Source of the DNA: Acidobacteriota bacterium
GTDB lineage: Bacteria > Acidobacteriota > Terriglobia > UBA7540
DNA: 64,000 nucleotides
Direction of reading: 5' to 3'
NCBI GenBank assembly: GCA_023474345.1
Contig: JAMCXS010000028.1
Location: 1-64,000 of the forward strand
The notes below the pieces were generated by a model that was given only the letters and a program-made list of their open reading frames with translations, was not told where the DNA came from and made no database searches. Of the stretch, positions 1-64,000 are shown one piece after another. Numbering within the stretch: the stretch's first letter is position 1; every line of letters starts with the position of its first letter. The position numbers and the translations under genes were made by a program.

Positions 1-126
1 CCATTGGCGAAAGGCGACACGAACCTCCAGTCTTTACGGGCTTAAGTCACGGAACCGCCGTATGCGGACCCGCATGTACGGTGGTGTGGGAGGGGAGGAG
101 CCGTGAGGCTTCCCCCCTATCCCGAT
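1..126 (+). mobile_element. Group II intron, 3' end only (domain V/VI), entering from the left window edge
   Basis: GGAACCGCCGTATGCGGACCCGCATGTACGGTGGTGT forms a domain V-like hairpin; GGGAGGGGAGGAGCCGTGAGGCTTCCCCCCTATCCCGAT matches a domain VI-like hairpin with the typical ...CCCTATCCCGAT 3' terminus of bacterial group II introns. Confidence 0.8.
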
Positions 127-260
127 TTGAAGAGCACGTTATAGCTGGCGTTGGAATTGAAGGGCGGGTCGAGGTAGATCAGGTCCACGCTTTCCGTGGC
201 CACGTGCTCGCGGAGGATGCCGAGGTTGTCGCCGAAATAGAGCTTGTTTTTCCAGTCCAT
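117..260 (-). pseudogene. N-terminal fragment of a site-specific DNA methyltransferase (DPPF motif), truncated by the group II intron
   Basis: Own translation of the minus strand from ATG at 260: MDWKNKLYFGDNLGILREHVATESVDLIYLDPPFNSNASYNVLFKSG*; FGDN and DPPF motifs; the stop codon lies inside intron sequence. Confidence 0.8.
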
Positions 261-363
261 TTGCGCAGAAGCATAGCACAGTCGGTGCTAACCGCGCACA
301 TCGCAAACGCCGTGATGCATTCGTCACCCCGCTACAGCAAACGACGCTATGTCCTGGATGCCT

Positions 364-1191
364 CTATCGCTTGGCGCTTTCGTAGCACCCGAGCACGCGC
401 AGGAACGTTGTGACTTCCTGCAAATGCTCCAGGGCCTTCTGGCAGGGCGGTTTGTTCACGTTCCCGACAAAATCCAGGTAAAAGAAATATTCCCAGGGTC
501 TGCCGCGCAGAGGCCTTGATTCCATTTTTGTCAGGTCGATGTCCCGCAGGGCAAAGACGCTCAGGCATTTAAAAAGAGCCCCGGGAGCGTTGGCAGTTGA
601 GAAAACAATGGAAACCTTATTGGCTCGGGGCGAAATATGGGGCTTTTTTGAAAGCAGGAGGAAACGAGTGAAATTTTCGTGGTGGTCTTCAAGATGTCGC
701 TGAAGAATGCGCGCGCCATAGACCCCGGCCGCAATCCGGCTGGCGATGGCGGCAGAGTCGGCGGGCCGTTCGTCGGCCAGCATCTTGACGCTGCCGGCGG
801 TGTCATAGAATGGAATTTTCTGAAACTTGGGGTGGCGCGAGAAGAACCGGCTGCATTGGGCGAGCGCCACCGGATGCGAATAGACGCGCCGCAGATTCCG
901 CAACGTAGTGCTGGGAAAGGCGATCAAGTTATGGACAATCCGGAGGTTAACTTCCTTTACGATGTGAAGATCGTTTTGGAGCAGAAGATCGTAGTTTTCA
1001 TAGATTGAGCCGGCAAGAGTGTTTTCGATCGGCACCAGGCAGAGGGAAGCTTTCCTTTTTGCCACGCTTTGGAATGCCGCTTCGAAAGTCTCGCAAGGCA
1101 ACACCTGGATGTCCCGGCCCAGCAGTTTGTACGCGGCTTCTTCGCTGAAAGCGCCCCGTTCACCTTGAAAGGCAACCACTTCATTGCTCAT
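364..1191 (-). CDS. pheA: Prephenate dehydratase (catalytic plus ACT domain)
   Basis: FQGERGAFSEEAA N-terminus, VPIENTLAGSI, ESRPLRGRPWEYFFYLDF ACT motif. Confidence 0.93.
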   Translation of the reverse strand: MSNEVVAFQGERGAFSEEAAYKLLGRDIQVLPCETFEAAFQSVAKRKASLCLVPIENTLAGSIYENYDLLLQNDLHIVKEVNLRIVHNLIAFPSTTLRNLRRVYSHPVALAQCSRFFSRHPKFQKIPFYDTAGSVKMLADERPADSAAIASRIAAGVYGARILQRHLEDHHENFTRFLLLSKKPHISPRANKVSIVFSTANAPGALFKCLSVFALRDIDLTKMESRPLRGRPWEYFFYLDFVGNVNKPPCQKALEHLQEVTTFLRVLGCYESAKR

Positions 1192-1272
1192 AGGGAAGCT
1201 AAATCTCCTCGTTCAGGTCTTGAAAGCATGTGATGCTATCATGCCGGGTGAGAAGGAACAATGCCGCGACGG

Positions 1273-1908
1273 CTAAGTGCCGGATGGAGGAGAGGGAAGC
1301 GCGGCGCCTCCGAGCAAACCTCTGAAAAAGAAGTCGACGCAGGCCTGAGTCAGTTCACTTTGGCCAATTGCCCCTTCAGGACGGTACCACTGATAAAGCC
1401 AATTGATAATTCCTAAAAGATTGAACGCCGCGAGAGTTGGGGAGATCAGCGGTTTGCGGCCGGAGCATTCCTGGACCTGCGCAATCAGATCCTCGAGATA
1501 ATAAATATAGGACTTCTTGCGCGCGTTGATTTTCTTGCGCAACGCCCCTTTCAGTGAACGATTTTCATGCAGGATCACCGTAATCTCCAGATCCCGGGCA
1601 CGAACAACTAAATCGATGTGGCGAATGATGGTTTGCCGGAGTTTTTCACAAGGATCCTCGATCCCCTTGATTTTTTCGAGGACGTCCTCATCAAGAATAT
1701 CCATGCCATAGTTCATGATTTCGAACAGCAGGCGGTCTTTGCTGCCCACGTGGTGGTAGAGTCCTGCCTTGGTGAGACCTACCGCCTTGGCAATGTCCTG
1801 CATGGAGGCGCCATCGTAGCCTTTTTCATAAAATACCCGCGCGGCAATCCGGCAAATCTCGCGCAGCTTCTGTTTGGAATTAACCGTTTCGGACATTGCA
1901 CTTATCAC
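1273..1908 (-). CDS. TetR/AcrR family transcriptional regulator
   Basis: N-terminal HTH: AARVFYEKGYDGASMQDIAKAVGLTKAGLYHHVGSKDRLL. Confidence 0.92.
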   Translation of the reverse strand: MISAMSETVNSKQKLREICRIAARVFYEKGYDGASMQDIAKAVGLTKAGLYHHVGSKDRLLFEIMNYGMDILDEDVLEKIKGIEDPCEKLRQTIIRHIDLVVRARDLEITVILHENRSLKGALRKKINARKKSYIYYLEDLIAQVQECSGRKPLISPTLAAFNLLGIINWLYQWYRPEGAIGQSELTQACVDFFFRGLLGGAALPSPPSGT

Positions 1909-2438
1909 ACGTTATCTCTGTGCGCACAGTCTACCACATCTGGGGCGAAGGCCGGGAAAATGACTTGACAATTCAGATCGACTGAAAGCTGTAAGACGCG
2001 AACGAGTCCGGTGATCAGGGGAACAGGGAGACCGCAACGGGGAGAGTTGGCGGGAGGATTAAGGGCGTTGCAAAATATCGTTCTTTCCTGTGGCGGCGCT
2101 CCACCCGGCGCCGAAAACCGCCGGTGGGGACGCGAGCGCTACAGCCAAGGGTGTCCGATATTTTGCAAGGCTCCTTGAGGGATGCTCCAGATGGATTCTG
2201 AAGGCAGCCTGGAAGGCTAACAGCGCAGGCCAAATCGGACTTTTAAAAACCGCCGCAATAGGACTATGATACGTGGCTCTGAGTTACTGGCAGGTGTTCA
2301 ATCAATTTGGCACAGTCGTTTGCCAAAGAAAGGGATGGCGAGGCCTAATTCCAAGGGAAAGTTGAAAGCCGGTATTGCTCGGCAAAGCGCTGTAAGGGTC
2401 AGGCGAGGATCGTTCAATCTTTTTCAGGGGACACAAGT

Positions 2439-4262
2439 ATGAAGAACAAAACCTTCGCAATTCTACTTGGCTGTGTGTTGTGGATCGGCGTGGCAGGAAC
2501 CGGGCGGACGCAAACTCTGCCGCCGGCGATTAAGCCCGAAGTATCTCAGCTCCCGAATTGGCTGCGCCAGGGCAAGTTTCGCTTCGCAAGGTTTGATGGT
2601 GGTCCAATCGAGGTGCAAAAGACCCGGCGGTCGGCCTGGGGAATGCGTTTTACCCCCGACGAACAAAAGGTGCTGGGAAACGTGTACAGCGAGGACGTCT
2701 ACGCGCGCCGCATGGTGGACCTGTTGGTCAAGGCTCATGTGAATTTTGTTTGGGTGACTTATAGCGTGGGCTTTTCCTGGGACGACGAGGCGCCGCAACG
2801 CGCCCTGGTCCGCGAAGTTACGCGCATGTTGCACGAGCATGGAATCAAAGTCGCTGCGTATATGTGCGCGGTCAGCATCTTCTGGCAGAGCATGTTCCGG
2901 GATGTGCCGCAGTCGGTGCGGTGGATCATGTTTGATCCAAGCGGGCTGCCGTATCGCTACTCCGGCGGGCGCGATGCCTTGCGCTTTATCGCCGACCTCA
3001 ACAATCCCGGATGGGTGCAATATCAGGAAAAACGAGTAGGCGGAATTATCGACGACGGCTTGGACGCCATCTTTTTCGACAATACGGGGGCTCCTGAGTG
3101 GGCCAGCAACGAGGCCGTGGCGAACTTTTTCACCAAGATCCGCGAGTACATCCACTACCAAAAGAAATCCGACATTCCGCTATTCTCGAATTTTGGGCTC
3201 TCACCCTCCCGCGCCGCACTGAACCGCTACATGGACTTTACTTTCGACGAGGGCTGGCGAGAGCCGGGCGTTTGGGGCCAGGAATGGAATGTTTCCAATA
3301 TCCGGCGCACCCGGTACCTGCACGGGTTGCTTCCGGCCGGGAAACCTCTGGTCACTGAGTACTCGATTTTTCATAAAGGCGACCGTTCAACTGCATTCCT
3401 TAAACCTCGGTCGGAGAAACTGGCGATCGCCGAAGCTGCGACGTTTGGATCGACCTATACGTGGGACATGGAAGGGCCGTTTGACGCAGGCCTGATTAAT
3501 GGCAAGCCTGAGGCACTCGACTCGTGGGCAGCCATCGGCCAATATAACGGTTTCCTTGCGAACCACGAACCCCTTTACGTGGGAGCTGCCAACGTGACGC
3601 CGGTGGTGGTTTTGCTGCCCGATGACTTAAAGGCAGGCTTTGTCTGGAGCAAGGACCAGTTGTTGGATTTTCTTTCCAGCCGCAGCGTCTTGTACGGAAT
3701 CAAGCTTGCCCAAAGCGTGAATGCGCGCGAATTGGGGAACTACCAGGGCGTCATCGTTCCCGCTTACGACGCGATGTCGGCGGCTGAGAAAGATATGATC
3801 CGCAGCTACGTGGCGGGCGGCGGAAAAGTCTATGTGTTCGGCGCCCCTGCGAATTTGCGCGGGCCGAATCTGGAGGTTTCCGCACCGGAGGTTAAACAGC
3901 AGTTGGAAAGTGACCAGGCTGCGCAAAAGGAAGTTGAAACGAAGATCGCGGCCTTAACCTCCAACGCAACTCACGTTGAGCTGAAAACGGACGCTCATGT
4001 CCTGGCCAATGTCACCTCGGTGCAGAATGGCGACGAACTGGTTCTTCACGTCCTCAATTACGATCCATCCCCTGCCAGGAACGTTCAAGTCCGGCTTTCG
4101 TTGGGTCAACGGTTCAGGAGACTTGCTGGAGGGCGTTTGACGCTGCTTTCACCTGATGCAAACACTGAGGGATTGGAAGGAGTGCGGTGGGAAGGCGACA
4201 CTGTGGAAATGACACTGCCGTCCGTGGATGTTTACTCTGTGATAGCAATACGGGCGAACTAA
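2439..4262 (+). CDS. Secreted glycoside-hydrolase-like protein (TIM-barrel-like N-terminus plus a possible GATase-like region)
   Basis: 607 aa, signal peptide, GIKVAAYMCAVS / DGLDAIFFDNTG / DFTFDEGWREPG motifs, later AYDAMSAAEKDMIRSYVAGGGKVYVFG. Confidence 0.6.
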   Translation: MKNKTFAILLGCVLWIGVAGTGRTQTLPPAIKPEVSQLPNWLRQGKFRFARFDGGPIEVQKTRRSAWGMRFTPDEQKVLGNVYSEDVYARRMVDLLVKAHVNFVWVTYSVGFSWDDEAPQRALVREVTRMLHEHGIKVAAYMCAVSIFWQSMFRDVPQSVRWIMFDPSGLPYRYSGGRDALRFIADLNNPGWVQYQEKRVGGIIDDGLDAIFFDNTGAPEWASNEAVANFFTKIREYIHYQKKSDIPLFSNFGLSPSRAALNRYMDFTFDEGWREPGVWGQEWNVSNIRRTRYLHGLLPAGKPLVTEYSIFHKGDRSTAFLKPRSEKLAIAEAATFGSTYTWDMEGPFDAGLINGKPEALDSWAAIGQYNGFLANHEPLYVGAANVTPVVVLLPDDLKAGFVWSKDQLLDFLSSRSVLYGIKLAQSVNARELGNYQGVIVPAYDAMSAAEKDMIRSYVAGGGKVYVFGAPANLRGPNLEVSAPEVKQQLESDQAAQKEVETKIAALTSNATHVELKTDAHVLANVTSVQNGDELVLHVLNYDPSPARNVQVRLSLGQRFRRLAGGRLTLLSPDANTEGLEGVRWEGDTVEMTLPSVDVYSVIAIRAN

Positions 4263-4451
4263 GGACGTATCTGCTCAACACTGTGACCAGAGGAATGCCT
4301 AATTAGCCGGTTTTACAATGGATTAGCGTCCGCACTCGCTTCCGGAAAACCTGATCGCAGCCTTTGTGGTGCATGGTTATGTAAGACCTCATGCCCGCGC
4401 AACATTGTGCATGCGCATGAACTGTCATGCGACCTGGCGCTCAAGGATTAG

Positions 4452-4582
4452 CAGGTTGCTGAAAAAGTCCTGGAAGTAGCTTCGATGAGTCCATTTCATG
4501 CTGCTAACTTATTGATTTTCGGTTCGAGCGAGCGATAAATTTGGCAGCTTATGGGCCGCGAAAAGAGTTTTTCAGCAACCTG
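4452..4582. mobile_element. MITE-like element with 15-bp terminal inverted repeats and a possible TTAG target duplication
   Basis: CAGGTTGCTGAAAAA (4452-4466) and its exact reverse complement TTTTTCAGCAACCTG (4568-4582), flanked by TTAG at 4448-4451 and 4583-4586. Confidence 0.65.
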
Positions 4583-5666
4583 TTAGGCAAGATGCGAACT
4601 CGGGCAAGCATTTACAAGTTCAAGGCATTTTGCTGGCGCATCCAGGAAATCTTAAAAGTGACCGATAAGAGACTTTCCCCGTCATTAGGGCACTTCTTCG
4701 CAAAGCATTGCGTCATCCTTCCGGATGGCTTTGACCGGTCTATTTCGAGGTACTCGTATGAGATGGGGGCGCGGAATTTCAAACGGCGTTTAGTATTACG
4801 GACGATTACGCCAGTACGGAATGCGTAAAAAGAAGGTCGCGCGGATGCTTGGAGTTGCGCGCAGCAAGCTGTACTTTTAATTAACCAGTTGCAGATGAGT
4901 TGCGCAGATGTGTTGACTTACTGACGCGGTGTCCTAACTGGTACGACCCATGTGGTTTACTGATCGGCATTATTGTTCCCATCCTTATGGCGTCAAAGCA
5001 AGGTAATCGTTATGATATTATTCGGCTATTTACTTGTTGCTTCAAATTTTCCATGTTAGTTATTTAACTATACAGAAGTGTCGAGCTGATATACACGTGC
5101 TGGTTAACACCTCAACCGCGGAACTCAAGAGAAAGTCCACGCTCTGGCGGATGCCCGAATCGGCCCCTGCTTGGCAAGGAGGGAATACGAAGGTTGAGAG
5201 GTTTTGATAATCGTTTTCCGGGGTAAGAGCAAGGGCGCAAACATCCTGTTTCTTCCCGACGTTGCGGTGGGGAGGTGGCAAGGGGAGCCGTTAGTCAGCT
5301 TTGAGTATTCGGGGACAAACGGCCTTAATTCTTGCGGGACCGTTAACTGTGACCATCAAGGATGAAGAATAATAGCTCAGAAGGAGGGCGGTGGAATCTA
5401 AGTCTGCTGGGAGAGACCCTTTTAGCGAGGGAAAGTTGGGGGCTGGTTCTTACCATGTGAGTGTAAAGAGGCATCTGTCGGAGGGCTCGACAAGGGGATC
5501 ACGGAGTGCTCACTGGGGTTTGTAGTCGTGAAGAGATTTAATTGAGCGTTCGCTGTTGAGCGCGACCGGTCGTTTGGAGTGCTGGGCGGACGCCAGGGCA
5601 AAGTTGACATTTTAGGTACGCTAAGCGCGAGGCAGAGGGGGGCTGCTTTCGACGGAGGAAGCGACG

Positions 5667-6038
5667 ATGATCCGAATCTGCCACCTTGCGATGTACCTTA
5701 TCGTAACTATTCTTTCCCCTCTCTCGGATGGAGAATTCCTGGATCTGCAGAACAACCTGAACAAACAAATCCAAGCATCACGATCACAAGCGGTGGTTAT
5801 GGATGTCAGCGGGTTGGACGTGATGGACTCATTCACGTGCCGAACCCTGAGCGACCTTAGCTGCCGGATGAAGGCACAAGGAAAAGAAACTGCAATCATC
5901 GGTATCCACCCTGAAATTGAAGAATCGATGAAGCGTTTTGGGTTGAGGCTTGAGCATGCCGCTATCGCCACAAACCTGGAAGAAGGGCTGGCGGTGTTAG
6001 GCAGGAGGATTGCGACCAAACGTCATGGCAGCAACTAG
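5667..6038 (+). CDS. STAS-domain anti-sigma factor antagonist, RsbS-like
   Basis: VVMDVSGLDVMDSFTCRTLSDLSCRMKAQGKETAIIGIHPEIEESMKRFGL; GGAGG Shine-Dalgarno upstream. Confidence 0.85.
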   Translation: MIRICHLAMYLIVTILSPLSDGEFLDLQNNLNKQIQASRSQAVVMDVSGLDVMDSFTCRTLSDLSCRMKAQGKETAIIGIHPEIEESMKRFGLRLEHAAIATNLEEGLAVLGRRIATKRHGSN

Positions 6039-6441
6039 TTATCACCGTGAAGTGAGGGTGCCAGTGAGATCTGACTTGGACGTCCTAAAGGCGCGTCAAG
6101 ACGGGCGAGAAATGGCCCGTGAGTTGGCTTTTATCTCGGCCGATTCAACATTGGTCGCGACAGCAATTTCTGAATTGGCGCGCAACATCATCCAGTATGC
6201 TGGTCAGGGAGAGATTATTATTACTGCTGCCGAGGAAGGCGCAAGGCGCGGGATCATTATTGTGGCACACGATGATGGGCCGGGTATCCCCAACATTTCG
6301 GAGGCCATGCAGGATGGTTATTCCACTTCTGGAGGGCTTGGATTAGGTCTTCCCGGAGTAAGACGGTTGATGGACGAGTTTGAAATCTTTTCTGAAGTGA
6401 ATGCAGGGACAACTGTCAGAGTGAAAAAGTGGTTGCGTTAG
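6025..6441 (+). CDS. Serine kinase / anti-sigma regulatory factor, RsbT-like
   Basis: SELARNIIQYAGQGEI, DDGPGIP, STSGGLGLGLPGVRRLMDEFEI GHKL ATPase motifs; ATG at 6025 preferred over the TTG at 6010; overlaps RsbS stop. Confidence 0.85.
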   Translation: MAATSYHREVRVPVRSDLDVLKARQDGREMARELAFISADSTLVATAISELARNIIQYAGQGEIIITAAEEGARRGIIIVAHDDGPGIPNISEAMQDGYSTSGGLGLGLPGVRRLMDEFEIFSEVNAGTTVRVKKWLR

Positions 6442-6567
6442 GGTTCGACTGATAACGCAAGGCTCGAACGCGTAGGGTCCTAGTCAAGAGAGGCTCGGGG
6501 GGGCGGGGGTTGACGATCATGAGCGGCCCTCGGGGACCAGGGGGCGTAATGAGTTTTCGAGGTTAAG

Positions 6568-8055
6568 GTGAGCATGGAGCCGGAAAGTAAGAACAGGCAA
6601 CTCGAGATAGGCGCAGCACGGAATGTGCAGGCTGAAGCTGCGGGAAACGCCTCGATATCTCCTGGCCCGCGGCCTTATAAACGCTCTGTCAAGGACGAAC
6701 TGGCAGAGCAATACGGCGCGGCGTTAGAGGAATATTTGCAACAGCCTGGTGAAAAGGCTTTGCAAAATGCATACGAGATAGGACGACAGGCCATTTCCGG
6801 CGGACTATGTGTCACGGAAATGCTTGCCATGCATCACGACGCTTTATCGAGGGTCCTGATATCGTTTGGAGCTCAGGGAGAAGAGAGTGAGGACTTGATG
6901 ACTCAACGCGGGGCCCTGGAAGGTAGGTCGTTGCCTGTTGGGAGCCCACAGGATTTCCAACACTTGGTGAAATCTGTCGAGGTATTCCTCGATGAGTGTC
7001 TCATGCCATTTGAGATAACTTATCGTGGCTATGTCGAAGCCAACGAGGCGCTCCGTGTGAGCGAAGAGCGTTACCGTGAATTGTTCGAGAATGCAAACGA
7101 CGTCATCTTCACGACCGACCTGCTGGGAAATTTCATTTCGATCAACAGAGCGGGCGAGCGCATGATCGGGTATGTGCGAGAAGAGGCAAGACGGATGAAC
7201 ATTGGTGAGGTATGCGCGCCGGAATGCCAGGAAATGGCTTACCGCATGTTGGACCGAAGAGTCATGGGGGGAGAGTCTGGTCCTTGCGAACTGGAATTAT
7301 TAACGAGGGATGGCCGGCGGATTCCCGTAGAGATTAGTTGCCAGCTTGTCTGTCGGGAGGAGAAGCCCATTGGCATACAGGCGATTGCACGCGATATTAC
7401 GGAACGTAAGCGCGCCCGCGAGTCGTTGCGTCACTTGACTCAAGCCCTGGAACAGGAAGCGAAACGAATTGCCCATGCGCTTCATGACGAGGCAGGGCAG
7501 CTTCTTGCGTCCGTCCATATTGCTTTGGAGTCGGTTGCCCGGGAATTGCCTGCCGCGCAGGGTCAACGCGTCCGAGCAATACAGGGGTTGCTTGACGAGA
7601 TCGAGAATCAATTGAGGCGACTCTCGCATGAGCTTCGGCCCACAATTCTGGATGATTTGGGGCTCGTGCCTGCCATTGAGTTCCTGACTCAGGGAATTTC
7701 GGCGCGGACAGGGCTTCCTATTGAGGTCGAGGCCGGGGGAGTGGGCCGTCTTCCAACTCACATTGAGGAAGTTCTTTACCGGGTTATTCAGGAAGCTCTT
7801 ACCAACGCCAGCAAGCACGCCAAAGCGACCAGCATTAACGTCAACTTGAGGCAAGAGGCGAGGGAGTTTATCTGCCAGGTTCGGGATGATGGAACTGGCT
7901 TCGACTTGCGTGCGGCCTTAGCCGATAATAATGAGCGCGGATTCGGCTTGATTAATATGAAGGAACGGCTTAACTTCGTGGGAGGGACTTGCGTGATTAC
8001 TTCAAGTCCGAACCATGGGACTGAAGTGTTAATTACCGTGCCTTTAGAAAGCTAA
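6568..8055 (+). CDS. PAS-domain sensor histidine kinase (HisKA_3/HATPase) with possible RsbU-type N-terminal domain
   Basis: N-term ELAEQYGAALEEYLQQPGEKALQNAYEIGRQAISGGLCVTEMLAMHHDAL; PAS region; KRIAHALHDEAGQLLASVHIALE; VIQEALTNASKHAKA; DDGTGFD; GFGLINMKERL. Confidence 0.88.
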   Translation: MSMEPESKNRQLEIGAARNVQAEAAGNASISPGPRPYKRSVKDELAEQYGAALEEYLQQPGEKALQNAYEIGRQAISGGLCVTEMLAMHHDALSRVLISFGAQGEESEDLMTQRGALEGRSLPVGSPQDFQHLVKSVEVFLDECLMPFEITYRGYVEANEALRVSEERYRELFENANDVIFTTDLLGNFISINRAGERMIGYVREEARRMNIGEVCAPECQEMAYRMLDRRVMGGESGPCELELLTRDGRRIPVEISCQLVCREEKPIGIQAIARDITERKRARESLRHLTQALEQEAKRIAHALHDEAGQLLASVHIALESVARELPAAQGQRVRAIQGLLDEIENQLRRLSHELRPTILDDLGLVPAIEFLTQGISARTGLPIEVEAGGVGRLPTHIEEVLYRVIQEALTNASKHAKATSINVNLRQEAREFICQVRDDGTGFDLRAALADNNERGFGLINMKERLNFVGGTCVITSSPNHGTEVLITVPLES

Positions 8056-8056
8056 A

Positions 8057-8695
8057 ATGCCGCTCAATATCTTGCTCGCCGACGACCATCAGATTGTACG
8101 CCAAGGCTTGAAGGCCCTTCTTGAAGAAGAGGGTTTTAAGGTCGTGTGTGAGGCATCGAACGGTCAGGAAGCCATTGCCATGGCGCGACTGCACGAGCCG
8201 GACGTCGCCGTGCTCGACCTCTCGATGCCGGTCCTAAACGGTATTGTGGCGGCGGAGGAGATTCGTAAATCTTCAGGGAACAGAATTCGCGTTGTCCTTT
8301 TGACGGTCCACTCCGAACGCCAATACGTTTTGCAGGCCATGCGTGCGGGAATCCGTGGATACGTTTTGAAAACGCGTGCTGCCGCCGATCTCATCCAGGC
8401 GATTACGGATGTTAGCAACGGGCTTACGTACTTGAGTTCGGGCGTATCCCAGGCAGTGGTGGAAGCATATCTTACCAAGGAAGAATTGGCGTCACAGGAA
8501 AGCCTAACTCCCAGGGAGCTTCAGGTCCTTCAATTGGTGGCCGAAGGAAAGACCACCAAGGAGGTTGCCTCCTTGCTGGGTGTCAGCTTCAAGACGGCGG
8601 AATCACACCGCACGAGGATTATGGAGAAGCTGGATATTCATGAAACTGCCGGGTTGGTTCGCTATGCCATCCGCAAGGGCATCATCCAAGCGTGA
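8057..8695 (+). CDS. NarL/LuxR family response regulator
   Basis: LLADDHQIVRQGL receiver, VAVLDLSMP, C-terminal LTPRELQVLQLVAEGKTTKEVASLLGVSFKTAESHRTRIMEKL. Confidence 0.94.
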   Translation: MPLNILLADDHQIVRQGLKALLEEEGFKVVCEASNGQEAIAMARLHEPDVAVLDLSMPVLNGIVAAEEIRKSSGNRIRVVLLTVHSERQYVLQAMRAGIRGYVLKTRAAADLIQAITDVSNGLTYLSSGVSQAVVEAYLTKEELASQESLTPRELQVLQLVAEGKTTKEVASLLGVSFKTAESHRTRIMEKLDIHETAGLVRYAIRKGIIQA

Positions 8696-9062
8696 AGCGA
8701 AAACATACCACAGTACTTAACCATTCCTTGTTTTAGGAGTTTGCCGGCGCGGTTTTCCCTGCTGTGACATCAGGTGTTTACTGGATTGACAAACCCACTG
8801 CCGGGACATATGCTCCGATTTTTTAGCCGGGGACCCGGCTGCGGATTCGCATGAATGCTTTTCAAGATGCATGGTATGGACTTTAACAGGCGCTCAAACT
8901 AGGAAGACTTAATGCCGGTCTGCCAACACACCGATGCTAATACCATGGGTTTTCTCAAGACATTAGCTGGACGGGCTTTGGAATCCTGACTACTCGGAAA
9001 GACGCAGTTCCGAATAGCTTGTCGCTCAGAATCGGAAGCGGCTGAGATATGGCTAAACCTAT

Positions 9063-9536
9063 ATGAGGGAAGGCGAGAGCGGACATATGTCTGGGGTTGG
9101 AGATGGGGTGCCCCTCCAAGTGCTCCTAACGGAGACTTATGCGATGGCTCGAAGAGAACTGTGCGATTTACTCGCGAGCCAGGGATTTCAAATGGTTGCG
9201 GAAGTAACGGACAACCGGAATGCGATCCGTTTGATCAAACAATTCAATCCCGACGTTGCAATCTTGGACGCCGCCAGCGAGTTCGTAGCGGGTCTTAAAG
9301 CTGCCCGGGAAATTCTCCTTTGGAATCAAAAGGCCAAGATAATTCTTCTTAGTTTGCACGCTGAAGGGCAGTATGCACTGGCGGCTCTCCAGGCCGGAGT
9401 TCGAGGTTACGTCTTGAAGGGCAGGGCAGTAGCCGATCTCGGCCAGGCCATATGTAAGGTCTCAAAGGGAGGCATATACCTGAGTTCTGGTGTTTCTTTT
9501 TCGCTAGTAGAAGCCTATCTGCCTGGGAATGAATAG
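9063..9536 (+). CDS. Stand-alone receiver-domain protein, no output domain
   Basis: Paralogous to the 8057-8695 receiver (LHAEGQYALAALQAGVRGYVLKGRAVADLGQAI...VEAYL); ends where the partner's linker to the HTH begins. Confidence 0.75.
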   Translation: MREGESGHMSGVGDGVPLQVLLTETYAMARRELCDLLASQGFQMVAEVTDNRNAIRLIKQFNPDVAILDAASEFVAGLKAAREILLWNQKAKIILLSLHAEGQYALAALQAGVRGYVLKGRAVADLGQAICKVSKGGIYLSSGVSFSLVEAYLPGNE

Positions 9537-10035
9537 AGTACAGGGCTCCGAATCGGCACAACTACTGGCTTGCCGCCCACAACAGGCAGTACCATGGCAG
9601 CCTTCGTAACCTACCTAGTGTATTTTTGGCCAGCCTTCTAACCTCCGCCTCTTACAGGGTTTGCCGCAAGTTTTCCCGGTATTTGAGGGGACCAAATCCT
9701 GTAATCACCTAATTGAGTTCGGGCAATTTGCGTCATACGATTGCAAATAATCTGCAAAGAAGGGGGAAACTATGGCGTGTGCGAATCCTGTCCAATCGTT
9801 CGGGGCGCGCGAGCCTAAAAACACCTTTTTTATTTACGATGAACCGGAAAAGGCCTCTCGTCATGGGGACTAATACTTATTTTTATGCCATCGCGCGTGC
9901 CGACGGTAGGTCGGAAATGCCTGGCGGTATTCATATCTCCCAATGGGAAGGAGGCGGAACTCGTTGGCGGGGCCTGCAGGACGTTCTCTCAGCCCACCTT
10001 TATAACGGCATGATTTAGGTCCCAAGGGGGGAGAG

Positions 10036-11178
10036 ATGATAAGTGCTATCGCCAATCCAAAACCAAGCGAGCTGGAGCAAGTCCAGTCTGAAGACTACGG
10101 TATTACTCAGCACCAGGATGCTCCATTGAAGCTTGCCACACGGGAGAGCTATCGCTTACCTGAGTGCAGCAGCGTGCAGGGGGACCATGGTACCGTTGTG
10201 GCGGCCAGCGCCGCCATGCAAAGAGTCCTTGAGCAAGTACGCCAAATAGCGAACCTTGACATCCCTGTTCTCCTTTTGGGAGAAACTGGAACAGGCAAAG
10301 AGGTTGTAGCCCGGTTAATTCACAGCACCTCGTGCCGGGCCCATCGGACCTTCATGAGGGTTAACTGCGCGGCACTTCCTTCCGAACTGCTTGAGAGCGA
10401 GCTTTTCGGACACGAAGTAGGGGCTTTCACAGGGGCAACCCACGCAAAACCCGGAAAGTTTGAAATCTGTCAAAGGGGAACGATCTTCCTGGATGAGATC
10501 GCGGAAATGCCCATCGGACCCCAGGCAAAATTCTTGCACGTCCTCCAGGACGGCGAGTTTTCAAGACTTGGAAGCCCGTTTCCGAAAAGAGTCGATGTGA
10601 GGATTCTTGCCGCGACGAACGTCAATATCCAGCAGGCGATCGCAGCCAGACAATTTCGGGAGGACTTGTATTACCGTGTCAGCGCTTATTCGATATACAT
10701 TCCTCCACTGCGTGCGCGACGGGAAGACATCCCACCACTGATCGAACATTTTATGCGTATTTGGGCGGGTCGTCTCGGCCGGTTCCCACTTCCACTTTCA
10801 CCACTCCTGCTCCAGGCATGCTTGCACCATCCATGGCCTGGGAACGTCAGAGAATTGGAAAACTTTATAGGCCGGTACGCAATTTGCGGGGACGAGGCCC
10901 AAGCTCTTAGTGAGTTACACAGCTATGGCACCAATGTGGACTGCCATTCTAAACGGGAGTCGAGTGAGACCGGTTTCCCGCCGGGCGATCTCAAATCGCG
11001 GGTTCGCAGGCTGAAAAAGGAAGCCGAAAAGGAAGCAATCGTTCGTGCGCTCGAAATGACAAGGGGGAGCCGAAAAGATGCGGCGCGAATGTTGAATATT
11101 AGCGTACGAGCCCTGCAGTACAAGATGCTTGAGTGTGAAATTACTCGTTCTCCGGGTATTCCCGCCTTGGAAACGTAG
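10036..11178 (+). CDS. Sigma54-dependent AAA+ activator with Fis-type HTH, no receiver domain
   Basis: LLLGETGTGKEVVARLIH Walker A, ESELFGHEVGAFTGA, GTIFLDEIAEMP, PWPGNVRELENFIGRY, GSRKDAARMLNISVRALQYKM. Confidence 0.93.
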   Translation: MISAIANPKPSELEQVQSEDYGITQHQDAPLKLATRESYRLPECSSVQGDHGTVVAASAAMQRVLEQVRQIANLDIPVLLLGETGTGKEVVARLIHSTSCRAHRTFMRVNCAALPSELLESELFGHEVGAFTGATHAKPGKFEICQRGTIFLDEIAEMPIGPQAKFLHVLQDGEFSRLGSPFPKRVDVRILAATNVNIQQAIAARQFREDLYYRVSAYSIYIPPLRARREDIPPLIEHFMRIWAGRLGRFPLPLSPLLLQACLHHPWPGNVRELENFIGRYAICGDEAQALSELHSYGTNVDCHSKRESSETGFPPGDLKSRVRRLKKEAEKEAIVRALEMTRGSRKDAARMLNISVRALQYKMLECEITRSPGIPALET

Positions 11179-11488
11179 GAGAGTTCGTGGCGCTTAGGCT
11201 CCGTCCTGGCCTCGTGAAGTCGGCAATATTTTCGGCGAGCGCAGCTTAGTTGATGGAGGGGGCGCAGGTGGTAGAAAGCCACAGGCATCGGAAGGTTTGA
11301 CGCGAAAACTCCTGTTGCTCTTGATCAAATCCAGTGTGACGTTGAACCTCGGAGAAGTGTTTACGTTTTGCCCGATGTCACGGGGGACACCTGTAGTACG
11401 TTCCGCTTAAGCGAGCGCCCAGCTTGCTGCGGTGTGAACGCTTCTACTGCAGAAAATAAATTTAAGGTGGCTCTCAAAAACCTTCCTT

Positions 11489-14400
11489 TTAAGCCACGGG
11501 ATGTAGGGAAGGGGCGCGGCGGAAATATCGGGCCAGACGGTCGAAGAACAGGTATACGACTGGCGTAGTAAAAAGAGTCATGGCTTGGCTGAGTATCAGG
11601 CCGCCCACGATGGTGATTCCGAGCGGACGGCGGAACTCGTAGCCCATGCCGGAGGACAGCGCCAGCGGGAGAGCCCCGAAGAGCGCTGCCAAGGTCGTCA
11701 TCATGATCGGGCGAAAGCGCAACAGGCAGGCTTCGTAGATGGCGTCGCGAGGAGCTTTCCCTTCCTCACGTTCCGCAATCAGCGCAAAGTCAATCATCAT
11801 AATCGCGTTTTTCTTGACAATGCCAATCAGAAGGATGATCCCTACCAGCGCGATCACGCTCAGTTCTACGTGGAAAAGTAGAAGAGCCAGGATGGCACCA
11901 ACTCCGGCCGAAGGCAACGTGGACAAAATGGTAAGCGGATGGATGTAGCTTTCGTAAAGGATGCCGAGAACAATGTAAACGGCGAGGAGGGCCGCTGCCA
12001 CCAGCCAAGGCTCATTGGTTAGAGAACTCTGAAAAGCAGCGGCCGTGCCCTGGAAGCTGGCATGGATGGTCGAAGGCATTCCGATTTCCCGCATTGCTCC
12101 ATCCACCGCGTCAACGGCTTGTCCCAGCGAAACTCCAGGGGCCAGATTGAAAGAAAGCGTGACGGCCGGAAACTGCCCCAGGTGATTGACCGTTAGAGTG
12201 GTCGTGCCCGTCTTAAAATGCGCAAAGGCGCTTAGCGGAACCTCCGCGCCCGTGTCGGAGCGGACATATATCTCTCGCAGCGCGTCCGGGCTTTGTGAAT
12301 AACGCGGATCGACTTCCATCACCACATGGTACTCATTCAAGGGGGTATAGATGGTTGAGACTTGACGCTGCCCAAAAGCGTCATAAAGCGTATTGTCAAT
12401 AGTCTCGGAACTTACTTTCAGCCGGGCGGCCGTATCACGGTCAACGACCACAGTCGCGGCCAAGCCGTGGCTTTGCTGGTCCGACGCGACTTCCCGCAAC
12501 TCGGGCAGTGCCTGCAGCTTGGCCATTACTTTCGGCGCCCAGCGGTCCAGTTCTTCCAGGTTTTCGTCTTCCAGCGTGTACTGATATTGCGTGCTGGTGA
12601 AGTGCCCACCTACCTGGATATCCTGCTGCGCCTGCATATAGAGTGTTGCGCCGGGCACGTGCGTTGCCTTGCGGCGGATGCGGGCAATCACCTGTTGGGC
12701 CGTCACGCCGCGCTCACTGAGCGGTTTGAGCGCAATGAACATGCGCCCCGTGTTCACGCCGCTGCCCCCGAAACCTCCTCCCACAAAGCTTTCAACGGCA
12801 CCCACGGCAGGGTCGCTCCGTACAATTTTCACAAACTGCTCCTGCTTCTTGCGGAGCGCGTTAAAGGATATATCCTGTGACGCCTGAACGACCGCGCTGA
12901 TACGCCCGATATCTTGTTGCGGGAAAAAACCTTTGGGTACTACCACAAAGAGATAGACGTTCAAGGCAATCGTCAGTAAGGTGACGGTAAGTACGAGGGC
13001 CTGGTTGTCCAGTACCCATTTCAGACCGACGCGGTAAAGTGCCAGCATGCCCTGAAACCCGCGTTCCATCAGCAGGTAAAGGCTCCCGTGCTTCCGTCCC
13101 TGCTGCGGACGGAGGAAGCGGGAGCATAACATGGGGGTCACAGTCAACGAGACGAGCAAGGATAACAGCACTGCGACACTCAACGTGACGGCAAATTCGC
13201 GAAATAGGCGCCCCACAATCCCGCGCATCAGGAGGATGGGGATGAAGACCGACACCAGGGAAGCGCTCATGGAAAGAACCGTAAAACCGATTTCCCGTGC
13301 CCCGTGTAAGGCGGCCCGAAATGTGCCCCATCCAGCCTCCAGATAACGTGTGATATTTTCAATGACAACGATGGCGTCATCCACGACGAATCCGGTGGAG
13401 ATCGTGAGCGCCATGAGCGAGAGGTTGTCGATGCTGTAACCCAGCAGATACATGACGCCGAAGGTTCCGATCAAAGAAAGCGGCACGGCCACGCTCGGGA
13501 TGAAGGTTGACCACACATCGCGCAGAAAAGCGAAAACCACGAGTACTACGAGCACCACTGCGATAAAGAGCGTAATCTCCACCTCGCGGACGGAAGCGCG
13601 GATGGTCTGCGTGCGGTCGAGCGTCACGGCCATGTTTATGGCAGCAGGAATCGATGCCCGGAGTTCCGGCAAGATAGCCCGCACTCCGTCCACCGTGCGG
13701 ATGATGTTCGCGCCCGGCTGGCGAAACATGATGATCATTACTGCCGGCTTCCCGTTGGCCGAACCGCCTGTGTGCAGGTCCGCCACCGAATCCACCACGT
13801 CGGCTACGTCTTTCAAGCGCACGGGCGCTCCGTTACGGTAAGCAATAATCAGCGGGCGGTACTGGACTGCTTTAAAAAGCTGGTCCGTCGCTGCAATGGT
13901 CCAAGTCAGCTTCCGGTTGCTCAATTCCCCTTTGGGACGAAAAACGTTCACCTCCTGCAAAGCCGCCCGCAATTGTTCGAGCCCGATCCCGTAATGATCG
14001 AGCGCTCGGGGATTAGCTTCCACGCGAACCGCCGGCTGTGAACCTCCGCCTACGAATACCTGACCTATTCCCTCCACCTGCGAGATCCGCTGGGCCAAGA
14101 TCGAGTCAGCAACGTCATACATCTGGCCACGCGAAACCCTGTCTGAGGTCAAGGAGAGGATCATAATGGGGGCATCAGCCGGGTTCGCCTTCCGATACCA
14201 CGGCTTCATCGGCAGATCGGCAGGCAACTGGCTGGAGGCGGCATTGATGGCTGCTTGCACATCGCGTGCGGCGGCGTCGATGTTGCGGCTGAGATCGAAC
14301 TGCAAAACGATCGAGGTGGAACCAAGAGAACTGGTTGACGTCATTTCGGATAGGCCGGAGATCCGTCCGAACTGCCGTTCCAGGGGCGTCGCCACGCTGG

Positions 14401-14581
14401 ATGCCATGGTTTCCGGGCTCGCGCCGGGCAGGCCCGCGCCGACGCTGATGGTAGGAAAGTCGATTTGGGGAATGGGTGCAACGGGTAATAGGCGATAACC
14501 CACGATTCCGGCCAGAAGCAACGCAAGGGCGAGAAGCGAAGTCGCGACAGGACGACGGATAAATGGTTCGGAAACGCTCAT
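11489..14581 (-). CDS. RND multidrug efflux permease (MdtC-like)
   Basis: 1030 aa, SVSEPFIRRPVATSLLALALLLAG start; paralogous to the adjacent permease. Confidence 0.93.
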   Translation of the reverse strand: MSVSEPFIRRPVATSLLALALLLAGIVGYRLLPVAPIPQIDFPTISVGAGLPGASPETMASSVATPLERQFGRISGLSEMTSTSSLGSTSIVLQFDLSRNIDAAARDVQAAINAASSQLPADLPMKPWYRKANPADAPIMILSLTSDRVSRGQMYDVADSILAQRISQVEGIGQVFVGGGSQPAVRVEANPRALDHYGIGLEQLRAALQEVNVFRPKGELSNRKLTWTIAATDQLFKAVQYRPLIIAYRNGAPVRLKDVADVVDSVADLHTGGSANGKPAVMIIMFRQPGANIIRTVDGVRAILPELRASIPAAINMAVTLDRTQTIRASVREVEITLFIAVVLVVLVVFAFLRDVWSTFIPSVAVPLSLIGTFGVMYLLGYSIDNLSLMALTISTGFVVDDAIVVIENITRYLEAGWGTFRAALHGAREIGFTVLSMSASLVSVFIPILLMRGIVGRLFREFAVTLSVAVLLSLLVSLTVTPMLCSRFLRPQQGRKHGSLYLLMERGFQGMLALYRVGLKWVLDNQALVLTVTLLTIALNVYLFVVVPKGFFPQQDIGRISAVVQASQDISFNALRKKQEQFVKIVRSDPAVGAVESFVGGGFGGSGVNTGRMFIALKPLSERGVTAQQVIARIRRKATHVPGATLYMQAQQDIQVGGHFTSTQYQYTLEDENLEELDRWAPKVMAKLQALPELREVASDQQSHGLAATVVVDRDTAARLKVSSETIDNTLYDAFGQRQVSTIYTPLNEYHVVMEVDPRYSQSPDALREIYVRSDTGAEVPLSAFAHFKTGTTTLTVNHLGQFPAVTLSFNLAPGVSLGQAVDAVDGAMREIGMPSTIHASFQGTAAAFQSSLTNEPWLVAAALLAVYIVLGILYESYIHPLTILSTLPSAGVGAILALLLFHVELSVIALVGIILLIGIVKKNAIMMIDFALIAEREEGKAPRDAIYEACLLRFRPIMMTTLAALFGALPLALSSGMGYEFRRPLGITIVGGLILSQAMTLFTTPVVYLFFDRLARYFRRAPSLHPVA

Positions 14582-17500
14582 GCGCGCCCTTCAAAGGGTT
14601 CCGGGGTCTCGGCGCTTGCGGCGGAAGCCCGGCGAAACGTGCGTGCTAGTCGGTCAAAGAAAAGGTAAACGACGGGCGTGGTGTACAACGTTAGGAGTTG
14701 GCTCAGCAGAAGTCCCCCGATAATCGTGATACCCAGGGGGCGTCGCAGTTCTGCTCCCATGCCCGAGGCGAGAGCGAGCGGCAGAGCGCCCAGCAAGGCT
14801 GCCATCGTGGTCATCATAATCGGCCGGAAGCGAATCAGACTGGCATTGTAAATTGCTTCCCGCGGTGACTTTCCCTCTTGCCGCTCACCTTCCAGCGCAA
14901 AGTCGATCATCATAATACCGTTCTTCTGGACGATGCCGATCAGCAGGATGACGCCGATTAAGGCGATCACATTGAATTCCGTGTGGAACAACAGCATGGC
15001 CAGCAGGGCCCCGACGCCGGCTGACGGCAAGGTGGAAAGGATGGTCAGAGGATGGATGTAGCTTTCGTAGAGGACACCGAGGACGATGTAAACCGTAATC
15101 AGCGCGGCCAAAATCAGCAACGGTTCGTTAGCAAGCGAAGCCTGGAACGCGGCCGCCGTGCCCTGAAAGCTGGCCTGGATGGAGGCGGGCAGCCCCATTT
15201 CCTTTTTCACCCGATTAATGCCATCGACCGCCTCGCTCAGCGAGGCGCCGCGGGCCAAATTGAAGGATATCGTCGCGGCAGGAAACTGGCCCTGGCGGTT
15301 TACCTCCAGCGAAGTCGTGGAAGGCTCGATGCGAGCGAAATCGCTGAAAGGTACTTCGGTTCCGTTGGTTGAGTTAACGTAAAGGTTCTTTAAGGCATCG
15401 GGATTTTGCTGGAAATTCGGGGCTACTCCAAGAACCACATGATACTGGTTGAGTTGGGTGAAGATGGTTGAGATCTGCCGTTGGCCGAAGGCGTCATAGA
15501 GTGTGTTATCAATGGCGGCCGGGGTAACTCCAAGGCGGCTGGCTGTGTCGCGGTCGATGAGCAGGTTGGTTTGAAGCCCATGGGTCATCTGGTCCGTTGC
15601 CACATCTGTCAACGCCGGCAAGGTCTCGAGCTTAGCCGCCAGCCGTGGCACCCATTTGTCGAGTTGGTCGGCGTTGGCATCGGTCAAGCTGTACTGGAAC
15701 TGAGTTCGGCTAAGACGGTCATCGATCGTTACGTCCTGGACCGGTTGCATGTAAAGCGTGATGCCATAAACCTGGTTCACCATTGGCTGCAGGTGCCGGA
15801 TGACTTCAAGAGCGCTGGCCTTGCGCTGGCCGAGGGGCTTGAGCGTGATCTGAATGCGGCCGCTGTTCATCGTCATATTCGTCCCGTCAACGCCGATGAA
15901 CGATGCAACATTTGCAACGTCGGGATCCCGCAGAATTACGTCCACCAACTGCTGCTGCCTGCGTGCCATCTGGTCAAAGGAAATCGTTTCGGGAGCTTCC
16001 GAAATGCCCTGAATTACCCCCGTGTCCTGCACCGGGAAAAATCCTTTAGGGACGATGATATAGAGATAGATCGTCAGGATGAGCGTCGCCGCGGTGATCA
16101 GCAGGACGGTCGGCTGGTGTCCCAGCACCCACCGCAGTGACTTTCCATACCAGCCAATCGTGCGGCGCAGCACGTTCTCCGACCAGCGATAGAATCGGCC
16201 CTGCTCGGATTCAGGCCGATAATGCAGCAGCCTTGCCGACATCATGGGAGTGAGCGTCAGAGAGATGATGGCCGAGAAGACAATTGTTACTGCCAGCGTG
16301 ATGGCAAACTCACGAAACATGCGGCCGACGATGTCTCCCATGAAAAGCAGCGGGATCAGCACTGCAGTCAGGGATACGGTCAAAGAGAGGATCGTAAAGC
16401 CGATCTGTTTTGCGCCTTTCAGCGCCGCTTCTAAGGGCGGATCACCCTGCTCAACGAAGCGGGAGATGTTTTCGATCATGACGATGGCGTCATCCACCAC
16501 AAATCCGGTGGAAATCACCAGCGCCATCAGCGATAGATTGTCCAGGCTGAATCCCAGCAGATACATCACTCCAAAGGTGCCTACCAATGAAAGCGGGACG
16601 GCCATGCTAGGGATGACCGTGCCCGAAGCGGTGCGAAGAAAAAGGAAAATCACCAGGATTACCAGACCGATCGTCAGGATCAGCTCGAACTCAACGTCCC
16701 GGACCGAAGCTCGGATGGTCTGCGTGCGGTCAGTGAGCACCTTTACGTGTACGGAAGATGGCAGGGCCGCTTCGAGGCTGGGAAGAACGCTCTTGATGCG
16801 GTCCACGACGCTAATGATATTCGCGCTTGGCTGGCGCTGAACATTCATAATCACCGCCGGCGTTTTGTCCATCCACGCCGCTCGCTGGTCGTCTTCGGCC
16901 CCGTTCACGATATGGGCAACATCGGTAAGGCGAACAGGTGAGCCATCTCGGTAGGCGACGATTACCGATCGGTAGTCTGGTGCGGAGAGGAGTTGATCAT
17001 TGTCATTGATCGTGTAAGCAAGCCGCGGACCTTGAAGCGTTCCCTTTGCCAGGTCTACATTAGCTGCGGCAAGCGAAGTGCGGAGTTCTTCCAGGCTGAG
17101 GCCGTAGCTTGCCAGCACTGTCGGATTCGCTTCAATCCGCACGGCTGGCCGCTGGCCTCCGCTAATCGAAACCATCCCCACTCCAAGTACCTGCGAAATT
17201 TTCTGCGCCAGCGTTGTATCCGCCAAGTCCTCAACTTTTGGCAGCGGGAGCTGGGAGGAGGACAGACCCAGCGTGAGGATCGGAGAATCTGCCGGGTTCA
17301 CCTTGCTGTAGGTGGGAGGACCGGGAAGATCTTGAGGCAGATAAGTGCTGGCGGCGTTCATCGCCGCCTGGACCTCCTGTTCTGCGACATTAATATCCTC
17401 ATCCAGAACGAACTGCAGCGTAATTTGGGAAGCGCCGAACGAACTTGTGGAAGTCATTTCCTTCAGGCCGGGAAGCTCGCCAAACTGTCGCTCCAGGGGC

Positions 17501-17694
17501 GCTGTTACGAGCGCGGTCATCACGTCCGGGCTGGCGCCGGGATAGAACGTGAGCACCCGGATCGTAGGGTACTCGACATCAGGAAGGGCCGAGACCGATA
17601 GCTCGAAATAGGCCGCCAGCCCTGCCAGCAGAATGGCGGCCATCAGCAGAGAAGTTGCAACTGGCCTGAGGATGAAAAGTCGGGAGGGATTCAC
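14578..17694 (-). CDS. RND multidrug efflux permease (MdtB-like)
   Basis: 1038 aa, NPSRLFILRPVATSLLMAAILLAG; 4-nt overlaps with both neighbours. Confidence 0.93.
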   Translation of the reverse strand: MNPSRLFILRPVATSLLMAAILLAGLAAYFELSVSALPDVEYPTIRVLTFYPGASPDVMTALVTAPLERQFGELPGLKEMTSTSSFGASQITLQFVLDEDINVAEQEVQAAMNAASTYLPQDLPGPPTYSKVNPADSPILTLGLSSSQLPLPKVEDLADTTLAQKISQVLGVGMVSISGGQRPAVRIEANPTVLASYGLSLEELRTSLAAANVDLAKGTLQGPRLAYTINDNDQLLSAPDYRSVIVAYRDGSPVRLTDVAHIVNGAEDDQRAAWMDKTPAVIMNVQRQPSANIISVVDRIKSVLPSLEAALPSSVHVKVLTDRTQTIRASVRDVEFELILTIGLVILVIFLFLRTASGTVIPSMAVPLSLVGTFGVMYLLGFSLDNLSLMALVISTGFVVDDAIVMIENISRFVEQGDPPLEAALKGAKQIGFTILSLTVSLTAVLIPLLFMGDIVGRMFREFAITLAVTIVFSAIISLTLTPMMSARLLHYRPESEQGRFYRWSENVLRRTIGWYGKSLRWVLGHQPTVLLITAATLILTIYLYIIVPKGFFPVQDTGVIQGISEAPETISFDQMARRQQQLVDVILRDPDVANVASFIGVDGTNMTMNSGRIQITLKPLGQRKASALEVIRHLQPMVNQVYGITLYMQPVQDVTIDDRLSRTQFQYSLTDANADQLDKWVPRLAAKLETLPALTDVATDQMTHGLQTNLLIDRDTASRLGVTPAAIDNTLYDAFGQRQISTIFTQLNQYHVVLGVAPNFQQNPDALKNLYVNSTNGTEVPFSDFARIEPSTTSLEVNRQGQFPAATISFNLARGASLSEAVDGINRVKKEMGLPASIQASFQGTAAAFQASLANEPLLILAALITVYIVLGVLYESYIHPLTILSTLPSAGVGALLAMLLFHTEFNVIALIGVILLIGIVQKNGIMMIDFALEGERQEGKSPREAIYNASLIRFRPIMMTTMAALLGALPLALASGMGAELRRPLGITIIGGLLLSQLLTLYTTPVVYLFFDRLARTFRRASAASAETPEPFEGRA

Positions 17695-18923
17695 GAAGTC
17701 TGTTCTCCCTGAGCCGTTGATGTGGAGGTGGACTGGGGAATTACGTGGCTTCCCACATGCAGCTTGTCTTGCCCGTCTGTTACCACGGTCTCGCCAGGCT
17801 TAACTCCTGAACTGAGCACGACGAAGTTCCCCTGTGTCAGTTGCGTTTCCACCGGGCGTTCCTCCACCGTACGGTCCGGGCGGACCACGAAGACGAAATT
17901 GCCTCGACTGGTATGTTGTAGTGCGGCGGCTGGCACCACCAAGGCGTTTCGAAGAACCTGGGACCGGATACGGATGTTGACAAACTCGTTGGGGAAGAGG
18001 GCGTCGTTGTTATTCGCGAACTTGGCTTTCAGCCGCAATGTTCCAGTGTTCTGGTTAATCAGATTGTCTGTTGCCAGCAACATTCCTGTAGCAATGCGGT
18101 GGACATCCGCCCGGTCGTACGCTTCGACTTCGAAAGACTCGCCTGCCTGCAAACCCCGGAGAATCGGACCCAATTGTTCTTCCGGCAGGGTAAAGATTAC
18201 GGCGATAGGCTGCAGTTGCGTGATTACAACGATCGCGGTCGTGGGTTGCACAATATTGCCCACGTCCACCATCCTCAATCCAATCTTGCCCGAAATCGGC
18301 GCGCTGAGCCGGCAGTATTGCAGGTTGAGTTGCGCGCTGGCGATCTGGGCTTTGTCGGTGGCAATCGAGCCCTGAAGTTGGTCCACCAGGGCTTGCTGGG
18401 TATCCACCTGCTGGCGTGGAACGATGCCTGAGGCGAACAGTGACCTGTCCCGCCGTAAATCCAGTTGAGCCTCGTTAAGCTGCGCTTGGTCACGCGCCAA
18501 TTGCCCCTGCGCTTGCTGCAATTGCACCTGATAGGGGCGCGGGTCAATCTGGGCCAGCAACTGTCCGGCTTGGACAAACTGGCCTTCGCGGAAAAATATC
18601 TTCATAATCTCGCCGCTAACGCGAGGCTGGATTGTGTCCATATTGTAAGCGGTGACGCTGCCAAGCCCGGTAAGGTAGACAGGAAAATCTTGTTGGGTAA
18701 CCTTGGCCACTGCAACCGGCACCGGCCGTAGCGCGGCAGCGCGGGCCTGTGCTACTCGCATCGCCTGCTCTTCTTTGGCCCTCTGGTTCGCCGCGCGCCA
18801 GCCAAGCACGGCCACCACTCCAAACACTGCCATCAGGACCCAAGGCACCCACCGATGGTGTCGACCCGGTGGTATGTCCTCCTTTTGTTCTTGGCTACGT
18901 GTCAGTACATCCTGAGTGGCCAT
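17691..18923 (-). CDS. RND efflux periplasmic adaptor (MdtA/HlyD-like)
   Basis: VKIFFREGQFVQAGQLLAQIDPRPYQVQLQQAQGQL-type lipoyl/coiled-coil region; immediately upstream of the two permeases. Confidence 0.92.
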   Translation of the reverse strand: MATQDVLTRSQEQKEDIPPGRHHRWVPWVLMAVFGVVAVLGWRAANQRAKEEQAMRVAQARAAALRPVPVAVAKVTQQDFPVYLTGLGSVTAYNMDTIQPRVSGEIMKIFFREGQFVQAGQLLAQIDPRPYQVQLQQAQGQLARDQAQLNEAQLDLRRDRSLFASGIVPRQQVDTQQALVDQLQGSIATDKAQIASAQLNLQYCRLSAPISGKIGLRMVDVGNIVQPTTAIVVITQLQPIAVIFTLPEEQLGPILRGLQAGESFEVEAYDRADVHRIATGMLLATDNLINQNTGTLRLKAKFANNNDALFPNEFVNIRIRSQVLRNALVVPAAALQHTSRGNFVFVVRPDRTVEERPVETQLTQGNFVVLSSGVKPGETVVTDGQDKLHVGSHVIPQSTSTSTAQGEQTS

Positions 18924-19346
18924 TGCTCACCTGCCTCCATCGGATCCTCATCAATAACCTGGGGAATATACTTAGACCCTGGTAGACTTACGACGCGCCC
19001 GGAAGGCCGTGGGTTTCACCTAGGGTTCTGTTTATATCAGATCGGTCTTGCCAACAGGCATGGTAACCTGAGCGAGCAGTGGTTAGGACCGAGCAGTCCG
19101 CAGGCGCTCACCCCGGACCGTTGACGCCGCTGCTCGCTTGCCATCTTTAACCTCGGGGCCTTGGCGGGTCCAATTACATTCAAACTTTAAGGCGAAAGTC
19201 AATTCAGGCCTCGCTGTTTAGCGGTTAACTACCCTCATAGATTACCTGCCAATCGCGTTGTCCAAAGCTACAGTCAATTCGGACAGCCAACGTTGTCCCC
19301 GCGCCATGCACGGAAACAAACGCCCCAAAATTCCAGCGGATTGTTA

Positions 19347-19583
19347 TTACAGAGATAGCACCGCTATCACGCGACCTTGCTCATCGATGAGGAAAGGAGA
19401 AATAGAAACAAGAGCAAGAGCTTGGCGACGGCTACCATGAGCTACAACAGAAATGCTCACCCAACAGGAGGACAATGCTCGTCCTGGCCTGCGGGTGAGC
19501 ATCTGAGAGGAGAATAGAAAGGCGGACGCGCCCCGCCATCTAAACTCGGATGGAGTGTAATTAAAAGCGGGCGGGCATGTCAA
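19347..19583 (-). pseudogene. Possible PAS-domain remnant
   Basis: C-terminus VVAHGSRRQALALVSISPFLIDEQGRVIAVLSL* resembles a PAS beta-strand hairpin; no continuing domain. Confidence 0.3.
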
Positions 19584-19736
19584 GCAATTTTTCTGAAAAT
19601 ATTTGCAGTATAAGCCTTTTATTTTCTGTAGATTATAGCCTAACTACTTTCGCCGAAAACTGCATTTCGGTGCGCACCGGGACCCCAAAAATCAAGCATT
19701 TTGGGCTATAAGCCCAGCGTCTAGTATTGGTTACTG

Positions 19737-20813
19737 CTATTTCAGGTTCAGACGAATGATGGAATCTTCGTAACCTCGGGCCCAGTCGGACTGCGGGAAC
19801 CATTTTGCGGCAAGCCGTCGTGACATGAAGATAAGGACACCCGCGACCCCGGCCATGGCGATCAGGATCAGAACAAGCAAAATATTGCCGACAATCAGAT
19901 GGAACATTTGTACGGTAATTGGTTTCTCGGGAGGCGGCTCGTTCCAACTCAGTACTTGTGAGACGCTCAATCTGTTCATCAGCCTGTTCGCCACTTCCAG
20001 TGAGGGCGCATTCTGAACCATTAACAGATAAGTTCCCTTCAGCTTCCCGAAAAGGCTACCAGGACCGCTCCCTTGGTTAAGACCGAGAAGATGCGTTATG
20101 GCGCGATACCGCAGATTTGCGATTTGCGAAGTTGGGTAACTGATCAGGAAAAAATTTACTCGCTGCCCGTCTATCTGGTAAGTCGCCGCTTGGAGCTCGG
20201 CGCCTTGTGAAAATCCCACCACGTCGGTTCGAAAGAGAGGCAGCGCTCGACTGGCAGCTATGGGTCCCAGGAGATATTTCTCGGATCCGGGCACGAGGCC
20301 GTTCACCGGCAACGGCGGAGGCAGGAGAGCCATCGATTGCTCCGAGGGAGAAGCCCCTCCAATCGATAGAAGCAGAGCGTCAAAATCCTTATTGGACATA
20401 TTGGCAGGCCGCAGAACGCGCACAAACGCTCTACCCCTCGCCATATAGCCTTGCTGCGGCGATACCACAGCCAACTTCATACCCTTCACCGGGGCCATTG
20501 TTTCACTCAGGTAAAATGTAAATAATCCGTAGGCGGAAGAGGGATCTTGCGCCTCTTCAACAATGGCTTGAGCCGTCTTTTCCCCTTCTCGATACGTTCG
20601 AATTTCAACAGATTTTACGCCATATTCACGATCCACTGCTGGCTCACCGCCCCATCGGCGCACGTCATTGAGATTGATGGTTTGAGAACTCTCCATCTGC
20701 CATCGAGGTTGGGAAAGCAAATCGATAAAGGTTGCGTGTTGCTGAGCTGCCAGGCTGGCGCTCGCAAATAAGATAGTCCCCATCATCGTGCAAAGGCAGG
20801 TGAGGAACTTCAT
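19737..20813 (-). CDS. Exported protein with C-terminal transmembrane segment, possibly DUF6599-like
   Basis: Signal peptide MKFLTCLCTMMGTILFASASLAAQ (start moved inward from the ORF track); DPSSAYGLFTFYLSE; C-terminal TM helix. Confidence 0.6.
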   Translation of the reverse strand: MKFLTCLCTMMGTILFASASLAAQQHATFIDLLSQPRWQMESSQTINLNDVRRWGGEPAVDREYGVKSVEIRTYREGEKTAQAIVEEAQDPSSAYGLFTFYLSETMAPVKGMKLAVVSPQQGYMARGRAFVRVLRPANMSNKDFDALLLSIGGASPSEQSMALLPPPLPVNGLVPGSEKYLLGPIAASRALPLFRTDVVGFSQGAELQAATYQIDGQRVNFFLISYPTSQIANLRYRAITHLLGLNQGSGPGSLFGKLKGTYLLMVQNAPSLEVANRLMNRLSVSQVLSWNEPPPEKPITVQMFHLIVGNILLVLILIAMAGVAGVLIFMSRRLAAKWFPQSDWARGYEDSIIRLNLK

Positions 20814-20873
20814 CAATTTCAGGATAGCAGAAATTTGCGCCCCACGTGATGGGCGATCAAACACCATGTCGTT

Positions 20874-22856
20874 TTAACGGGTACGTTGTGCTACCCGGAT
20901 GGTCCCCAGGTTATCCATATATTTCTCGATTCCCTGGAAAATTCCTTCCGCTATTTCCTGACGGTAAGATGCCTCCCGCAGCAAGTGCTCGGAAAGGGGA
21001 TTGGAAAGGAACGAAACCTCCACCAGGATGGAAGGCATATTCGCGCCGATCAGAACAACGAAAGGAGCTTTTTTGACCCCTCGGTTATGGATGCCGTGCG
21101 AGACCCTCGACATATCCCTATAAAGGTCTTTCTGCACATCGCGTGCGAACTGCTGGGATTCTTCCACCTTGTCGCTGAGCGCAATCTTTTTGATGAGGGA
21201 CTGCAATTGATGGACGGACGCCTGTGACGTCGCATTTTCTCGCGCCGCCAGTTCCAGAGCCTCCGGATCGGTCGTAAAGTTGAGGTAGTAAGTCTCAATG
21301 CCGCGCACATGGGAATCAGGACTTGAGTTGGCGTGAATGGAAATGAAAAGGTCGGCCTTCTTTTCATTCGCAATCGCCGTACGTTCCTCAAGAGGAACGA
21401 ACTTGTCGGTCGAGCGGGTCATGATAACCTGGGCGCTTGTTCTGGTCTCTATCAGCTTCCTCAGGCGCAGCGCTATGTCCAGGACCACGTTTTTTTCTTC
21501 CAACCCTGTCGGCCCGATCGTTCCCGTATCATGGCCGCCGTGTCCGGGGTCGATGACGATACGGGCGACCTTAAGCCCCAAGACTCTTGTAAGCGTCTGA
21601 GTATCATATTCCTGGGGTTTGGCCGGTTTCCTCGAGATCGGAAGTTCTTCCAATCGCGCGGGTGAAGGAGGCGGCATGGAAGCGAGGTTGGTTTTCGCTT
21701 TTTCCTCTGGCCTGGTCTGCCTCACCGTTTCCGCATCCGGCTTGGCCTCGGACAAGTAAACAGGCTTGGCAGCCGGAAGTGGACTCCTTAAGTGTGCCGA
21801 GGTCTGAATCTGTGGGCGTGACGGAGTCTTTGCCTCTTGGGAGGGCGGTCTTTGTTTCGGAGCCTTCTGAACTACACGCGCCGGCGACCCGTGAATGTCG
21901 ATGATCAACCGGAAGGGATTGGGCAGCGGGAAGACGGAATAGTTTTCCAGGTTTTTCACCTGAAGCACCACTCGCGTGACGGTTGGCTTGAATTGGCCGA
22001 CCCGGATTCCCTGCAGGAAATGCCCCTCGGTGGAAAAATCCTTCCGAAGAAGAGTTTGATTCACCCGGGTATTTGGCAGGTCAAAGACGATCCGGTCGGG
22101 GTGGCTCAGGCGAAAGACATCGAACCTGACCGGTGCTTGAGCCCCGATTACCACTCGCGTGTAGTTTGGCCCCACCCAATCGTGAATGTCAGTCACCTCG
22201 ACCAAACCCTTGGGAGCTTGCTGGAGGGACGCCTTTTCTGAGCCGTTGGAAGCTTTCTCTTGCCGCTCGGCGTACGTGCTCGGCCGGTTCTCAGAAGCCT
22301 CTTCTTCTTGCTCGGCGAGCACATGAGCGATTTCCCTCAATTTTTTCTTGGCGACGCTGGCCTCGGGGGAGTTGGGATCATTTTTAAGAAGCGTCCGGAA
22401 GACTTCAGCGGACTGCTTCGGATCGTGAAGATTGGCAAGGTATACCTTCCCGAGGCTGAGAGTTGCTCCGCGAGCCATGCTTGACCCCGGGTACTGGGAG
22501 ATTACATATCGGTAAGCCTTGATGGCGGCGTGAAAGTAGGCCACGTTTGAGAACACGCGTCCCATTTCGGCATATAAATCGCCAATAGCCTCCGCTGCGA
22601 CGGGCGCTTTGGGGTACGCAAAATCGTTCCAGTAGACGCTGTGAAACTCACCGATTACATCCTCGTATTCGGCTTTTGTGCGTGACCGCAAGGGCTTGGC
22701 TTCAAGCTGCTTTTGCAGGACGACAGCTCGTTCGTAGGCTGCGCGAGATCTTTCCGGCCGCCGCGTCGAGCCGGCAAAGGAGACCTTGGCTGCCATTACC
22801 AAGCACCCCGCGACCAATACGCCGAACCGATATGAAGTTTTTGTCGAGATTAACAT
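20874..22856 (-). CDS. N-acetylmuramoyl-L-alanine amidase with AMIN domain and TPR-like N-terminus
   Basis: RIVIDPGHGGHDTGTIGPTGLEEKNVVLDIALRL, DLFISIHANSS; AMIN-like DRIVFDLPNTRV. Confidence 0.92.
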   Translation of the reverse strand: MLISTKTSYRFGVLVAGCLVMAAKVSFAGSTRRPERSRAAYERAVVLQKQLEAKPLRSRTKAEYEDVIGEFHSVYWNDFAYPKAPVAAEAIGDLYAEMGRVFSNVAYFHAAIKAYRYVISQYPGSSMARGATLSLGKVYLANLHDPKQSAEVFRTLLKNDPNSPEASVAKKKLREIAHVLAEQEEEASENRPSTYAERQEKASNGSEKASLQQAPKGLVEVTDIHDWVGPNYTRVVIGAQAPVRFDVFRLSHPDRIVFDLPNTRVNQTLLRKDFSTEGHFLQGIRVGQFKPTVTRVVLQVKNLENYSVFPLPNPFRLIIDIHGSPARVVQKAPKQRPPSQEAKTPSRPQIQTSAHLRSPLPAAKPVYLSEAKPDAETVRQTRPEEKAKTNLASMPPPSPARLEELPISRKPAKPQEYDTQTLTRVLGLKVARIVIDPGHGGHDTGTIGPTGLEEKNVVLDIALRLRKLIETRTSAQVIMTRSTDKFVPLEERTAIANEKKADLFISIHANSSPDSHVRGIETYYLNFTTDPEALELAARENATSQASVHQLQSLIKKIALSDKVEESQQFARDVQKDLYRDMSRVSHGIHNRGVKKAPFVVLIGANMPSILVEVSFLSNPLSEHLLREASYRQEIAEGIFQGIEKYMDNLGTIRVAQRTR

Positions 22857-22936
22857 CGGCTATTAGCCTTCCTTTGTTTCTCCCGAACGATCTGAATTGC
22901 CAAATAAATATTCCGTGTTGAAGGAAGGGCCCATCG

Positions 22937-23710
22937 TCATTGAACGTTTGTAAAGTGGACCACCCCGGAAGAATCCACGTAGCGATAAATAGGCGCCACG
23001 CCGCTTGTCGGTGAATCAGCCTGTCTCACAGAGCCGGAAGTCGGAGGGTGATACAGGTGAGTTACCTCTCTTACATAGTGCTCGGTTTCCGGGATTGCCG
23101 GAATACCCCCGGACCTGATCACGGTATTTTCGCCGGCGTTGTATGCGGCGAGTGAAAGCGGCAGGTTGCCGCCGAAAAGTTTGAGGAGATAGCTCAGGTA
23201 GCTGACGCCGCCTTCTATGTTCTGCTTCGGATTAAAGGGATTTGCCACGCCAAACCGTTGGGCGGTGGAAGGAATCAGTTGCATGAGCCCCATGGCGCCT
23301 TTCGCAGAGACCGCCCTGGGGTCATAACCAGATTCGGCCTGAATGACGGCGCGGACAAGCTTTGGATCGATCTGGTAGCGGTTGGCAACGCGGCGCACGA
23401 TCGAATCGATTTCCGTATGCGAAGGTGGCCGAGCGTCGGTAAATTCCCAAGCGTGGGATGGTTCAGAGGGCGGGTCGGCGTTCACATAGACGATGCGCCC
23501 GTCTTGTTGGGTGATTGCAACGAAATTGCTGGCTTGGGATGGAAAGGGACATAAAAGCTGCCCGACAAAGAGGAAAACACAGGCCGCAATGAGAGTCGAG
23601 AATCTGGACTGTTTTCGGTTGCGCATTGAGCTCCTGCCTCCGTGCTCAGACGGAGTAACAGAACTCATCCCCTCCTGCCGTCCGGTCTCAAAATGACCGT
23701 GGGCATACAT
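22937..23710 (-). CDS. Lytic transglycosylase (SLT domain)
   Basis: VRAVIQAESGYDPRAVSAKGAMGLMQLIPSTAQRFGV; start may be the internal MRNRKQSR (about 23626). Confidence 0.9.
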   Translation of the reverse strand: MYAHGHFETGRQEGMSSVTPSEHGGRSSMRNRKQSRFSTLIAACVFLFVGQLLCPFPSQASNFVAITQQDGRIVYVNADPPSEPSHAWEFTDARPPSHTEIDSIVRRVANRYQIDPKLVRAVIQAESGYDPRAVSAKGAMGLMQLIPSTAQRFGVANPFNPKQNIEGGVSYLSYLLKLFGGNLPLSLAAYNAGENTVIRSGGIPAIPETEHYVREVTHLYHPPTSGSVRQADSPTSGVAPIYRYVDSSGVVHFTNVQ

Positions 23711-23891
23711 TGCCTTTCGGCTTTGCAGAACGGCCTGGCGCCAACCTCCGCGGCCTCGCGTTCAGGCCAGCGGCACCGTCCAAAACGGTTGCATTATAGC
23801 CTGCTTTTAAGGCTCTAAACAAGCGAAAAATAGGCTAACAGGCCGGCCATCCCCGAGGGCCGAGCCCGTCCGTGGCGGGGCAGGTCAAATG

Positions 23892-26600
23892 CTACAGCAT
23901 CTTCTCGATGATTTCCGGCACGGCCCGGAGTGATTCGTCGAGTTTGCCGGGATTTTTCCCGCCGGCTTCGGCCAGGTCTTTTCGTCCGCCGCCTGAGCCT
24001 TCCATGAGGGCTGCGGCCTGCTTCACGATCTTGCCGGCGTCGAGCCTGGCAGTCAGATCTTTCGTGACGCCGACGATCAGCGCGGCCTTGCTGTCGGAAA
24101 TCGCTCCCAACGCTATCACGCCGGAACCAAGCCGCGCCCGCAAGTTATCCACCATCTGGCGCATGGCGGGCCGTGAGACGCCTTCCACGCGCGCTGAGAC
24201 GACACGGACGCCTTTGACCTCTCGGGCTTGCTCCAGCAAGTCTCCGGCTTGGGCTGCGGCGTGCTTCATCTGCTGTGCCTCCAGCTCCTTGCGCAGCTTC
24301 TTCTCAGTCTCAGCAAGTTTCTGCGCCGCTTCCAATACCTCATCGGGCTTCGAACGCAGCGTCTGGCTGACAAGCGCGAGTGTTTCGCTGGTCTTCCGCA
24401 GGTATTCGAGCACGCCTTGGCCAGTGAGCGCTTCAATGCGTCGCGTGCCGGCGGCCACGCTCGCTTCCGAAACGGTTTTGAACAATCCGATATCGCCCGT
24501 GCGCCGGACGTGCGTGCCGCCGCAGAGTTCCTTGGAAAAGCTGCCGTCGCTGATTGAAACCACGCGCACCTTGTCAGCGTACTTTTCGCCGAACAGCGCC
24601 ATGGCGCCCGAATTGAGCGCCTGGTCCAGCTCCATCTGCTCGGTTTGGACTTCTTCATTTTTGAGCACGTGTTCATTGACCAAATCTTCGATGTCGAGCA
24701 AATCCTGCTCGCCCAGGTCGGCATAATGCGAAAAGTCGAAGCGCAAGCGGTCCGGCGCCACAAGCGACCCCGCTTGTTTCACGTGCGTGCCGAGCGTTGC
24801 CCGCAGCGCCGCATGGAGCAAGTGCGTTGCCGTATGATTGCGGCGGATCGCGTCGCGCCGTTCGGCATCCACCACGGCCGTAACCACGTCGCCCACGCGC
24901 AGAATATCGCGGACGATGGCTTTGTGGGCAATAATGCCGGTTACCGGCCGATAGGTATCAGTGACGTGCGCCACCTCATGCTCGTTCTCGGTTGCGAACA
25001 ACCGCCCGGTATCGCCCACCTGGCCTCCCGCTTCGGCGTAAAACGGCGTGTGGTCAAGCAGGATTTCCACTTCGCTCCCGGGCTTCGCCTCGTTGACAAG
25101 TTTTCCGTCTTCGACGAGAGCTAGAACCTGGCACTCTTTCGAAACGGTCTGCCGATAGCCTTCAAAAATGGTTTTCTGCTTTTCGCTAAGCTGCTGGTAG
25201 ACAGGCGGCGCAGTCTTCTTCTCCGCGCCTTTCCACGACGCCCGCGCCCGCTCGCGCTGGCGCTGCATCTCAGCGTTGTAGCCCTCCCAGTCGACCGTCA
25301 GGCCGTAGTTCTTAACCACGTCCGCGACAAAATCCGGGCGCAGCCCAAAGGTGTCGTGAAGCTTGAATAAATCTTCGCCCACCACCGAGCCGTATGTAAT
25401 TCCTGGTTTTCTTTGAAGACTAGACTTAAATTCACTAAAGGTCATCATTGACTCATTTATGAGCCACACTCGCACCGACTCCAGACGTTCCAAGCCAATT
25501 TTCGTTGTCTGCGCGTATCTTTGCTCTTCACTCTTTATCGCTTTTGCCACGTGGTGTGCGGTTTCGGCGAGTTCGGGATAGGCGACCTTCATCATCTCGA
25601 CGACGTGGCCGGACATCTTGTAGAGGAACGGTTCATTCATATTGAGCGTCTGGCCGTGGTAAAGCGCGCGGCGCATGATAAGCCTCAGCACGTAGCCGCG
25701 CCCTTCGTTCGAGGGCAGCACACCGTCAGAAATCAAAAACGTGGAAGCGCGGGCGTGGTCGGCGATAATACGGAGTGAAACGTCGGTATCATGATTCGCC
25801 CCATACTCGACATTGGCGAGCGCCGCAGCCTCTTCGATCAACGGCTTGAAGAGGTCGGTATCGAAATTCGAGATTTTGCCTTGTAGCACCGCGGCCAGCC
25901 GTTCGAGTCCCGCACCGGTATCAATGGAAGGGCGGGGAAGCGGCGTCATTTGGCCGGAGTCGTCGCGGTTGAACTGCATAAAGACCAGGTTCCAGATTTC
26001 CACATAACGACCGCAGTCTTCCGGGCAGGGAAACCTGCAATCCCTATGGCCGAGGTCGCTAGCTTCAGGCCCCATGTCGTAGTGAATCTCCGAGCAGGGG
26101 CCGCAAGGACCCGTCTCGCCCATCTGCCAGAAATTATCCTTTTCGCCAAAGCGGAAGATGCGCTCGCGGGGCACGATTTTCGCCCACAGCTCTTCGGCTT
26201 CGTCGTCTTCTCGGAAAACAGTGACGTAAAGCTTTTCCTTCGGGAGGGCGAAACCCTTGGTTACCAGCTCCCAAGCCCAGGGAATCGCCTCTGGCTTGAA
26301 ATAATCGCCGAAGCTGAAATTTCCGAGCATTTCGAAGAAGGTGTGATGGCGCTTGGTACGGCCCACCTGTTCAAGGTCGTTGTGCTTGCCGCCTGCCCGG
26401 ACGCACTTCTGCGAGGAGCAGGCGCGTGTGTAGTCGCGTTTTTCGCGTCCCAGAAAGACTTCTTTGAACTGGTTCATGCCGGCGTTTGTGAACAATAGTG
26501 TCGGGTCATTCACCGGGACGAGCGATGCCGACCGCACAGCGCGGTGGTTGCGCGCCTCAAAAAACTTCATAAAACGGTTTCTGATTTCGTTTGAGGTCAT
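23892..26600 (-). CDS. alaS: Alanyl-tRNA synthetase
   Basis: FTNAGMNQFKEVFLG, FFEMLGNFSFGDYFK, HTATHLLHAALR, CGGTHVRRTGDIG. Confidence 0.97.
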   Translation of the reverse strand: MTSNEIRNRFMKFFEARNHRAVRSASLVPVNDPTLLFTNAGMNQFKEVFLGREKRDYTRACSSQKCVRAGGKHNDLEQVGRTKRHHTFFEMLGNFSFGDYFKPEAIPWAWELVTKGFALPKEKLYVTVFREDDEAEELWAKIVPRERIFRFGEKDNFWQMGETGPCGPCSEIHYDMGPEASDLGHRDCRFPCPEDCGRYVEIWNLVFMQFNRDDSGQMTPLPRPSIDTGAGLERLAAVLQGKISNFDTDLFKPLIEEAAALANVEYGANHDTDVSLRIIADHARASTFLISDGVLPSNEGRGYVLRLIMRRALYHGQTLNMNEPFLYKMSGHVVEMMKVAYPELAETAHHVAKAIKSEEQRYAQTTKIGLERLESVRVWLINESMMTFSEFKSSLQRKPGITYGSVVGEDLFKLHDTFGLRPDFVADVVKNYGLTVDWEGYNAEMQRQRERARASWKGAEKKTAPPVYQQLSEKQKTIFEGYRQTVSKECQVLALVEDGKLVNEAKPGSEVEILLDHTPFYAEAGGQVGDTGRLFATENEHEVAHVTDTYRPVTGIIAHKAIVRDILRVGDVVTAVVDAERRDAIRRNHTATHLLHAALRATLGTHVKQAGSLVAPDRLRFDFSHYADLGEQDLLDIEDLVNEHVLKNEEVQTEQMELDQALNSGAMALFGEKYADKVRVVSISDGSFSKELCGGTHVRRTGDIGLFKTVSEASVAAGTRRIEALTGQGVLEYLRKTSETLALVSQTLRSKPDEVLEAAQKLAETEKKLRKELEAQQMKHAAAQAGDLLEQAREVKGVRVVSARVEGVSRPAMRQMVDNLRARLGSGVIALGAISDSKAALIVGVTKDLTARLDAGKIVKQAAALMEGSGGGRKDLAEAGGKNPGKLDESLRAVPEIIEKML

Positions 26601-26724
26601 AGATAAATTACAAGTTCAGAATTACGAATTACACAGTATTACAGAGTCGCGTGTTTCCTTCCGTGCGATCCCTGGATTGTGGATAAAATCGCTGCGGCTT
26701 TCGCCCGCAAGCGCTTCTTCGATG

Positions 26725-27246
26725 TCAGCACCGATCTTCTTCCATCCTCGCCAGGTCGACGTCCTCACTAACCGTTCTCAGTTCGGGACGCGCGTGTACA
26801 ACTCTCATAATATCATCAGCGCGGAAGCCTCGGCGAATGAGGCCTTGGCAAAGGGAGGCGAGTTTTGAGCGGGTTAGAGGCTTGCGGAGGGTGCGGATTT
26901 TCTTGTCGACGACGCGTTCCAGCAGTTGGCGTTCGTTGACGGACTCGAAGGTTTTTTCCACGGCGGCGTCAACGATGCGGGAATCGAGGAGTTTGTTTTT
27001 GAGTTCGCGGCGAACCCGATAACGCCCGTAAGAGCGGTTTTGAGCGAGCGACAAAGCGTAATTTTCCGCAATTTTCTGGTCATCGAGGTAGCCGAGCTGG
27101 CGCAGCCGGGCGATGACCTCGGCGATATCAGCCGCGGGGAACTTTTTTTTCAGGGAGCGACGAAGCTCGGCGATGGAGTAAGGCCGCCGGGCCAGCATCC
27201 CGAGCGCCGTTTGGAAGGGATTTGAGGGAGCGCTTCTAGATTGCAA
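26725..27246 (-). CDS. recX: Regulatory protein RecX
   Basis: ALGMLARRPYSIAELRRSLKKKF...LGYLDDQKIAENYALSLAQNRSYGRYRVRREL. Confidence 0.88.
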   Translation of the reverse strand: MQSRSAPSNPFQTALGMLARRPYSIAELRRSLKKKFPAADIAEVIARLRQLGYLDDQKIAENYALSLAQNRSYGRYRVRRELKNKLLDSRIVDAAVEKTFESVNERQLLERVVDKKIRTLRKPLTRSKLASLCQGLIRRGFRADDIMRVVHARPELRTVSEDVDLARMEEDRC

Positions 27247-27320
27247 AACGGTCCACCTGACTGACTCTTGTCATCTCATCCCGCGCGGCGTCCGCGGTGG
27301 TGCGAATGCCCCCGATGCGA

Positions 27321-28265
27321 TCAGTGCGACGCGGTGACCGGCTGGTGGCTATAGGTGAGCCAGCGGTACTTGTCTTCGGCTTGCCCTTGGACGATGCTCA
27401 GAAAACGTTCCTGAAGTTTCCGTGTGATTGGCCCCGGCTCTCCTTTGCCCACCACAATGCGATCGACGGAACGAATCGGGGTGATTTCCGCTGCTGTGCC
27501 GGTGAAGAAAACTTCCTCGGTAATGTAGAGAATCTCCCGCGGCAGTTCCTGCTCGATGACGTGAATACCCGCTTCCTCGGCCAGCGTGACGACGGAAGAA
27601 CGTGTGATGCCCGGCAGGACGGAGGAGGCCAGAGGAGGCGTATAGATCTTTCCTTCGCGGACCACGAAGATATTCTCGCCACTGCCCTCGCTGATGTTGC
27701 CGTTGTGATCGAGTGCGATCCCCTCGACGTAGCCGTTGGTGATGGCTTCCATTTTGATCAGTTGGGCGTTCATGTAGTTGGAAGCCGCTTTCGCCATTGC
27801 CGGCAGCGTGTTCGGAGCCATCCGGTTCCAGGAGGAGACACAGACGTCAACGCCCTGTTTCAAGGCCTCATCACCCAGGTACTTCCCCCACTTCCATGCC
27901 AGAAGATAAATCTCCACTGGGTTTTTGAGCGGGTTGACACCGACGCCGCCGTAACCCCGGAAAATGAGCGGGCGGATGTAGCAGGAGCGGATGTCGTTGG
28001 CGCGGACCAGGTCAATCATGGCTTGGCGAAGTTGCTCGCGCGTAAAGTCCGTTTCCATCCGGTAGATCTTGCAGGAGTCGACCAGCCGGTTGACGTGTTC
28101 GTTCAGCCGGAAGATCGCAGCGCCATGAGGGGTTTCATAGCAGCGAATTCCCTCGAACAAGCAGGAAGCATAGCTGACCACATGAGACGCTACATGGATA
28201 TTTGCTTCATTCCAGGGAATAAACTTGCCGTTGTGCCAAACCTTTTCAAAGTAGTCCAAGGCCAT
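27321..28265 (-). CDS. ilvE: Branched-chain amino acid aminotransferase
   Basis: MALDYFEKVWHNGKFIPW..., SYASCLFEGIRCYETPHG, ISEGSGENIFVV; ATG at 28265 chosen over 28280. Confidence 0.93.
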   Translation of the reverse strand: MALDYFEKVWHNGKFIPWNEANIHVASHVVSYASCLFEGIRCYETPHGAAIFRLNEHVNRLVDSCKIYRMETDFTREQLRQAMIDLVRANDIRSCYIRPLIFRGYGGVGVNPLKNPVEIYLLAWKWGKYLGDEALKQGVDVCVSSWNRMAPNTLPAMAKAASNYMNAQLIKMEAITNGYVEGIALDHNGNISEGSGENIFVVREGKIYTPPLASSVLPGITRSSVVTLAEEAGIHVIEQELPREILYITEEVFFTGTAAEITPIRSVDRIVVGKGEPGPITRKLQERFLSIVQGQAEDKYRWLTYSHQPVTASH

Positions 28266-28356
28266 AAATTTTATCCCCACATTTCTGAATCTGAGCAGTC
28301 GGGAGTCACTTACCAGAACATGCCAGAAGCTACATTACGACCAAATTGTCGGGTTC

Positions 28357-28365
28357 ATTATATCA
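28357..28365 (-). promoter_or_regulatory. Extended -10 element (TGATATAAT) upstream of ilvE
   Basis: Minus-strand TGATATAAT about 90 nt upstream of the ilvE start; weak -35. Confidence 0.45.
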
Positions 28366-28597
28366 TGGGAGATTCGAGGATTGCCGAAGCAAGCCCTTGC
28401 ATCCCGGCTGGCGGAAGAACCTCTGAAGCGTAAGGCGCATCAAATTATACAGGTAAAGCGGGATAACCCTGACGGCTTTCACAAGTTCTGGTTATGCCCT
28501 TTCCGGAGGTAAAGGTAGACGAACTGCTGGAGAATGCAGGAGCGGTCCGGCGTTGGCTGTGAAGCGAAGGTATGAGGTTTTGATTAAATTTAGGATG

Positions 28598-28625
28598 TTG
28601 ACAGGTGATGGGCGTGTGCTATACT
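28598..28625 (+). promoter_or_regulatory. Sigma70-type promoter of the tig-clpP-clpX-lon operon
   Basis: TTGACA (28598-28603), 16-nt spacer, TATACT (28620-28625) with TGC extended -10. Confidence 0.75.
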
Positions 28626-28737
28626 GCTGATTTAGGGGCCCGGGGGGTGCAGAGGCCCCAGGGCTTGTTTATTCCTTCAGGTGTAAAGGATCACCTCACC
28701 GTTCTCTTTCAATCTCAACATCCGTCCTTGAGGAATT

Positions 28738-30036
28738 GTGGATTCTGCGACTTGTAAAAAAGAGTTAGTCATCGAAATACCACCTGACATTGTGCGGCAA
28801 GAAGCTGATGCGGTAACGGCGCAATATCGTCGTGCCGCCCGGATTCCTGGCTTCCGACCCGGCCGTGCGCCTGCCTCGCTGGTTCGTCGGCGCTTCGAAG
28901 AAGACATTCGCAATGAAGTTGTGCAATCCCTTTTGCCAAAGTATTTTGAGACCGCCGTTAAGGATCAAGGGATGTCTGTTGTGGGGCGTCCCCGTTTTGG
29001 TGACTTGAAGTTTACCGAGGACCAACCGCTGACCTGCACAGTGACCTTTGAAGTCCTTCCTGATTTCGATCTAAAAGATTACAAAGGGGTTGAGGTCAGC
29101 CAGGAGCCGGCAGAAGTGGCCGAGGCCGAGCTTGCCCAGGCGCTCCAACAATTGCAGGAGCGTGCGGCCACTTTTGAGGTGGTGGAAGATCGGACCGCAG
29201 ATGATGGGGATTACGCAATAGTGAACTATCACGGACGCGATGCCGGAGATCCTAAGGCGGACCCTGTCGAGGCTCATGACGCGATGGTGCATCTGGCTGG
29301 TGAGGGGACCGTGGCGGCGTTTACAGAGAACTTGCGCGGTTCGAAACCCGGGGATGTGCGCGAATTCCAGGTGACCTATGTTGACGATTACTCCAACAAG
29401 TCGTTGGCTGGGAAGACGCTGAGTTATCGAGTGGAAATCCAGGGCGTTAAGAGAAAGGTTGTGCCCGCGCTGGATGACGAGTTCGCGAAGTCCGTCAGCG
29501 AGTATAGAACGCTTGAAGAGCTGAAGGCAAAAGTCTCTGAGAACCTTACGGAGCGAAAGAAGCATCAGGTGGAGGCCCAAGCCAAGCAGCAACTTCTGGA
29601 GCAGCTTATCAGCGCCCATGAATTCCCTGTCCCCGAATCGATGGTTGAAGCGCAGATTGACGCTAACCTGGAGAGGTTGCTGACTCGCCTTATGGCCCAA
29701 GGCATCGATGTTCGCAGCGTGGATTTTGACTGGCGGAAACTCCGTGAGGATTCAAGGCCTGGCGCAGAGAAGGACGTCCGAGGTTCATTGATTCTTGAGA
29801 AAGTGGCGGAGGCGGAGGGTATCGAGGTGCCTGAAAGCGAACTGGACGAAGTAATCCGTGATTTGGCGCAGGAACATCGAGAATCGCCGGCGACCCTTAA
29901 AACGCGCTTGACACACGAGGGGAATCTTTCTAGAATCAATCAGAAGCTCCGCAATCAAAAAGCCCTTGATCTCATCTACCAAAACGCTAAGATTAATTCG
30001 ACAGGGGAGTCTTCAGGCCATCAAGAGAAAAGCTAA
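28738..30036 (+). CDS. tig: Trigger factor
   Basis: CKKELVIEIPPDIV, AARIPGFRPGRAPASLVRRRF; GTG start with an in-frame stop just upstream. Confidence 0.93.
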   Translation: MDSATCKKELVIEIPPDIVRQEADAVTAQYRRAARIPGFRPGRAPASLVRRRFEEDIRNEVVQSLLPKYFETAVKDQGMSVVGRPRFGDLKFTEDQPLTCTVTFEVLPDFDLKDYKGVEVSQEPAEVAEAELAQALQQLQERAATFEVVEDRTADDGDYAIVNYHGRDAGDPKADPVEAHDAMVHLAGEGTVAAFTENLRGSKPGDVREFQVTYVDDYSNKSLAGKTLSYRVEIQGVKRKVVPALDDEFAKSVSEYRTLEELKAKVSENLTERKKHQVEAQAKQQLLEQLISAHEFPVPESMVEAQIDANLERLLTRLMAQGIDVRSVDFDWRKLREDSRPGAEKDVRGSLILEKVAEAEGIEVPESELDEVIRDLAQEHRESPATLKTRLTHEGNLSRINQKLRNQKALDLIYQNAKINSTGESSGHQEKS

Positions 30037-30045
30037 GGCCGGGGA

Positions 30046-30660
30046 ATGCCGATGAGCATAGAGAGACCGACAATGACACTGGTTCCCATGGTTGTTGAAC
30101 AGACGAACCGGGGTGAAAGAGCCTACGACATCTATTCCCGGCTCCTCCGCGATAACATCATCTTTATCGGGACCCCTATCGACGATAACGTTGCTAATCT
30201 GGTGACAGCGCAGCTACTTTTTCTCGAAGCTGAGGACCCCGAAAAGGACGTTTCGCTGTATATTAACTCTCCGGGAGGAGTGGTCACCGCCGGTATGGCG
30301 ATTTATGACACCATGCAGTTTATTCGGCCGGATGTGGCGACCATTTGCATCGGGCAGGCTGCCAGCGTAGCGGCCCTGCTGCTTTCAGCCGGAACCCCCG
30401 GCAAGCGCTTTGCGCTGCCGAACTCCCGCGTTTTGATCCACCAGCCGACGATGGGAGGGCTTTCCGGTCAGGCAACGGATATCGATATCCATGCCCGAGA
30501 GATTCTGCGTATTCGCGCCAGCTTGAATGAGATCATGTCCAAGCACACCGGACAGCCTCTTGAGAAGGTGGAGCGTGATGTGGAGCGTGACTTTTGGATG
30601 AGCGCTCAGCAAGCCCGGGAATATGGCATTGTGGATGAGATTATCCAAAAGCATAAGTAG
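30046..30660 (+). CDS. clpP: ATP-dependent Clp protease proteolytic subunit
   Basis: [65 protein letters not shown]. Confidence 0.97.
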
Positions 30661-30678
30661 TGATGAAGGGGGCCTAGC

Positions 30679-31941
30679 TTGAAACGTCTTGTTTCTGACG
30701 AAATACTTCGTTGTTCATTTTGCCAAAAGACGCAGGATGCGGTCGGGAAGCTGATTTCATCGCCCGGTGATCATCCCCGAGCGTATATCTGCGACGAATG
30801 TGTGGCAATTTGCAATACTATCCTGGAGGAAGATCAAGCGGAGCGGGTTCCCACAGCTCAAGCCAAGCTGCCGCGCCCGGCGGAAGTCAAGCGCTTTCTC
30901 GATGAGTATGTGATTGGACAGGATAAGACGAAAAAGAAGCTGGCGGTCGCGGTCTACAATCATTACAAGCGCATCATGTTAACCAAGGTTCGCAATGATG
31001 TAGAGCTTACGAAGTCCAACATTCTGCTTATCGGACCTACGGGAACGGGGAAGACGCTTCTTGCCCAAACCTTGGCGCGCTTGTTGGAAGTTCCTTTTGC
31101 GATTGTTGATGCCACGACTCTTACGGAAGCAGGTTACGTTGGCGAAGATGTTGAAAATGTTATCCTGAAGCTGCTCCAGAACGCTCAAGGAGATGTCCCG
31201 CGGACTCAGCAAGGAATCATTTATATTGATGAAATCGATAAGGTTTCGAGGAAGGATGAAAACCCTTCCATCACCCGCGACGTTTCAGGTGAAGGAGTTC
31301 AGCAGGCCCTGCTGAAAATCCTGGAAGGGACGGTAGCTAATGTTCCACCGCAAGGCGGTCGTAAACACCCGCACCAGGAATTCACTCCCGTAGATACCAC
31401 GGATATTCTGTTTATTTGCGGGGGCGCTTTTGTTGGGTTGGAGAAGATTATCGAACGCCGGATTGGGAAGAAATCTTTGGGATTCCACGCCAGCGTGGAA
31501 GCTCCGGAAGTTTCCCCGAATCGGCGGAATATTGAACTCCTGGACCAAGTCCAGCCAGTAGACCTGATCCGCTATGGTCTAATCCCGGAATTTGTTGGGA
31601 GACTTCCGGTGGTCAGCGTGCTAGGCGACTTGGACGAGCAAACGTTGGTCGAAATCCTGGTTCGGCCCAAGAATGCCCTCATCCGCCAGTATCAACGCCT
31701 GTTTGAATATGAAAACGTCAAGCTGCAGTTTACCGACGACGCTTTGAGGAGGATTGCGATGCAAGCGCTGGAGCGGAAGGTAGGGGCTCGTGGTCTCCGC
31801 ATGATTCTGGAAGACCTGATGTTGGACTTGATGTATCATCTACCCAGCCAGCGGACGCTCCGTGAATTCATGGTAACGGAAGAAATGGTTCTCAAACACG
31901 AAATTATTTTTGATCCGACACTCTTTGAGAAGGCGAGTTAA
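30679..31941 (+). CDS. clpX: ATP-dependent Clp protease ATP-binding subunit ClpX
   Basis: Zinc finger CSFCQKTQ...[52 protein letters not shown] start. Confidence 0.97.
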
Positions 31942-34370
31942 TGGATTCCGCTATGTTTTCAGGCCGCGAAAAAGGCGAAACGCGTCTCCTGCCCATGATG
32001 CCCATTCGGGACGTGGTCATCTTCCCGTACATGATGACTCCGTTTGTTGTGGGGCGCGAGAGTTCCATTCGGGCGCTTGAGGAAGCGTTGACGGGCGACA
32101 AGAAGATCTTTCTTGCTACTCAGCATGATGCCTCCGTGGATGACCCCAAGCCGAATGATATCTATCAGGTGGGAACTATTTCCAATATCATTCAGAGCCT
32201 CAAGTTGCCGGACGGGAACATCAAGGTTCTGGTGGAAGGCAGCGATCGCGGAAAGATCGTGAAGATTTCGAGCGAAGAGGGTTTTTTCCGTGCCACGGTG
32301 AAGACCGCTGTTTTCCGCAGCGTCAGCACGCCTAGCCTTGAACAGCTTGTGCAGCGGGTAGTTTCGCTGTTTGAGCAATACGTGAAGCTCTCGCAAAGCC
32401 TGAACTATGAGACGATGATTGCCGCGGCCAAGGTGGATGAGATCGGTAAGTTCACGGACACGGTGGCGGCCAACTTGAACGTCAGCATCGAAGAGAAGCA
32501 GGAGTTGCTGGAGCTTTTTGATCCCGTCGACCGCCTGACGCGGCTGGCCGATATTCTGGATATTGAGATCGAAAAGCTCAATGTGGACCGGTCGATCCAA
32601 GGTCGTGTCAAGCGGCAGATGGAGCGCGCCCAGCGGGAATATTACTTGAACGAAAAGATTAAGGCGATCCAGAAAGAGCTGGGGCGGAACGAGAAGAGTG
32701 AAATCGAAGAGCTGAAAAAAAAGATCGAAGCCGCGGGCATGAGTAAAGACGCTCATGAAAAGGCTATGACAGAACTCAAGCGGTTGGAACTGATGCCGCC
32801 GATGTCCGCTGAGTCCACCGTCTCACGCAACTACCTCGACTGGCTGCTGGCGATGCCCTGGAAGAAGAAATCGAAAGAAATCCGGGACATCCGGCGCGCT
32901 GAAAAGATTCTGGAAGAAGACCATTACGGGCTTGAAAAGATCAAGGAGCGCATCCTTGAATTTCTTGCGGTGCGCCAGCTTGTGAAGACTCCGCGAGGTT
33001 CTATCCTTTGTTTTGTCGGGCCGCCGGGGGTTGGCAAAACGTCCCTCGGACGCTCTATCGCGCGGGCCACGGGCCGGAAGTTCGTGCGGCTGTCACTCGG
33101 CGGAGTCCGGGACGAAGCGGAAATCCGCGGCCACCGCAGAACCTATATCGGCGCTCTGCCTGGACAAATTATCCAGATGATGAAGAAAGCCGGAACCGTC
33201 AACCCGGTGTTTCTGCTCGATGAAGTTGACAAAATGAGCATGGATTTTAGGGGCGACCCGTCGGCGGCGCTGCTGGAAGTGCTTGATCCAGAGCAGAATC
33301 ATATGTTTGCGGATCATTACCTGGATGTCGAATACGATCTCTCCAGGGTTTTCTTTATTACCACCGCGAATGTTGTCCATACCATTCCACAGCCCTTGCA
33401 GGATCGTATGGAGATCTTGCGGCTGTCCGGCTATACGGAAGCGGAGAAGCTGGAAATCGCCAAGCGTTTTCTCGTCCGCAAGCAGCGCGAGGCAACGGGT
33501 TTGAAAGAGCAGAATTTGACTTTCGCGGACGAGGCTATTCTTGGGATTATCCGCAACTATACGCGTGAAGCCGGGGTGCGGAATCTGGAGCGGGAGATCG
33601 CTAACATCTGCCGCAAAGTGGCGCGCAAGGTCGTGCAGGAGAACCGGAGTCTTCAGATTGTTGTCAAGCCCGAAAGCCTCCAGGAATATTTGGGTGTGAT
33701 CAAGTTCCGGGACACGAAGGCCGAAGAAAAGAATGAAGTGGGTTTGGCTACCGGCTTGGCGTGGACGGAAGTGGGTGGCCAGATTCTCAACATCGAAGCT
33801 TCCGTTATGCAGGGCAAAGGCAAGCTGACTCTGACGGGGAAACTCGGCGACGTGATGCAAGAATCGGCTCAGGCGGCCTTGAGTTACGTACGTTCAAGAG
33901 CTTCGCGGCTGGGCTTGCCGTCGGACTTTTATCGTCGGCTGGATATTCATATTCACATCCCGGAAGGTGCGATTCCAAAAGACGGACCCTCTGCTGGGAT
34001 TACGCTGGCTACGGCGGTGGTGAGCGCGCTGACCAAAATCCCGGTGAACCGGGACATTGCCATGACCGGTGAGATCACCCTGCGGGGTAAAGTGCTGCCG
34101 ATCGGGGGTGTGAAAGAGAAGATCCTAGCAGCGCACCGTGCTGGCAACCGGACCGTTCTTTTGCCGCGCGACAACGAGAAAGATCTTTCGGAGATTCCGG
34201 CAAACATTCAGGAAGATGTTGCCATTTGTTTTGTGGAGACCATGGACGAGGTTCTCGACCTGGCGCTGGAGAAGAAAATCGAGGGGATCCAGGCGCTCAC
34301 GTCTGAGTCCCAGGAGACGCAGAGGCTCGAACCCTCGCTCGATTCCGACCGTGAATCTCTGACGAACTAG
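31941..34370 (+). CDS. lon: Endopeptidase La (Lon)
   Basis: [51 protein letters not shown]; catalytic [15 protein letters not shown]. Confidence 0.97.
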
Positions 34371-34688
34371 AGTTTTTAAGGGTGGGCCAGGGAAGGCTGA
34401 AGAGCTTGTTCCTGGCGCCAAGAGGTATGTGTCCGCCGAATAGGGGATTGAGTTTTTCACACTGCATAGTAATTAGCACCGATTAATCCAAGCCAATTCG
34501 GATTGATAAACCCGGAAATCACGATCGATCACGGACTACACCATTCAAGACACTGTTGACTTGCCCCTTTGAGCTGCAGCACGCATGCGTTGGAGCCATA
34601 CAAGGGCAAGGCAGCAGCAGAATTCATCCATTAGGGAAAGGGAATCCTTTATCGGGTTCCAAACTCAAATTGAAGCTGAGAGAGTAAC

Positions 34689-36023
34689 ATGGCGTCCAAA
34701 AAACAGGAAGAAAAGCCAGTCGTCGTGCAGGAAGAAAAGATCGAGGAACTTAAAGAGAGCGAAGTCCTCGATATTGCCAAGCTGAAAGAAATGAACATTG
34801 CCACTCTGACCCAGGTTGCCAAGGACTTGGGAGTTGTCGGAGCCACTGGCATGCGGAAGCAGGAGCTGATCTTTAAGATCCTGCAAGCGCAAACTGAAAA
34901 GGCCGGGCTCATCTTTTCCGAAGGTGTGCTCGAATGCCTTCCCGATGGCTTCGGCTTCCTGCGCGCTCCCGACTACAACTATTTACCGGGGCCTGATGAT
35001 ATCTATGTCTCACCGTCGCAGATCCGCAAGTTTGATCTGCGCACCGGCGATACGATCTCTGGCCAGATCCGGCCTCCTAAAGAAGGTGAGCGCTATTTCG
35101 CGCTGATCAAGGTGGAGGCCATCAACTTTGAACCCCCCGACGAAGCACGGAACAAGATCTTTTTCGATAACCTGACCCCGCTCTATCCCCAGGAGCGGCT
35201 CCGCCTGGAAACCGTGAAGGACAACATATCCGCTCGCGTTCTCGACCTGCTCACGCCCATCGGCAAGGGCCAGCGCGGGCTGATTGTTTCTCCTCCGCGC
35301 ACCGGCAAAACGATGCTGCTGCAGACCATCGCCAACTCCGTTACCGCGAACCATCCGGAAGTCACGCTGATTGTGTTGCTGATTGACGAGCGGCCGGAAG
35401 AAGTGACGGACATGCAGAGGACGGTCGAAGGGGAAGTCATCAGCTCGACGTTTGATGAACCTGCCGCCCGGCACGTTCAGGTGGCCGAGATGGTGATTGA
35501 GAAAGCAAAGCGGCTGGTCGAGCACAAGCGGGACGTGGTGATTCTGCTGGATTCCATCACCCGTCTGGCACGCGCTTACAACACGGTTGTTCCGCCTTCG
35601 GGCAAGGTCCTTTCCGGCGGTGTCGATTCCAACGCCCTGCAGCGTCCCAAGCGGTTTTTCGGTTCGGCGCGAAACATCGAGGAAGGCGGCAGTTTGACCA
35701 TCATCGCCACGGCGTTGATCGATACCGGAAGCCGCATGGACGACGTGATCTTTGAGGAGTTCAAAGGCACCGGCAACATGGAAGTGCACCTCGACCGCAA
35801 GCTGGTGGATAAGCGCGTCTTTCCGGCCATCGAGATCAACAAGTCAGGCACCCGCAAAGAGGAGTTGCTGGTACCAAAGGACGAACTGAACCGCATCTGG
35901 GTTCTGCGCAAGGTGCTGAATCCGCTCTCTCCTGTGGAGAGCATGGAGCTCATCATTGATAAGCTCTCCAAAACCAGGAGTAACTCGGAGTTTCTTGCCT
36001 CGATGAGCAATGGCGGAAGGTAA
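34689..36023 (+). CDS. rho: Transcription termination factor Rho
   Basis: [61 protein letters not shown]. Confidence 0.97.
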
Positions 36024-36039
36024 GGGGCAGGACTTTCCA

Positions 36040-36726
36040 CTACGGCGTGGTCAGTAACTTCTTGCTGCGGGCCAATTCCAAAATCCGCTCGACAACCTGC
36101 TCGGCTGTTAAGTAGGTCGAGTCGACTACGTGTGCGTCCTCTGCGGCAACCAGCGGCGATATTTTCCTTTCCGCGTCGAGCTGATCGCGCTTCGAAATCT
36201 CAGAGACCGTGTCTGCCAACGTGGATGGCCGCCCTTGCTGGTGGTTCTGCTGCAACCTCCGGCGCGCCCTTTCTTCAGGATCGGCTTTGAGGAAAATCTT
36301 TAGCGATGCCTCGGGAAAGACCACGGTGCCGATGTCCCGGCCTTCCATCACTACTCCCCGGCCCGCAACCAGCGACCTCTGCAAACTGATCAGTTTTTTG
36401 CGAACTTCCGGCAGGCGGGAAACCCTCGCCGCTGCGTAAGTCACTTCCGAACTCCGAATTTCCGCCGTGACGTCTTTGCCATCCAGGAGCACCTTTGGCT
36501 CCTGGTTGCCGGCCAGGAATTGGATTTCTGCCAAGGCAATAACCCTGCCAATCTCATTCTGATTGTCGAGCGCCGTACCGGATTGGAGCACTTTTAGCGC
36601 AGCAGCCCGGTAGGTTGCGCCACTATCCATGTAGTCGAGGCCGAGACGCTCGGCAAGCATTCGAGCGACAGTGCTTTTGCCGGCACCTGCCGGCCCGTCA
36701 ATGGCGATTATCAGGGGTTTTACCAT
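36040..36726 (-). CDS. cmk: Cytidylate kinase
   Basis: [41 protein letters not shown]; start moved to 36726 from the longer ORF. Confidence 0.94.
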
Positions 36727-36809
36727 AAGAGGCTGTTTGGTCCTGTAGTCTGCTTCTTCTTGTGTTCCTTGACGCTGATCCTGAACGAGATTTGAGCGTG
36801 AACGAAGGC

Positions 36810-38732
36810 TCAGATGCGCTTGAAAGCTTTCTGAATCTCTTTCATGTCGTACCGAAGGACTACCGGGCGCCCGTGCGGGCAGGTCATCGGGCAATCGGTC
36901 TTGCTCAACTCCACGAGCAGCCATCCCATTTTCTCTTGATCGAGAGGCCTGTTGACTTTGATCGCCGCGTGACAAGCAACGGAAGCGGCGATCTTGCGGC
37001 GCAACTCATCAAGCGAGAGGGCCCGGGCCTCACGCCCAAGGCTTTCCAGGATTTCACGCACCAGCTTTTCTACGTCGTCAGGATGGATGTCGGCCGGCGC
37101 GGCCTTCACAGCCACACTCCCTTGGCCAAATGGTTCCACCTCAAAGCCATTGGCGGTCAGTTCGTCGGCAATATTCTGAAAAGTGACGCGCTGTTCCGGC
37201 CGGAGATCCACCACAATCGGCAATAGCAGCCTCTGGCCCTCCAGCTTGCTTGCCTGGCGCCGGCTGAGATGCTGCTCGAACAGGATGCGTTCGTGGGCCA
37301 CATGCTGGTCGATAATCCAGAGACCTTCGATGTTGGTCGCTACGATGAAGCTGGACTGGATCTGCCCGAGCGGCTGGAGGTCACTGGGGAATTCGCCGAT
37401 CCGAGATTCCGGAATTGCATCTGCGGAGCAGGGAACTGACCAGGCTGCCGGCGGCGGAGGTGCGTAAGTGGATAACGCGGCTTCCGCCAGCGGAAGATAT
37501 GCTGTTGAAGGCTGCGGTCGCGGCGCAGAGAGACGAAAGCCTGGGGCTTGCGCCGGAGCCGGCGTCCCCCGTTGCCGTGTTGGAAAAGGCTCTAAATCTT
37601 GCCCGTGCGGGGGTGCTGGTGCTGCTTCAGCGGGTTTGGTCGTCTCCGGCTGCTTAGGCATTGGGAAGGCGGCAACAGGCCGCGCAGCCTTTAGAGCCTG
37701 GAGCACTGAGTCACGGACTAAGTCATGCACAAAGGCTCCATTGCGAAAGCGTACCTCGGCTTTGGAAGGATGGACGTTAACATCTACTTCCGTGGGAGGA
37801 AGGTCAAGAAAGACCAGCGACACCGGGGAGATGCCCGCAGGCAGAATGTTCCGGTAAGCCTCGGTGAGCGCGTGCAGAACCAGTCGGTCGCGGACCAGGC
37901 GCCGGTTGACGAAGAAATAGATCTGATTCCTGTTAAGCTTGTGCACCTCGGGGCGCGAGGCAAAACCGAAGATCCTGAAAACCGCGGGTGAGACCTCGGG
38001 TTCAGCGTCAGCCTCAACGTCCGGGGCGTTGGGCAAGGGCATGAGGCGCTCGACAGGACCGAATTCAACCAGTTGGTCCAGCATTTGGCCTCCCATCACT
38101 TGATAAAGCCGCTCACGATGGCTTCCCACTGGCGATGCTTTCAGGATTTCATTCGTCATGGAGGTCAGGCGAAAGCCCTTGTCGGGATGGGCCAGTGCGT
38201 AATGAGTCACCATGGAGGCGATATGTCCGAGTTCGGTGGATTCAGAGCGTAGGAACTTGCGCCGTGCCGGAGTGTTAAAAAAGAGGCTCTGGACGTCAAT
38301 TTTGGTGCCGCCTGGGCGGACCATTTCTTTTACGTCCCGCAACCTGCCACCGGAAATTTCCACCCGAGTTCCCACCTCTTCTGAACCTTGGCGGGTTTCG
38401 AGCGTCATGCGTGAGACCGCGGCTATTGAGGGCAGCGCTTCGCCGCGGAATCCCAGCGTCGAGATTTCGTCCAGGTCTTCGGCTGACTTGATTTTGCTTG
38501 TGGCGTGGCGTTCGAACGCCAGCAAAGTGTCATCGCGGGTCATCCCGCAGCCGTTATCCGCAACCCGGATGAGGCGTCTGCCGCCGCTTTCCACGTGGAT
38601 CTCGATCTCATGCGCTCCCGCATCCAGGGAATTTTCGACGAGTTCCTTTGCCACCGACGCCGGGCGCTCGACTACTTCGCCCGCGGCAATCTTGTTGGCG
38701 ACGGCTTCCGGAAGGATGCGAATGACGGACAT
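36810..38732 (-). CDS. mutL: DNA mismatch repair protein MutL
   Basis: IRILPEAVANKIAAGEVVERPASVAKELVENSLDAG, FFNTPARRKFL, C-terminal MutL_C. Confidence 0.96.
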   Translation of the reverse strand: MSVIRILPEAVANKIAAGEVVERPASVAKELVENSLDAGAHEIEIHVESGGRRLIRVADNGCGMTRDDTLLAFERHATSKIKSAEDLDEISTLGFRGEALPSIAAVSRMTLETRQGSEEVGTRVEISGGRLRDVKEMVRPGGTKIDVQSLFFNTPARRKFLRSESTELGHIASMVTHYALAHPDKGFRLTSMTNEILKASPVGSHRERLYQVMGGQMLDQLVEFGPVERLMPLPNAPDVEADAEPEVSPAVFRIFGFASRPEVHKLNRNQIYFFVNRRLVRDRLVLHALTEAYRNILPAGISPVSLVFLDLPPTEVDVNVHPSKAEVRFRNGAFVHDLVRDSVLQALKAARPVAAFPMPKQPETTKPAEAAPAPPHGQDLEPFPTRQRGTPAPAQAPGFRLSAPRPQPSTAYLPLAEAALSTYAPPPPAAWSVPCSADAIPESRIGEFPSDLQPLGQIQSSFIVATNIEGLWIIDQHVAHERILFEQHLSRRQASKLEGQRLLLPIVVDLRPEQRVTFQNIADELTANGFEVEPFGQGSVAVKAAPADIHPDDVEKLVREILESLGREARALSLDELRRKIAASVACHAAIKVNRPLDQEKMGWLLVELSKTDCPMTCPHGRPVVLRYDMKEIQKAFKRI

Positions 38733-38847
38733 AAAATTTAGTGATTGAGTGATTGAATCATTGGCTCATTGATATTCCGAAAAAGTAGATTGGCTCACGC
38801 GGTTTTTCTATTCACGCAATGACACAATGACTCAACGATTCAATTCT

Positions 38848-40626
38848 TTAATGCTTAACTATTTTCAAGCCCAGTTCTTCTAATTGCTCGCGGTCAACGC
38901 TGGCGGGAGCATCGCACATCAGGTCCACGGCGCTAGCGGTTTTGGGGAAGGCGATCACCTCGCGAATGCTCGATTCGCCGGCCAGCAAGGCGACGATGCG
39001 GTCAACCCCCAGCGCGATTCCGCCGTGCGGCGGCGCGCCGTATTCGAGCGCGTCCATGAAAAATCCAAAGCGCTCGCGAGCTTTTTCATCGCTCAGTCCC
39101 AGCACTTTGAATACCCGCTGCTGGATATCGCGGCGGTGCATACGGATGGACCCGCCGCCGATTTCCTGGCCGTTCAGCACCAAATCGTACGCGAGCGCCT
39201 TGACGCTTGCCGGGTCCGATTCGAGCTTGGGCAAGTCTTCCTCGCGTGGAGAAGTAAACGGATGGTGCATGGCTGCGAAACGCTTCTCTTTGGGGTCGTA
39301 CTCGAACATCGGAAAATCCACCACCCAGGCAAAACTCCAAACGCCGGGCTTGATCAGTTCCAGCTTGCGACCAAGTTCCAGCCGCAGCCAGGTCGAAGCC
39401 TGATCGAGGCTCTGGAGCTTGTCCCGCGAGGTCGAATCCGCTCCTACCAGGATCACCAGGTCACCGACTTGAGCCGCCGCCGCCGCTGCCAACTGTTGAA
39501 GCGCTTCTTCCCCGACTGCATTTTTCAGCCGAGACTGAATTCCCGATTCCGTGACGGTGAAGTAAGCCGAATTGCTCGCCCCCGCCTCCAAAAGACCCTG
39601 CTGGTAACGGTCAAGCTGGCTGCGAGACAGTTTGGCGTTCGGGACGCGAAGCGCCTTGACGGCTTGAAACCCCTTCAGCTTATCTAAAGAGTTCGCGGGC
39701 AACTCGACCCGCCGCCATTCCAGTCCAAAACGCAAATCAGGCTTGTCGGAGCCATATTTCTCCATCGCCGTGGTGTAGCTGAGGCGCGGGAAAGGACGCT
39801 CGACCTTGACGTCCACAATCGCCAAGAGCTTTTCCATTAGTCGCTCAATGATCTCAAAAAGCTCCTCACGCTGCGGGAACGCCATCTCGACATCAATCTG
39901 CGTGAATTCAGGCTGGCGGTCGGCGCGCAGGTCTTCATCCCGGAAGCATCGCACGATTTGGAAATAGCGGTCGAACCCGGCAATCATCAGCAACTGCTTG
40001 AACAGTTGCGGCGATTGCGGAAGGGCGTAAAAATGCCCTTGGCGCACCCGGCTCGGCACCAGATAATCCCGGGCGCCTTCGGGCGTGGAGCGAGTCATGA
40101 ATGGAGTTTCGACTTCAACAAAGTGATGGCCGGCCATGTGCTGGCGCACCACTTGATTCGCCCGGTCGCGAAGCCGGATGTTCTGCTGCATGCGGCTGCG
40201 GCGGAGATCGAGGTAACGGTAGCGAAGCCGCGTCTCTTCGACCGTGCGGGTTTCGTCTTCGATGGGGAAAGGCGGGGTCTTGGCCTCGTTCAGCAGCAGA
40301 AGCGTTTGTCCTTTAACTTCCACTTCGCCGGTCGTGAGCTGCGGGTTGACGGTCTCAGGCGACCGCAGAACCACTTCGCCCTCCACACCCACCACAAATT
40401 CATTCCGTACTTGCTCCGCTTTGGCATGGGCCTCAGGGCTCACTTCCGCGTTCAGCACCACCTGAACCACGCCCGTATGGTCCCGCAAATCAAGAAAGAT
40501 CAGATTGCCCAGGTCGCGCCGCCGCGCCACCCATCCCGCCAGAAATACTTTCCGGCCGGCGTGTGCTTTCCGCAGTTCGCCGCAACGATGTGTTCTTCTG
40601 CGTTCACCAAGTAGATCGAGTTCCAA
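38848..40626 (-). CDS. aspS: Aspartyl-tRNA synthetase (AspRS/AspRS-ND)
   Basis: RDLGNLIFLDLRDHTGVVQVV, RCFRDEDLRADRQPEFTQIDVEM, GGIALGVDRIVALL. Confidence 0.96.
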   Translation of the reverse strand: MELDLLGERRRTHRCGELRKAHAGRKVFLAGWVARRRDLGNLIFLDLRDHTGVVQVVLNAEVSPEAHAKAEQVRNEFVVGVEGEVVLRSPETVNPQLTTGEVEVKGQTLLLLNEAKTPPFPIEDETRTVEETRLRYRYLDLRRSRMQQNIRLRDRANQVVRQHMAGHHFVEVETPFMTRSTPEGARDYLVPSRVRQGHFYALPQSPQLFKQLLMIAGFDRYFQIVRCFRDEDLRADRQPEFTQIDVEMAFPQREELFEIIERLMEKLLAIVDVKVERPFPRLSYTTAMEKYGSDKPDLRFGLEWRRVELPANSLDKLKGFQAVKALRVPNAKLSRSQLDRYQQGLLEAGASNSAYFTVTESGIQSRLKNAVGEEALQQLAAAAAAQVGDLVILVGADSTSRDKLQSLDQASTWLRLELGRKLELIKPGVWSFAWVVDFPMFEYDPKEKRFAAMHHPFTSPREEDLPKLESDPASVKALAYDLVLNGQEIGGGSIRMHRRDIQQRVFKVLGLSDEKARERFGFFMDALEYGAPPHGGIALGVDRIVALLAGESSIREVIAFPKTASAVDLMCDAPASVDREQLEELGLKIVKH

Positions 40627-40646
40627 ATTCAGCCCTTACCTTTCCG

Positions 40647-41963
40647 CTATTTCGCTTGTGAAGACGGGGCGCGGCCGGACTGGAAAGTCTCGCCCAGTTT
40701 CTCCTTTATGGCGGCGACTAATTGTACCGCATCGACAGCCCTTTGCTCGCCCGTTTCCATATCTTTCAGTTGATAATGTCCGCTGGCTACTTCTTCTTCA
40801 CCGATGATGATGGTGTGCCGAGCCTGCAGTTTGTTGGCAATACCCAGCGACTTTTTCAGCTTCATTTGCTGGAAGCTAATTTCCGTGCTAATGCCTTCCC
40901 GACGCAGTTGGCAGGCCAGGCGCACGGCAGGCTCCCGTGCGGCCTCGCCCATCCAGGCCACATAGACCGCGAGCGGTGCCTTCATTTTCAGCGCCGCGCT
41001 TTCTTCCACCGTCAAAACCAGCCGGTCCTGGCCGATGGCAAACCCGAAACCGGGCGCCGGCGGCCCGCCCAGCATTTCGGACAGACCATCGTAACGTCCG
41101 CCGCCCAGCATTGCGTTTTGCGCGCCCAACAATCCGCTGGTGATTTCAAAAGTCGTTCGGGTGTAGTAGTCGAGCCCTCGCACCAGGCGCGGCACAATTT
41201 CATAAGCCACGCCGCGCTCATCGAGTTCGCCCGTAACGCATTCAAAGTGCTGCCGACATTCCGAGCACAGATGATCGAGGATGTACGGAAGCTTCTCGAT
41301 GACGGGCTGGTCGGCTTCCACTTTGCAGTCGAGCACGCGGAGTGGATTGGTTTGGGCACGGCGCTGGCAGTCAGTGCAGAGTTTGGTCTTAACGGCGTCC
41401 AGAGCGTGCCGTAGTTTTTTTAAGTACTCGGGACGGCATTTGGGGCAGCCGACGGAGTTTAGCAAAAGCTTGAATTCCTTCAGCCCCAGGCGCTCCAGCA
41501 GCAAAACAAGCATCTCCAGGACTTCGGTGTCAATCGTTGGATGGTCGGAACCCAGAACCTCCGCGCCGATCTGATAGAACTGCCGATAGCGGCCCTTCTG
41601 GGGCCGCTCACGCCGGAACATTGGACCAAAATAATAGAGCTTGTGAACTCCGCCTTCGTTGTAGAGACCGTGTTCGATGTAGGCGCGCACGACGGAAGCT
41701 GTGGCCTCAGGCCGCAGCGTCAGCGACTCGCTATCGCGGTCCTCGAAGGTATACATTTCCTTGGTCACAATGTCGGTGTCGGAGCCCACGCTGCGGGCAA
41801 ACAAGGCGGTCTGTTCCAGGATGGGGGTGCGGATTTCGCGGAAGTTGTACGCCTCGAACACACGGCGCGCTTCTTCTTCCACCCGCTGCCAAAGGGGTGT
41901 TTCGCCGGGCAGCAGGTCGCGCGTTCCCTTTACGGATTGGATAAGTTCGTTTTTCTTGGACAC
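40647..41963 (-). CDS. hisS: Histidyl-tRNA synthetase
   Basis: VKGTRDLLPGETPLW, LTLRPEATASVVRAYIEHGL, GGGRYDGLSEMLGG. Confidence 0.96.
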   Translation of the reverse strand: MSKKNELIQSVKGTRDLLPGETPLWQRVEEEARRVFEAYNFREIRTPILEQTALFARSVGSDTDIVTKEMYTFEDRDSESLTLRPEATASVVRAYIEHGLYNEGGVHKLYYFGPMFRRERPQKGRYRQFYQIGAEVLGSDHPTIDTEVLEMLVLLLERLGLKEFKLLLNSVGCPKCRPEYLKKLRHALDAVKTKLCTDCQRRAQTNPLRVLDCKVEADQPVIEKLPYILDHLCSECRQHFECVTGELDERGVAYEIVPRLVRGLDYYTRTTFEITSGLLGAQNAMLGGGRYDGLSEMLGGPPAPGFGFAIGQDRLVLTVEESAALKMKAPLAVYVAWMGEAAREPAVRLACQLRREGISTEISFQQMKLKKSLGIANKLQARHTIIIGEEEVASGHYQLKDMETGEQRAVDAVQLVAAIKEKLGETFQSGRAPSSQAK

Positions 41964-42021
41964 GTTAATTCACTGTGCGGAGTGACCTGGGTTGCGGGTT
42001 CCCAACCTCACGCTCTGGCAA

Positions 42022-42552
42022 CTAGGATGCGGGTTCCCTCCGTGTCCCCGCCATGTAAGCATCCTTATATTCCAGATAATGACTGGCGTGGGAGTCGATA
42101 AACTTGCGGTCGGCTTCGATAAGCTTCCGCTGCAAGCGCGCGGGCACTCCGGCATAAAGACTTCCCGGAGGGATGACGGTTCTTTCAGGCACCAGCGCTC
42201 CCGCCGCCACGATCGATCCCTCACCCACGTGAACACGGTTCAAAATGATTGCCCCCATGCCAATCAGACAATGATCTTCAATTCGGCAAGCATGCAGGAT
42301 CACGCGGTGTCCGACCGTTACCCAGTTGCCGAGGATCGTTGGCAATCCCGCGGTACCGTGCAGAATGGAACCATCCTGAATGTTACTCTGAGTTCCCACT
42401 CGGATAGGCGAAACGTCGGCGCGCAGCACGGTTTGGAACCAGACGCTCGATTCGTCGCCAACTTCAACGTCTCCAATCACATCCGCGTTTTCGGCAACAA
42501 ATGCCGATTCCGCAATCCGCGGCAAAACGCCTTTGTAACTTAGAATCATCAA
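42022..42552 (-). CDS. Gamma carbonic anhydrase family protein (left-handed beta helix)
   Basis: ESAFVAENADVIGDVEVGDESSVWFQTVLRADVSPIRVGTQSNIQDGSILHG, VGHRVILHACRIEDHCLIGMGA. Confidence 0.92.
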   Translation of the reverse strand: MMILSYKGVLPRIAESAFVAENADVIGDVEVGDESSVWFQTVLRADVSPIRVGTQSNIQDGSILHGTAGLPTILGNWVTVGHRVILHACRIEDHCLIGMGAIILNRVHVGEGSIVAAGALVPERTVIPPGSLYAGVPARLQRKLIEADRKFIDSHASHYLEYKDAYMAGTRREPAS

Positions 42553-42710
42553 CTTCCCCGCTCAGCCAAGAACTCTTGTGAGTACTTGAACTTATTGAAG
42601 TTAACATATCCCTGCGAGAGGCCGCAAGGTTGGGCGGGCGCTGGGGATTAGGATTCAGACTCCGGGCCCCTAAGCAGAACGTTCCGCATGAGTGCCGTGC
42701 TACACACGGC

Positions 42711-42759
42711 CATAAAAACGGCAAGGCCCGGAACGCAATGAGCGCACCGGACCTTGCCG
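42711..42759 (-). terminator. Rho-independent terminator downstream of the O-methyltransferase
   Basis: Minus strand CGGCAAGGTCCGG-N15-CCGGGCCTTGCCG followed by TTTTTATGG; 12 of 13 stem pairs. Confidence 0.85.
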
Positions 42760-42802
42760 CGTAAGCAACTTTACCGCGGCTTAATACAGCGATTCGGCAA
42801 CC

Positions 42803-43831
42803 TCAGGCTTTGTGTCCCACCACCACGGTGTGTGGGCCCGTGGGAACCGGGTGTGCGATAATGCTGCTGAACTCCGCTTCGTGGTACATCGCTTCGAGTT
42901 CCCGGAAAGTGTAAGCATCGCCCGAAGGGGTATTGGCCAGCATCATCATGCTGAAGGAGGCGGCCATGGGCGGCGATACCCTGTCTTCATTCGGCACGAA
43001 TTCCAAGGCTGCTGCACGACCGCCGGGCTTCAACGCTGCGTGGACCTTTTTCAGCAACTCGACGTTGGTGGGCGGATCAAAGTGGTGCAAAAAGTTGGTC
43101 AGCAAGACAACGTCATACGGCCCGCCGTATTCGACGTCGAAGGCGCTCCCCGGCAGCCGGGTGTAACGGTCGGCCACTCCCGCCTTTTGCGCATTGGCAT
43201 GAGCGACCTCGAGCACAGGCGCCCAGTCGACGGCCACCACCCGCGCTTGAGGGTTTTGCTTTGCCACCTCGATGCCGAACAGGCCGTGGCCGGCAGCGAT
43301 GTCGAGCACTTGCACGGGACCTTTATGGCCATCCAGGACGATGGAGCCGAGAGGCGCGGCCATGGGCGCCATCATGGGAGCCATGCTGTGCGCGAATTCC
43401 ACCCAAATCGGATTCTCGGGCTCGACCGAACCTTGTCCAGGGAGGACGGTGTGACCGTTCCGGACAATGTCAGCCAGACGTGCAAAAGGTTCGTTCAAAG
43501 CGGGATTTCCCAGAAAGCGGGCCGTCGAGGCTATACATGACGGGGAGCGCGGATCGAGGAAGAGCGCGCTGGTCGAGGTGTGATGGTAACGGCTACCGTC
43601 TTTTCGCAGCAAACCGATGATGGTCAGGTAATCGCACAGAATGCGCATACCACGCTCTGGGGCCTGGCATTGCCGTGCGAGGGACTTAATGTCGCCCGGG
43701 CCGTTGCCCACTGCCCGAAATAAGTCAAGTTCAATGGCCGCACGCAGCGCCGCCGAGCGCTGGTACGCATTCAGAGTTTCGAAGACCAGTGCGGGGGAAG
43801 GTGCTTCCACCGCCTGCGGTGTAGAAGCCAT
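42803..43831 (-). CDS. SAM-dependent O-methyltransferase (dimerisation domain plus acetylserotonin O-methyltransferase-like)
   Basis: AALRAAIELDLFRAVGNG winged-helix region; VQVLDIAAGHGLFGIEVAKQNPQARVVAVDW; AALKPGGRAAALEF. Confidence 0.88.
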   Translation of the reverse strand: MASTPQAVEAPSPALVFETLNAYQRSAALRAAIELDLFRAVGNGPGDIKSLARQCQAPERGMRILCDYLTIIGLLRKDGSRYHHTSTSALFLDPRSPSCIASTARFLGNPALNEPFARLADIVRNGHTVLPGQGSVEPENPIWVEFAHSMAPMMAPMAAPLGSIVLDGHKGPVQVLDIAAGHGLFGIEVAKQNPQARVVAVDWAPVLEVAHANAQKAGVADRYTRLPGSAFDVEYGGPYDVVLLTNFLHHFDPPTNVELLKKVHAALKPGGRAAALEFVPNEDRVSPPMAASFSMMMLANTPSGDAYTFRELEAMYHEAEFSSIIAHPVPTGPHTVVVGHKA

Positions 43832-43838
43832 ATGTTAA

Positions 43839-43980
43839 CCTCCTAAGCCGGGGCTTCTTCCTTGGCTTCCGGTCGCCGGAGACACAGATAACCGCCCTCA
43901 TCCGGGTTATCAATTGTCAGGTTCTTGCCCCACGGATAACATATACTGGAATCCTGCGGAACGCAATGATTATTGGGACC
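43839..43980 (-). promoter_or_regulatory. Candidate structured 5' leader of the O-methyltransferase
   Basis: Minus strand GATAACC-N11-GGTTATC, CCGG-CGA-CCGG, AAGCC...GGCTT helices ending at the AGGAGG Shine-Dalgarno. Confidence 0.45.
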
Positions 43981-44049
43981 CTACGAAAGCAAAGCAAGAT
44001 TCCATCTGCCGCTGACCGCGGCGTATAATTGACACCGTTGGAGGCGCGT

Positions 44050-44796
44050 TTGCGCTATCTCATCCTGAGCGATATTCATTCCAACCTCGAAGCGCTGGTG
44101 AAGTGCCTCAAGCTTGCTGAAGGCCGCTACGACCAAGTGCTTTGCTTGGGTGATCTGGTGGGCTACGGCCCCGATCCGAACGCGGTGATCGAGCGGGTCC
44201 GCCCTCTTGCCCGGATTATCGTACGCGGCAATCACGACAAGGCTTGTTGCGGTTTGATGGACCCGCAGGAGTTTAACCTTCTCGCGCGCCTGGCCGTGGA
44301 CTGGACGCGCGGCCGGCTTACTCCCGAGAACTTCGAATTCCTTTGCAACCTGCCGAACGGCCCGGTTTCGATCGACGGCTTCGAACTGGTCCATGGGTCC
44401 CCGGCTGACGAAGACGAGTACATCTTTGATTCGCTTGAAGTGATTCGGGCCTTTAGCACCGTGGCCTCGCCGCTGGTTTTCTTCGGTCATACTCACGTGC
44501 AAGGGGGATTCCTCCTCACTGCAAATCACCGGTTCCGGCCCATTCGGACATCCCCCGAAACGGATGACGAGCCTGTAAGCCTTCCTCTCGACGGAGGCGC
44601 ACGCTATCTGATCAATCCCGGCTCGGTCGGTCAGCCTCGCGACGGCGACTGGCGCGCCGGGTTTGCCATCTTTGACGCCGCTGCACGCCGCGTGGACTAT
44701 TATCGGACCCCTTACAACCTGGAAATTACCCAACGAAAAATGCGCCAGGAAGGCCTGCCGGAACCGCTGATTCGGCGGCTGGAAGCCGGCCATTAG
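44050..44796 (+). CDS. Metallophosphoesterase (calcineurin-like, YfcE-type)
   Basis: MRYLILSDIHSNLEAL, CLGDLVGYGPDPN, VRGNHDKA, FFGHTHVQG; TTG at 44050 preferred (TGGAGG Shine-Dalgarno) over TTG at 44029. Confidence 0.92.
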   Translation: MRYLILSDIHSNLEALVKCLKLAEGRYDQVLCLGDLVGYGPDPNAVIERVRPLARIIVRGNHDKACCGLMDPQEFNLLARLAVDWTRGRLTPENFEFLCNLPNGPVSIDGFELVHGSPADEDEYIFDSLEVIRAFSTVASPLVFFGHTHVQGGFLLTANHRFRPIRTSPETDDEPVSLPLDGGARYLINPGSVGQPRDGDWRAGFAIFDAAARRVDYYRTPYNLEITQRKMRQEGLPEPLIRRLEAGH

Positions 44797-44879
44797 ACCA
44801 GGCGCCGAGCATCGGCCCGGCACTGGACTTGCCGCCCTAAAGGGCCGCGCTGCGCGGATCCCGAGTATGACACTCGCGA

Positions 44880-45380
44880 TCAATGGTTTCCGCCCAGCGC
44901 CACGCGTGTTGGCGTGATTTGGGGCGGCGTTTGGTTCCAGTCCGCGGGAATATTATCGAACGAGACTTCAAAAGCGCGGGTCTCGCCGGGCTTCAAGGGA
45001 GGAGTACTTGTGTTGATGGGATCAGCTTTTTGCCGAAGGTCGACTTGTCCCATAAAATTCGAGAATGCCAAGTCTAGCTCAAGGTAGCGGACCATTTGAT
45101 TGCCTTTATTCGTGACGCGAGCGTGCAAGGTGACGACGGTCTGTTGCAGGAAATTTGTCGCGGCCGTCATCCGCGCGCTCGTGATCTCGATATTTTGAAG
45201 GTACGCTGCTTCCGCGGCCGTGGGTTTGGAGGTCTCCGTCGAACGCTGTGAGTTGCTGCAGCCAGCCAAGCTCAGCATGGCAAGGCTGACGGCTATTAGG
45301 CTTCTTTGAGGACGGTGGCAGATGCGGCGGGCAAGCAGGCTAAGGCGCCGGGCATCGTGCAGAGATTCAGAGTGCGTCAT
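44880..45380 (-). CDS. Lipoprotein, possibly DUF2393-like
   Basis: MTHSESLHD start, lipobox SLAGC, VTLHARVTNKGNQMVRYLELDLAF...KPGETRAFEVSFDNIPADWN. Confidence 0.7.
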   Translation of the reverse strand: MTHSESLHDARRLSLLARRICHRPQRSLIAVSLAMLSLAGCSNSQRSTETSKPTAAEAAYLQNIEITSARMTAATNFLQQTVVTLHARVTNKGNQMVRYLELDLAFSNFMGQVDLRQKADPINTSTPPLKPGETRAFEVSFDNIPADWNQTPPQITPTRVALGGNH

Positions 45381-45486
45381 GATTTTCTGCCATGGGCCCT
45401 CGGGGGCCGCCAAATGTAGTTCCCCGTGTATAGGTTTACATACGTAGCGTCGCCCTTCAGGGCGGCAGGTTCAAAGCCGCGCGGCG

Positions 45487-46842
45487 CTAAGCGCCGGCGA
45501 CTGTAAGGCCTTCTACCAACAGCGTGGGTGAATCGATGACGTGCCGGAACACAAGGTCCTGGCCGATCATTTCAATGTGATTCAGCATATCGCGCAAGTT
45601 GCCCGCGATTGTCACTTCTTCCACCGGGTAAGCCAATTCGCCATTTTCTATCCACATTCCGGCGGCGCCGCGCGAATAGTCTCCGGTAACGACGTTGACT
45701 CCAAAGCCGATCAGCTCCGTCACATAAAAACCTTCTTTGACGGAGCGAATCATTTCTTCCGGCGAGCAAGTGCCGGGAACCAGGTAGAAATTCTTGGGCC
45801 CGACGTTCGGCGCTCCGGCCAGTCCGCGCGCCGCGTTCCCCGTGGTTTTCAGGTTGAGCTTCCGCGCGGAGTAGCAATCCAGCAAGTAGCTCTTCAGCAC
45901 GCCGCGTTCGATCACGGGCGTGGCGGAGGAGGGAATTCCCTCGTCGTCAAAAGGCCGCGTTCCAAACCCGCCCGGCCGCAGGCCGTCATCTATGATGGTC
46001 ACGTTTTCACCGGCTACCGTCTGGCCCAGCTTCCCGGTAAGGAAAGAAGCATTCCGGTAGATTGCGTCTCCGCGCACGGCCCCGAAAACGTGGCCCAGCA
46101 GCGAGGAAGCTGTCTCGGGATCGAAAATCACCGGAACGTGGCTGGTGGCAACTTTCCGGGCCCCCAGGCGACGCAGCGCTCGTTCCGCCGCTTTGCGGCC
46201 TACTTCTTCCGGGGGATCGAGGGCCTGAATGCCTCGCGCAACCGAATACCAGTAATCGCGCTGCATTCCGCCGCCATCGTTCTGGGCAATCGGCACTACG
46301 GAAACGGCGCAGTACGAAGAGCGGTAGCTTCCCACAAACCCTGCGGAGCTTGCGTAGACTCTGGTTCCCACGCTTGACTCAAACGCCGCGCCTTCCGAGT
46401 TCTTGATGCGCGGATCGAACTTGAGCGCGGCCTCTTCCGCCCGGCGCGCATACCCGATCCGTTCTTCAGTGCCAAGCTCGGCGACGTCGGCGCAGTAGAG
46501 TTGAAGATCGCCCCTGTGCTGGCCGAGCAGCCCGGTTTCCGCCAGGCCGCTTGCGGGGTCTTCGGAAGTTTCGCGCGCCATAGCAATCGTGCGAGCCACC
46601 AGGTTTTCAAGCGAGGCCTGCGAAAAGTCGCTCGAAAACGCTGAGGCGCTGCGCTTCCCGTCGAACACGCGCAGGCCCAAGGCTTTCGCGGCTGCTTCCT
46701 TCAGCTTCTCAATTTTCCCCAGGCGCAAGGTGGTGGAGAATTCTTCGCCTTCGTGCACCACCGCGTCCGCTGCGGTTGCGCCGCTGCGGACCGCCCGGTC
46801 AACCAAATCCTTTCCGAGTTGTTCCAGGTTTAGTTCTGTCAT
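45487..46842 (-). CDS. pmbA: TldD/PmbA family metalloprotease, PmbA (TldE) type
   Basis: 451 aa, DGKRSASAFSSDFSQASL, GNAARGLAGAPNVGPKNFYL, VTGDYSRGAAGMWIENGE. Confidence 0.9.
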   Translation of the reverse strand: MTELNLEQLGKDLVDRAVRSGATAADAVVHEGEEFSTTLRLGKIEKLKEAAAKALGLRVFDGKRSASAFSSDFSQASLENLVARTIAMARETSEDPASGLAETGLLGQHRGDLQLYCADVAELGTEERIGYARRAEEAALKFDPRIKNSEGAAFESSVGTRVYASSAGFVGSYRSSYCAVSVVPIAQNDGGGMQRDYWYSVARGIQALDPPEEVGRKAAERALRRLGARKVATSHVPVIFDPETASSLLGHVFGAVRGDAIYRNASFLTGKLGQTVAGENVTIIDDGLRPGGFGTRPFDDEGIPSSATPVIERGVLKSYLLDCYSARKLNLKTTGNAARGLAGAPNVGPKNFYLVPGTCSPEEMIRSVKEGFYVTELIGFGVNVVTGDYSRGAAGMWIENGELAYPVEEVTIAGNLRDMLNHIEMIGQDLVFRHVIDSPTLLVEGLTVAGA

Positions 46843-46872
46843 AGTGATCTATCGACGACGTCCTGACGCACG

Positions 46873-46915
46873 GGCGGCCTTGTGCCGCCAAATGGCGAGG
46901 TAAGCTCGCCGCTAC
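46873..46915. repeat. REP-like double hairpin in the pmbA/tldD intergenic region
   Basis: GGCGGC-CTTGT-GCCGCC and GGCGAG-GTAAG-CTCGCC followed by GCTAC. Confidence 0.6.
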
Positions 46916-46920
46916 TTTCC

Positions 46921-48375
46921 TTATGTGAACGACTGCAGGGCGCGCGGGGCCGTGCCTCCCACCGTCAGCCGGCTGATTTTGATCGTCGGAACGCCCACGC
47001 CCACGGGTACGCTCTGGCCGTCCTTGCCGCAGGTCCCGATGCCGGGATCGAGCTCCAGATTATTTCCAACCGCGGTGACGTTGGTCAGCACGGTGGGGCC
47101 GTCTCCGATCAGCGTGGCGCCCCGAATCGGCGCAGTGATCCGGCCGTCTTCGATCAGGTAAGCCTCGGAAGCGGAAAACACGAATTTGCCGCTTGTGATG
47201 TCCACCTGTCCTCCGCCGAACTGCACGGCGTAGAGGCCGCGCTTGACGGAGCGGATAATTTCTTCAGGATCGTCCTGCCCCGCCAGCATGTACGTGTTGG
47301 TCATGCGCGGCATGGGGATGTGTTCGTAGCTTTGGCGGCGGCCGTTGCCGGTGCGCGTGGCTTTCATCAGATCGGCGCTGACTTTGTCCTGCAGGTAGCC
47401 GCGCAGGATGCCGTTTTCGATCAGCACGGTCTTCTGGGTTGGCTGCCCTTCGTCATCCACGTTCAGCGAGCCGCGCCGCGCGGGAATGGTTCCATCGTCA
47501 ACCACCGTGCACAATGGCGACGCTACCTGTTTGCCGATTTTGCCCGTGAAGGCGGAAATGCCCTTGCGGTTGAAGTCGGCTTCCAGGCCATGCCCGACCG
47601 CTTCGTGGAGCAGGATGCCCGGCCAGCCCGGTCCGAGCACTACTTCCATCTCGCCCGCCGGAGCGTCTTTGGCGCCAAGCTGCACGATGGCCTGCCGGGC
47701 GGCTTCGCGCGCAAAGTGCTCAGGGTCTTTTTCTCCCTGAAAGAACTCCAGCCCGACCCGCCCGCCTCCGCCGTGCGAGCCCGATTGCCGTTTTTCATCC
47801 TCCTGCGCAATCACGAAGACGTTGAGCCGCACCAGGGGCTGGAAATCCGTGACGATCCGGCCGTCTGAGCCTGCCAGCAAGACGTGCCGCACCTGGTCCG
47901 CGTAACTGACCCTGACCTGGGCAATGCGCGGATCGTAGCCGCGCGCGGCCACGTCAGCCCGGCGCACCAGTTCCAGTTTGTCCCGGAGAGCCCGGTCGGT
48001 CGAGGGTGAGGCAACCGGGTATAGGTTGTTAGGCGAATGGAGCGTGGAAAGCCCCACAGTTGAAACGCTGGCCGGACCGCTGGCGATCCGCGCCGCTATT
48101 TTGGCAGCTTTCAGAATCTTTTCCGGCTCCAGGTCGTCCGTGTAAGCGTAGCCGGTTTGATCACCCGCCACCACCCGCACGCCGCAGCCCATCGAGATGC
48201 CTTCCATCGCCATTTTTACCAGCGACTCATCAACCAGAAGGGAAGAGGATGTGGTGTGTTCGAAATAAAGATCCGCGTAATCGCCGCCGTCGGAGAGCGC
48301 CTGGGCGAGATATCGCTCAAGGTCTGCCGGGGTCAGGCCATAGCGGTCGAAAAAATACCGGTCATTTTCAGCCAT
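46921..48375 (-). CDS. tldD: TldD family metalloprotease
   Basis: GPGWPGILLHEAVGHGLEADFNRKG HExxxH motif, DISSGKFVFSASEAYLIEDGRI-like C-terminus. Confidence 0.94.
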   Translation of the reverse strand: MAENDRYFFDRYGLTPADLERYLAQALSDGGDYADLYFEHTTSSSLLVDESLVKMAMEGISMGCGVRVVAGDQTGYAYTDDLEPEKILKAAKIAARIASGPASVSTVGLSTLHSPNNLYPVASPSTDRALRDKLELVRRADVAARGYDPRIAQVRVSYADQVRHVLLAGSDGRIVTDFQPLVRLNVFVIAQEDEKRQSGSHGGGGRVGLEFFQGEKDPEHFAREAARQAIVQLGAKDAPAGEMEVVLGPGWPGILLHEAVGHGLEADFNRKGISAFTGKIGKQVASPLCTVVDDGTIPARRGSLNVDDEGQPTQKTVLIENGILRGYLQDKVSADLMKATRTGNGRRQSYEHIPMPRMTNTYMLAGQDDPEEIIRSVKRGLYAVQFGGGQVDITSGKFVFSASEAYLIEDGRITAPIRGATLIGDGPTVLTNVTAVGNNLELDPGIGTCGKDGQSVPVGVGVPTIKISRLTVGGTAPRALQSFT

Positions 48376-48581
48376 AACTTTTTGCCTGGAATGGGACGCT
48401 CGCGGGTGGGCATCAAGCGCCGCGGGCCAGCCACCTAAATTTCCAACCTAACATAGCCCATCAGGAGTGTCAATTTCCCGGCAACTGGCCGCGGAGAATG
48501 GAACCGCTGCCATCCTGAGCGCCTGAAGGCATCACATCATGCTTATAATAGGCTAGATACTTTTCGGTTCGTCTCCGGTTC

Positions 48582-48715
48582 GTTTTCGGTTCGTTTTTGC
48601 CCCATCCTTTGTTTTCAACAACTTGGCTAGCTTCGTTTTAGCTTCGTTTTCGGTTCGTTTTGCCTGTTTTCCCCACATCGATCCTGTGTTTTCAATAACT
48701 TCCCCGCTTCGTTTG
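48582..48715. repeat. Imperfect tandem duplication built on TTCGGTTCGTTTT motifs
   Basis: Two copies of CGGTTCGTTTT(T)GCC...TGTTTTCAAYAACTT...GCTTCGTTT, at about 48582-48640 and 48647-48715. Confidence 0.65.
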
Positions 48716-48866
48716 GTCAAAAAAAGAATTCTTTTTTTTCGTGTTTTCGCCCTGCCGAACTTCGAAACAGGCGTTTGAGCCCTTTTTTGAACGTGTTGCG
48801 GCCGCACTTCTGCTCATTTCCCTTTCCTAGCGCTCGCAGGGTCCATACCCTGCAAAGCTAAAGTGG

Positions 48867-48895
48867 AGACTAGCACACTAGGCCCATTTTGTCAA
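48867..48895 (-). promoter_or_regulatory. Sigma70-type promoter reading into the TTCGGTTCG repeat element
   Basis: Minus strand TTGACA (48890-48895), 17-nt spacer, TAGTCT (48867-48872) with a TGC extended -10. Confidence 0.6.
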
Positions 48896-48916
48896 GACAA
48901 TTTTGCGCGAGGAGGG

Positions 48917-49519
48917 TTAACCGCTGCGCAAGATACGCACGAACCGCCCGGCAGCGCCGCGGAATGCGCGATAGAGCTTCATGGTTAGATAAAACGCGGC
49001 CGCCAACAATGCTGTGACGATGATGATTGATATCACAGGATGCGCTGCCGCCAGCCAGGCCAGTAGCGCCGTCAGGCCGTCTTCCCCCAGGCTCACAGCC
49101 GAAGTGCTGAAGGGCTCCGGGCTGGCCTCAATCGGCGTTCGCAAGGCCATCTTGGCGCTGTGGGAAGAGAGCGCGACCGCACCGCCGAGCAACGCGGCCA
49201 GAACACGCCACTGGGGCGGCGCGGAGCTAAACGCGCCGTAGGACAGCAGCGCAGCGGCCGGAGGACGGACAAACGTGTGGAATGCGTTCCAGGCGCTGCC
49301 TACGTACGGCACCTTGTCCATCAAGAATTCCGCCGCGCACAGCACTAAGGCAACGGCGATGACTATGGGATTGGCTAACACACTAAGAGAGCCGGGAAGG
49401 CGAACGATCCCAAAATGCTGGAGCAAACCCAGCACGGCGACGGTCGCGTAGAGCCTCAACCCGGAAGCGTACGACGCCCCCATCGCCAATCCTAAGGTCT
49501 GCACAATCGCCGAGGACAT
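48917..49519 (-). CDS. Membrane protein, DUF4126-like
   Basis: GLAMGASYASGLRLYATVAVLGLLQHFGIVRLPGSL, DKVPYVGSAWNAFHTFVRPPAAALL. Confidence 0.8.
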   Translation of the reverse strand: MSSAIVQTLGLAMGASYASGLRLYATVAVLGLLQHFGIVRLPGSLSVLANPIVIAVALVLCAAEFLMDKVPYVGSAWNAFHTFVRPPAAALLSYGAFSSAPPQWRVLAALLGGAVALSSHSAKMALRTPIEASPEPFSTSAVSLGEDGLTALLAWLAAAHPVISIIIVTALLAAAFYLTMKLYRAFRGAAGRFVRILRSG

Positions 49520-49783
49520 GACTCTCCTGCCCGGGCACTCAGTTTATAGGAGCAGGGTACTCCGCCGGGCCTCTCGCGTCAACTTTAGCGGGTAACGGTT
49601 CGGGGCCGAGATTCTTCATTACATCTGTGCCTGCAAGCCAGATGGCGATGGGACGTGATGCGTGACTAGCGCCGCATAAGGCCATGCGTATTGAAGGGCG
49701 CTGTCAGGGGCCATGGCGTCACGGTCCGGTTTTTTCTGTGCCAGAACCGGGCGGTGACGACGCTGCGACTCAGCCAAGATGCC

Positions 49784-49836
49784 GGCGATCATAGATCGCC
49801 GCTACAACGAGCGGGCGGTGAGGAGGCCGCCGCTAC
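49784..49836. repeat. Two REP-like hairpins each followed by GCTACA
   Basis: GGCGATC-ATA-GATCGCC-GCTACA and GGCGG-N8-CCGCC-GCTACA. Confidence 0.6.
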
Positions 49837-49845
49837 AGAAGGCTT

Positions 49846-50370
49846 TCACTTGATGTAATAGCCGATCACGCGCCACGTGCCGTTTTTATCCAGGACGTCG
49901 GTGACGGTCTCGATGGCCGAGGTTTTGTTTGTAAACGAGGTTTCAAACTGCATCACGACGTATTGGCCGTTGGGAGCGCCCGGCAGCGAGGTCTTATATT
50001 CCGCGGTCTTCAAGCGCCGGGAAACCAGCTTGCCGAGAGGCTTCCTGAACGCCTCCAACGACCGCACCAGCTTTTCCTCGGTGACGGCGTTACGGAGATA
50101 TGTGCCGGCGTCCTTCCAGCTCTCGGCGTATTTGCCTTGATCTACAAGGCTCAGCCATTTCTCCGCGGCCGTCACTGCCGCTTTGTCCTTGTCATTGTTG
50201 TTCGTGTTCTTGTTCTGCGCCATGCCTGCCGCGGGAGCAAGCATCACGCATATCGCGATCAAACATCCAACTTTTCTGAGCATATTCTCCTCGCCTAAGT
50301 GCATTATCAGGAATCCCATTGCGGCCTCGGGGCTAAGGGGAAGCATAGCGCCGGCGGGTTCCGGGCGCAA
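49846..50370 (-). CDS. Exported DUF4019-like protein
   Basis: Signal peptide MLRKVGCLIAICVMLAPAAGMAQ; AAEKWLSLVDQGKYAESWKDA...VIGYYIK; the internal Met may be the real start. Confidence 0.8.
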   Translation of the reverse strand: MRPEPAGAMLPLSPEAAMGFLIMHLGEENMLRKVGCLIAICVMLAPAAGMAQNKNTNNNDKDKAAVTAAEKWLSLVDQGKYAESWKDAGTYLRNAVTEEKLVRSLEAFRKPLGKLVSRRLKTAEYKTSLPGAPNGQYVVMQFETSFTNKTSAIETVTDVLDKNGTWRVIGYYIK

Positions 50371-50375
50371 TGGGC

Positions 50376-51926
50376 TTACAGCGGAATATTGCCGTGCTTT
50401 TTTGGGGGGCTGGTATCGACTTTGTTTTCGAGCATGCGGAGGGCCTGGATCAGCCGGGGACGAGTGTCGCGGGGGGCGATAACAGCATCCACGTAACCGC
50501 GCTCGGCGGCAATGTAAGGGTTGGCGAAGCGGTCGCGGAATTCCTGCACTTTTTCGCGGCGGACGTTTTCCGGGTCCTTGGCGGCCTGTAACTCGCGCCG
50601 GTAGACGATATTGACCGCTCCTTCCGGCCCCATGACGGCAATCTCGGCGGTGGGATAAGCGAAATTGACATCCGTGCGGATGTGCTTAGAGGCCATGACG
50701 CAGTAGGCTCCGCCGTAAGCCTTGCGGGTGATCACGGTGAGCTTTGGCACGGTGGCTTCCGCAAAAGCAAAGAGGAGCTTGGCGCCGTGGCGGATGATGC
50801 CGCCGAATTCCTGCTGGGTGCCGGGAAGGAATCCCGGGACATCTTCAAAGGTGATGAGCGGAATGTTGAAGGCGTCGCAGAAGCGCACAAAGCGCGCGCC
50901 CTTGACCGAAGCGTTGATATCCAGGCAGCCCGCCAGCACGGCCGGCTGGTTGGCCACGATGCCGACGCTGAAGCCGCCCAGGCGCGCAAAGCCCACGACG
51001 ATGTTCTTGGCAAACTGCTCGTGAACTTCCAGGAAGTAGCCTTCATCCACAACGCGGCGAATGAGGTCTTTGATGTCGTAAGGCTGGTCGGATTCCGGCG
51101 GGACCAGACGGTCCAGCTCTGGGTCGCGACGCTCGGGGGAATCAGCGGACTCCGCGAAGGGCGGATCCTCACGGTTGTTCTGTGGCATGAAAGAAAGCAG
51201 TTCACGCACCAGCGCCAGGCATTCCGCATCGTCGCGGGTGGAGAAATGCGCCACGCCACTGGTGGCGTTGTGTGTGGCCGGGCCGCCCAGGTCTTCCTTG
51301 GTGACGTTCTCATGCATGACGGTGCGGATGACGTCGGGCCCGGTGACAAACATGTAACTGGATTTTTCCACCATCAGGACAAAATCCGTGATGGCGGGAG
51401 AATAGACCGCTCCTCCGGCGCAGGGGCCAAGCACGGCGGAAATTTGCGGCACCACGCCGGAAGCCAGCGTGTTGCGCAGGAAAATGTCCGCATAGCCGGC
51501 AAGCGAAGCCACGCCTTCCTGGATGCGCGCTCCGCCGGAATCATTGAGGCCGATAATGGGGGAGCCGACTTTGAGCGCCAATTCCATGATTTTACATATC
51601 TTGCCGGCATTGGCCTCACTCAGCGAGCCGCCGAAGACGGTGAAGTCCTGCGCAAAAGCGTACGCCAGGCGCCGATTGATAAGCCCGTACCCGGTGACCA
51701 CGCCGTCGCCGGGAATGCGCTGCTTGGCCATGCCGAAATCCCGGCAATTGTGCTCGACGAACTCGCCGACCTCCTGGAAGCTGCCTTCGTCGAAAAGCAG
51801 GTCAAGACGCTCGCGGGCGGAGAGCTTGCCTTCCGCGTGCTGGCGCGCTCGGCGCTCCTCACCGCCGCCCGCTACCGCACGGGCGTGACGCCGGCGAAGC
51901 TCTTCGAGTTTTTCGTCAAGAGTCAT
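50376..51926 (-). CDS. Acyl-CoA (propionyl/methylmalonyl-type) carboxylase carboxyltransferase, beta subunit
   Basis: [76 protein letters not shown]. Confidence 0.93.
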
Positions 51927-51959
51927 AGGAAAAGCTCACTGGCGGAGAACATGCTTGTT

Positions 51960-52418
51960 TCAAGGCTTCTCCGCAACTTCAGCGGAGAGGGATGGCGCGG
52001 CAGTTCCCGCGGGCTTGACGTCCGGCAGCCCGGACCACTCTTCAGAGATGATGATGGAATTGCCGGGACGCTTCATCTCATACTTGACGATGACCTCCTG
52101 GCCTACCGCGCGACTGGCCAGCGCGGCAACTGCCGGCAGCGGCGCCACATCCTGGGCGACTTCATAGGTAACGCCCGCCACGTCGTACTGATAAACCAGC
52201 AGAACCGCGGAGGCGTTCTGGCCCTCCGGCTCTACCAGGCTGATAATCTCACCGGTCGCGATGCGCCCGGTCCGACTTAGGGAAAAACGCCGCAAGCGTT
52301 CCAGCTCAGCCGGATCTTTTCGCCGCCGCAACTTCAGATAAACCAGCGTGCCCGCGCCTGCAAGCACTCCCGCCGCGCCCGCAACCACACCAATCGTGAG
52401 AGACGACCATTCTCTCAA
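51960..52418 (-). CDS. Small membrane protein of unknown function
   Basis: N-terminal TM helix, YDVAGVTYEVAQDV; TTG start overlapping an upstream stop (TTGA). Confidence 0.6.
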   Translation of the reverse strand: MREWSSLTIGVVAGAAGVLAGAGTLVYLKLRRRKDPAELERLRRFSLSRTGRIATGEIISLVEPEGQNASAVLLVYQYDVAGVTYEVAQDVAPLPAVAALASRAVGQEVIVKYEMKRPGNSIIISEEWSGLPDVKPAGTAAPSLSAEVAEKP

Positions 52419-52510
52419 CGGAGGCCTGCCTTTTTCCGGCTCTTACGCGCGGCCGCCAAGTTGAACTCCCTGCCGACTCGTCTGGGGACATTTTTCATGG
52501 TTTCGGCGGC

Positions 52511-52519
52511 ATTATACCA
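52511..52519 (-). promoter_or_regulatory. Extended -10 (TGGTATAAT) upstream of the small ORF and the 51960-52418 gene
   Basis: Perfect TG-N-TATAAT on the minus strand; no clear -35. Confidence 0.45.
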
Positions 52520-52725
52520 TTTCACGCGCCGCGTGGGCATCGCAACCTCGTGGCGTGACCAAATAGTCTGGACCAATGACACACAGCGCGCGGAACTGCA
52601 GTTGATTCCGCCGATCAAGCTGGCTCAGTAGTTTTGCTCCGTCGTCAATCAGTTTCCGGCGGGCATGACACACGAGGCGTCCTCATGATATAGCCGCAAG
52701 GGGATTTACGATACGGTTGCACCCA

Positions 52726-55020
52726 TTACATTGAAGGTGGAGCTGCATCCGGAGCACTGCCCCAACTCTTATTCGGTGTGGGGCCCATATTGAGCACCAG
52801 CGTCGCGCCGTTCGCTATGTCTTTTTGGCTGAACCATGGCTTGTTCCACGGTTTCCCGTTCAACGTCCCTGACTGAATATAAACATTCTTCTGTGAATTG
52901 TTGTTGGCCACAATTACAAAGTCCTTCCCGTTGCCAAGATGGAGAGTGGCTTTGTGGAAAAGTGGACTACCAATCTCATAGTTCGCGGTGGCCGGATCAA
53001 CCGGATAAAAGCCCATGGCGCTCATCACGTACCAGGAAGAAAGAGCGCCTTGATCATCCATCCCCGGAAACCCAAGTCCGTACTTATCGCTGCCGTACAG
53101 TTCCGTGAGAATCTCCCGCACGATCTTCTGCGTCTTCCACGGTTCTCCGCTCCAGTCATAGTAATAGGGAGTCTGGATGTCCGGCTCATTGCCCTGTACG
53201 TATTCTCCGATCATGCCCGTGCAGTCACGGCAGACACCAGGCGCATGAAACGGCGTGTTGAAGAACTCATCGAGCTTGGCGTTGAACTTTGCCCGCCCTC
53301 CCAGGAGGTTGATCAGGCCTTTGACATCCTGGGGCACGAGCCACAGTGTGGACCAGCCGGAGGCCTCTTTCATCATGAAATTGTAGTAAGGCTCCGCCGG
53401 GTTAAAGGGCGAAATCCATTCGCCGTCGCTTAGGCGGCCGCGCATGAATCCATCCGAGGGATCAAAAACGTTCCGAAAGTTGTAGGAACGCTTTCGGAAC
53501 ATCCGGTAGTCAGCTTCCTTCCCGAGTTTCTTGGCGTACTCGGCAAGCGCCGAATCGTCCCAGGCATATTCGAGCGTCGTGGCCACACCCGCCTTACCAC
53601 CTGCGTAAGGAGGGTCGGGATTACCTTTTGGAATAAAGTCAGAAATGTAGCCCTTCTTAATGTATTCACCGAGATAGGGACGCGCGCCGTCCTTTGTGAC
53701 GGTTGCATTCCTATAAAGGTAGTTGTAGGCCGCCTTGTAATCGAACGGGATGCCCCGCAGCCATGCGCCCATGTACATCAGCGTGGCGTTGTCTCCGTGA
53801 AATCCTGTCGGCATGAAGCCGGTTGCTCGTGCTTGCGCCAACGTCGAGCGCAGAATGTCTTTCATTGCAGAGGGGTCGGCCAACATGAGCAAGACAACCT
53901 GGTTGCGCCCCGTATCCCAGAACGGTACGAAACCATAGAAGTTGTATTTGGCTGTTTGCATCCGGCCATCCGGCCCGCGGAAACGCATTCCTTTGCTGGC
54001 TATTAGGTGCGGGCTGGCGAAGGAGTGGAAATAGTTGGAGTAAAACATCATACGCTCGTGTGGAGTTCCGCCCTGGATCTCGATGGTGTCCAGCAACTTG
54101 GACCAGACTTCCACTGCGTGCCGGTGGATGGCGTCAAAATCCCATCCGGGGCTGAAAGTCGCCAGGCGTTGTTGCGCATCCTGGTAGTTGTCGGCGGCGG
54201 CAATTTTGACAAGTACTTGCTTGCCCTCGGAAGTGTCATAGTTGAGATACACGCCGGCATAGGGTCCCGACTCAGTTTTTCCGTTCGGGGTCACCACTTT
54301 GTCCCCTAAAAAGTTATGCGGACCAGGGCAGTGCGGCGGGTCTTCCCTGAAGGTTCCAAAGCTATTGAAAGGCTTGGAGAACTCAGCGACGAAGCAGGTC
54401 TGCGACCTGCCCCAGGCCTTGGCGTAGGGCATAAACCGCTCACCGCACCCTCTGACCGTATGGTTGTTGATAATCTCGACGTTCCCACCCTGATGACCCA
54501 AGTCCATGATGATGTGTGACTGCTTGCTTTGGGGGAAGGTGAAGCGGTACATCCCCGTCCAATAGGTTGCGGTCATTTCGGCCTTAACGTGGAAGTCGTT
54601 CAGATACACGCTGTAATAACCGGGGGTCGCTATTTGTCTTGATTTGTTGTAAATAGACCCCGTGTACTCCGGGGGCATGGTCCAGGGGCCCACCACGGGC
54701 ATCACCATCATGCCGGGCATGCCATTGGAAAAGCCATACATTGTGTGGTGCAAGTAGTCGTACGACATGCCCACGCCGGCGGGATAAGAAAGGGACAGGA
54801 CCTTGTTGATCGGACTGAGGATGGTCAAGCCGTACGGCAGCACAGCCCCTGGCACGGTCATGCCAGTGTAAAGTTCTTCTCCGGGCGGCGGAGCATTGCC
54901 GATCAGCACCTGCTTGTCGAGCGGCGCCGTGCCCATGAGCGCGTTCACATAATCCACTGGCTTCTTTTGAGCGCCCAGCGCGGTTACACAGGAAAGTAGC
55001 AGTAAAGCGAATGATTTCAT
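52726..55020 (-). CDS. Secreted GH92 family alpha-mannosidase-like glycosidase
   Basis: Signal peptide; VNALMGTAP, MPGMMVMPVVGP, DTGRNQVVLLML, GFPGMDDQGALSSWYVMSAMGFYPVDPATANYEIGSPLF. Confidence 0.92.
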   Translation of the reverse strand: MKSFALLLLSCVTALGAQKKPVDYVNALMGTAPLDKQVLIGNAPPPGEELYTGMTVPGAVLPYGLTILSPINKVLSLSYPAGVGMSYDYLHHTMYGFSNGMPGMMVMPVVGPWTMPPEYTGSIYNKSRQIATPGYYSVYLNDFHVKAEMTATYWTGMYRFTFPQSKQSHIIMDLGHQGGNVEIINNHTVRGCGERFMPYAKAWGRSQTCFVAEFSKPFNSFGTFREDPPHCPGPHNFLGDKVVTPNGKTESGPYAGVYLNYDTSEGKQVLVKIAAADNYQDAQQRLATFSPGWDFDAIHRHAVEVWSKLLDTIEIQGGTPHERMMFYSNYFHSFASPHLIASKGMRFRGPDGRMQTAKYNFYGFVPFWDTGRNQVVLLMLADPSAMKDILRSTLAQARATGFMPTGFHGDNATLMYMGAWLRGIPFDYKAAYNYLYRNATVTKDGARPYLGEYIKKGYISDFIPKGNPDPPYAGGKAGVATTLEYAWDDSALAEYAKKLGKEADYRMFRKRSYNFRNVFDPSDGFMRGRLSDGEWISPFNPAEPYYNFMMKEASGWSTLWLVPQDVKGLINLLGGRAKFNAKLDEFFNTPFHAPGVCRDCTGMIGEYVQGNEPDIQTPYYYDWSGEPWKTQKIVREILTELYGSDKYGLGFPGMDDQGALSSWYVMSAMGFYPVDPATANYEIGSPLFHKATLHLGNGKDFVIVANNNSQKNVYIQSGTLNGKPWNKPWFSQKDIANGATLVLNMGPTPNKSWGSAPDAAPPSM

Positions 55021-55306
55021 AAAGTACCCCGTTTCCGGACCCTACGATCCGATCCGTTTCAGAAAATCCCGCAGGCGCGCCTGACTTTTCAAAAACGTAT
55101 CCCCGGGTTGTCCCCGTTTTCCCCTTAATTGTTGCTTCATCTTTTTAACGTCTGCGAAATATCCCATGTCGCATCAAATAGTTACAGCGGATATGCTTGA
55201 AATGTCCAGGCTATTGTACAACTCGGGGATATGCTCGTCCTGTATTCTCATATAGTTACAACCATCGCCAGTCTCCTCCAAATCCCTCCAACTACGAAAT
55301 CTGGTA

Positions 55307-56482
55307 TCAAAGGCCGCCGGGCAAGTGGGTGGAGACGGTGACGGGTTTGGACTTGGCGCTCTCGTTTCCAGCCAGATCTACGGCGGTGACAGCGTATTGA
55401 TAGACCTGGTTTCGAGCCACGGTAGTGTCATGGAAAATCGGAGTGGGCAACAACTGCTTGTTGACGCGCACAAACTGCCCGCCTTCGGTTTTCCTGTAAA
55501 CGTTATAGCCCGCCAGGTCGGCGTCAGTATTAGCATGCCAAAGCAGATCGACCGCGCCGGCGGTGTAAATGGCGGTGAGGTCTCTGGGAACAGCCGGCGG
55601 GAAAATATCCTTCGGAGTAACCTCGACTGTTGCCGAGGGCTCACTTTCAGCCCGGAAGCCATCTACGGCGGAAACTGCGCTGACCCGGAAGTAATACTGC
55701 TGGCCGAACCGGAAGTTCGGATCGTTGAGTTGGGGGGACTGGGTTTCAGCGAGTAACTGAAATGTGCCGGGCTTGCCGGTCGGGCTTTGATAAACCCGGT
55801 AGAGCGCCAGATTCGAAACAGGAAGTCCCGTCAAGGTTTGAGCGGGTTCGGCCCAGGAAAGCTCAAGCGCCGCCTGCGTGGTCTTGATGGCAAGATTTGT
55901 AGGCGGCTGGGTCACGTCGATCAGCTCTGCCTGGGCCACATTGGATGGAGCGCTCTTGTGCGGGCGGCCCCGGAATCCCCGGGTGAGCGCCACAACAGAA
56001 AAGGCAAACATTGAGGTATGCCACTGGCGGAAATCCTGATCGGAAAGCGTGGACGGGTAATCGATTTTACCTTTGCTCAAGAAATGGGCCACGTCGGGCG
56101 GCGGAAGCGTGACCCAGGGCGCGGTGTCAGTCGCGGGCGGCGCGGGCTTTTGGCCCGGCGGCGTGATGGCGCGGAAGATTTCGAGCTCAACGGGTTTGGT
56201 CAGGCGCTCGCCATCCGTGGACAACACGGGCAAGGTGAATTCGAGATGAAAAGTCTGGCCGATTTGGATTAGCTGAAGGTCCTTAATCTGCGCAGGCCTT
56301 TCAACACGCGGAGGTTGCGGAGGCGCTTGTACCCCACAGCCGGCAAAAAAGCCGATTGCGCAAACTAACAGCACAATGAAAACGAGCGACCCGGTGCGTC
56401 GCGAGAGAGACAGTCCTGAGGAATGAATCGGAATTGACGCCAAGGAGCCGCCAGAGCGGGCGGTTCGCAATCGAAGGTTCAC
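55307..56482 (-). CDS. Lipoprotein with fibronectin type III-like repeats
   Basis: Lipobox FFAGC; repeated [41 protein letters not shown] units. Confidence 0.8.
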
Positions 56483-57885
56483 AGAATGTAGCGGCTGAGG
56501 TCTTGATCCTTCACGATTTCGGCTAGCTGCTTCCTTACATACGCGCCGTCGATGCGCACGTGTTTCTTCTTCAGGTCGGGTCCTTCAAAGGAAATCTCGT
56601 CCAAAAGCTTTTCCATGATGGTGTGCAGGCGGCGGGCGCCGATGTTTTCCGCCTGGTCGTTGACAGTGGCGGCGAAGCGTGCCACCTCCTCTAAGGCGTC
56701 ATCGGTGAAAGAGAGCTTGATCCCCTCGGTTTCAAGCAGGGCGACGTATTGTTTGACAAGCGCGCTCTTGGGCTCTGTCAAAATGCGGATGAAATCCTCG
56801 ACGTTCAGGGAACGCAGCTCAACGCGAATCGGAAATCGCCCTTGTAACTCCGGGATCAGATCGGCAGGCTTGCTGACGTGGAAAGCCCCGGCTGCGATGA
56901 ACAGGATGTGGTCCGTACGCACCATGCCATAGCGGGTGTTGACGGTGGTGCCTTCGACGATGGGGAGAATGTCGCGCTGCACGCCCTCGCGGCTGACGTC
57001 CGGCCCATGCCCGCGCTCCCGGCCCGCAATCTTGTCAATTTCATCGAGAAAGATGATGCCGGATTGCTCGGCGCGCTCGACCGCGGTCCGCGTGACCTGA
57101 TCCATGTCGATCAGCTTGTTTTCTTCTTCCTGGATCAGGTAGTCCATGGCCTCTGCTACGCGCATGCGCCGTTTCTTGTTGCGCTGGCCGAACAGCCCGG
57201 GAAGAATATCCTTGATATTGATGTCCATCTCCTCGATGCCCTGGGAAGAGACGATCTCAAAGGCCGGGAAGCTTCGCTCCCGTGTCTCGAGTTCCACCTG
57301 GCGTTCATCCAATTTGCCTTCGCGGAGTTGCGCACGCAGTTTTTCGCGCGTCCGCTTGAACTGCTCCATCGCGGCCAAGTGGCCGTCGTCGGGGGAAGTT
57401 TTCTCGGCGCGCGGCGGGGCAGGGGGCGGAGGCGGCAGCAGCAGATCGAGCAACCGCTCTTCGGCGTTCTGTTCAGCCTTTTCCGCGACCTCTTCGATCT
57501 TTTCCTCCCGAACCATGTCGATGGAAATTTCGATCAGATCGCGAATCATTGACTCGACGTCGCGTCCAACGTAGCCGACTTCCGTAAACCGGGAAGCCTC
57601 CACTTTGAGGAAGGGCGAATTGGCCAGGCGGGCCAACCGGCGGGCGATTTCCGTTTTACCCACGCCGGTGGGGCCGATCATGATGATGTTTTTGGGAAGG
57701 ATTTCTTCCGCCAGATCCGGAGAAAGCTTCTGGCGGCGCATGCGGTTGCGGAGGGCGACGGCGACCGCGCGTTTGGCTTCGTCCTGGCCGACGACGTACT
57801 TGTCAAGCTCGGTGACGATCTGCCGCGGTGTCAACTCGTCCAGTATTGTTGCGGTTTCGATATTTTCAGGCAAATAAAAAACCAT
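56479..57885 (-). CDS. hslU: HslU ATPase subunit
   Basis: [62 protein letters not shown]. Confidence 0.97.
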
Positions 57886-57911
57886 TACAGATTCATTAGT
57901 ATCGGGGAGGG

Positions 57912-58454
57912 CTAAAGTTCCTCGATTACAGTCTGCTCATTTGTGAAGATGCAAATCTGCCCCGCAAGTTGCATCGCTTCCTGAACAATTTCACGGGCGT
58001 TCAGCTTGGTGTGCTTCACCAATGCGCGCGCGGCTGCCAGAGCGTAAGAGCCGCCGGAACCGATGGCGACAATCCCGTCGTCCGGCTCGATGACATCCCC
58101 ATTCCCGCTTACAAGATAGGTGACTTTGTCATCGGCCACCAGGAGCAGAGCTTCCAGATGGCGCAGGGCACGATCGGTCCGCCAATCCTTGGCCAGCTCG
58201 ACCACGGCGCGGCTGAGGTTGCCGTGAAACTCCTCCAGTTTCTGTTCAAAACGCGAAAACAGAGACAGGGCATCCGCCGTGCTGCCCGCAAAACCCGCCA
58301 CCACTCTGTCGTTATACAGACGCCGGATCTTGCGAGCGTTGTGCTTGATCACACTTTCGCCCATCGTGACCTGGCCATCCCCGCCCATAGCGAGACGGCC
58401 ATCCCTGCGGACACAGAGAATGGTTGTCGACCTTACCACAGGATTGTGTGCCAC
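57912..58454 (-). CDS. hslV: HslV protease subunit
   Basis: [55 protein letters not shown]. Confidence 0.96.
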
Positions 58455-58494
58455 TGGGCCTCCGAAAAGTCATTATAGCAGATGAAACCGATTC

Positions 58495-59370
58495 TTACTG
58501 GGGACGCGCGAAATAGTCAGACGGTATGGTTTCATTGTAGCGCACGCTGTTACGGAAAAGTTCGCCGATGCGTTCCCCGTCGAGGTAGCGCGCGATATGC
58601 ATCGGAGTGTTGATCCCCTGGAACATCTGGTAGTCGCTGTAATCGTCCGCGTAGTCTTCCCAATCCTGGGTATTCGGGTTCCGGACGCGGTAGGTGACTC
58701 GCACCGGAAGGTAAGTTGAACGGTGGATATAAAGCCTGACGTGAACGTTCTGGGCGTCAATGATATCGACCACGTCCACGGGTTGGTTGTCCACAAAATC
58801 AACGCCGTGAGTCAGGATCAGGACACCGGGCGCCGTGATCAGGTAGCGCAGAAGGTTGTCAAGGCTGTAACGGTTGGCAATCTTCCAGCCCCACATCTGG
58901 TCGGGATTCTGGTGGGTCCGGCCAAGCCGGTCAAGCTCCCAGCCCTGGTTGCCATTATTGATGAGTATGACCGGTTTGCCTTTGCCGTAACTGAAGCGCC
59001 GCTTGTCAGGAGGTTCGAAAGTGCTCTTGAAGGGAGCGTAGCCCGCCGCTTGACCGTATGCAATGGCGAAGACGCTGCCGGTGGTGGTAACGGTCTTGTA
59101 ATGCAGAAAAGCAGCGCCGCCGAGCGCCTGGATAGTGCGATTGAGAAGTTTCTGCGCCTGGGGGGTAATCCGGGAGGGCAGCGCGGGCGGGGCTTTTTGC
59201 TGCGCGCCGAAGGCTGCATTCGAGCCCGCTAGGCCCACGGCCAGAAGGCAGACGGCAACAGCCGGTATGGCCAAAAAACGTTTACTATTTCCAATCACTG
59301 AGAAGATTCTCCTGCTTAATATTGATGATCCTTCCGGCCCCGGAGGTTGACCGGGGCGAACCCCCTTCAA
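58495..59370 (-). CDS. Exported protein, outer membrane lipoprotein-sorting (LolA)-like
   Basis: Signal peptide, LNRTIQALGGAAFLHYKTVTTTG...VVDIIDAQNVHVRLYIHRSTYLPVRVTYR. Confidence 0.65.
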   Translation of the reverse strand: MKGVRPGQPPGPEGSSILSRRIFSVIGNSKRFLAIPAVAVCLLAVGLAGSNAAFGAQQKAPPALPSRITPQAQKLLNRTIQALGGAAFLHYKTVTTTGSVFAIAYGQAAGYAPFKSTFEPPDKRRFSYGKGKPVILINNGNQGWELDRLGRTHQNPDQMWGWKIANRYSLDNLLRYLITAPGVLILTHGVDFVDNQPVDVVDIIDAQNVHVRLYIHRSTYLPVRVTYRVRNPNTQDWEDYADDYSDYQMFQGINTPMHIARYLDGERIGELFRNSVRYNETIPSDYFARPQ

Positions 59371-60152
59371 TCTTTCGAGGGACGAAAGCGCGACAGGATT
59401 TGTTCCCGGACACGCCTTGAAAGGGTTTCCACATCCTGGACGCTTAAGTCATCCGTCGGAATGGGCTTGTGAATAATCATTTCCGTTTGGCCGGCGCGAA
59501 TGTGATAGGAGTCCGGTTTCAGAACTTCCCGCGTCCCGTTCAATGTGATGGGCACCACCGGCACGCCGGAAAGGATTGCCAGATAGAAGCTTCCGCTCTT
59601 GAAGGGCAGCATCTCGGGCGTGCGGCTCCGGCGCCCTTCGGGGAACATGACGACCGAGCGGCCTTCTTTGATTCGCGCCGCAGCTTGATCGAAGCCTTTG
59701 AGCGCCGCGCGCGGACGGCCGCGGTCAACCGGAATGTGCCCGGAACGCCGCAGATGCCAGCCGAGAAACGGGAGCAAAAAGAGCGAGCGCTTGGCGAGAA
59801 ATCGAAACTGCAGCGGCAGGTACACGAACAGGATGGGGATGTCCATGGCGCTCGGATGATTGGCGCAGAAGATAACCGTCCGGTTCGGATCGATATTCTC
59901 GCGCCCTTCCACGCGAACCCGAATCCCGCTGGTCTTCAGAATAAGCCACGACCAGAGCCTTGCACACCCGTGCTGCCACCGTCCCTGGGCGTCAAAAAAA
60001 GATCCGCAAAGCGATAAAGTCCCGCAGACCGCCGTGTAGAAATAAATCAGAAGGTCGGTAAAAAAAAGCGAGCGCAGGTAGCTGAAGAAGTTTCGTACCC
60101 GCGCACGGCTGGGCGTTTGCTTTGCGGGCACGACCGACGTGGAGTCCATCAT
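59367..60152 (-). CDS. 1-acyl-sn-glycerol-3-phosphate acyltransferase
   Basis: CANHPSAMDIPILF NHxxxD-type motif, VVMFPEGRRSRTPEMLPFKSGSF; start moved to 60152 to avoid a long overlap with folC. Confidence 0.9.
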   Translation of the reverse strand: MMDSTSVVPAKQTPSRARVRNFFSYLRSLFFTDLLIYFYTAVCGTLSLCGSFFDAQGRWQHGCARLWSWLILKTSGIRVRVEGRENIDPNRTVIFCANHPSAMDIPILFVYLPLQFRFLAKRSLFLLPFLGWHLRRSGHIPVDRGRPRAALKGFDQAAARIKEGRSVVMFPEGRRSRTPEMLPFKSGSFYLAILSGVPVVPITLNGTREVLKPDSYHIRAGQTEMIIHKPIPTDDLSVQDVETLSRRVREQILSRFRPSKD

Positions 60153-60156
60153 GAGA

Positions 60157-61542
60157 TTAGCAATACTCCGAAAGCACTTCCGGAAGAGTCGGCTTCCCCA
60201 GCACGAGGCGCCCTTCCAGGATGGCCTTCTTGATGGCGCCGACCAGGAACAACGAACCGGCGACCAGAACCACGTCATCCAGAGAGCTTTCTTCGATCGC
60301 CCGTTCGAGCGCCCGCGCGGGGTCGGGTTCCTGGACTATTTGCCGGGGCGAGGCCGGGGCGGAGTCTAAGATTGTTTCCGGAGACGCCGCGCGTTCCACC
60401 TCGGGACGAGTCAAATAGACAGTTTCGGCCAGCGGGAAAAGGATTCCGCTGATTTCGGCGATATCCTTGTCCCGCATCGTGGCATAGACCAAGCGCAAGT
60501 TCCGTGCCGCACAGTGCTCGCGGATAAACGCGGCAATCTCGCGGGCGGCGGCGGGATTATGGGCGCCGTCAAGCATGACCAGAGGGCGGTTGAGGATGGT
60601 TTCCAGACGGCCCGGCCACCATGCCGCCCTGAGGCCCGCGCGAATGGTATGGGGAGTAATCCGAAAGCCTTGCCTCGCCAGCCTCCATGCCGCTGTGGCC
60701 GCCGCGATGGCGTTTTTCACCTGAAACCTTCCGGCCATTTGCAGGGTGATACCGGGAAGTTTCGAAGGGCCGATTTCCAAGTCGAAGCCGCAGCGTCCGT
60801 CAAGCTGAAAAAAGCCGGACATGCCTCGAAAACCGCCGGTTTCAATAAGATCGGCCCCAACTTCCTGGCAGCGCCGGCGGACCACCTCACGCACCACGGG
60901 ATGTTCGCATCCTGAGACCACCGGCCTCCCCGGTTTGATAACGCCCGCCTTTTCCCTCGCGATCTCGGAGTGGGTTTTGCCCAGATATTGCTGGTGGTCG
61001 AGATCGACGTTGGTAATGATGGCAACCGATGGGTCAGTAATGTTGGTGGCATCCAGCCGGCCGCCCATACCGACCTCGAGAACCGCGAAATCGACCGCGG
61101 AACGCGCGAAGTGCAGGAAGGCCGTCGCCGTCAGGTACTCAAAAAAACTGGGCAGATGAGTAAGGACCCGGGCGTTCAGAAGCTCCGTAGCTCGGCAATG
61201 GACTTCACTAAAGGCTGCCGCGAAATCCTCATCGGAAATTTCACAATTGCTCACCCGGATCCGCTCATTCGCTCGCACAAAGTGCGGAGAAGTGTAAAGG
61301 CCCGTGCGATAGCCGGCGCGCTCAAGAATGGAGGCCAGCATCGCCGAGGTTGAGCCCTTGCCATTAGTCCCCGCGATGATGGCGGTAGGATAGCGGCGCT
61401 CGGGACTGCCTAAGGCTTGGAGAAGCGCCATGATTGGCTCTAATCCAAACTTCTTGCCGTGCAGTTCATGCCCGTGACTCCAGAGGATCTTCAGGCAATC
61501 ATCGTAGGGGATGAGCGTTTGAGATGTGCGTCGGTCAGTCAT
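60157..61542 (-). CDS. folC: Bifunctional folylpolyglutamate synthase / dihydrofolate synthase
   Basis: IIAGTNGKGSTSAMLASILERAGYRTGLYTSPHFVRANERIRV, DGAHNPAAAREI. Confidence 0.95.
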   Translation of the reverse strand: MTDRRTSQTLIPYDDCLKILWSHGHELHGKKFGLEPIMALLQALGSPERRYPTAIIAGTNGKGSTSAMLASILERAGYRTGLYTSPHFVRANERIRVSNCEISDEDFAAAFSEVHCRATELLNARVLTHLPSFFEYLTATAFLHFARSAVDFAVLEVGMGGRLDATNITDPSVAIITNVDLDHQQYLGKTHSEIAREKAGVIKPGRPVVSGCEHPVVREVVRRRCQEVGADLIETGGFRGMSGFFQLDGRCGFDLEIGPSKLPGITLQMAGRFQVKNAIAAATAAWRLARQGFRITPHTIRAGLRAAWWPGRLETILNRPLVMLDGAHNPAAAREIAAFIREHCAARNLRLVYATMRDKDIAEISGILFPLAETVYLTRPEVERAASPETILDSAPASPRQIVQEPDPARALERAIEESSLDDVVLVAGSLFLVGAIKKAILEGRLVLGKPTLPEVLSEYC

Positions 61543-62408
61543 TTGGGGGCTTCGGTTAAGTTCCAGGCACCCATATAATCCAGGGTCTTGGCTAGATAAT
61601 CTTTGAGTTCGGTGCGCGGAACGATGGCATCGAGCATGCCGTGAGCCAGCAGGAATTCGGCGGTCTGGAAGCCCTCGGGCAGTTTCTGATGGATTGTTTG
61701 TTCGATGACGCGCGGCCCCGCAAAGCCGATCAGGGCGCCCGGCTCCGCGATGTTGAGATCTCCGAGCATGGCGAAGCTTGCCGTGGTGCCGCCCGTGGTC
61801 GGATTGGTCAGCACGGAGATGTAAGGTTTGCGCACCTCTTCGAGCCGCGCCAGAGAAGCGCTGATCTTAGCCAGTTGCATCAGGCTGATGGCTCCTTCCA
61901 TCATCCGGGCGCCGCCAGAGCAGGATACAATCACCAACGGCAATTTACTCTGGATGCAGCGGTCGATGGCGCGGGCGATTTTCTCGCCAACCACCGCGCC
62001 CATGCTGCCGCCGATAAACTGAAATTCCATGGCACAGATGATCAGTGGTTTCCCGGCGATCTTTCCTTCTCCGACCCGAACGGCATCCTTTATGCCGGTA
62101 ACCTTTTCGGCACTCGCCAGACGATCGCGGTAAGCCTTCCTGTCTACAAATTCCAAGGGATCAGGCGAGCTCAGGCCGGTATCATGCTCAACGTATTTCC
62201 CATCGTCGAACAGCATGGCCAGCCGTGACTGGGAACTCATCTTGAGATGATGGTTGCATTTGGGGCAGCAGAGCAGGTTCTGTTCCAGATCTTTTTTCCA
62301 AAGGATTTTCTTGCACGCCTCACACTTGGTCCACAAACCTTCCGTCTGGACGCGTTTGTCCGCCGGGGCTGTCTCAAGAGGCTTTTTCTCTCTTCGGAAC
62401 CAAGTCAT
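61539..62408 (-). CDS. accD: Acetyl-CoA carboxylase carboxyltransferase subunit beta
   Basis: CEACKKILWKKDLEQNLLCCPKCNHH zinc ribbon, SCSGGARMMEGAISLMQLAK, FAGPRVIEQTI. Confidence 0.96.
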   Translation of the reverse strand: MTWFRREKKPLETAPADKRVQTEGLWTKCEACKKILWKKDLEQNLLCCPKCNHHLKMSSQSRLAMLFDDGKYVEHDTGLSSPDPLEFVDRKAYRDRLASAEKVTGIKDAVRVGEGKIAGKPLIICAMEFQFIGGSMGAVVGEKIARAIDRCIQSKLPLVIVSCSGGARMMEGAISLMQLAKISASLARLEEVRKPYISVLTNPTTGGTTASFAMLGDLNIAEPGALIGFAGPRVIEQTIHQKLPEGFQTAEFLLAHGMLDAIVPRTELKDYLAKTLDYMGAWNLTEAPK

Positions 62409-62468
62409 CGGAGTTCAGAATTCCTTCCTCGCGCCGGACCGAGGGTTAGTCGGTAGTGGGCAACGTGC

Positions 62469-63014
62469 TCAGTATTCGATTCCTCGCTGGGCGAGAATCC
62501 CTTGCTGATAGGGATGTTTTACCTCACGCATTTCGGTGACCATGTCTGCGCACTCAACGATTGAAGGGTGAGCGTTGCGGCCCGTCAGGATCACGTGAAC
62601 CATTTCAGGCTTCTGCTTTAGAAGGTCCCGAACTTTAAGAGGGTCGAGCATCTTGTAACTGATCGCGTAATTGATTTCATCCAGAACGACCAAGTCGTAA
62701 TCACCACCCAGAATCGCCTGGCTCGCGTACTGCCAAGCTTCTTCGACCATCCGAACATCTTCAGGGTTCGGTTTTTCCACACCCACTTTCACAAAACCCC
62801 GGCCCATGGGCAGGATCTTAATCCTGTCTTCACCCAACATCCGGCAAGCGTCCAGCTCGCCATAGTGCCAGGACCCTTTGATGAATTGTACCATCAATAC
62901 CCTCAGTCCCTGGCCGACAGCACGAAAAGCCGTTCCCAGGGCTGCGGTGGTTTTCCCTTTGCCGGGACCGCTAAAGACGATAATCAGACCTTTCTTGGTT
63001 TCAGGCAAAGTCAC
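62469..63014 (-). CDS. cobO: Cob(I)yrinic acid a,c-diamide adenosyltransferase
   Basis: GLIIVFSGPGKGKTTAALGTAFRAVGQGLRVLMVQFIKG, DLVVLDEINYAI; GTG start at 63014 chosen over the longer ORF. Confidence 0.92.
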   Translation of the reverse strand: MTLPETKKGLIIVFSGPGKGKTTAALGTAFRAVGQGLRVLMVQFIKGSWHYGELDACRMLGEDRIKILPMGRGFVKVGVEKPNPEDVRMVEEAWQYASQAILGGDYDLVVLDEINYAISYKMLDPLKVRDLLKQKPEMVHVILTGRNAHPSIVECADMVTEMREVKHPYQQGILAQRGIEY

Positions 63015-63082
63015 TTTCCTTCGTGAACCTGTCCAAGCAGCGCTACGGGCCAACGCGTTTCCGAGACGCAACACTATAGGAG

Positions 63083-63547
63083 TCAGTGCGCGTAAGGAAA
63101 TCCCCGCAAGATTGTAAATCCCCGGTAGATTTGCTCCAGCAGCAGAGCCCGGGCCCAGTCGTGTGTCAAGGTCATCCGGGAAACAGAGAGCAGGAGATCG
63201 GCTTCCGCCCGAAAGGCCGAAGAGAAGCCATCCGGCCCGCCCACCACAAACGCCAGTTCGCGCGTTCCGCGAACGCCCTGCTGGCCCAGCCAAAGGGCAA
63301 ATTCCTGCGAAGTCCACTCACAGCCCTGCGGGTCCAGGAAAACTTTGGTGCTCTGCCGGAGCTTTTCGAGCATGCGAGCTTCAGCCGCCGAAAGCTTCTT
63401 GAAATTATTTCGATCACGCTTTTTGGTTTCCGGGATCTCCTCAATCACGAAATCACCGAACTTCGCAATGCGCGCGGCATAGTCATTGATCAGAGCGCAC
63501 AAGCGCGGATCCTTAGTTTTGCCTTCCCAGAGTGCCCGGATACGCAT
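63083..63547 (-). CDS. rlmH: 23S rRNA (pseudouridine-1915-N3)-methyltransferase
   Basis: LDPQGCEWTSQEFALWLG, FVVGGPDGF, LTHDWARALLLEQIYRGFTILRGFPYAH. Confidence 0.95.
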   Translation of the reverse strand: MRIRALWEGKTKDPRLCALINDYAARIAKFGDFVIEEIPETKKRDRNNFKKLSAAEARMLEKLRQSTKVFLDPQGCEWTSQEFALWLGQQGVRGTRELAFVVGGPDGFSSAFRAEADLLLSVSRMTLTHDWARALLLEQIYRGFTILRGFPYAH

Positions 63548-63596
63548 GGAAACAACCTGTTAACCGACTTCCGACGATGCTCGATAACTCCAGCTC

Positions 63597-63941
63597 TTAA
63601 CCCTTGGGGATCGGGACACGCGGCGCCGTTTTCCAAAGCCGCTCAAGATCGTAGAACTCGCGCGCGCGTTCTGAAAAGATATGAACCACAAAACTCAGAT
63701 AGTCCATAAGAATCCACTCCGCTTGCGCGTAACCTTCCAGATGTGCCGGCGTCACCCCAGACTCTTTTTTCAGGTGTTCGAAAATAGCGTCCGATATGGC
63801 GCGGGTGTGACGCGTCGAGGTGCCGCTGCATATCAGGAAATAATCCGTGAAGGAACAAATGTTGCCAACGTCCAGCACTTCCATGTTTACGGCCTTGTGA
63901 TCCTGAGCCGCACGCACTGCCTCACGCAAATGGGGCCTCAT
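63597..63941 (-). CDS. rsfS: Ribosome silencing factor
   Basis: AVNMEVLDVGNICSFTDYFLICSGTSTRHTRAISDAI, LEGYAQAEWILMDYLSFVVHIF. Confidence 0.94.
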   Translation of the reverse strand: MRPHLREAVRAAQDHKAVNMEVLDVGNICSFTDYFLICSGTSTRHTRAISDAIFEHLKKESGVTPAHLEGYAQAEWILMDYLSFVVHIFSERAREFYDLERLWKTAPRVPIPKG

Positions 63942-64000
63942 CGTCCTCCACGCAGTCGCTTTGTTGAGCTATAAAGCCCTTCCTTCAGTATATATTGTTC

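Follow-up and report, generated by a model that had tools for sequence, protein, structure and literature searches.

A possible RsbR-free stressosome output module beside an RsbU_N histidine kinase in an Acidobacteriota genome

Gene content of the locus

The window analyzed here is a 64-kb stretch of DNA from an Acidobacteriota bacterium. The locus begins with rsbS (5667..6038, + strand), which encodes a STAS antagonist of 123 aa (PF01740, 2.7e-12), and rsbT (6025..6441, + strand), which encodes a HATPase switch kinase of 138 aa (PF02518/PF13581). These genes share 14 nt and both frames are open, as the original prediction had placed them. Downstream lies a histidine kinase (6568..8055, + strand; GTG start, 495 aa), characterized using Pfam and an AlphaFold model, with the domain order N-extension, RsbU_N, linker helix, PAS, HisKA_3, and HATPase. 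It is separated by 1 nt from a NarL/GerE-type response regulator (8057..8695, + strand; PF00072 at 6.1e-29, PF00196 at 4.1e-18), and these two frames are also open. Pfam assignments (PAS, HisKA_3, HATPase, PF00072, PF00196) bear out the earlier description of a PAS histidine kinase followed closely by a NarL-type regulator, and a HisKA_3 and HATPase kinase adjoining a REC-GerE regulator is a typical NarL-type two-component pair.

Between rsbT and the kinase, where relatives carry an rsbX of ~205 aa, there is a gap of 126 nt (6442..6567). The region equivalent to rsbR (~300 aa in relatives) is 4263..5666, 5' of rsbS. It includes what is left of a sigma54 activator, a frameshifted C-terminal fragment (4718..4874, + strand). 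Further downstream are a stand-alone receiver-domain protein (9063..9536, + strand; PF00072, 2.4e-15) and a sigma54-dependent activator (10036..11178, + strand; PF00158, 2e-65).

A second genome of the same genus (G423, 88% complete) shares this gene order, with the kinase (74.5% identical), the regulator (93%), the stand-alone receiver, and the sigma54 activator all syntenic. It has no rsbS, no rsbT, and no STAS match anywhere in the genome. Upstream of its kinase is an intact sigma54 activator, of which the window holds only the frameshifted piece.

The kinase carries an RsbU_N domain

The first ~100 residues of the kinase had been proposed to resemble the N-terminal region of RsbU, and Pfam identifies them as RsbU_N (PF08673) at residues 47-112, with a score of 39.5 bits (cut-off 25.5; 6.3e-10). 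The matched part spans 6706..6903 on the + strand, and the domain runs on beyond an insert to ~7068. The other Pfam domains are PAS (about 165-285), HisKA_3 (299-360), and HATPase (401-494). AlphaFold modeled residues 1-175 as four confident helices (41-58, 62-77, 82-101, and 127-174), mostly at pLDDT 94-99, with the last one long and unbroken into the linker. Residues 102-126 form a poorly ordered insert. This insert of ~24 aa is genus-specific, and both it and the 42-aa N-extension are shared with a genome that lacks rsbT.

The model is consistent with the helical bundle expected of RsbU-N. The matches of a Foldseek search included, with high probability, RsbU-N (1w53/2j6y), a Moorella protein (3zta), and the KaiA C-terminal domain; for 1w53, 2j6y, and 3zta the probabilities were 0.80-0.95, yet the E values were non-significant, near 0.25-1.2. 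A phmmer search of the PDB using the N-terminus alone gave no useful match. Because the Pfam match is solid and the fold E values are weak, the sequence evidence outweighs the fold evidence here. All the RsbU_N signature residues, defined as those conserved at ≥90%, are present: Y49, E62, L65, Y69, G72, R73, H89, E143, E149, and R153. In the G423 kinase, from the genome without rsbT, R153 is lost, and in another genome without a clear rsbT (L032) four signature residues are lost, although these are small numbers. A chance resemblance to RsbU was considered and rejected on the Pfam score and the synteny, as both the RsbU_N match and the conserved gene order are far beyond chance.

The likely partner of this domain is intact. 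RsbT carries the HATPase N, G1, and G2 boxes and keeps 41 of 42 near-invariant columns, including the equivalent of D78, with an intact ATP site. It is 47-64% identical to the RsbT of related loci.

The operon in other genomes

RsbU_N was present in 15 of 396 genomes sampled from the phylum and in 15 of 40 genomes of the order. We then compared 105 rsbT loci, drawn from these genomes and from a GTDB scan and representing its best-scoring matches. Among these, 39 have the full operon rsbR-rsbS-rsbT-rsbX-(RsbU_N)kinase-regulator, a fraction that is not a census. The full-operon records belong to Acidobacteria, Rokubacteria, Eisenbacteria, Nitrospirae, Verrucomicrobia, Ignavibacteriales, and Bacteroidetes. 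The synteny of rsbS-rsbT with an RsbU_N kinase and a regulator is thus conserved across several phyla, and this comparison shows that the complete operon is the ancestral arrangement, which persists in relatives.

In the three typical loci checked, RsbR is RsbRD-like, with one over the Pfam cut-off and two slightly under it. The RsbX of relatives is a SpoIIE-type phosphatase, encoded between rsbT and the next gene in most non-Bacillus relatives. Many relatives' kinases have no PAS domain, and RsbU_N and the linker helix lead straight into HisKA_3.

Since the kinase has an RsbU_N domain and the pairing of rsbT with an RsbU_N kinase is kept in many genomes, we infer, with good support, that RsbT would act on the kinase. 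The original prediction regarded a direct RsbT-to-kinase link as notable. It is not without precedent, as kinases with RsbU_N beside stressosome genes have been described (PMC9237108, PMC12143880).

Loss of rsbR and rsbX

The stressosome (RsbRST) is an icosahedral complex of 1.8 MDa. Its RsbR co-antagonist and its feedback phosphatase RsbX are both missing here. Six-frame profile and tblastn searches of the 1.4 kb 5' of rsbS found no hidden or frameshifted rsbR. Furthermore, neither rsbR, rsbX, nor RsbU was found elsewhere in the window or in the assembly (75% complete), and rsbR and rsbX were not found in G423. A search of viral contigs gave no match. The original prediction of a locus with no RsbR, RsbU, or RsbX therefore stands for the window and the assembly, including for unlinked rsbR paralogs. 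Its further statement that RsbV and RsbW are absent does not, as an unlinked RsbV/RsbW-like pair is present on another contig. Nor is a locus without RsbR and RsbX the usual design: both are present in nearly all relatives, and we therefore regard their absence here as a loss in this lineage.

Because the assembly is 75% complete, an unlinked RsbR could have been missed. This leads to the second rival reading, in which an ordinary stressosome persists, with its RsbR gene in the quarter of the genome that the assembly lacks and RsbS building a core together with RsbR. In Bacillus, the extra RsbR paralogs are indeed unlinked. However, family relatives that bear the operon carry essentially one RsbR each, and it is linked; neither RsbR nor any STAS match was found in G423, whose genome is 88% complete; and the residues that would contact RsbR are gone from this RsbS (see below). 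We consider a missed RsbR improbable on these grounds, even with the precedent of several RsbR co-antagonists in B. subtilis (PMC3944199).

Loci that have lost other parts of the system were also found. In two (L021, G153:C153; L020, G208:C226), rsbT lies next to the gene for an RsbU_N protein, and both rsbS and rsbR are missing; 10 of 42 conserved columns are gone from the RsbT of the former, and that of the latter looks normal. In a second genus of the same family, a locus (L065, G415:C175) has an rsbS fragment with an in-frame stop (reverse complement, about 5743-5880) directly 5' of an RsbU_N kinase. The sole other sampled complete-sequence locus with rsbS-rsbT and no adjacent rsbR is from Neobacillus (L147), and it has an RsbR-like gene ~2 kb downstream.

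On contig C12 of the same assembly (L034, G000:C12:218000-226500), a FliA/WhiG-like sigma gene lies within a few hundred bases of the RsbV-like STAS and RsbW-like HATPase genes, which make up a distinct partner switch of this genome.

RsbS has diverged at its assembly interface

The best PDB match to the RsbS sequence is B. subtilis RsbS (6jhk, E 1.2e-12). AlphaFold predicts a confident STAS fold (pLDDT 91.3) that is again closest to RsbS 6jhk (6e-10). In trees of both RsbS and the kinase core, the proteins sit next to those of G427. A foreign STAS protein in place of RsbS is ruled out by this nearest sequence, fold, and tree neighbor.

RsbS is nevertheless highly diverged. The compared relatives are 69-88% identical to one another and 39-47% identical to this RsbS. 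In trees of 33 taxa, the mean patristic distance to the others, divided by their own mean, was 4.46 for RsbS, 1.13 for RsbT, and 0.99 for the kinase core. Among columns conserved at ≥90%, RsbS has lost 20 of 48 and RsbT 1 of 42; the consensus is mostly non-Bacillales, and Bacillales RsbS also deviate from it but agree at key contact columns. We mapped these losses onto the assembly-interface residues defined for B. subtilis RsbS by Kwon 2019 (PMC6760441). Conserved columns were lost at 8 of 11 interface positions versus 10 of 34 elsewhere (p = 0.016), a difference that weakens to p = 0.05 when the conservation threshold is set at 80%. In Listeria, a leucine of RsbS plugs a pocket in RsbR (PMC9237128), and we took the contact residues from that paper. 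Among 100 other sequences, the plugging position is Leu in 98 and Met in 2, and the pocket position is Val/Ile in 99; this RsbS has Ala and Lys there, respectively.

The surroundings of the phosphorylation site have been kept. A phosphorylatable serine, S55 in DVMDSF, aligns with B. subtilis S59, and residues 39 to 64, a region picked after the alignment was seen, retain 12 of 13 conserved columns. The alignment thus shows an RsbS that has changed at its predicted RsbR-contact residues and has retained the phosphoserine loop.

The main rival reading is decay of the whole switch: after the loss of rsbR and rsbX, rsbS would be eroding without function, rsbT would follow, and the kinase would end under PAS control alone, as in G423. 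That genome does retain the kinase and regulator only, the second genus has a broken rsbS, and RsbS here evolves ~4 times too fast, which could be decay and not a new role. Moreover, B. subtilis without any RsbR shows constitutive signaling, and control of RsbT is lost (PMC3944199). Against decay, the overlapping frames are both open, the rate of RsbT evolution is normal, with 41 of 42 conserved columns retained, and the changes in RsbS are unevenly spread, sparing the phosphoserine loop. A simulated neutral ORF with this level of change stayed stop-free in about 5-10% of cases, with indels not counted, so a stop-free rsbS does not by itself exclude decay. We judge this reading rather unlikely.

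Alternatively, RsbS could have been repurposed for another STAS or HATPase partner, such as the RsbV/W-like pair on C12, which would tie the kinase to a sigma-factor switch. The proximity of that pair to a FliA/WhiG-like sigma gene is what suggests it. The pair is unlinked, however, and this RsbS keeps an RsbS-type phosphoserine loop alongside an RsbT under normal constraint, making repurposing very improbable.

A proposed mechanism

Taken together, we favor, at a probability of roughly 0.5, a reduced, RsbR-free stressosome output module in which RsbT docks on the kinase and RsbS is at most a small brake. In the kinase dimer, RsbT would bind RsbU_N together with the start of the linker helix. 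Docked RsbT would favor the active kinase, leading to autophosphorylation and then transfer to the NarL-type regulator. RsbS would form no icosahedral core and at most a small dimeric brake, which would be released when RsbT phosphorylates S55. Since RsbR is not there to help retain RsbT, nor RsbX to reset RsbS, RsbT is probably free for the most part and a near-constant kinase partner; most of the signal would then come from the PAS domain, probably the remaining sensor. The 24-aa insert in RsbU_N and the 42-aa N-extension might alter or abolish RsbT docking. A stronger version, in which RsbS and RsbT, adapted once RsbR and RsbX were lost, form a free-standing, non-icosahedral partner switch that directly gates the kinase through RsbU_N, with an RsbS surface that is adapted and not decayed, is a tentative possibility.

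Relation to known systems

Free RsbT activates RsbU via RsbU_N and the linker (PMC12143880). RsbU_N signaling proteins, including kinases, adjoin stressosome genes in two reports, Heinz 2022 (PMC9237108) and Baral 2025 (PMC12143880), both of which name Proteobacteria; the latter includes a model of an RsbU_N NreB-like kinase. An open-access literature search found no paper on an RsbT-to-kinase link via RsbU_N in Acidobacteriota. RsbT action on a kinase is an already published idea, and the novelty here lies in a lineage that lost RsbR and RsbX and whose RsbS changed to match.

Like the published RsbRSTX modules with RsbU_N outputs, the present locus has rsbS-rsbT followed by an RsbU_N signaling protein, in this case a histidine kinase with a response regulator. 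It differs in that a PAS domain lies between RsbU_N and the kinase core, that rsbR and rsbX are absent, that RsbS is changed at RsbR contacts, and that the host belongs to Acidobacteriota. Complete rsbRSTX-(RsbU_N)HK-RR operons in Acidobacteriota and other phyla (for example L060, L053, L093, L105) have orthologous rsbS, rsbT, kinase, and regulator genes in the same order but, unlike here, also have an RsbRD-like RsbR and RsbX. In the Moorella thermoacetica MtRST-MtG system (Quin 2012, as cited in PMC12143880), RsbT likewise acts on the RsbU_N of a non-phosphatase output; as described there, that output is a diguanylate cyclase and RsbR is present. The Vibrio vulnificus stressosome also adjoins two-component genes (VvD1/VvD2) and lacks sigB, whereas it has RsbR and RsbX, and no RsbU_N was detected in VvD1. 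Bacillus RsbRST-RsbU shares the RsbS/RsbT switch and RsbU_N as the RsbT target but differs in its PP2C phosphatase output, full stressosome, and sigma-B cascade.

The stressosome field assumes that RsbS holds RsbT only jointly with RsbR in the shell. A lineage with RsbS, RsbT, and an RsbT target but no RsbR or RsbX is a natural experiment on this assumption, and it tells apart the RsbS residues that shell assembly requires from those that RsbT requires. More broadly, wiring of RsbT to a histidine kinase is common among rsbT-bearing Acidobacteriota and is found in several other phyla, having been reported earlier in some Proteobacteria. Because it is so widespread, the small PAS-less kinases, with RsbU_N joined to HisKA_3, are good material for testing RsbT activation.

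Variant arrangements were also seen among the sampled loci. The fourth locus checked for its RsbR type (L030, G317:C303) has a protoglobin RsbR and two consecutive RsbT-like genes, the second of which ends a longer protein. In seven loci of an actinobacterial order (L110, L127, L132, L138, L143, L162, and L168), RsbT also ends a longer frame and is followed by RsbR, RsbS, and a short RsbU_N protein. Finally, two records titled Methanosarcinales archaeon and uncultured archaeon (L101, L111) contain rsbR-rsbS-rsbT-rsbX with an RsbU_N protein.
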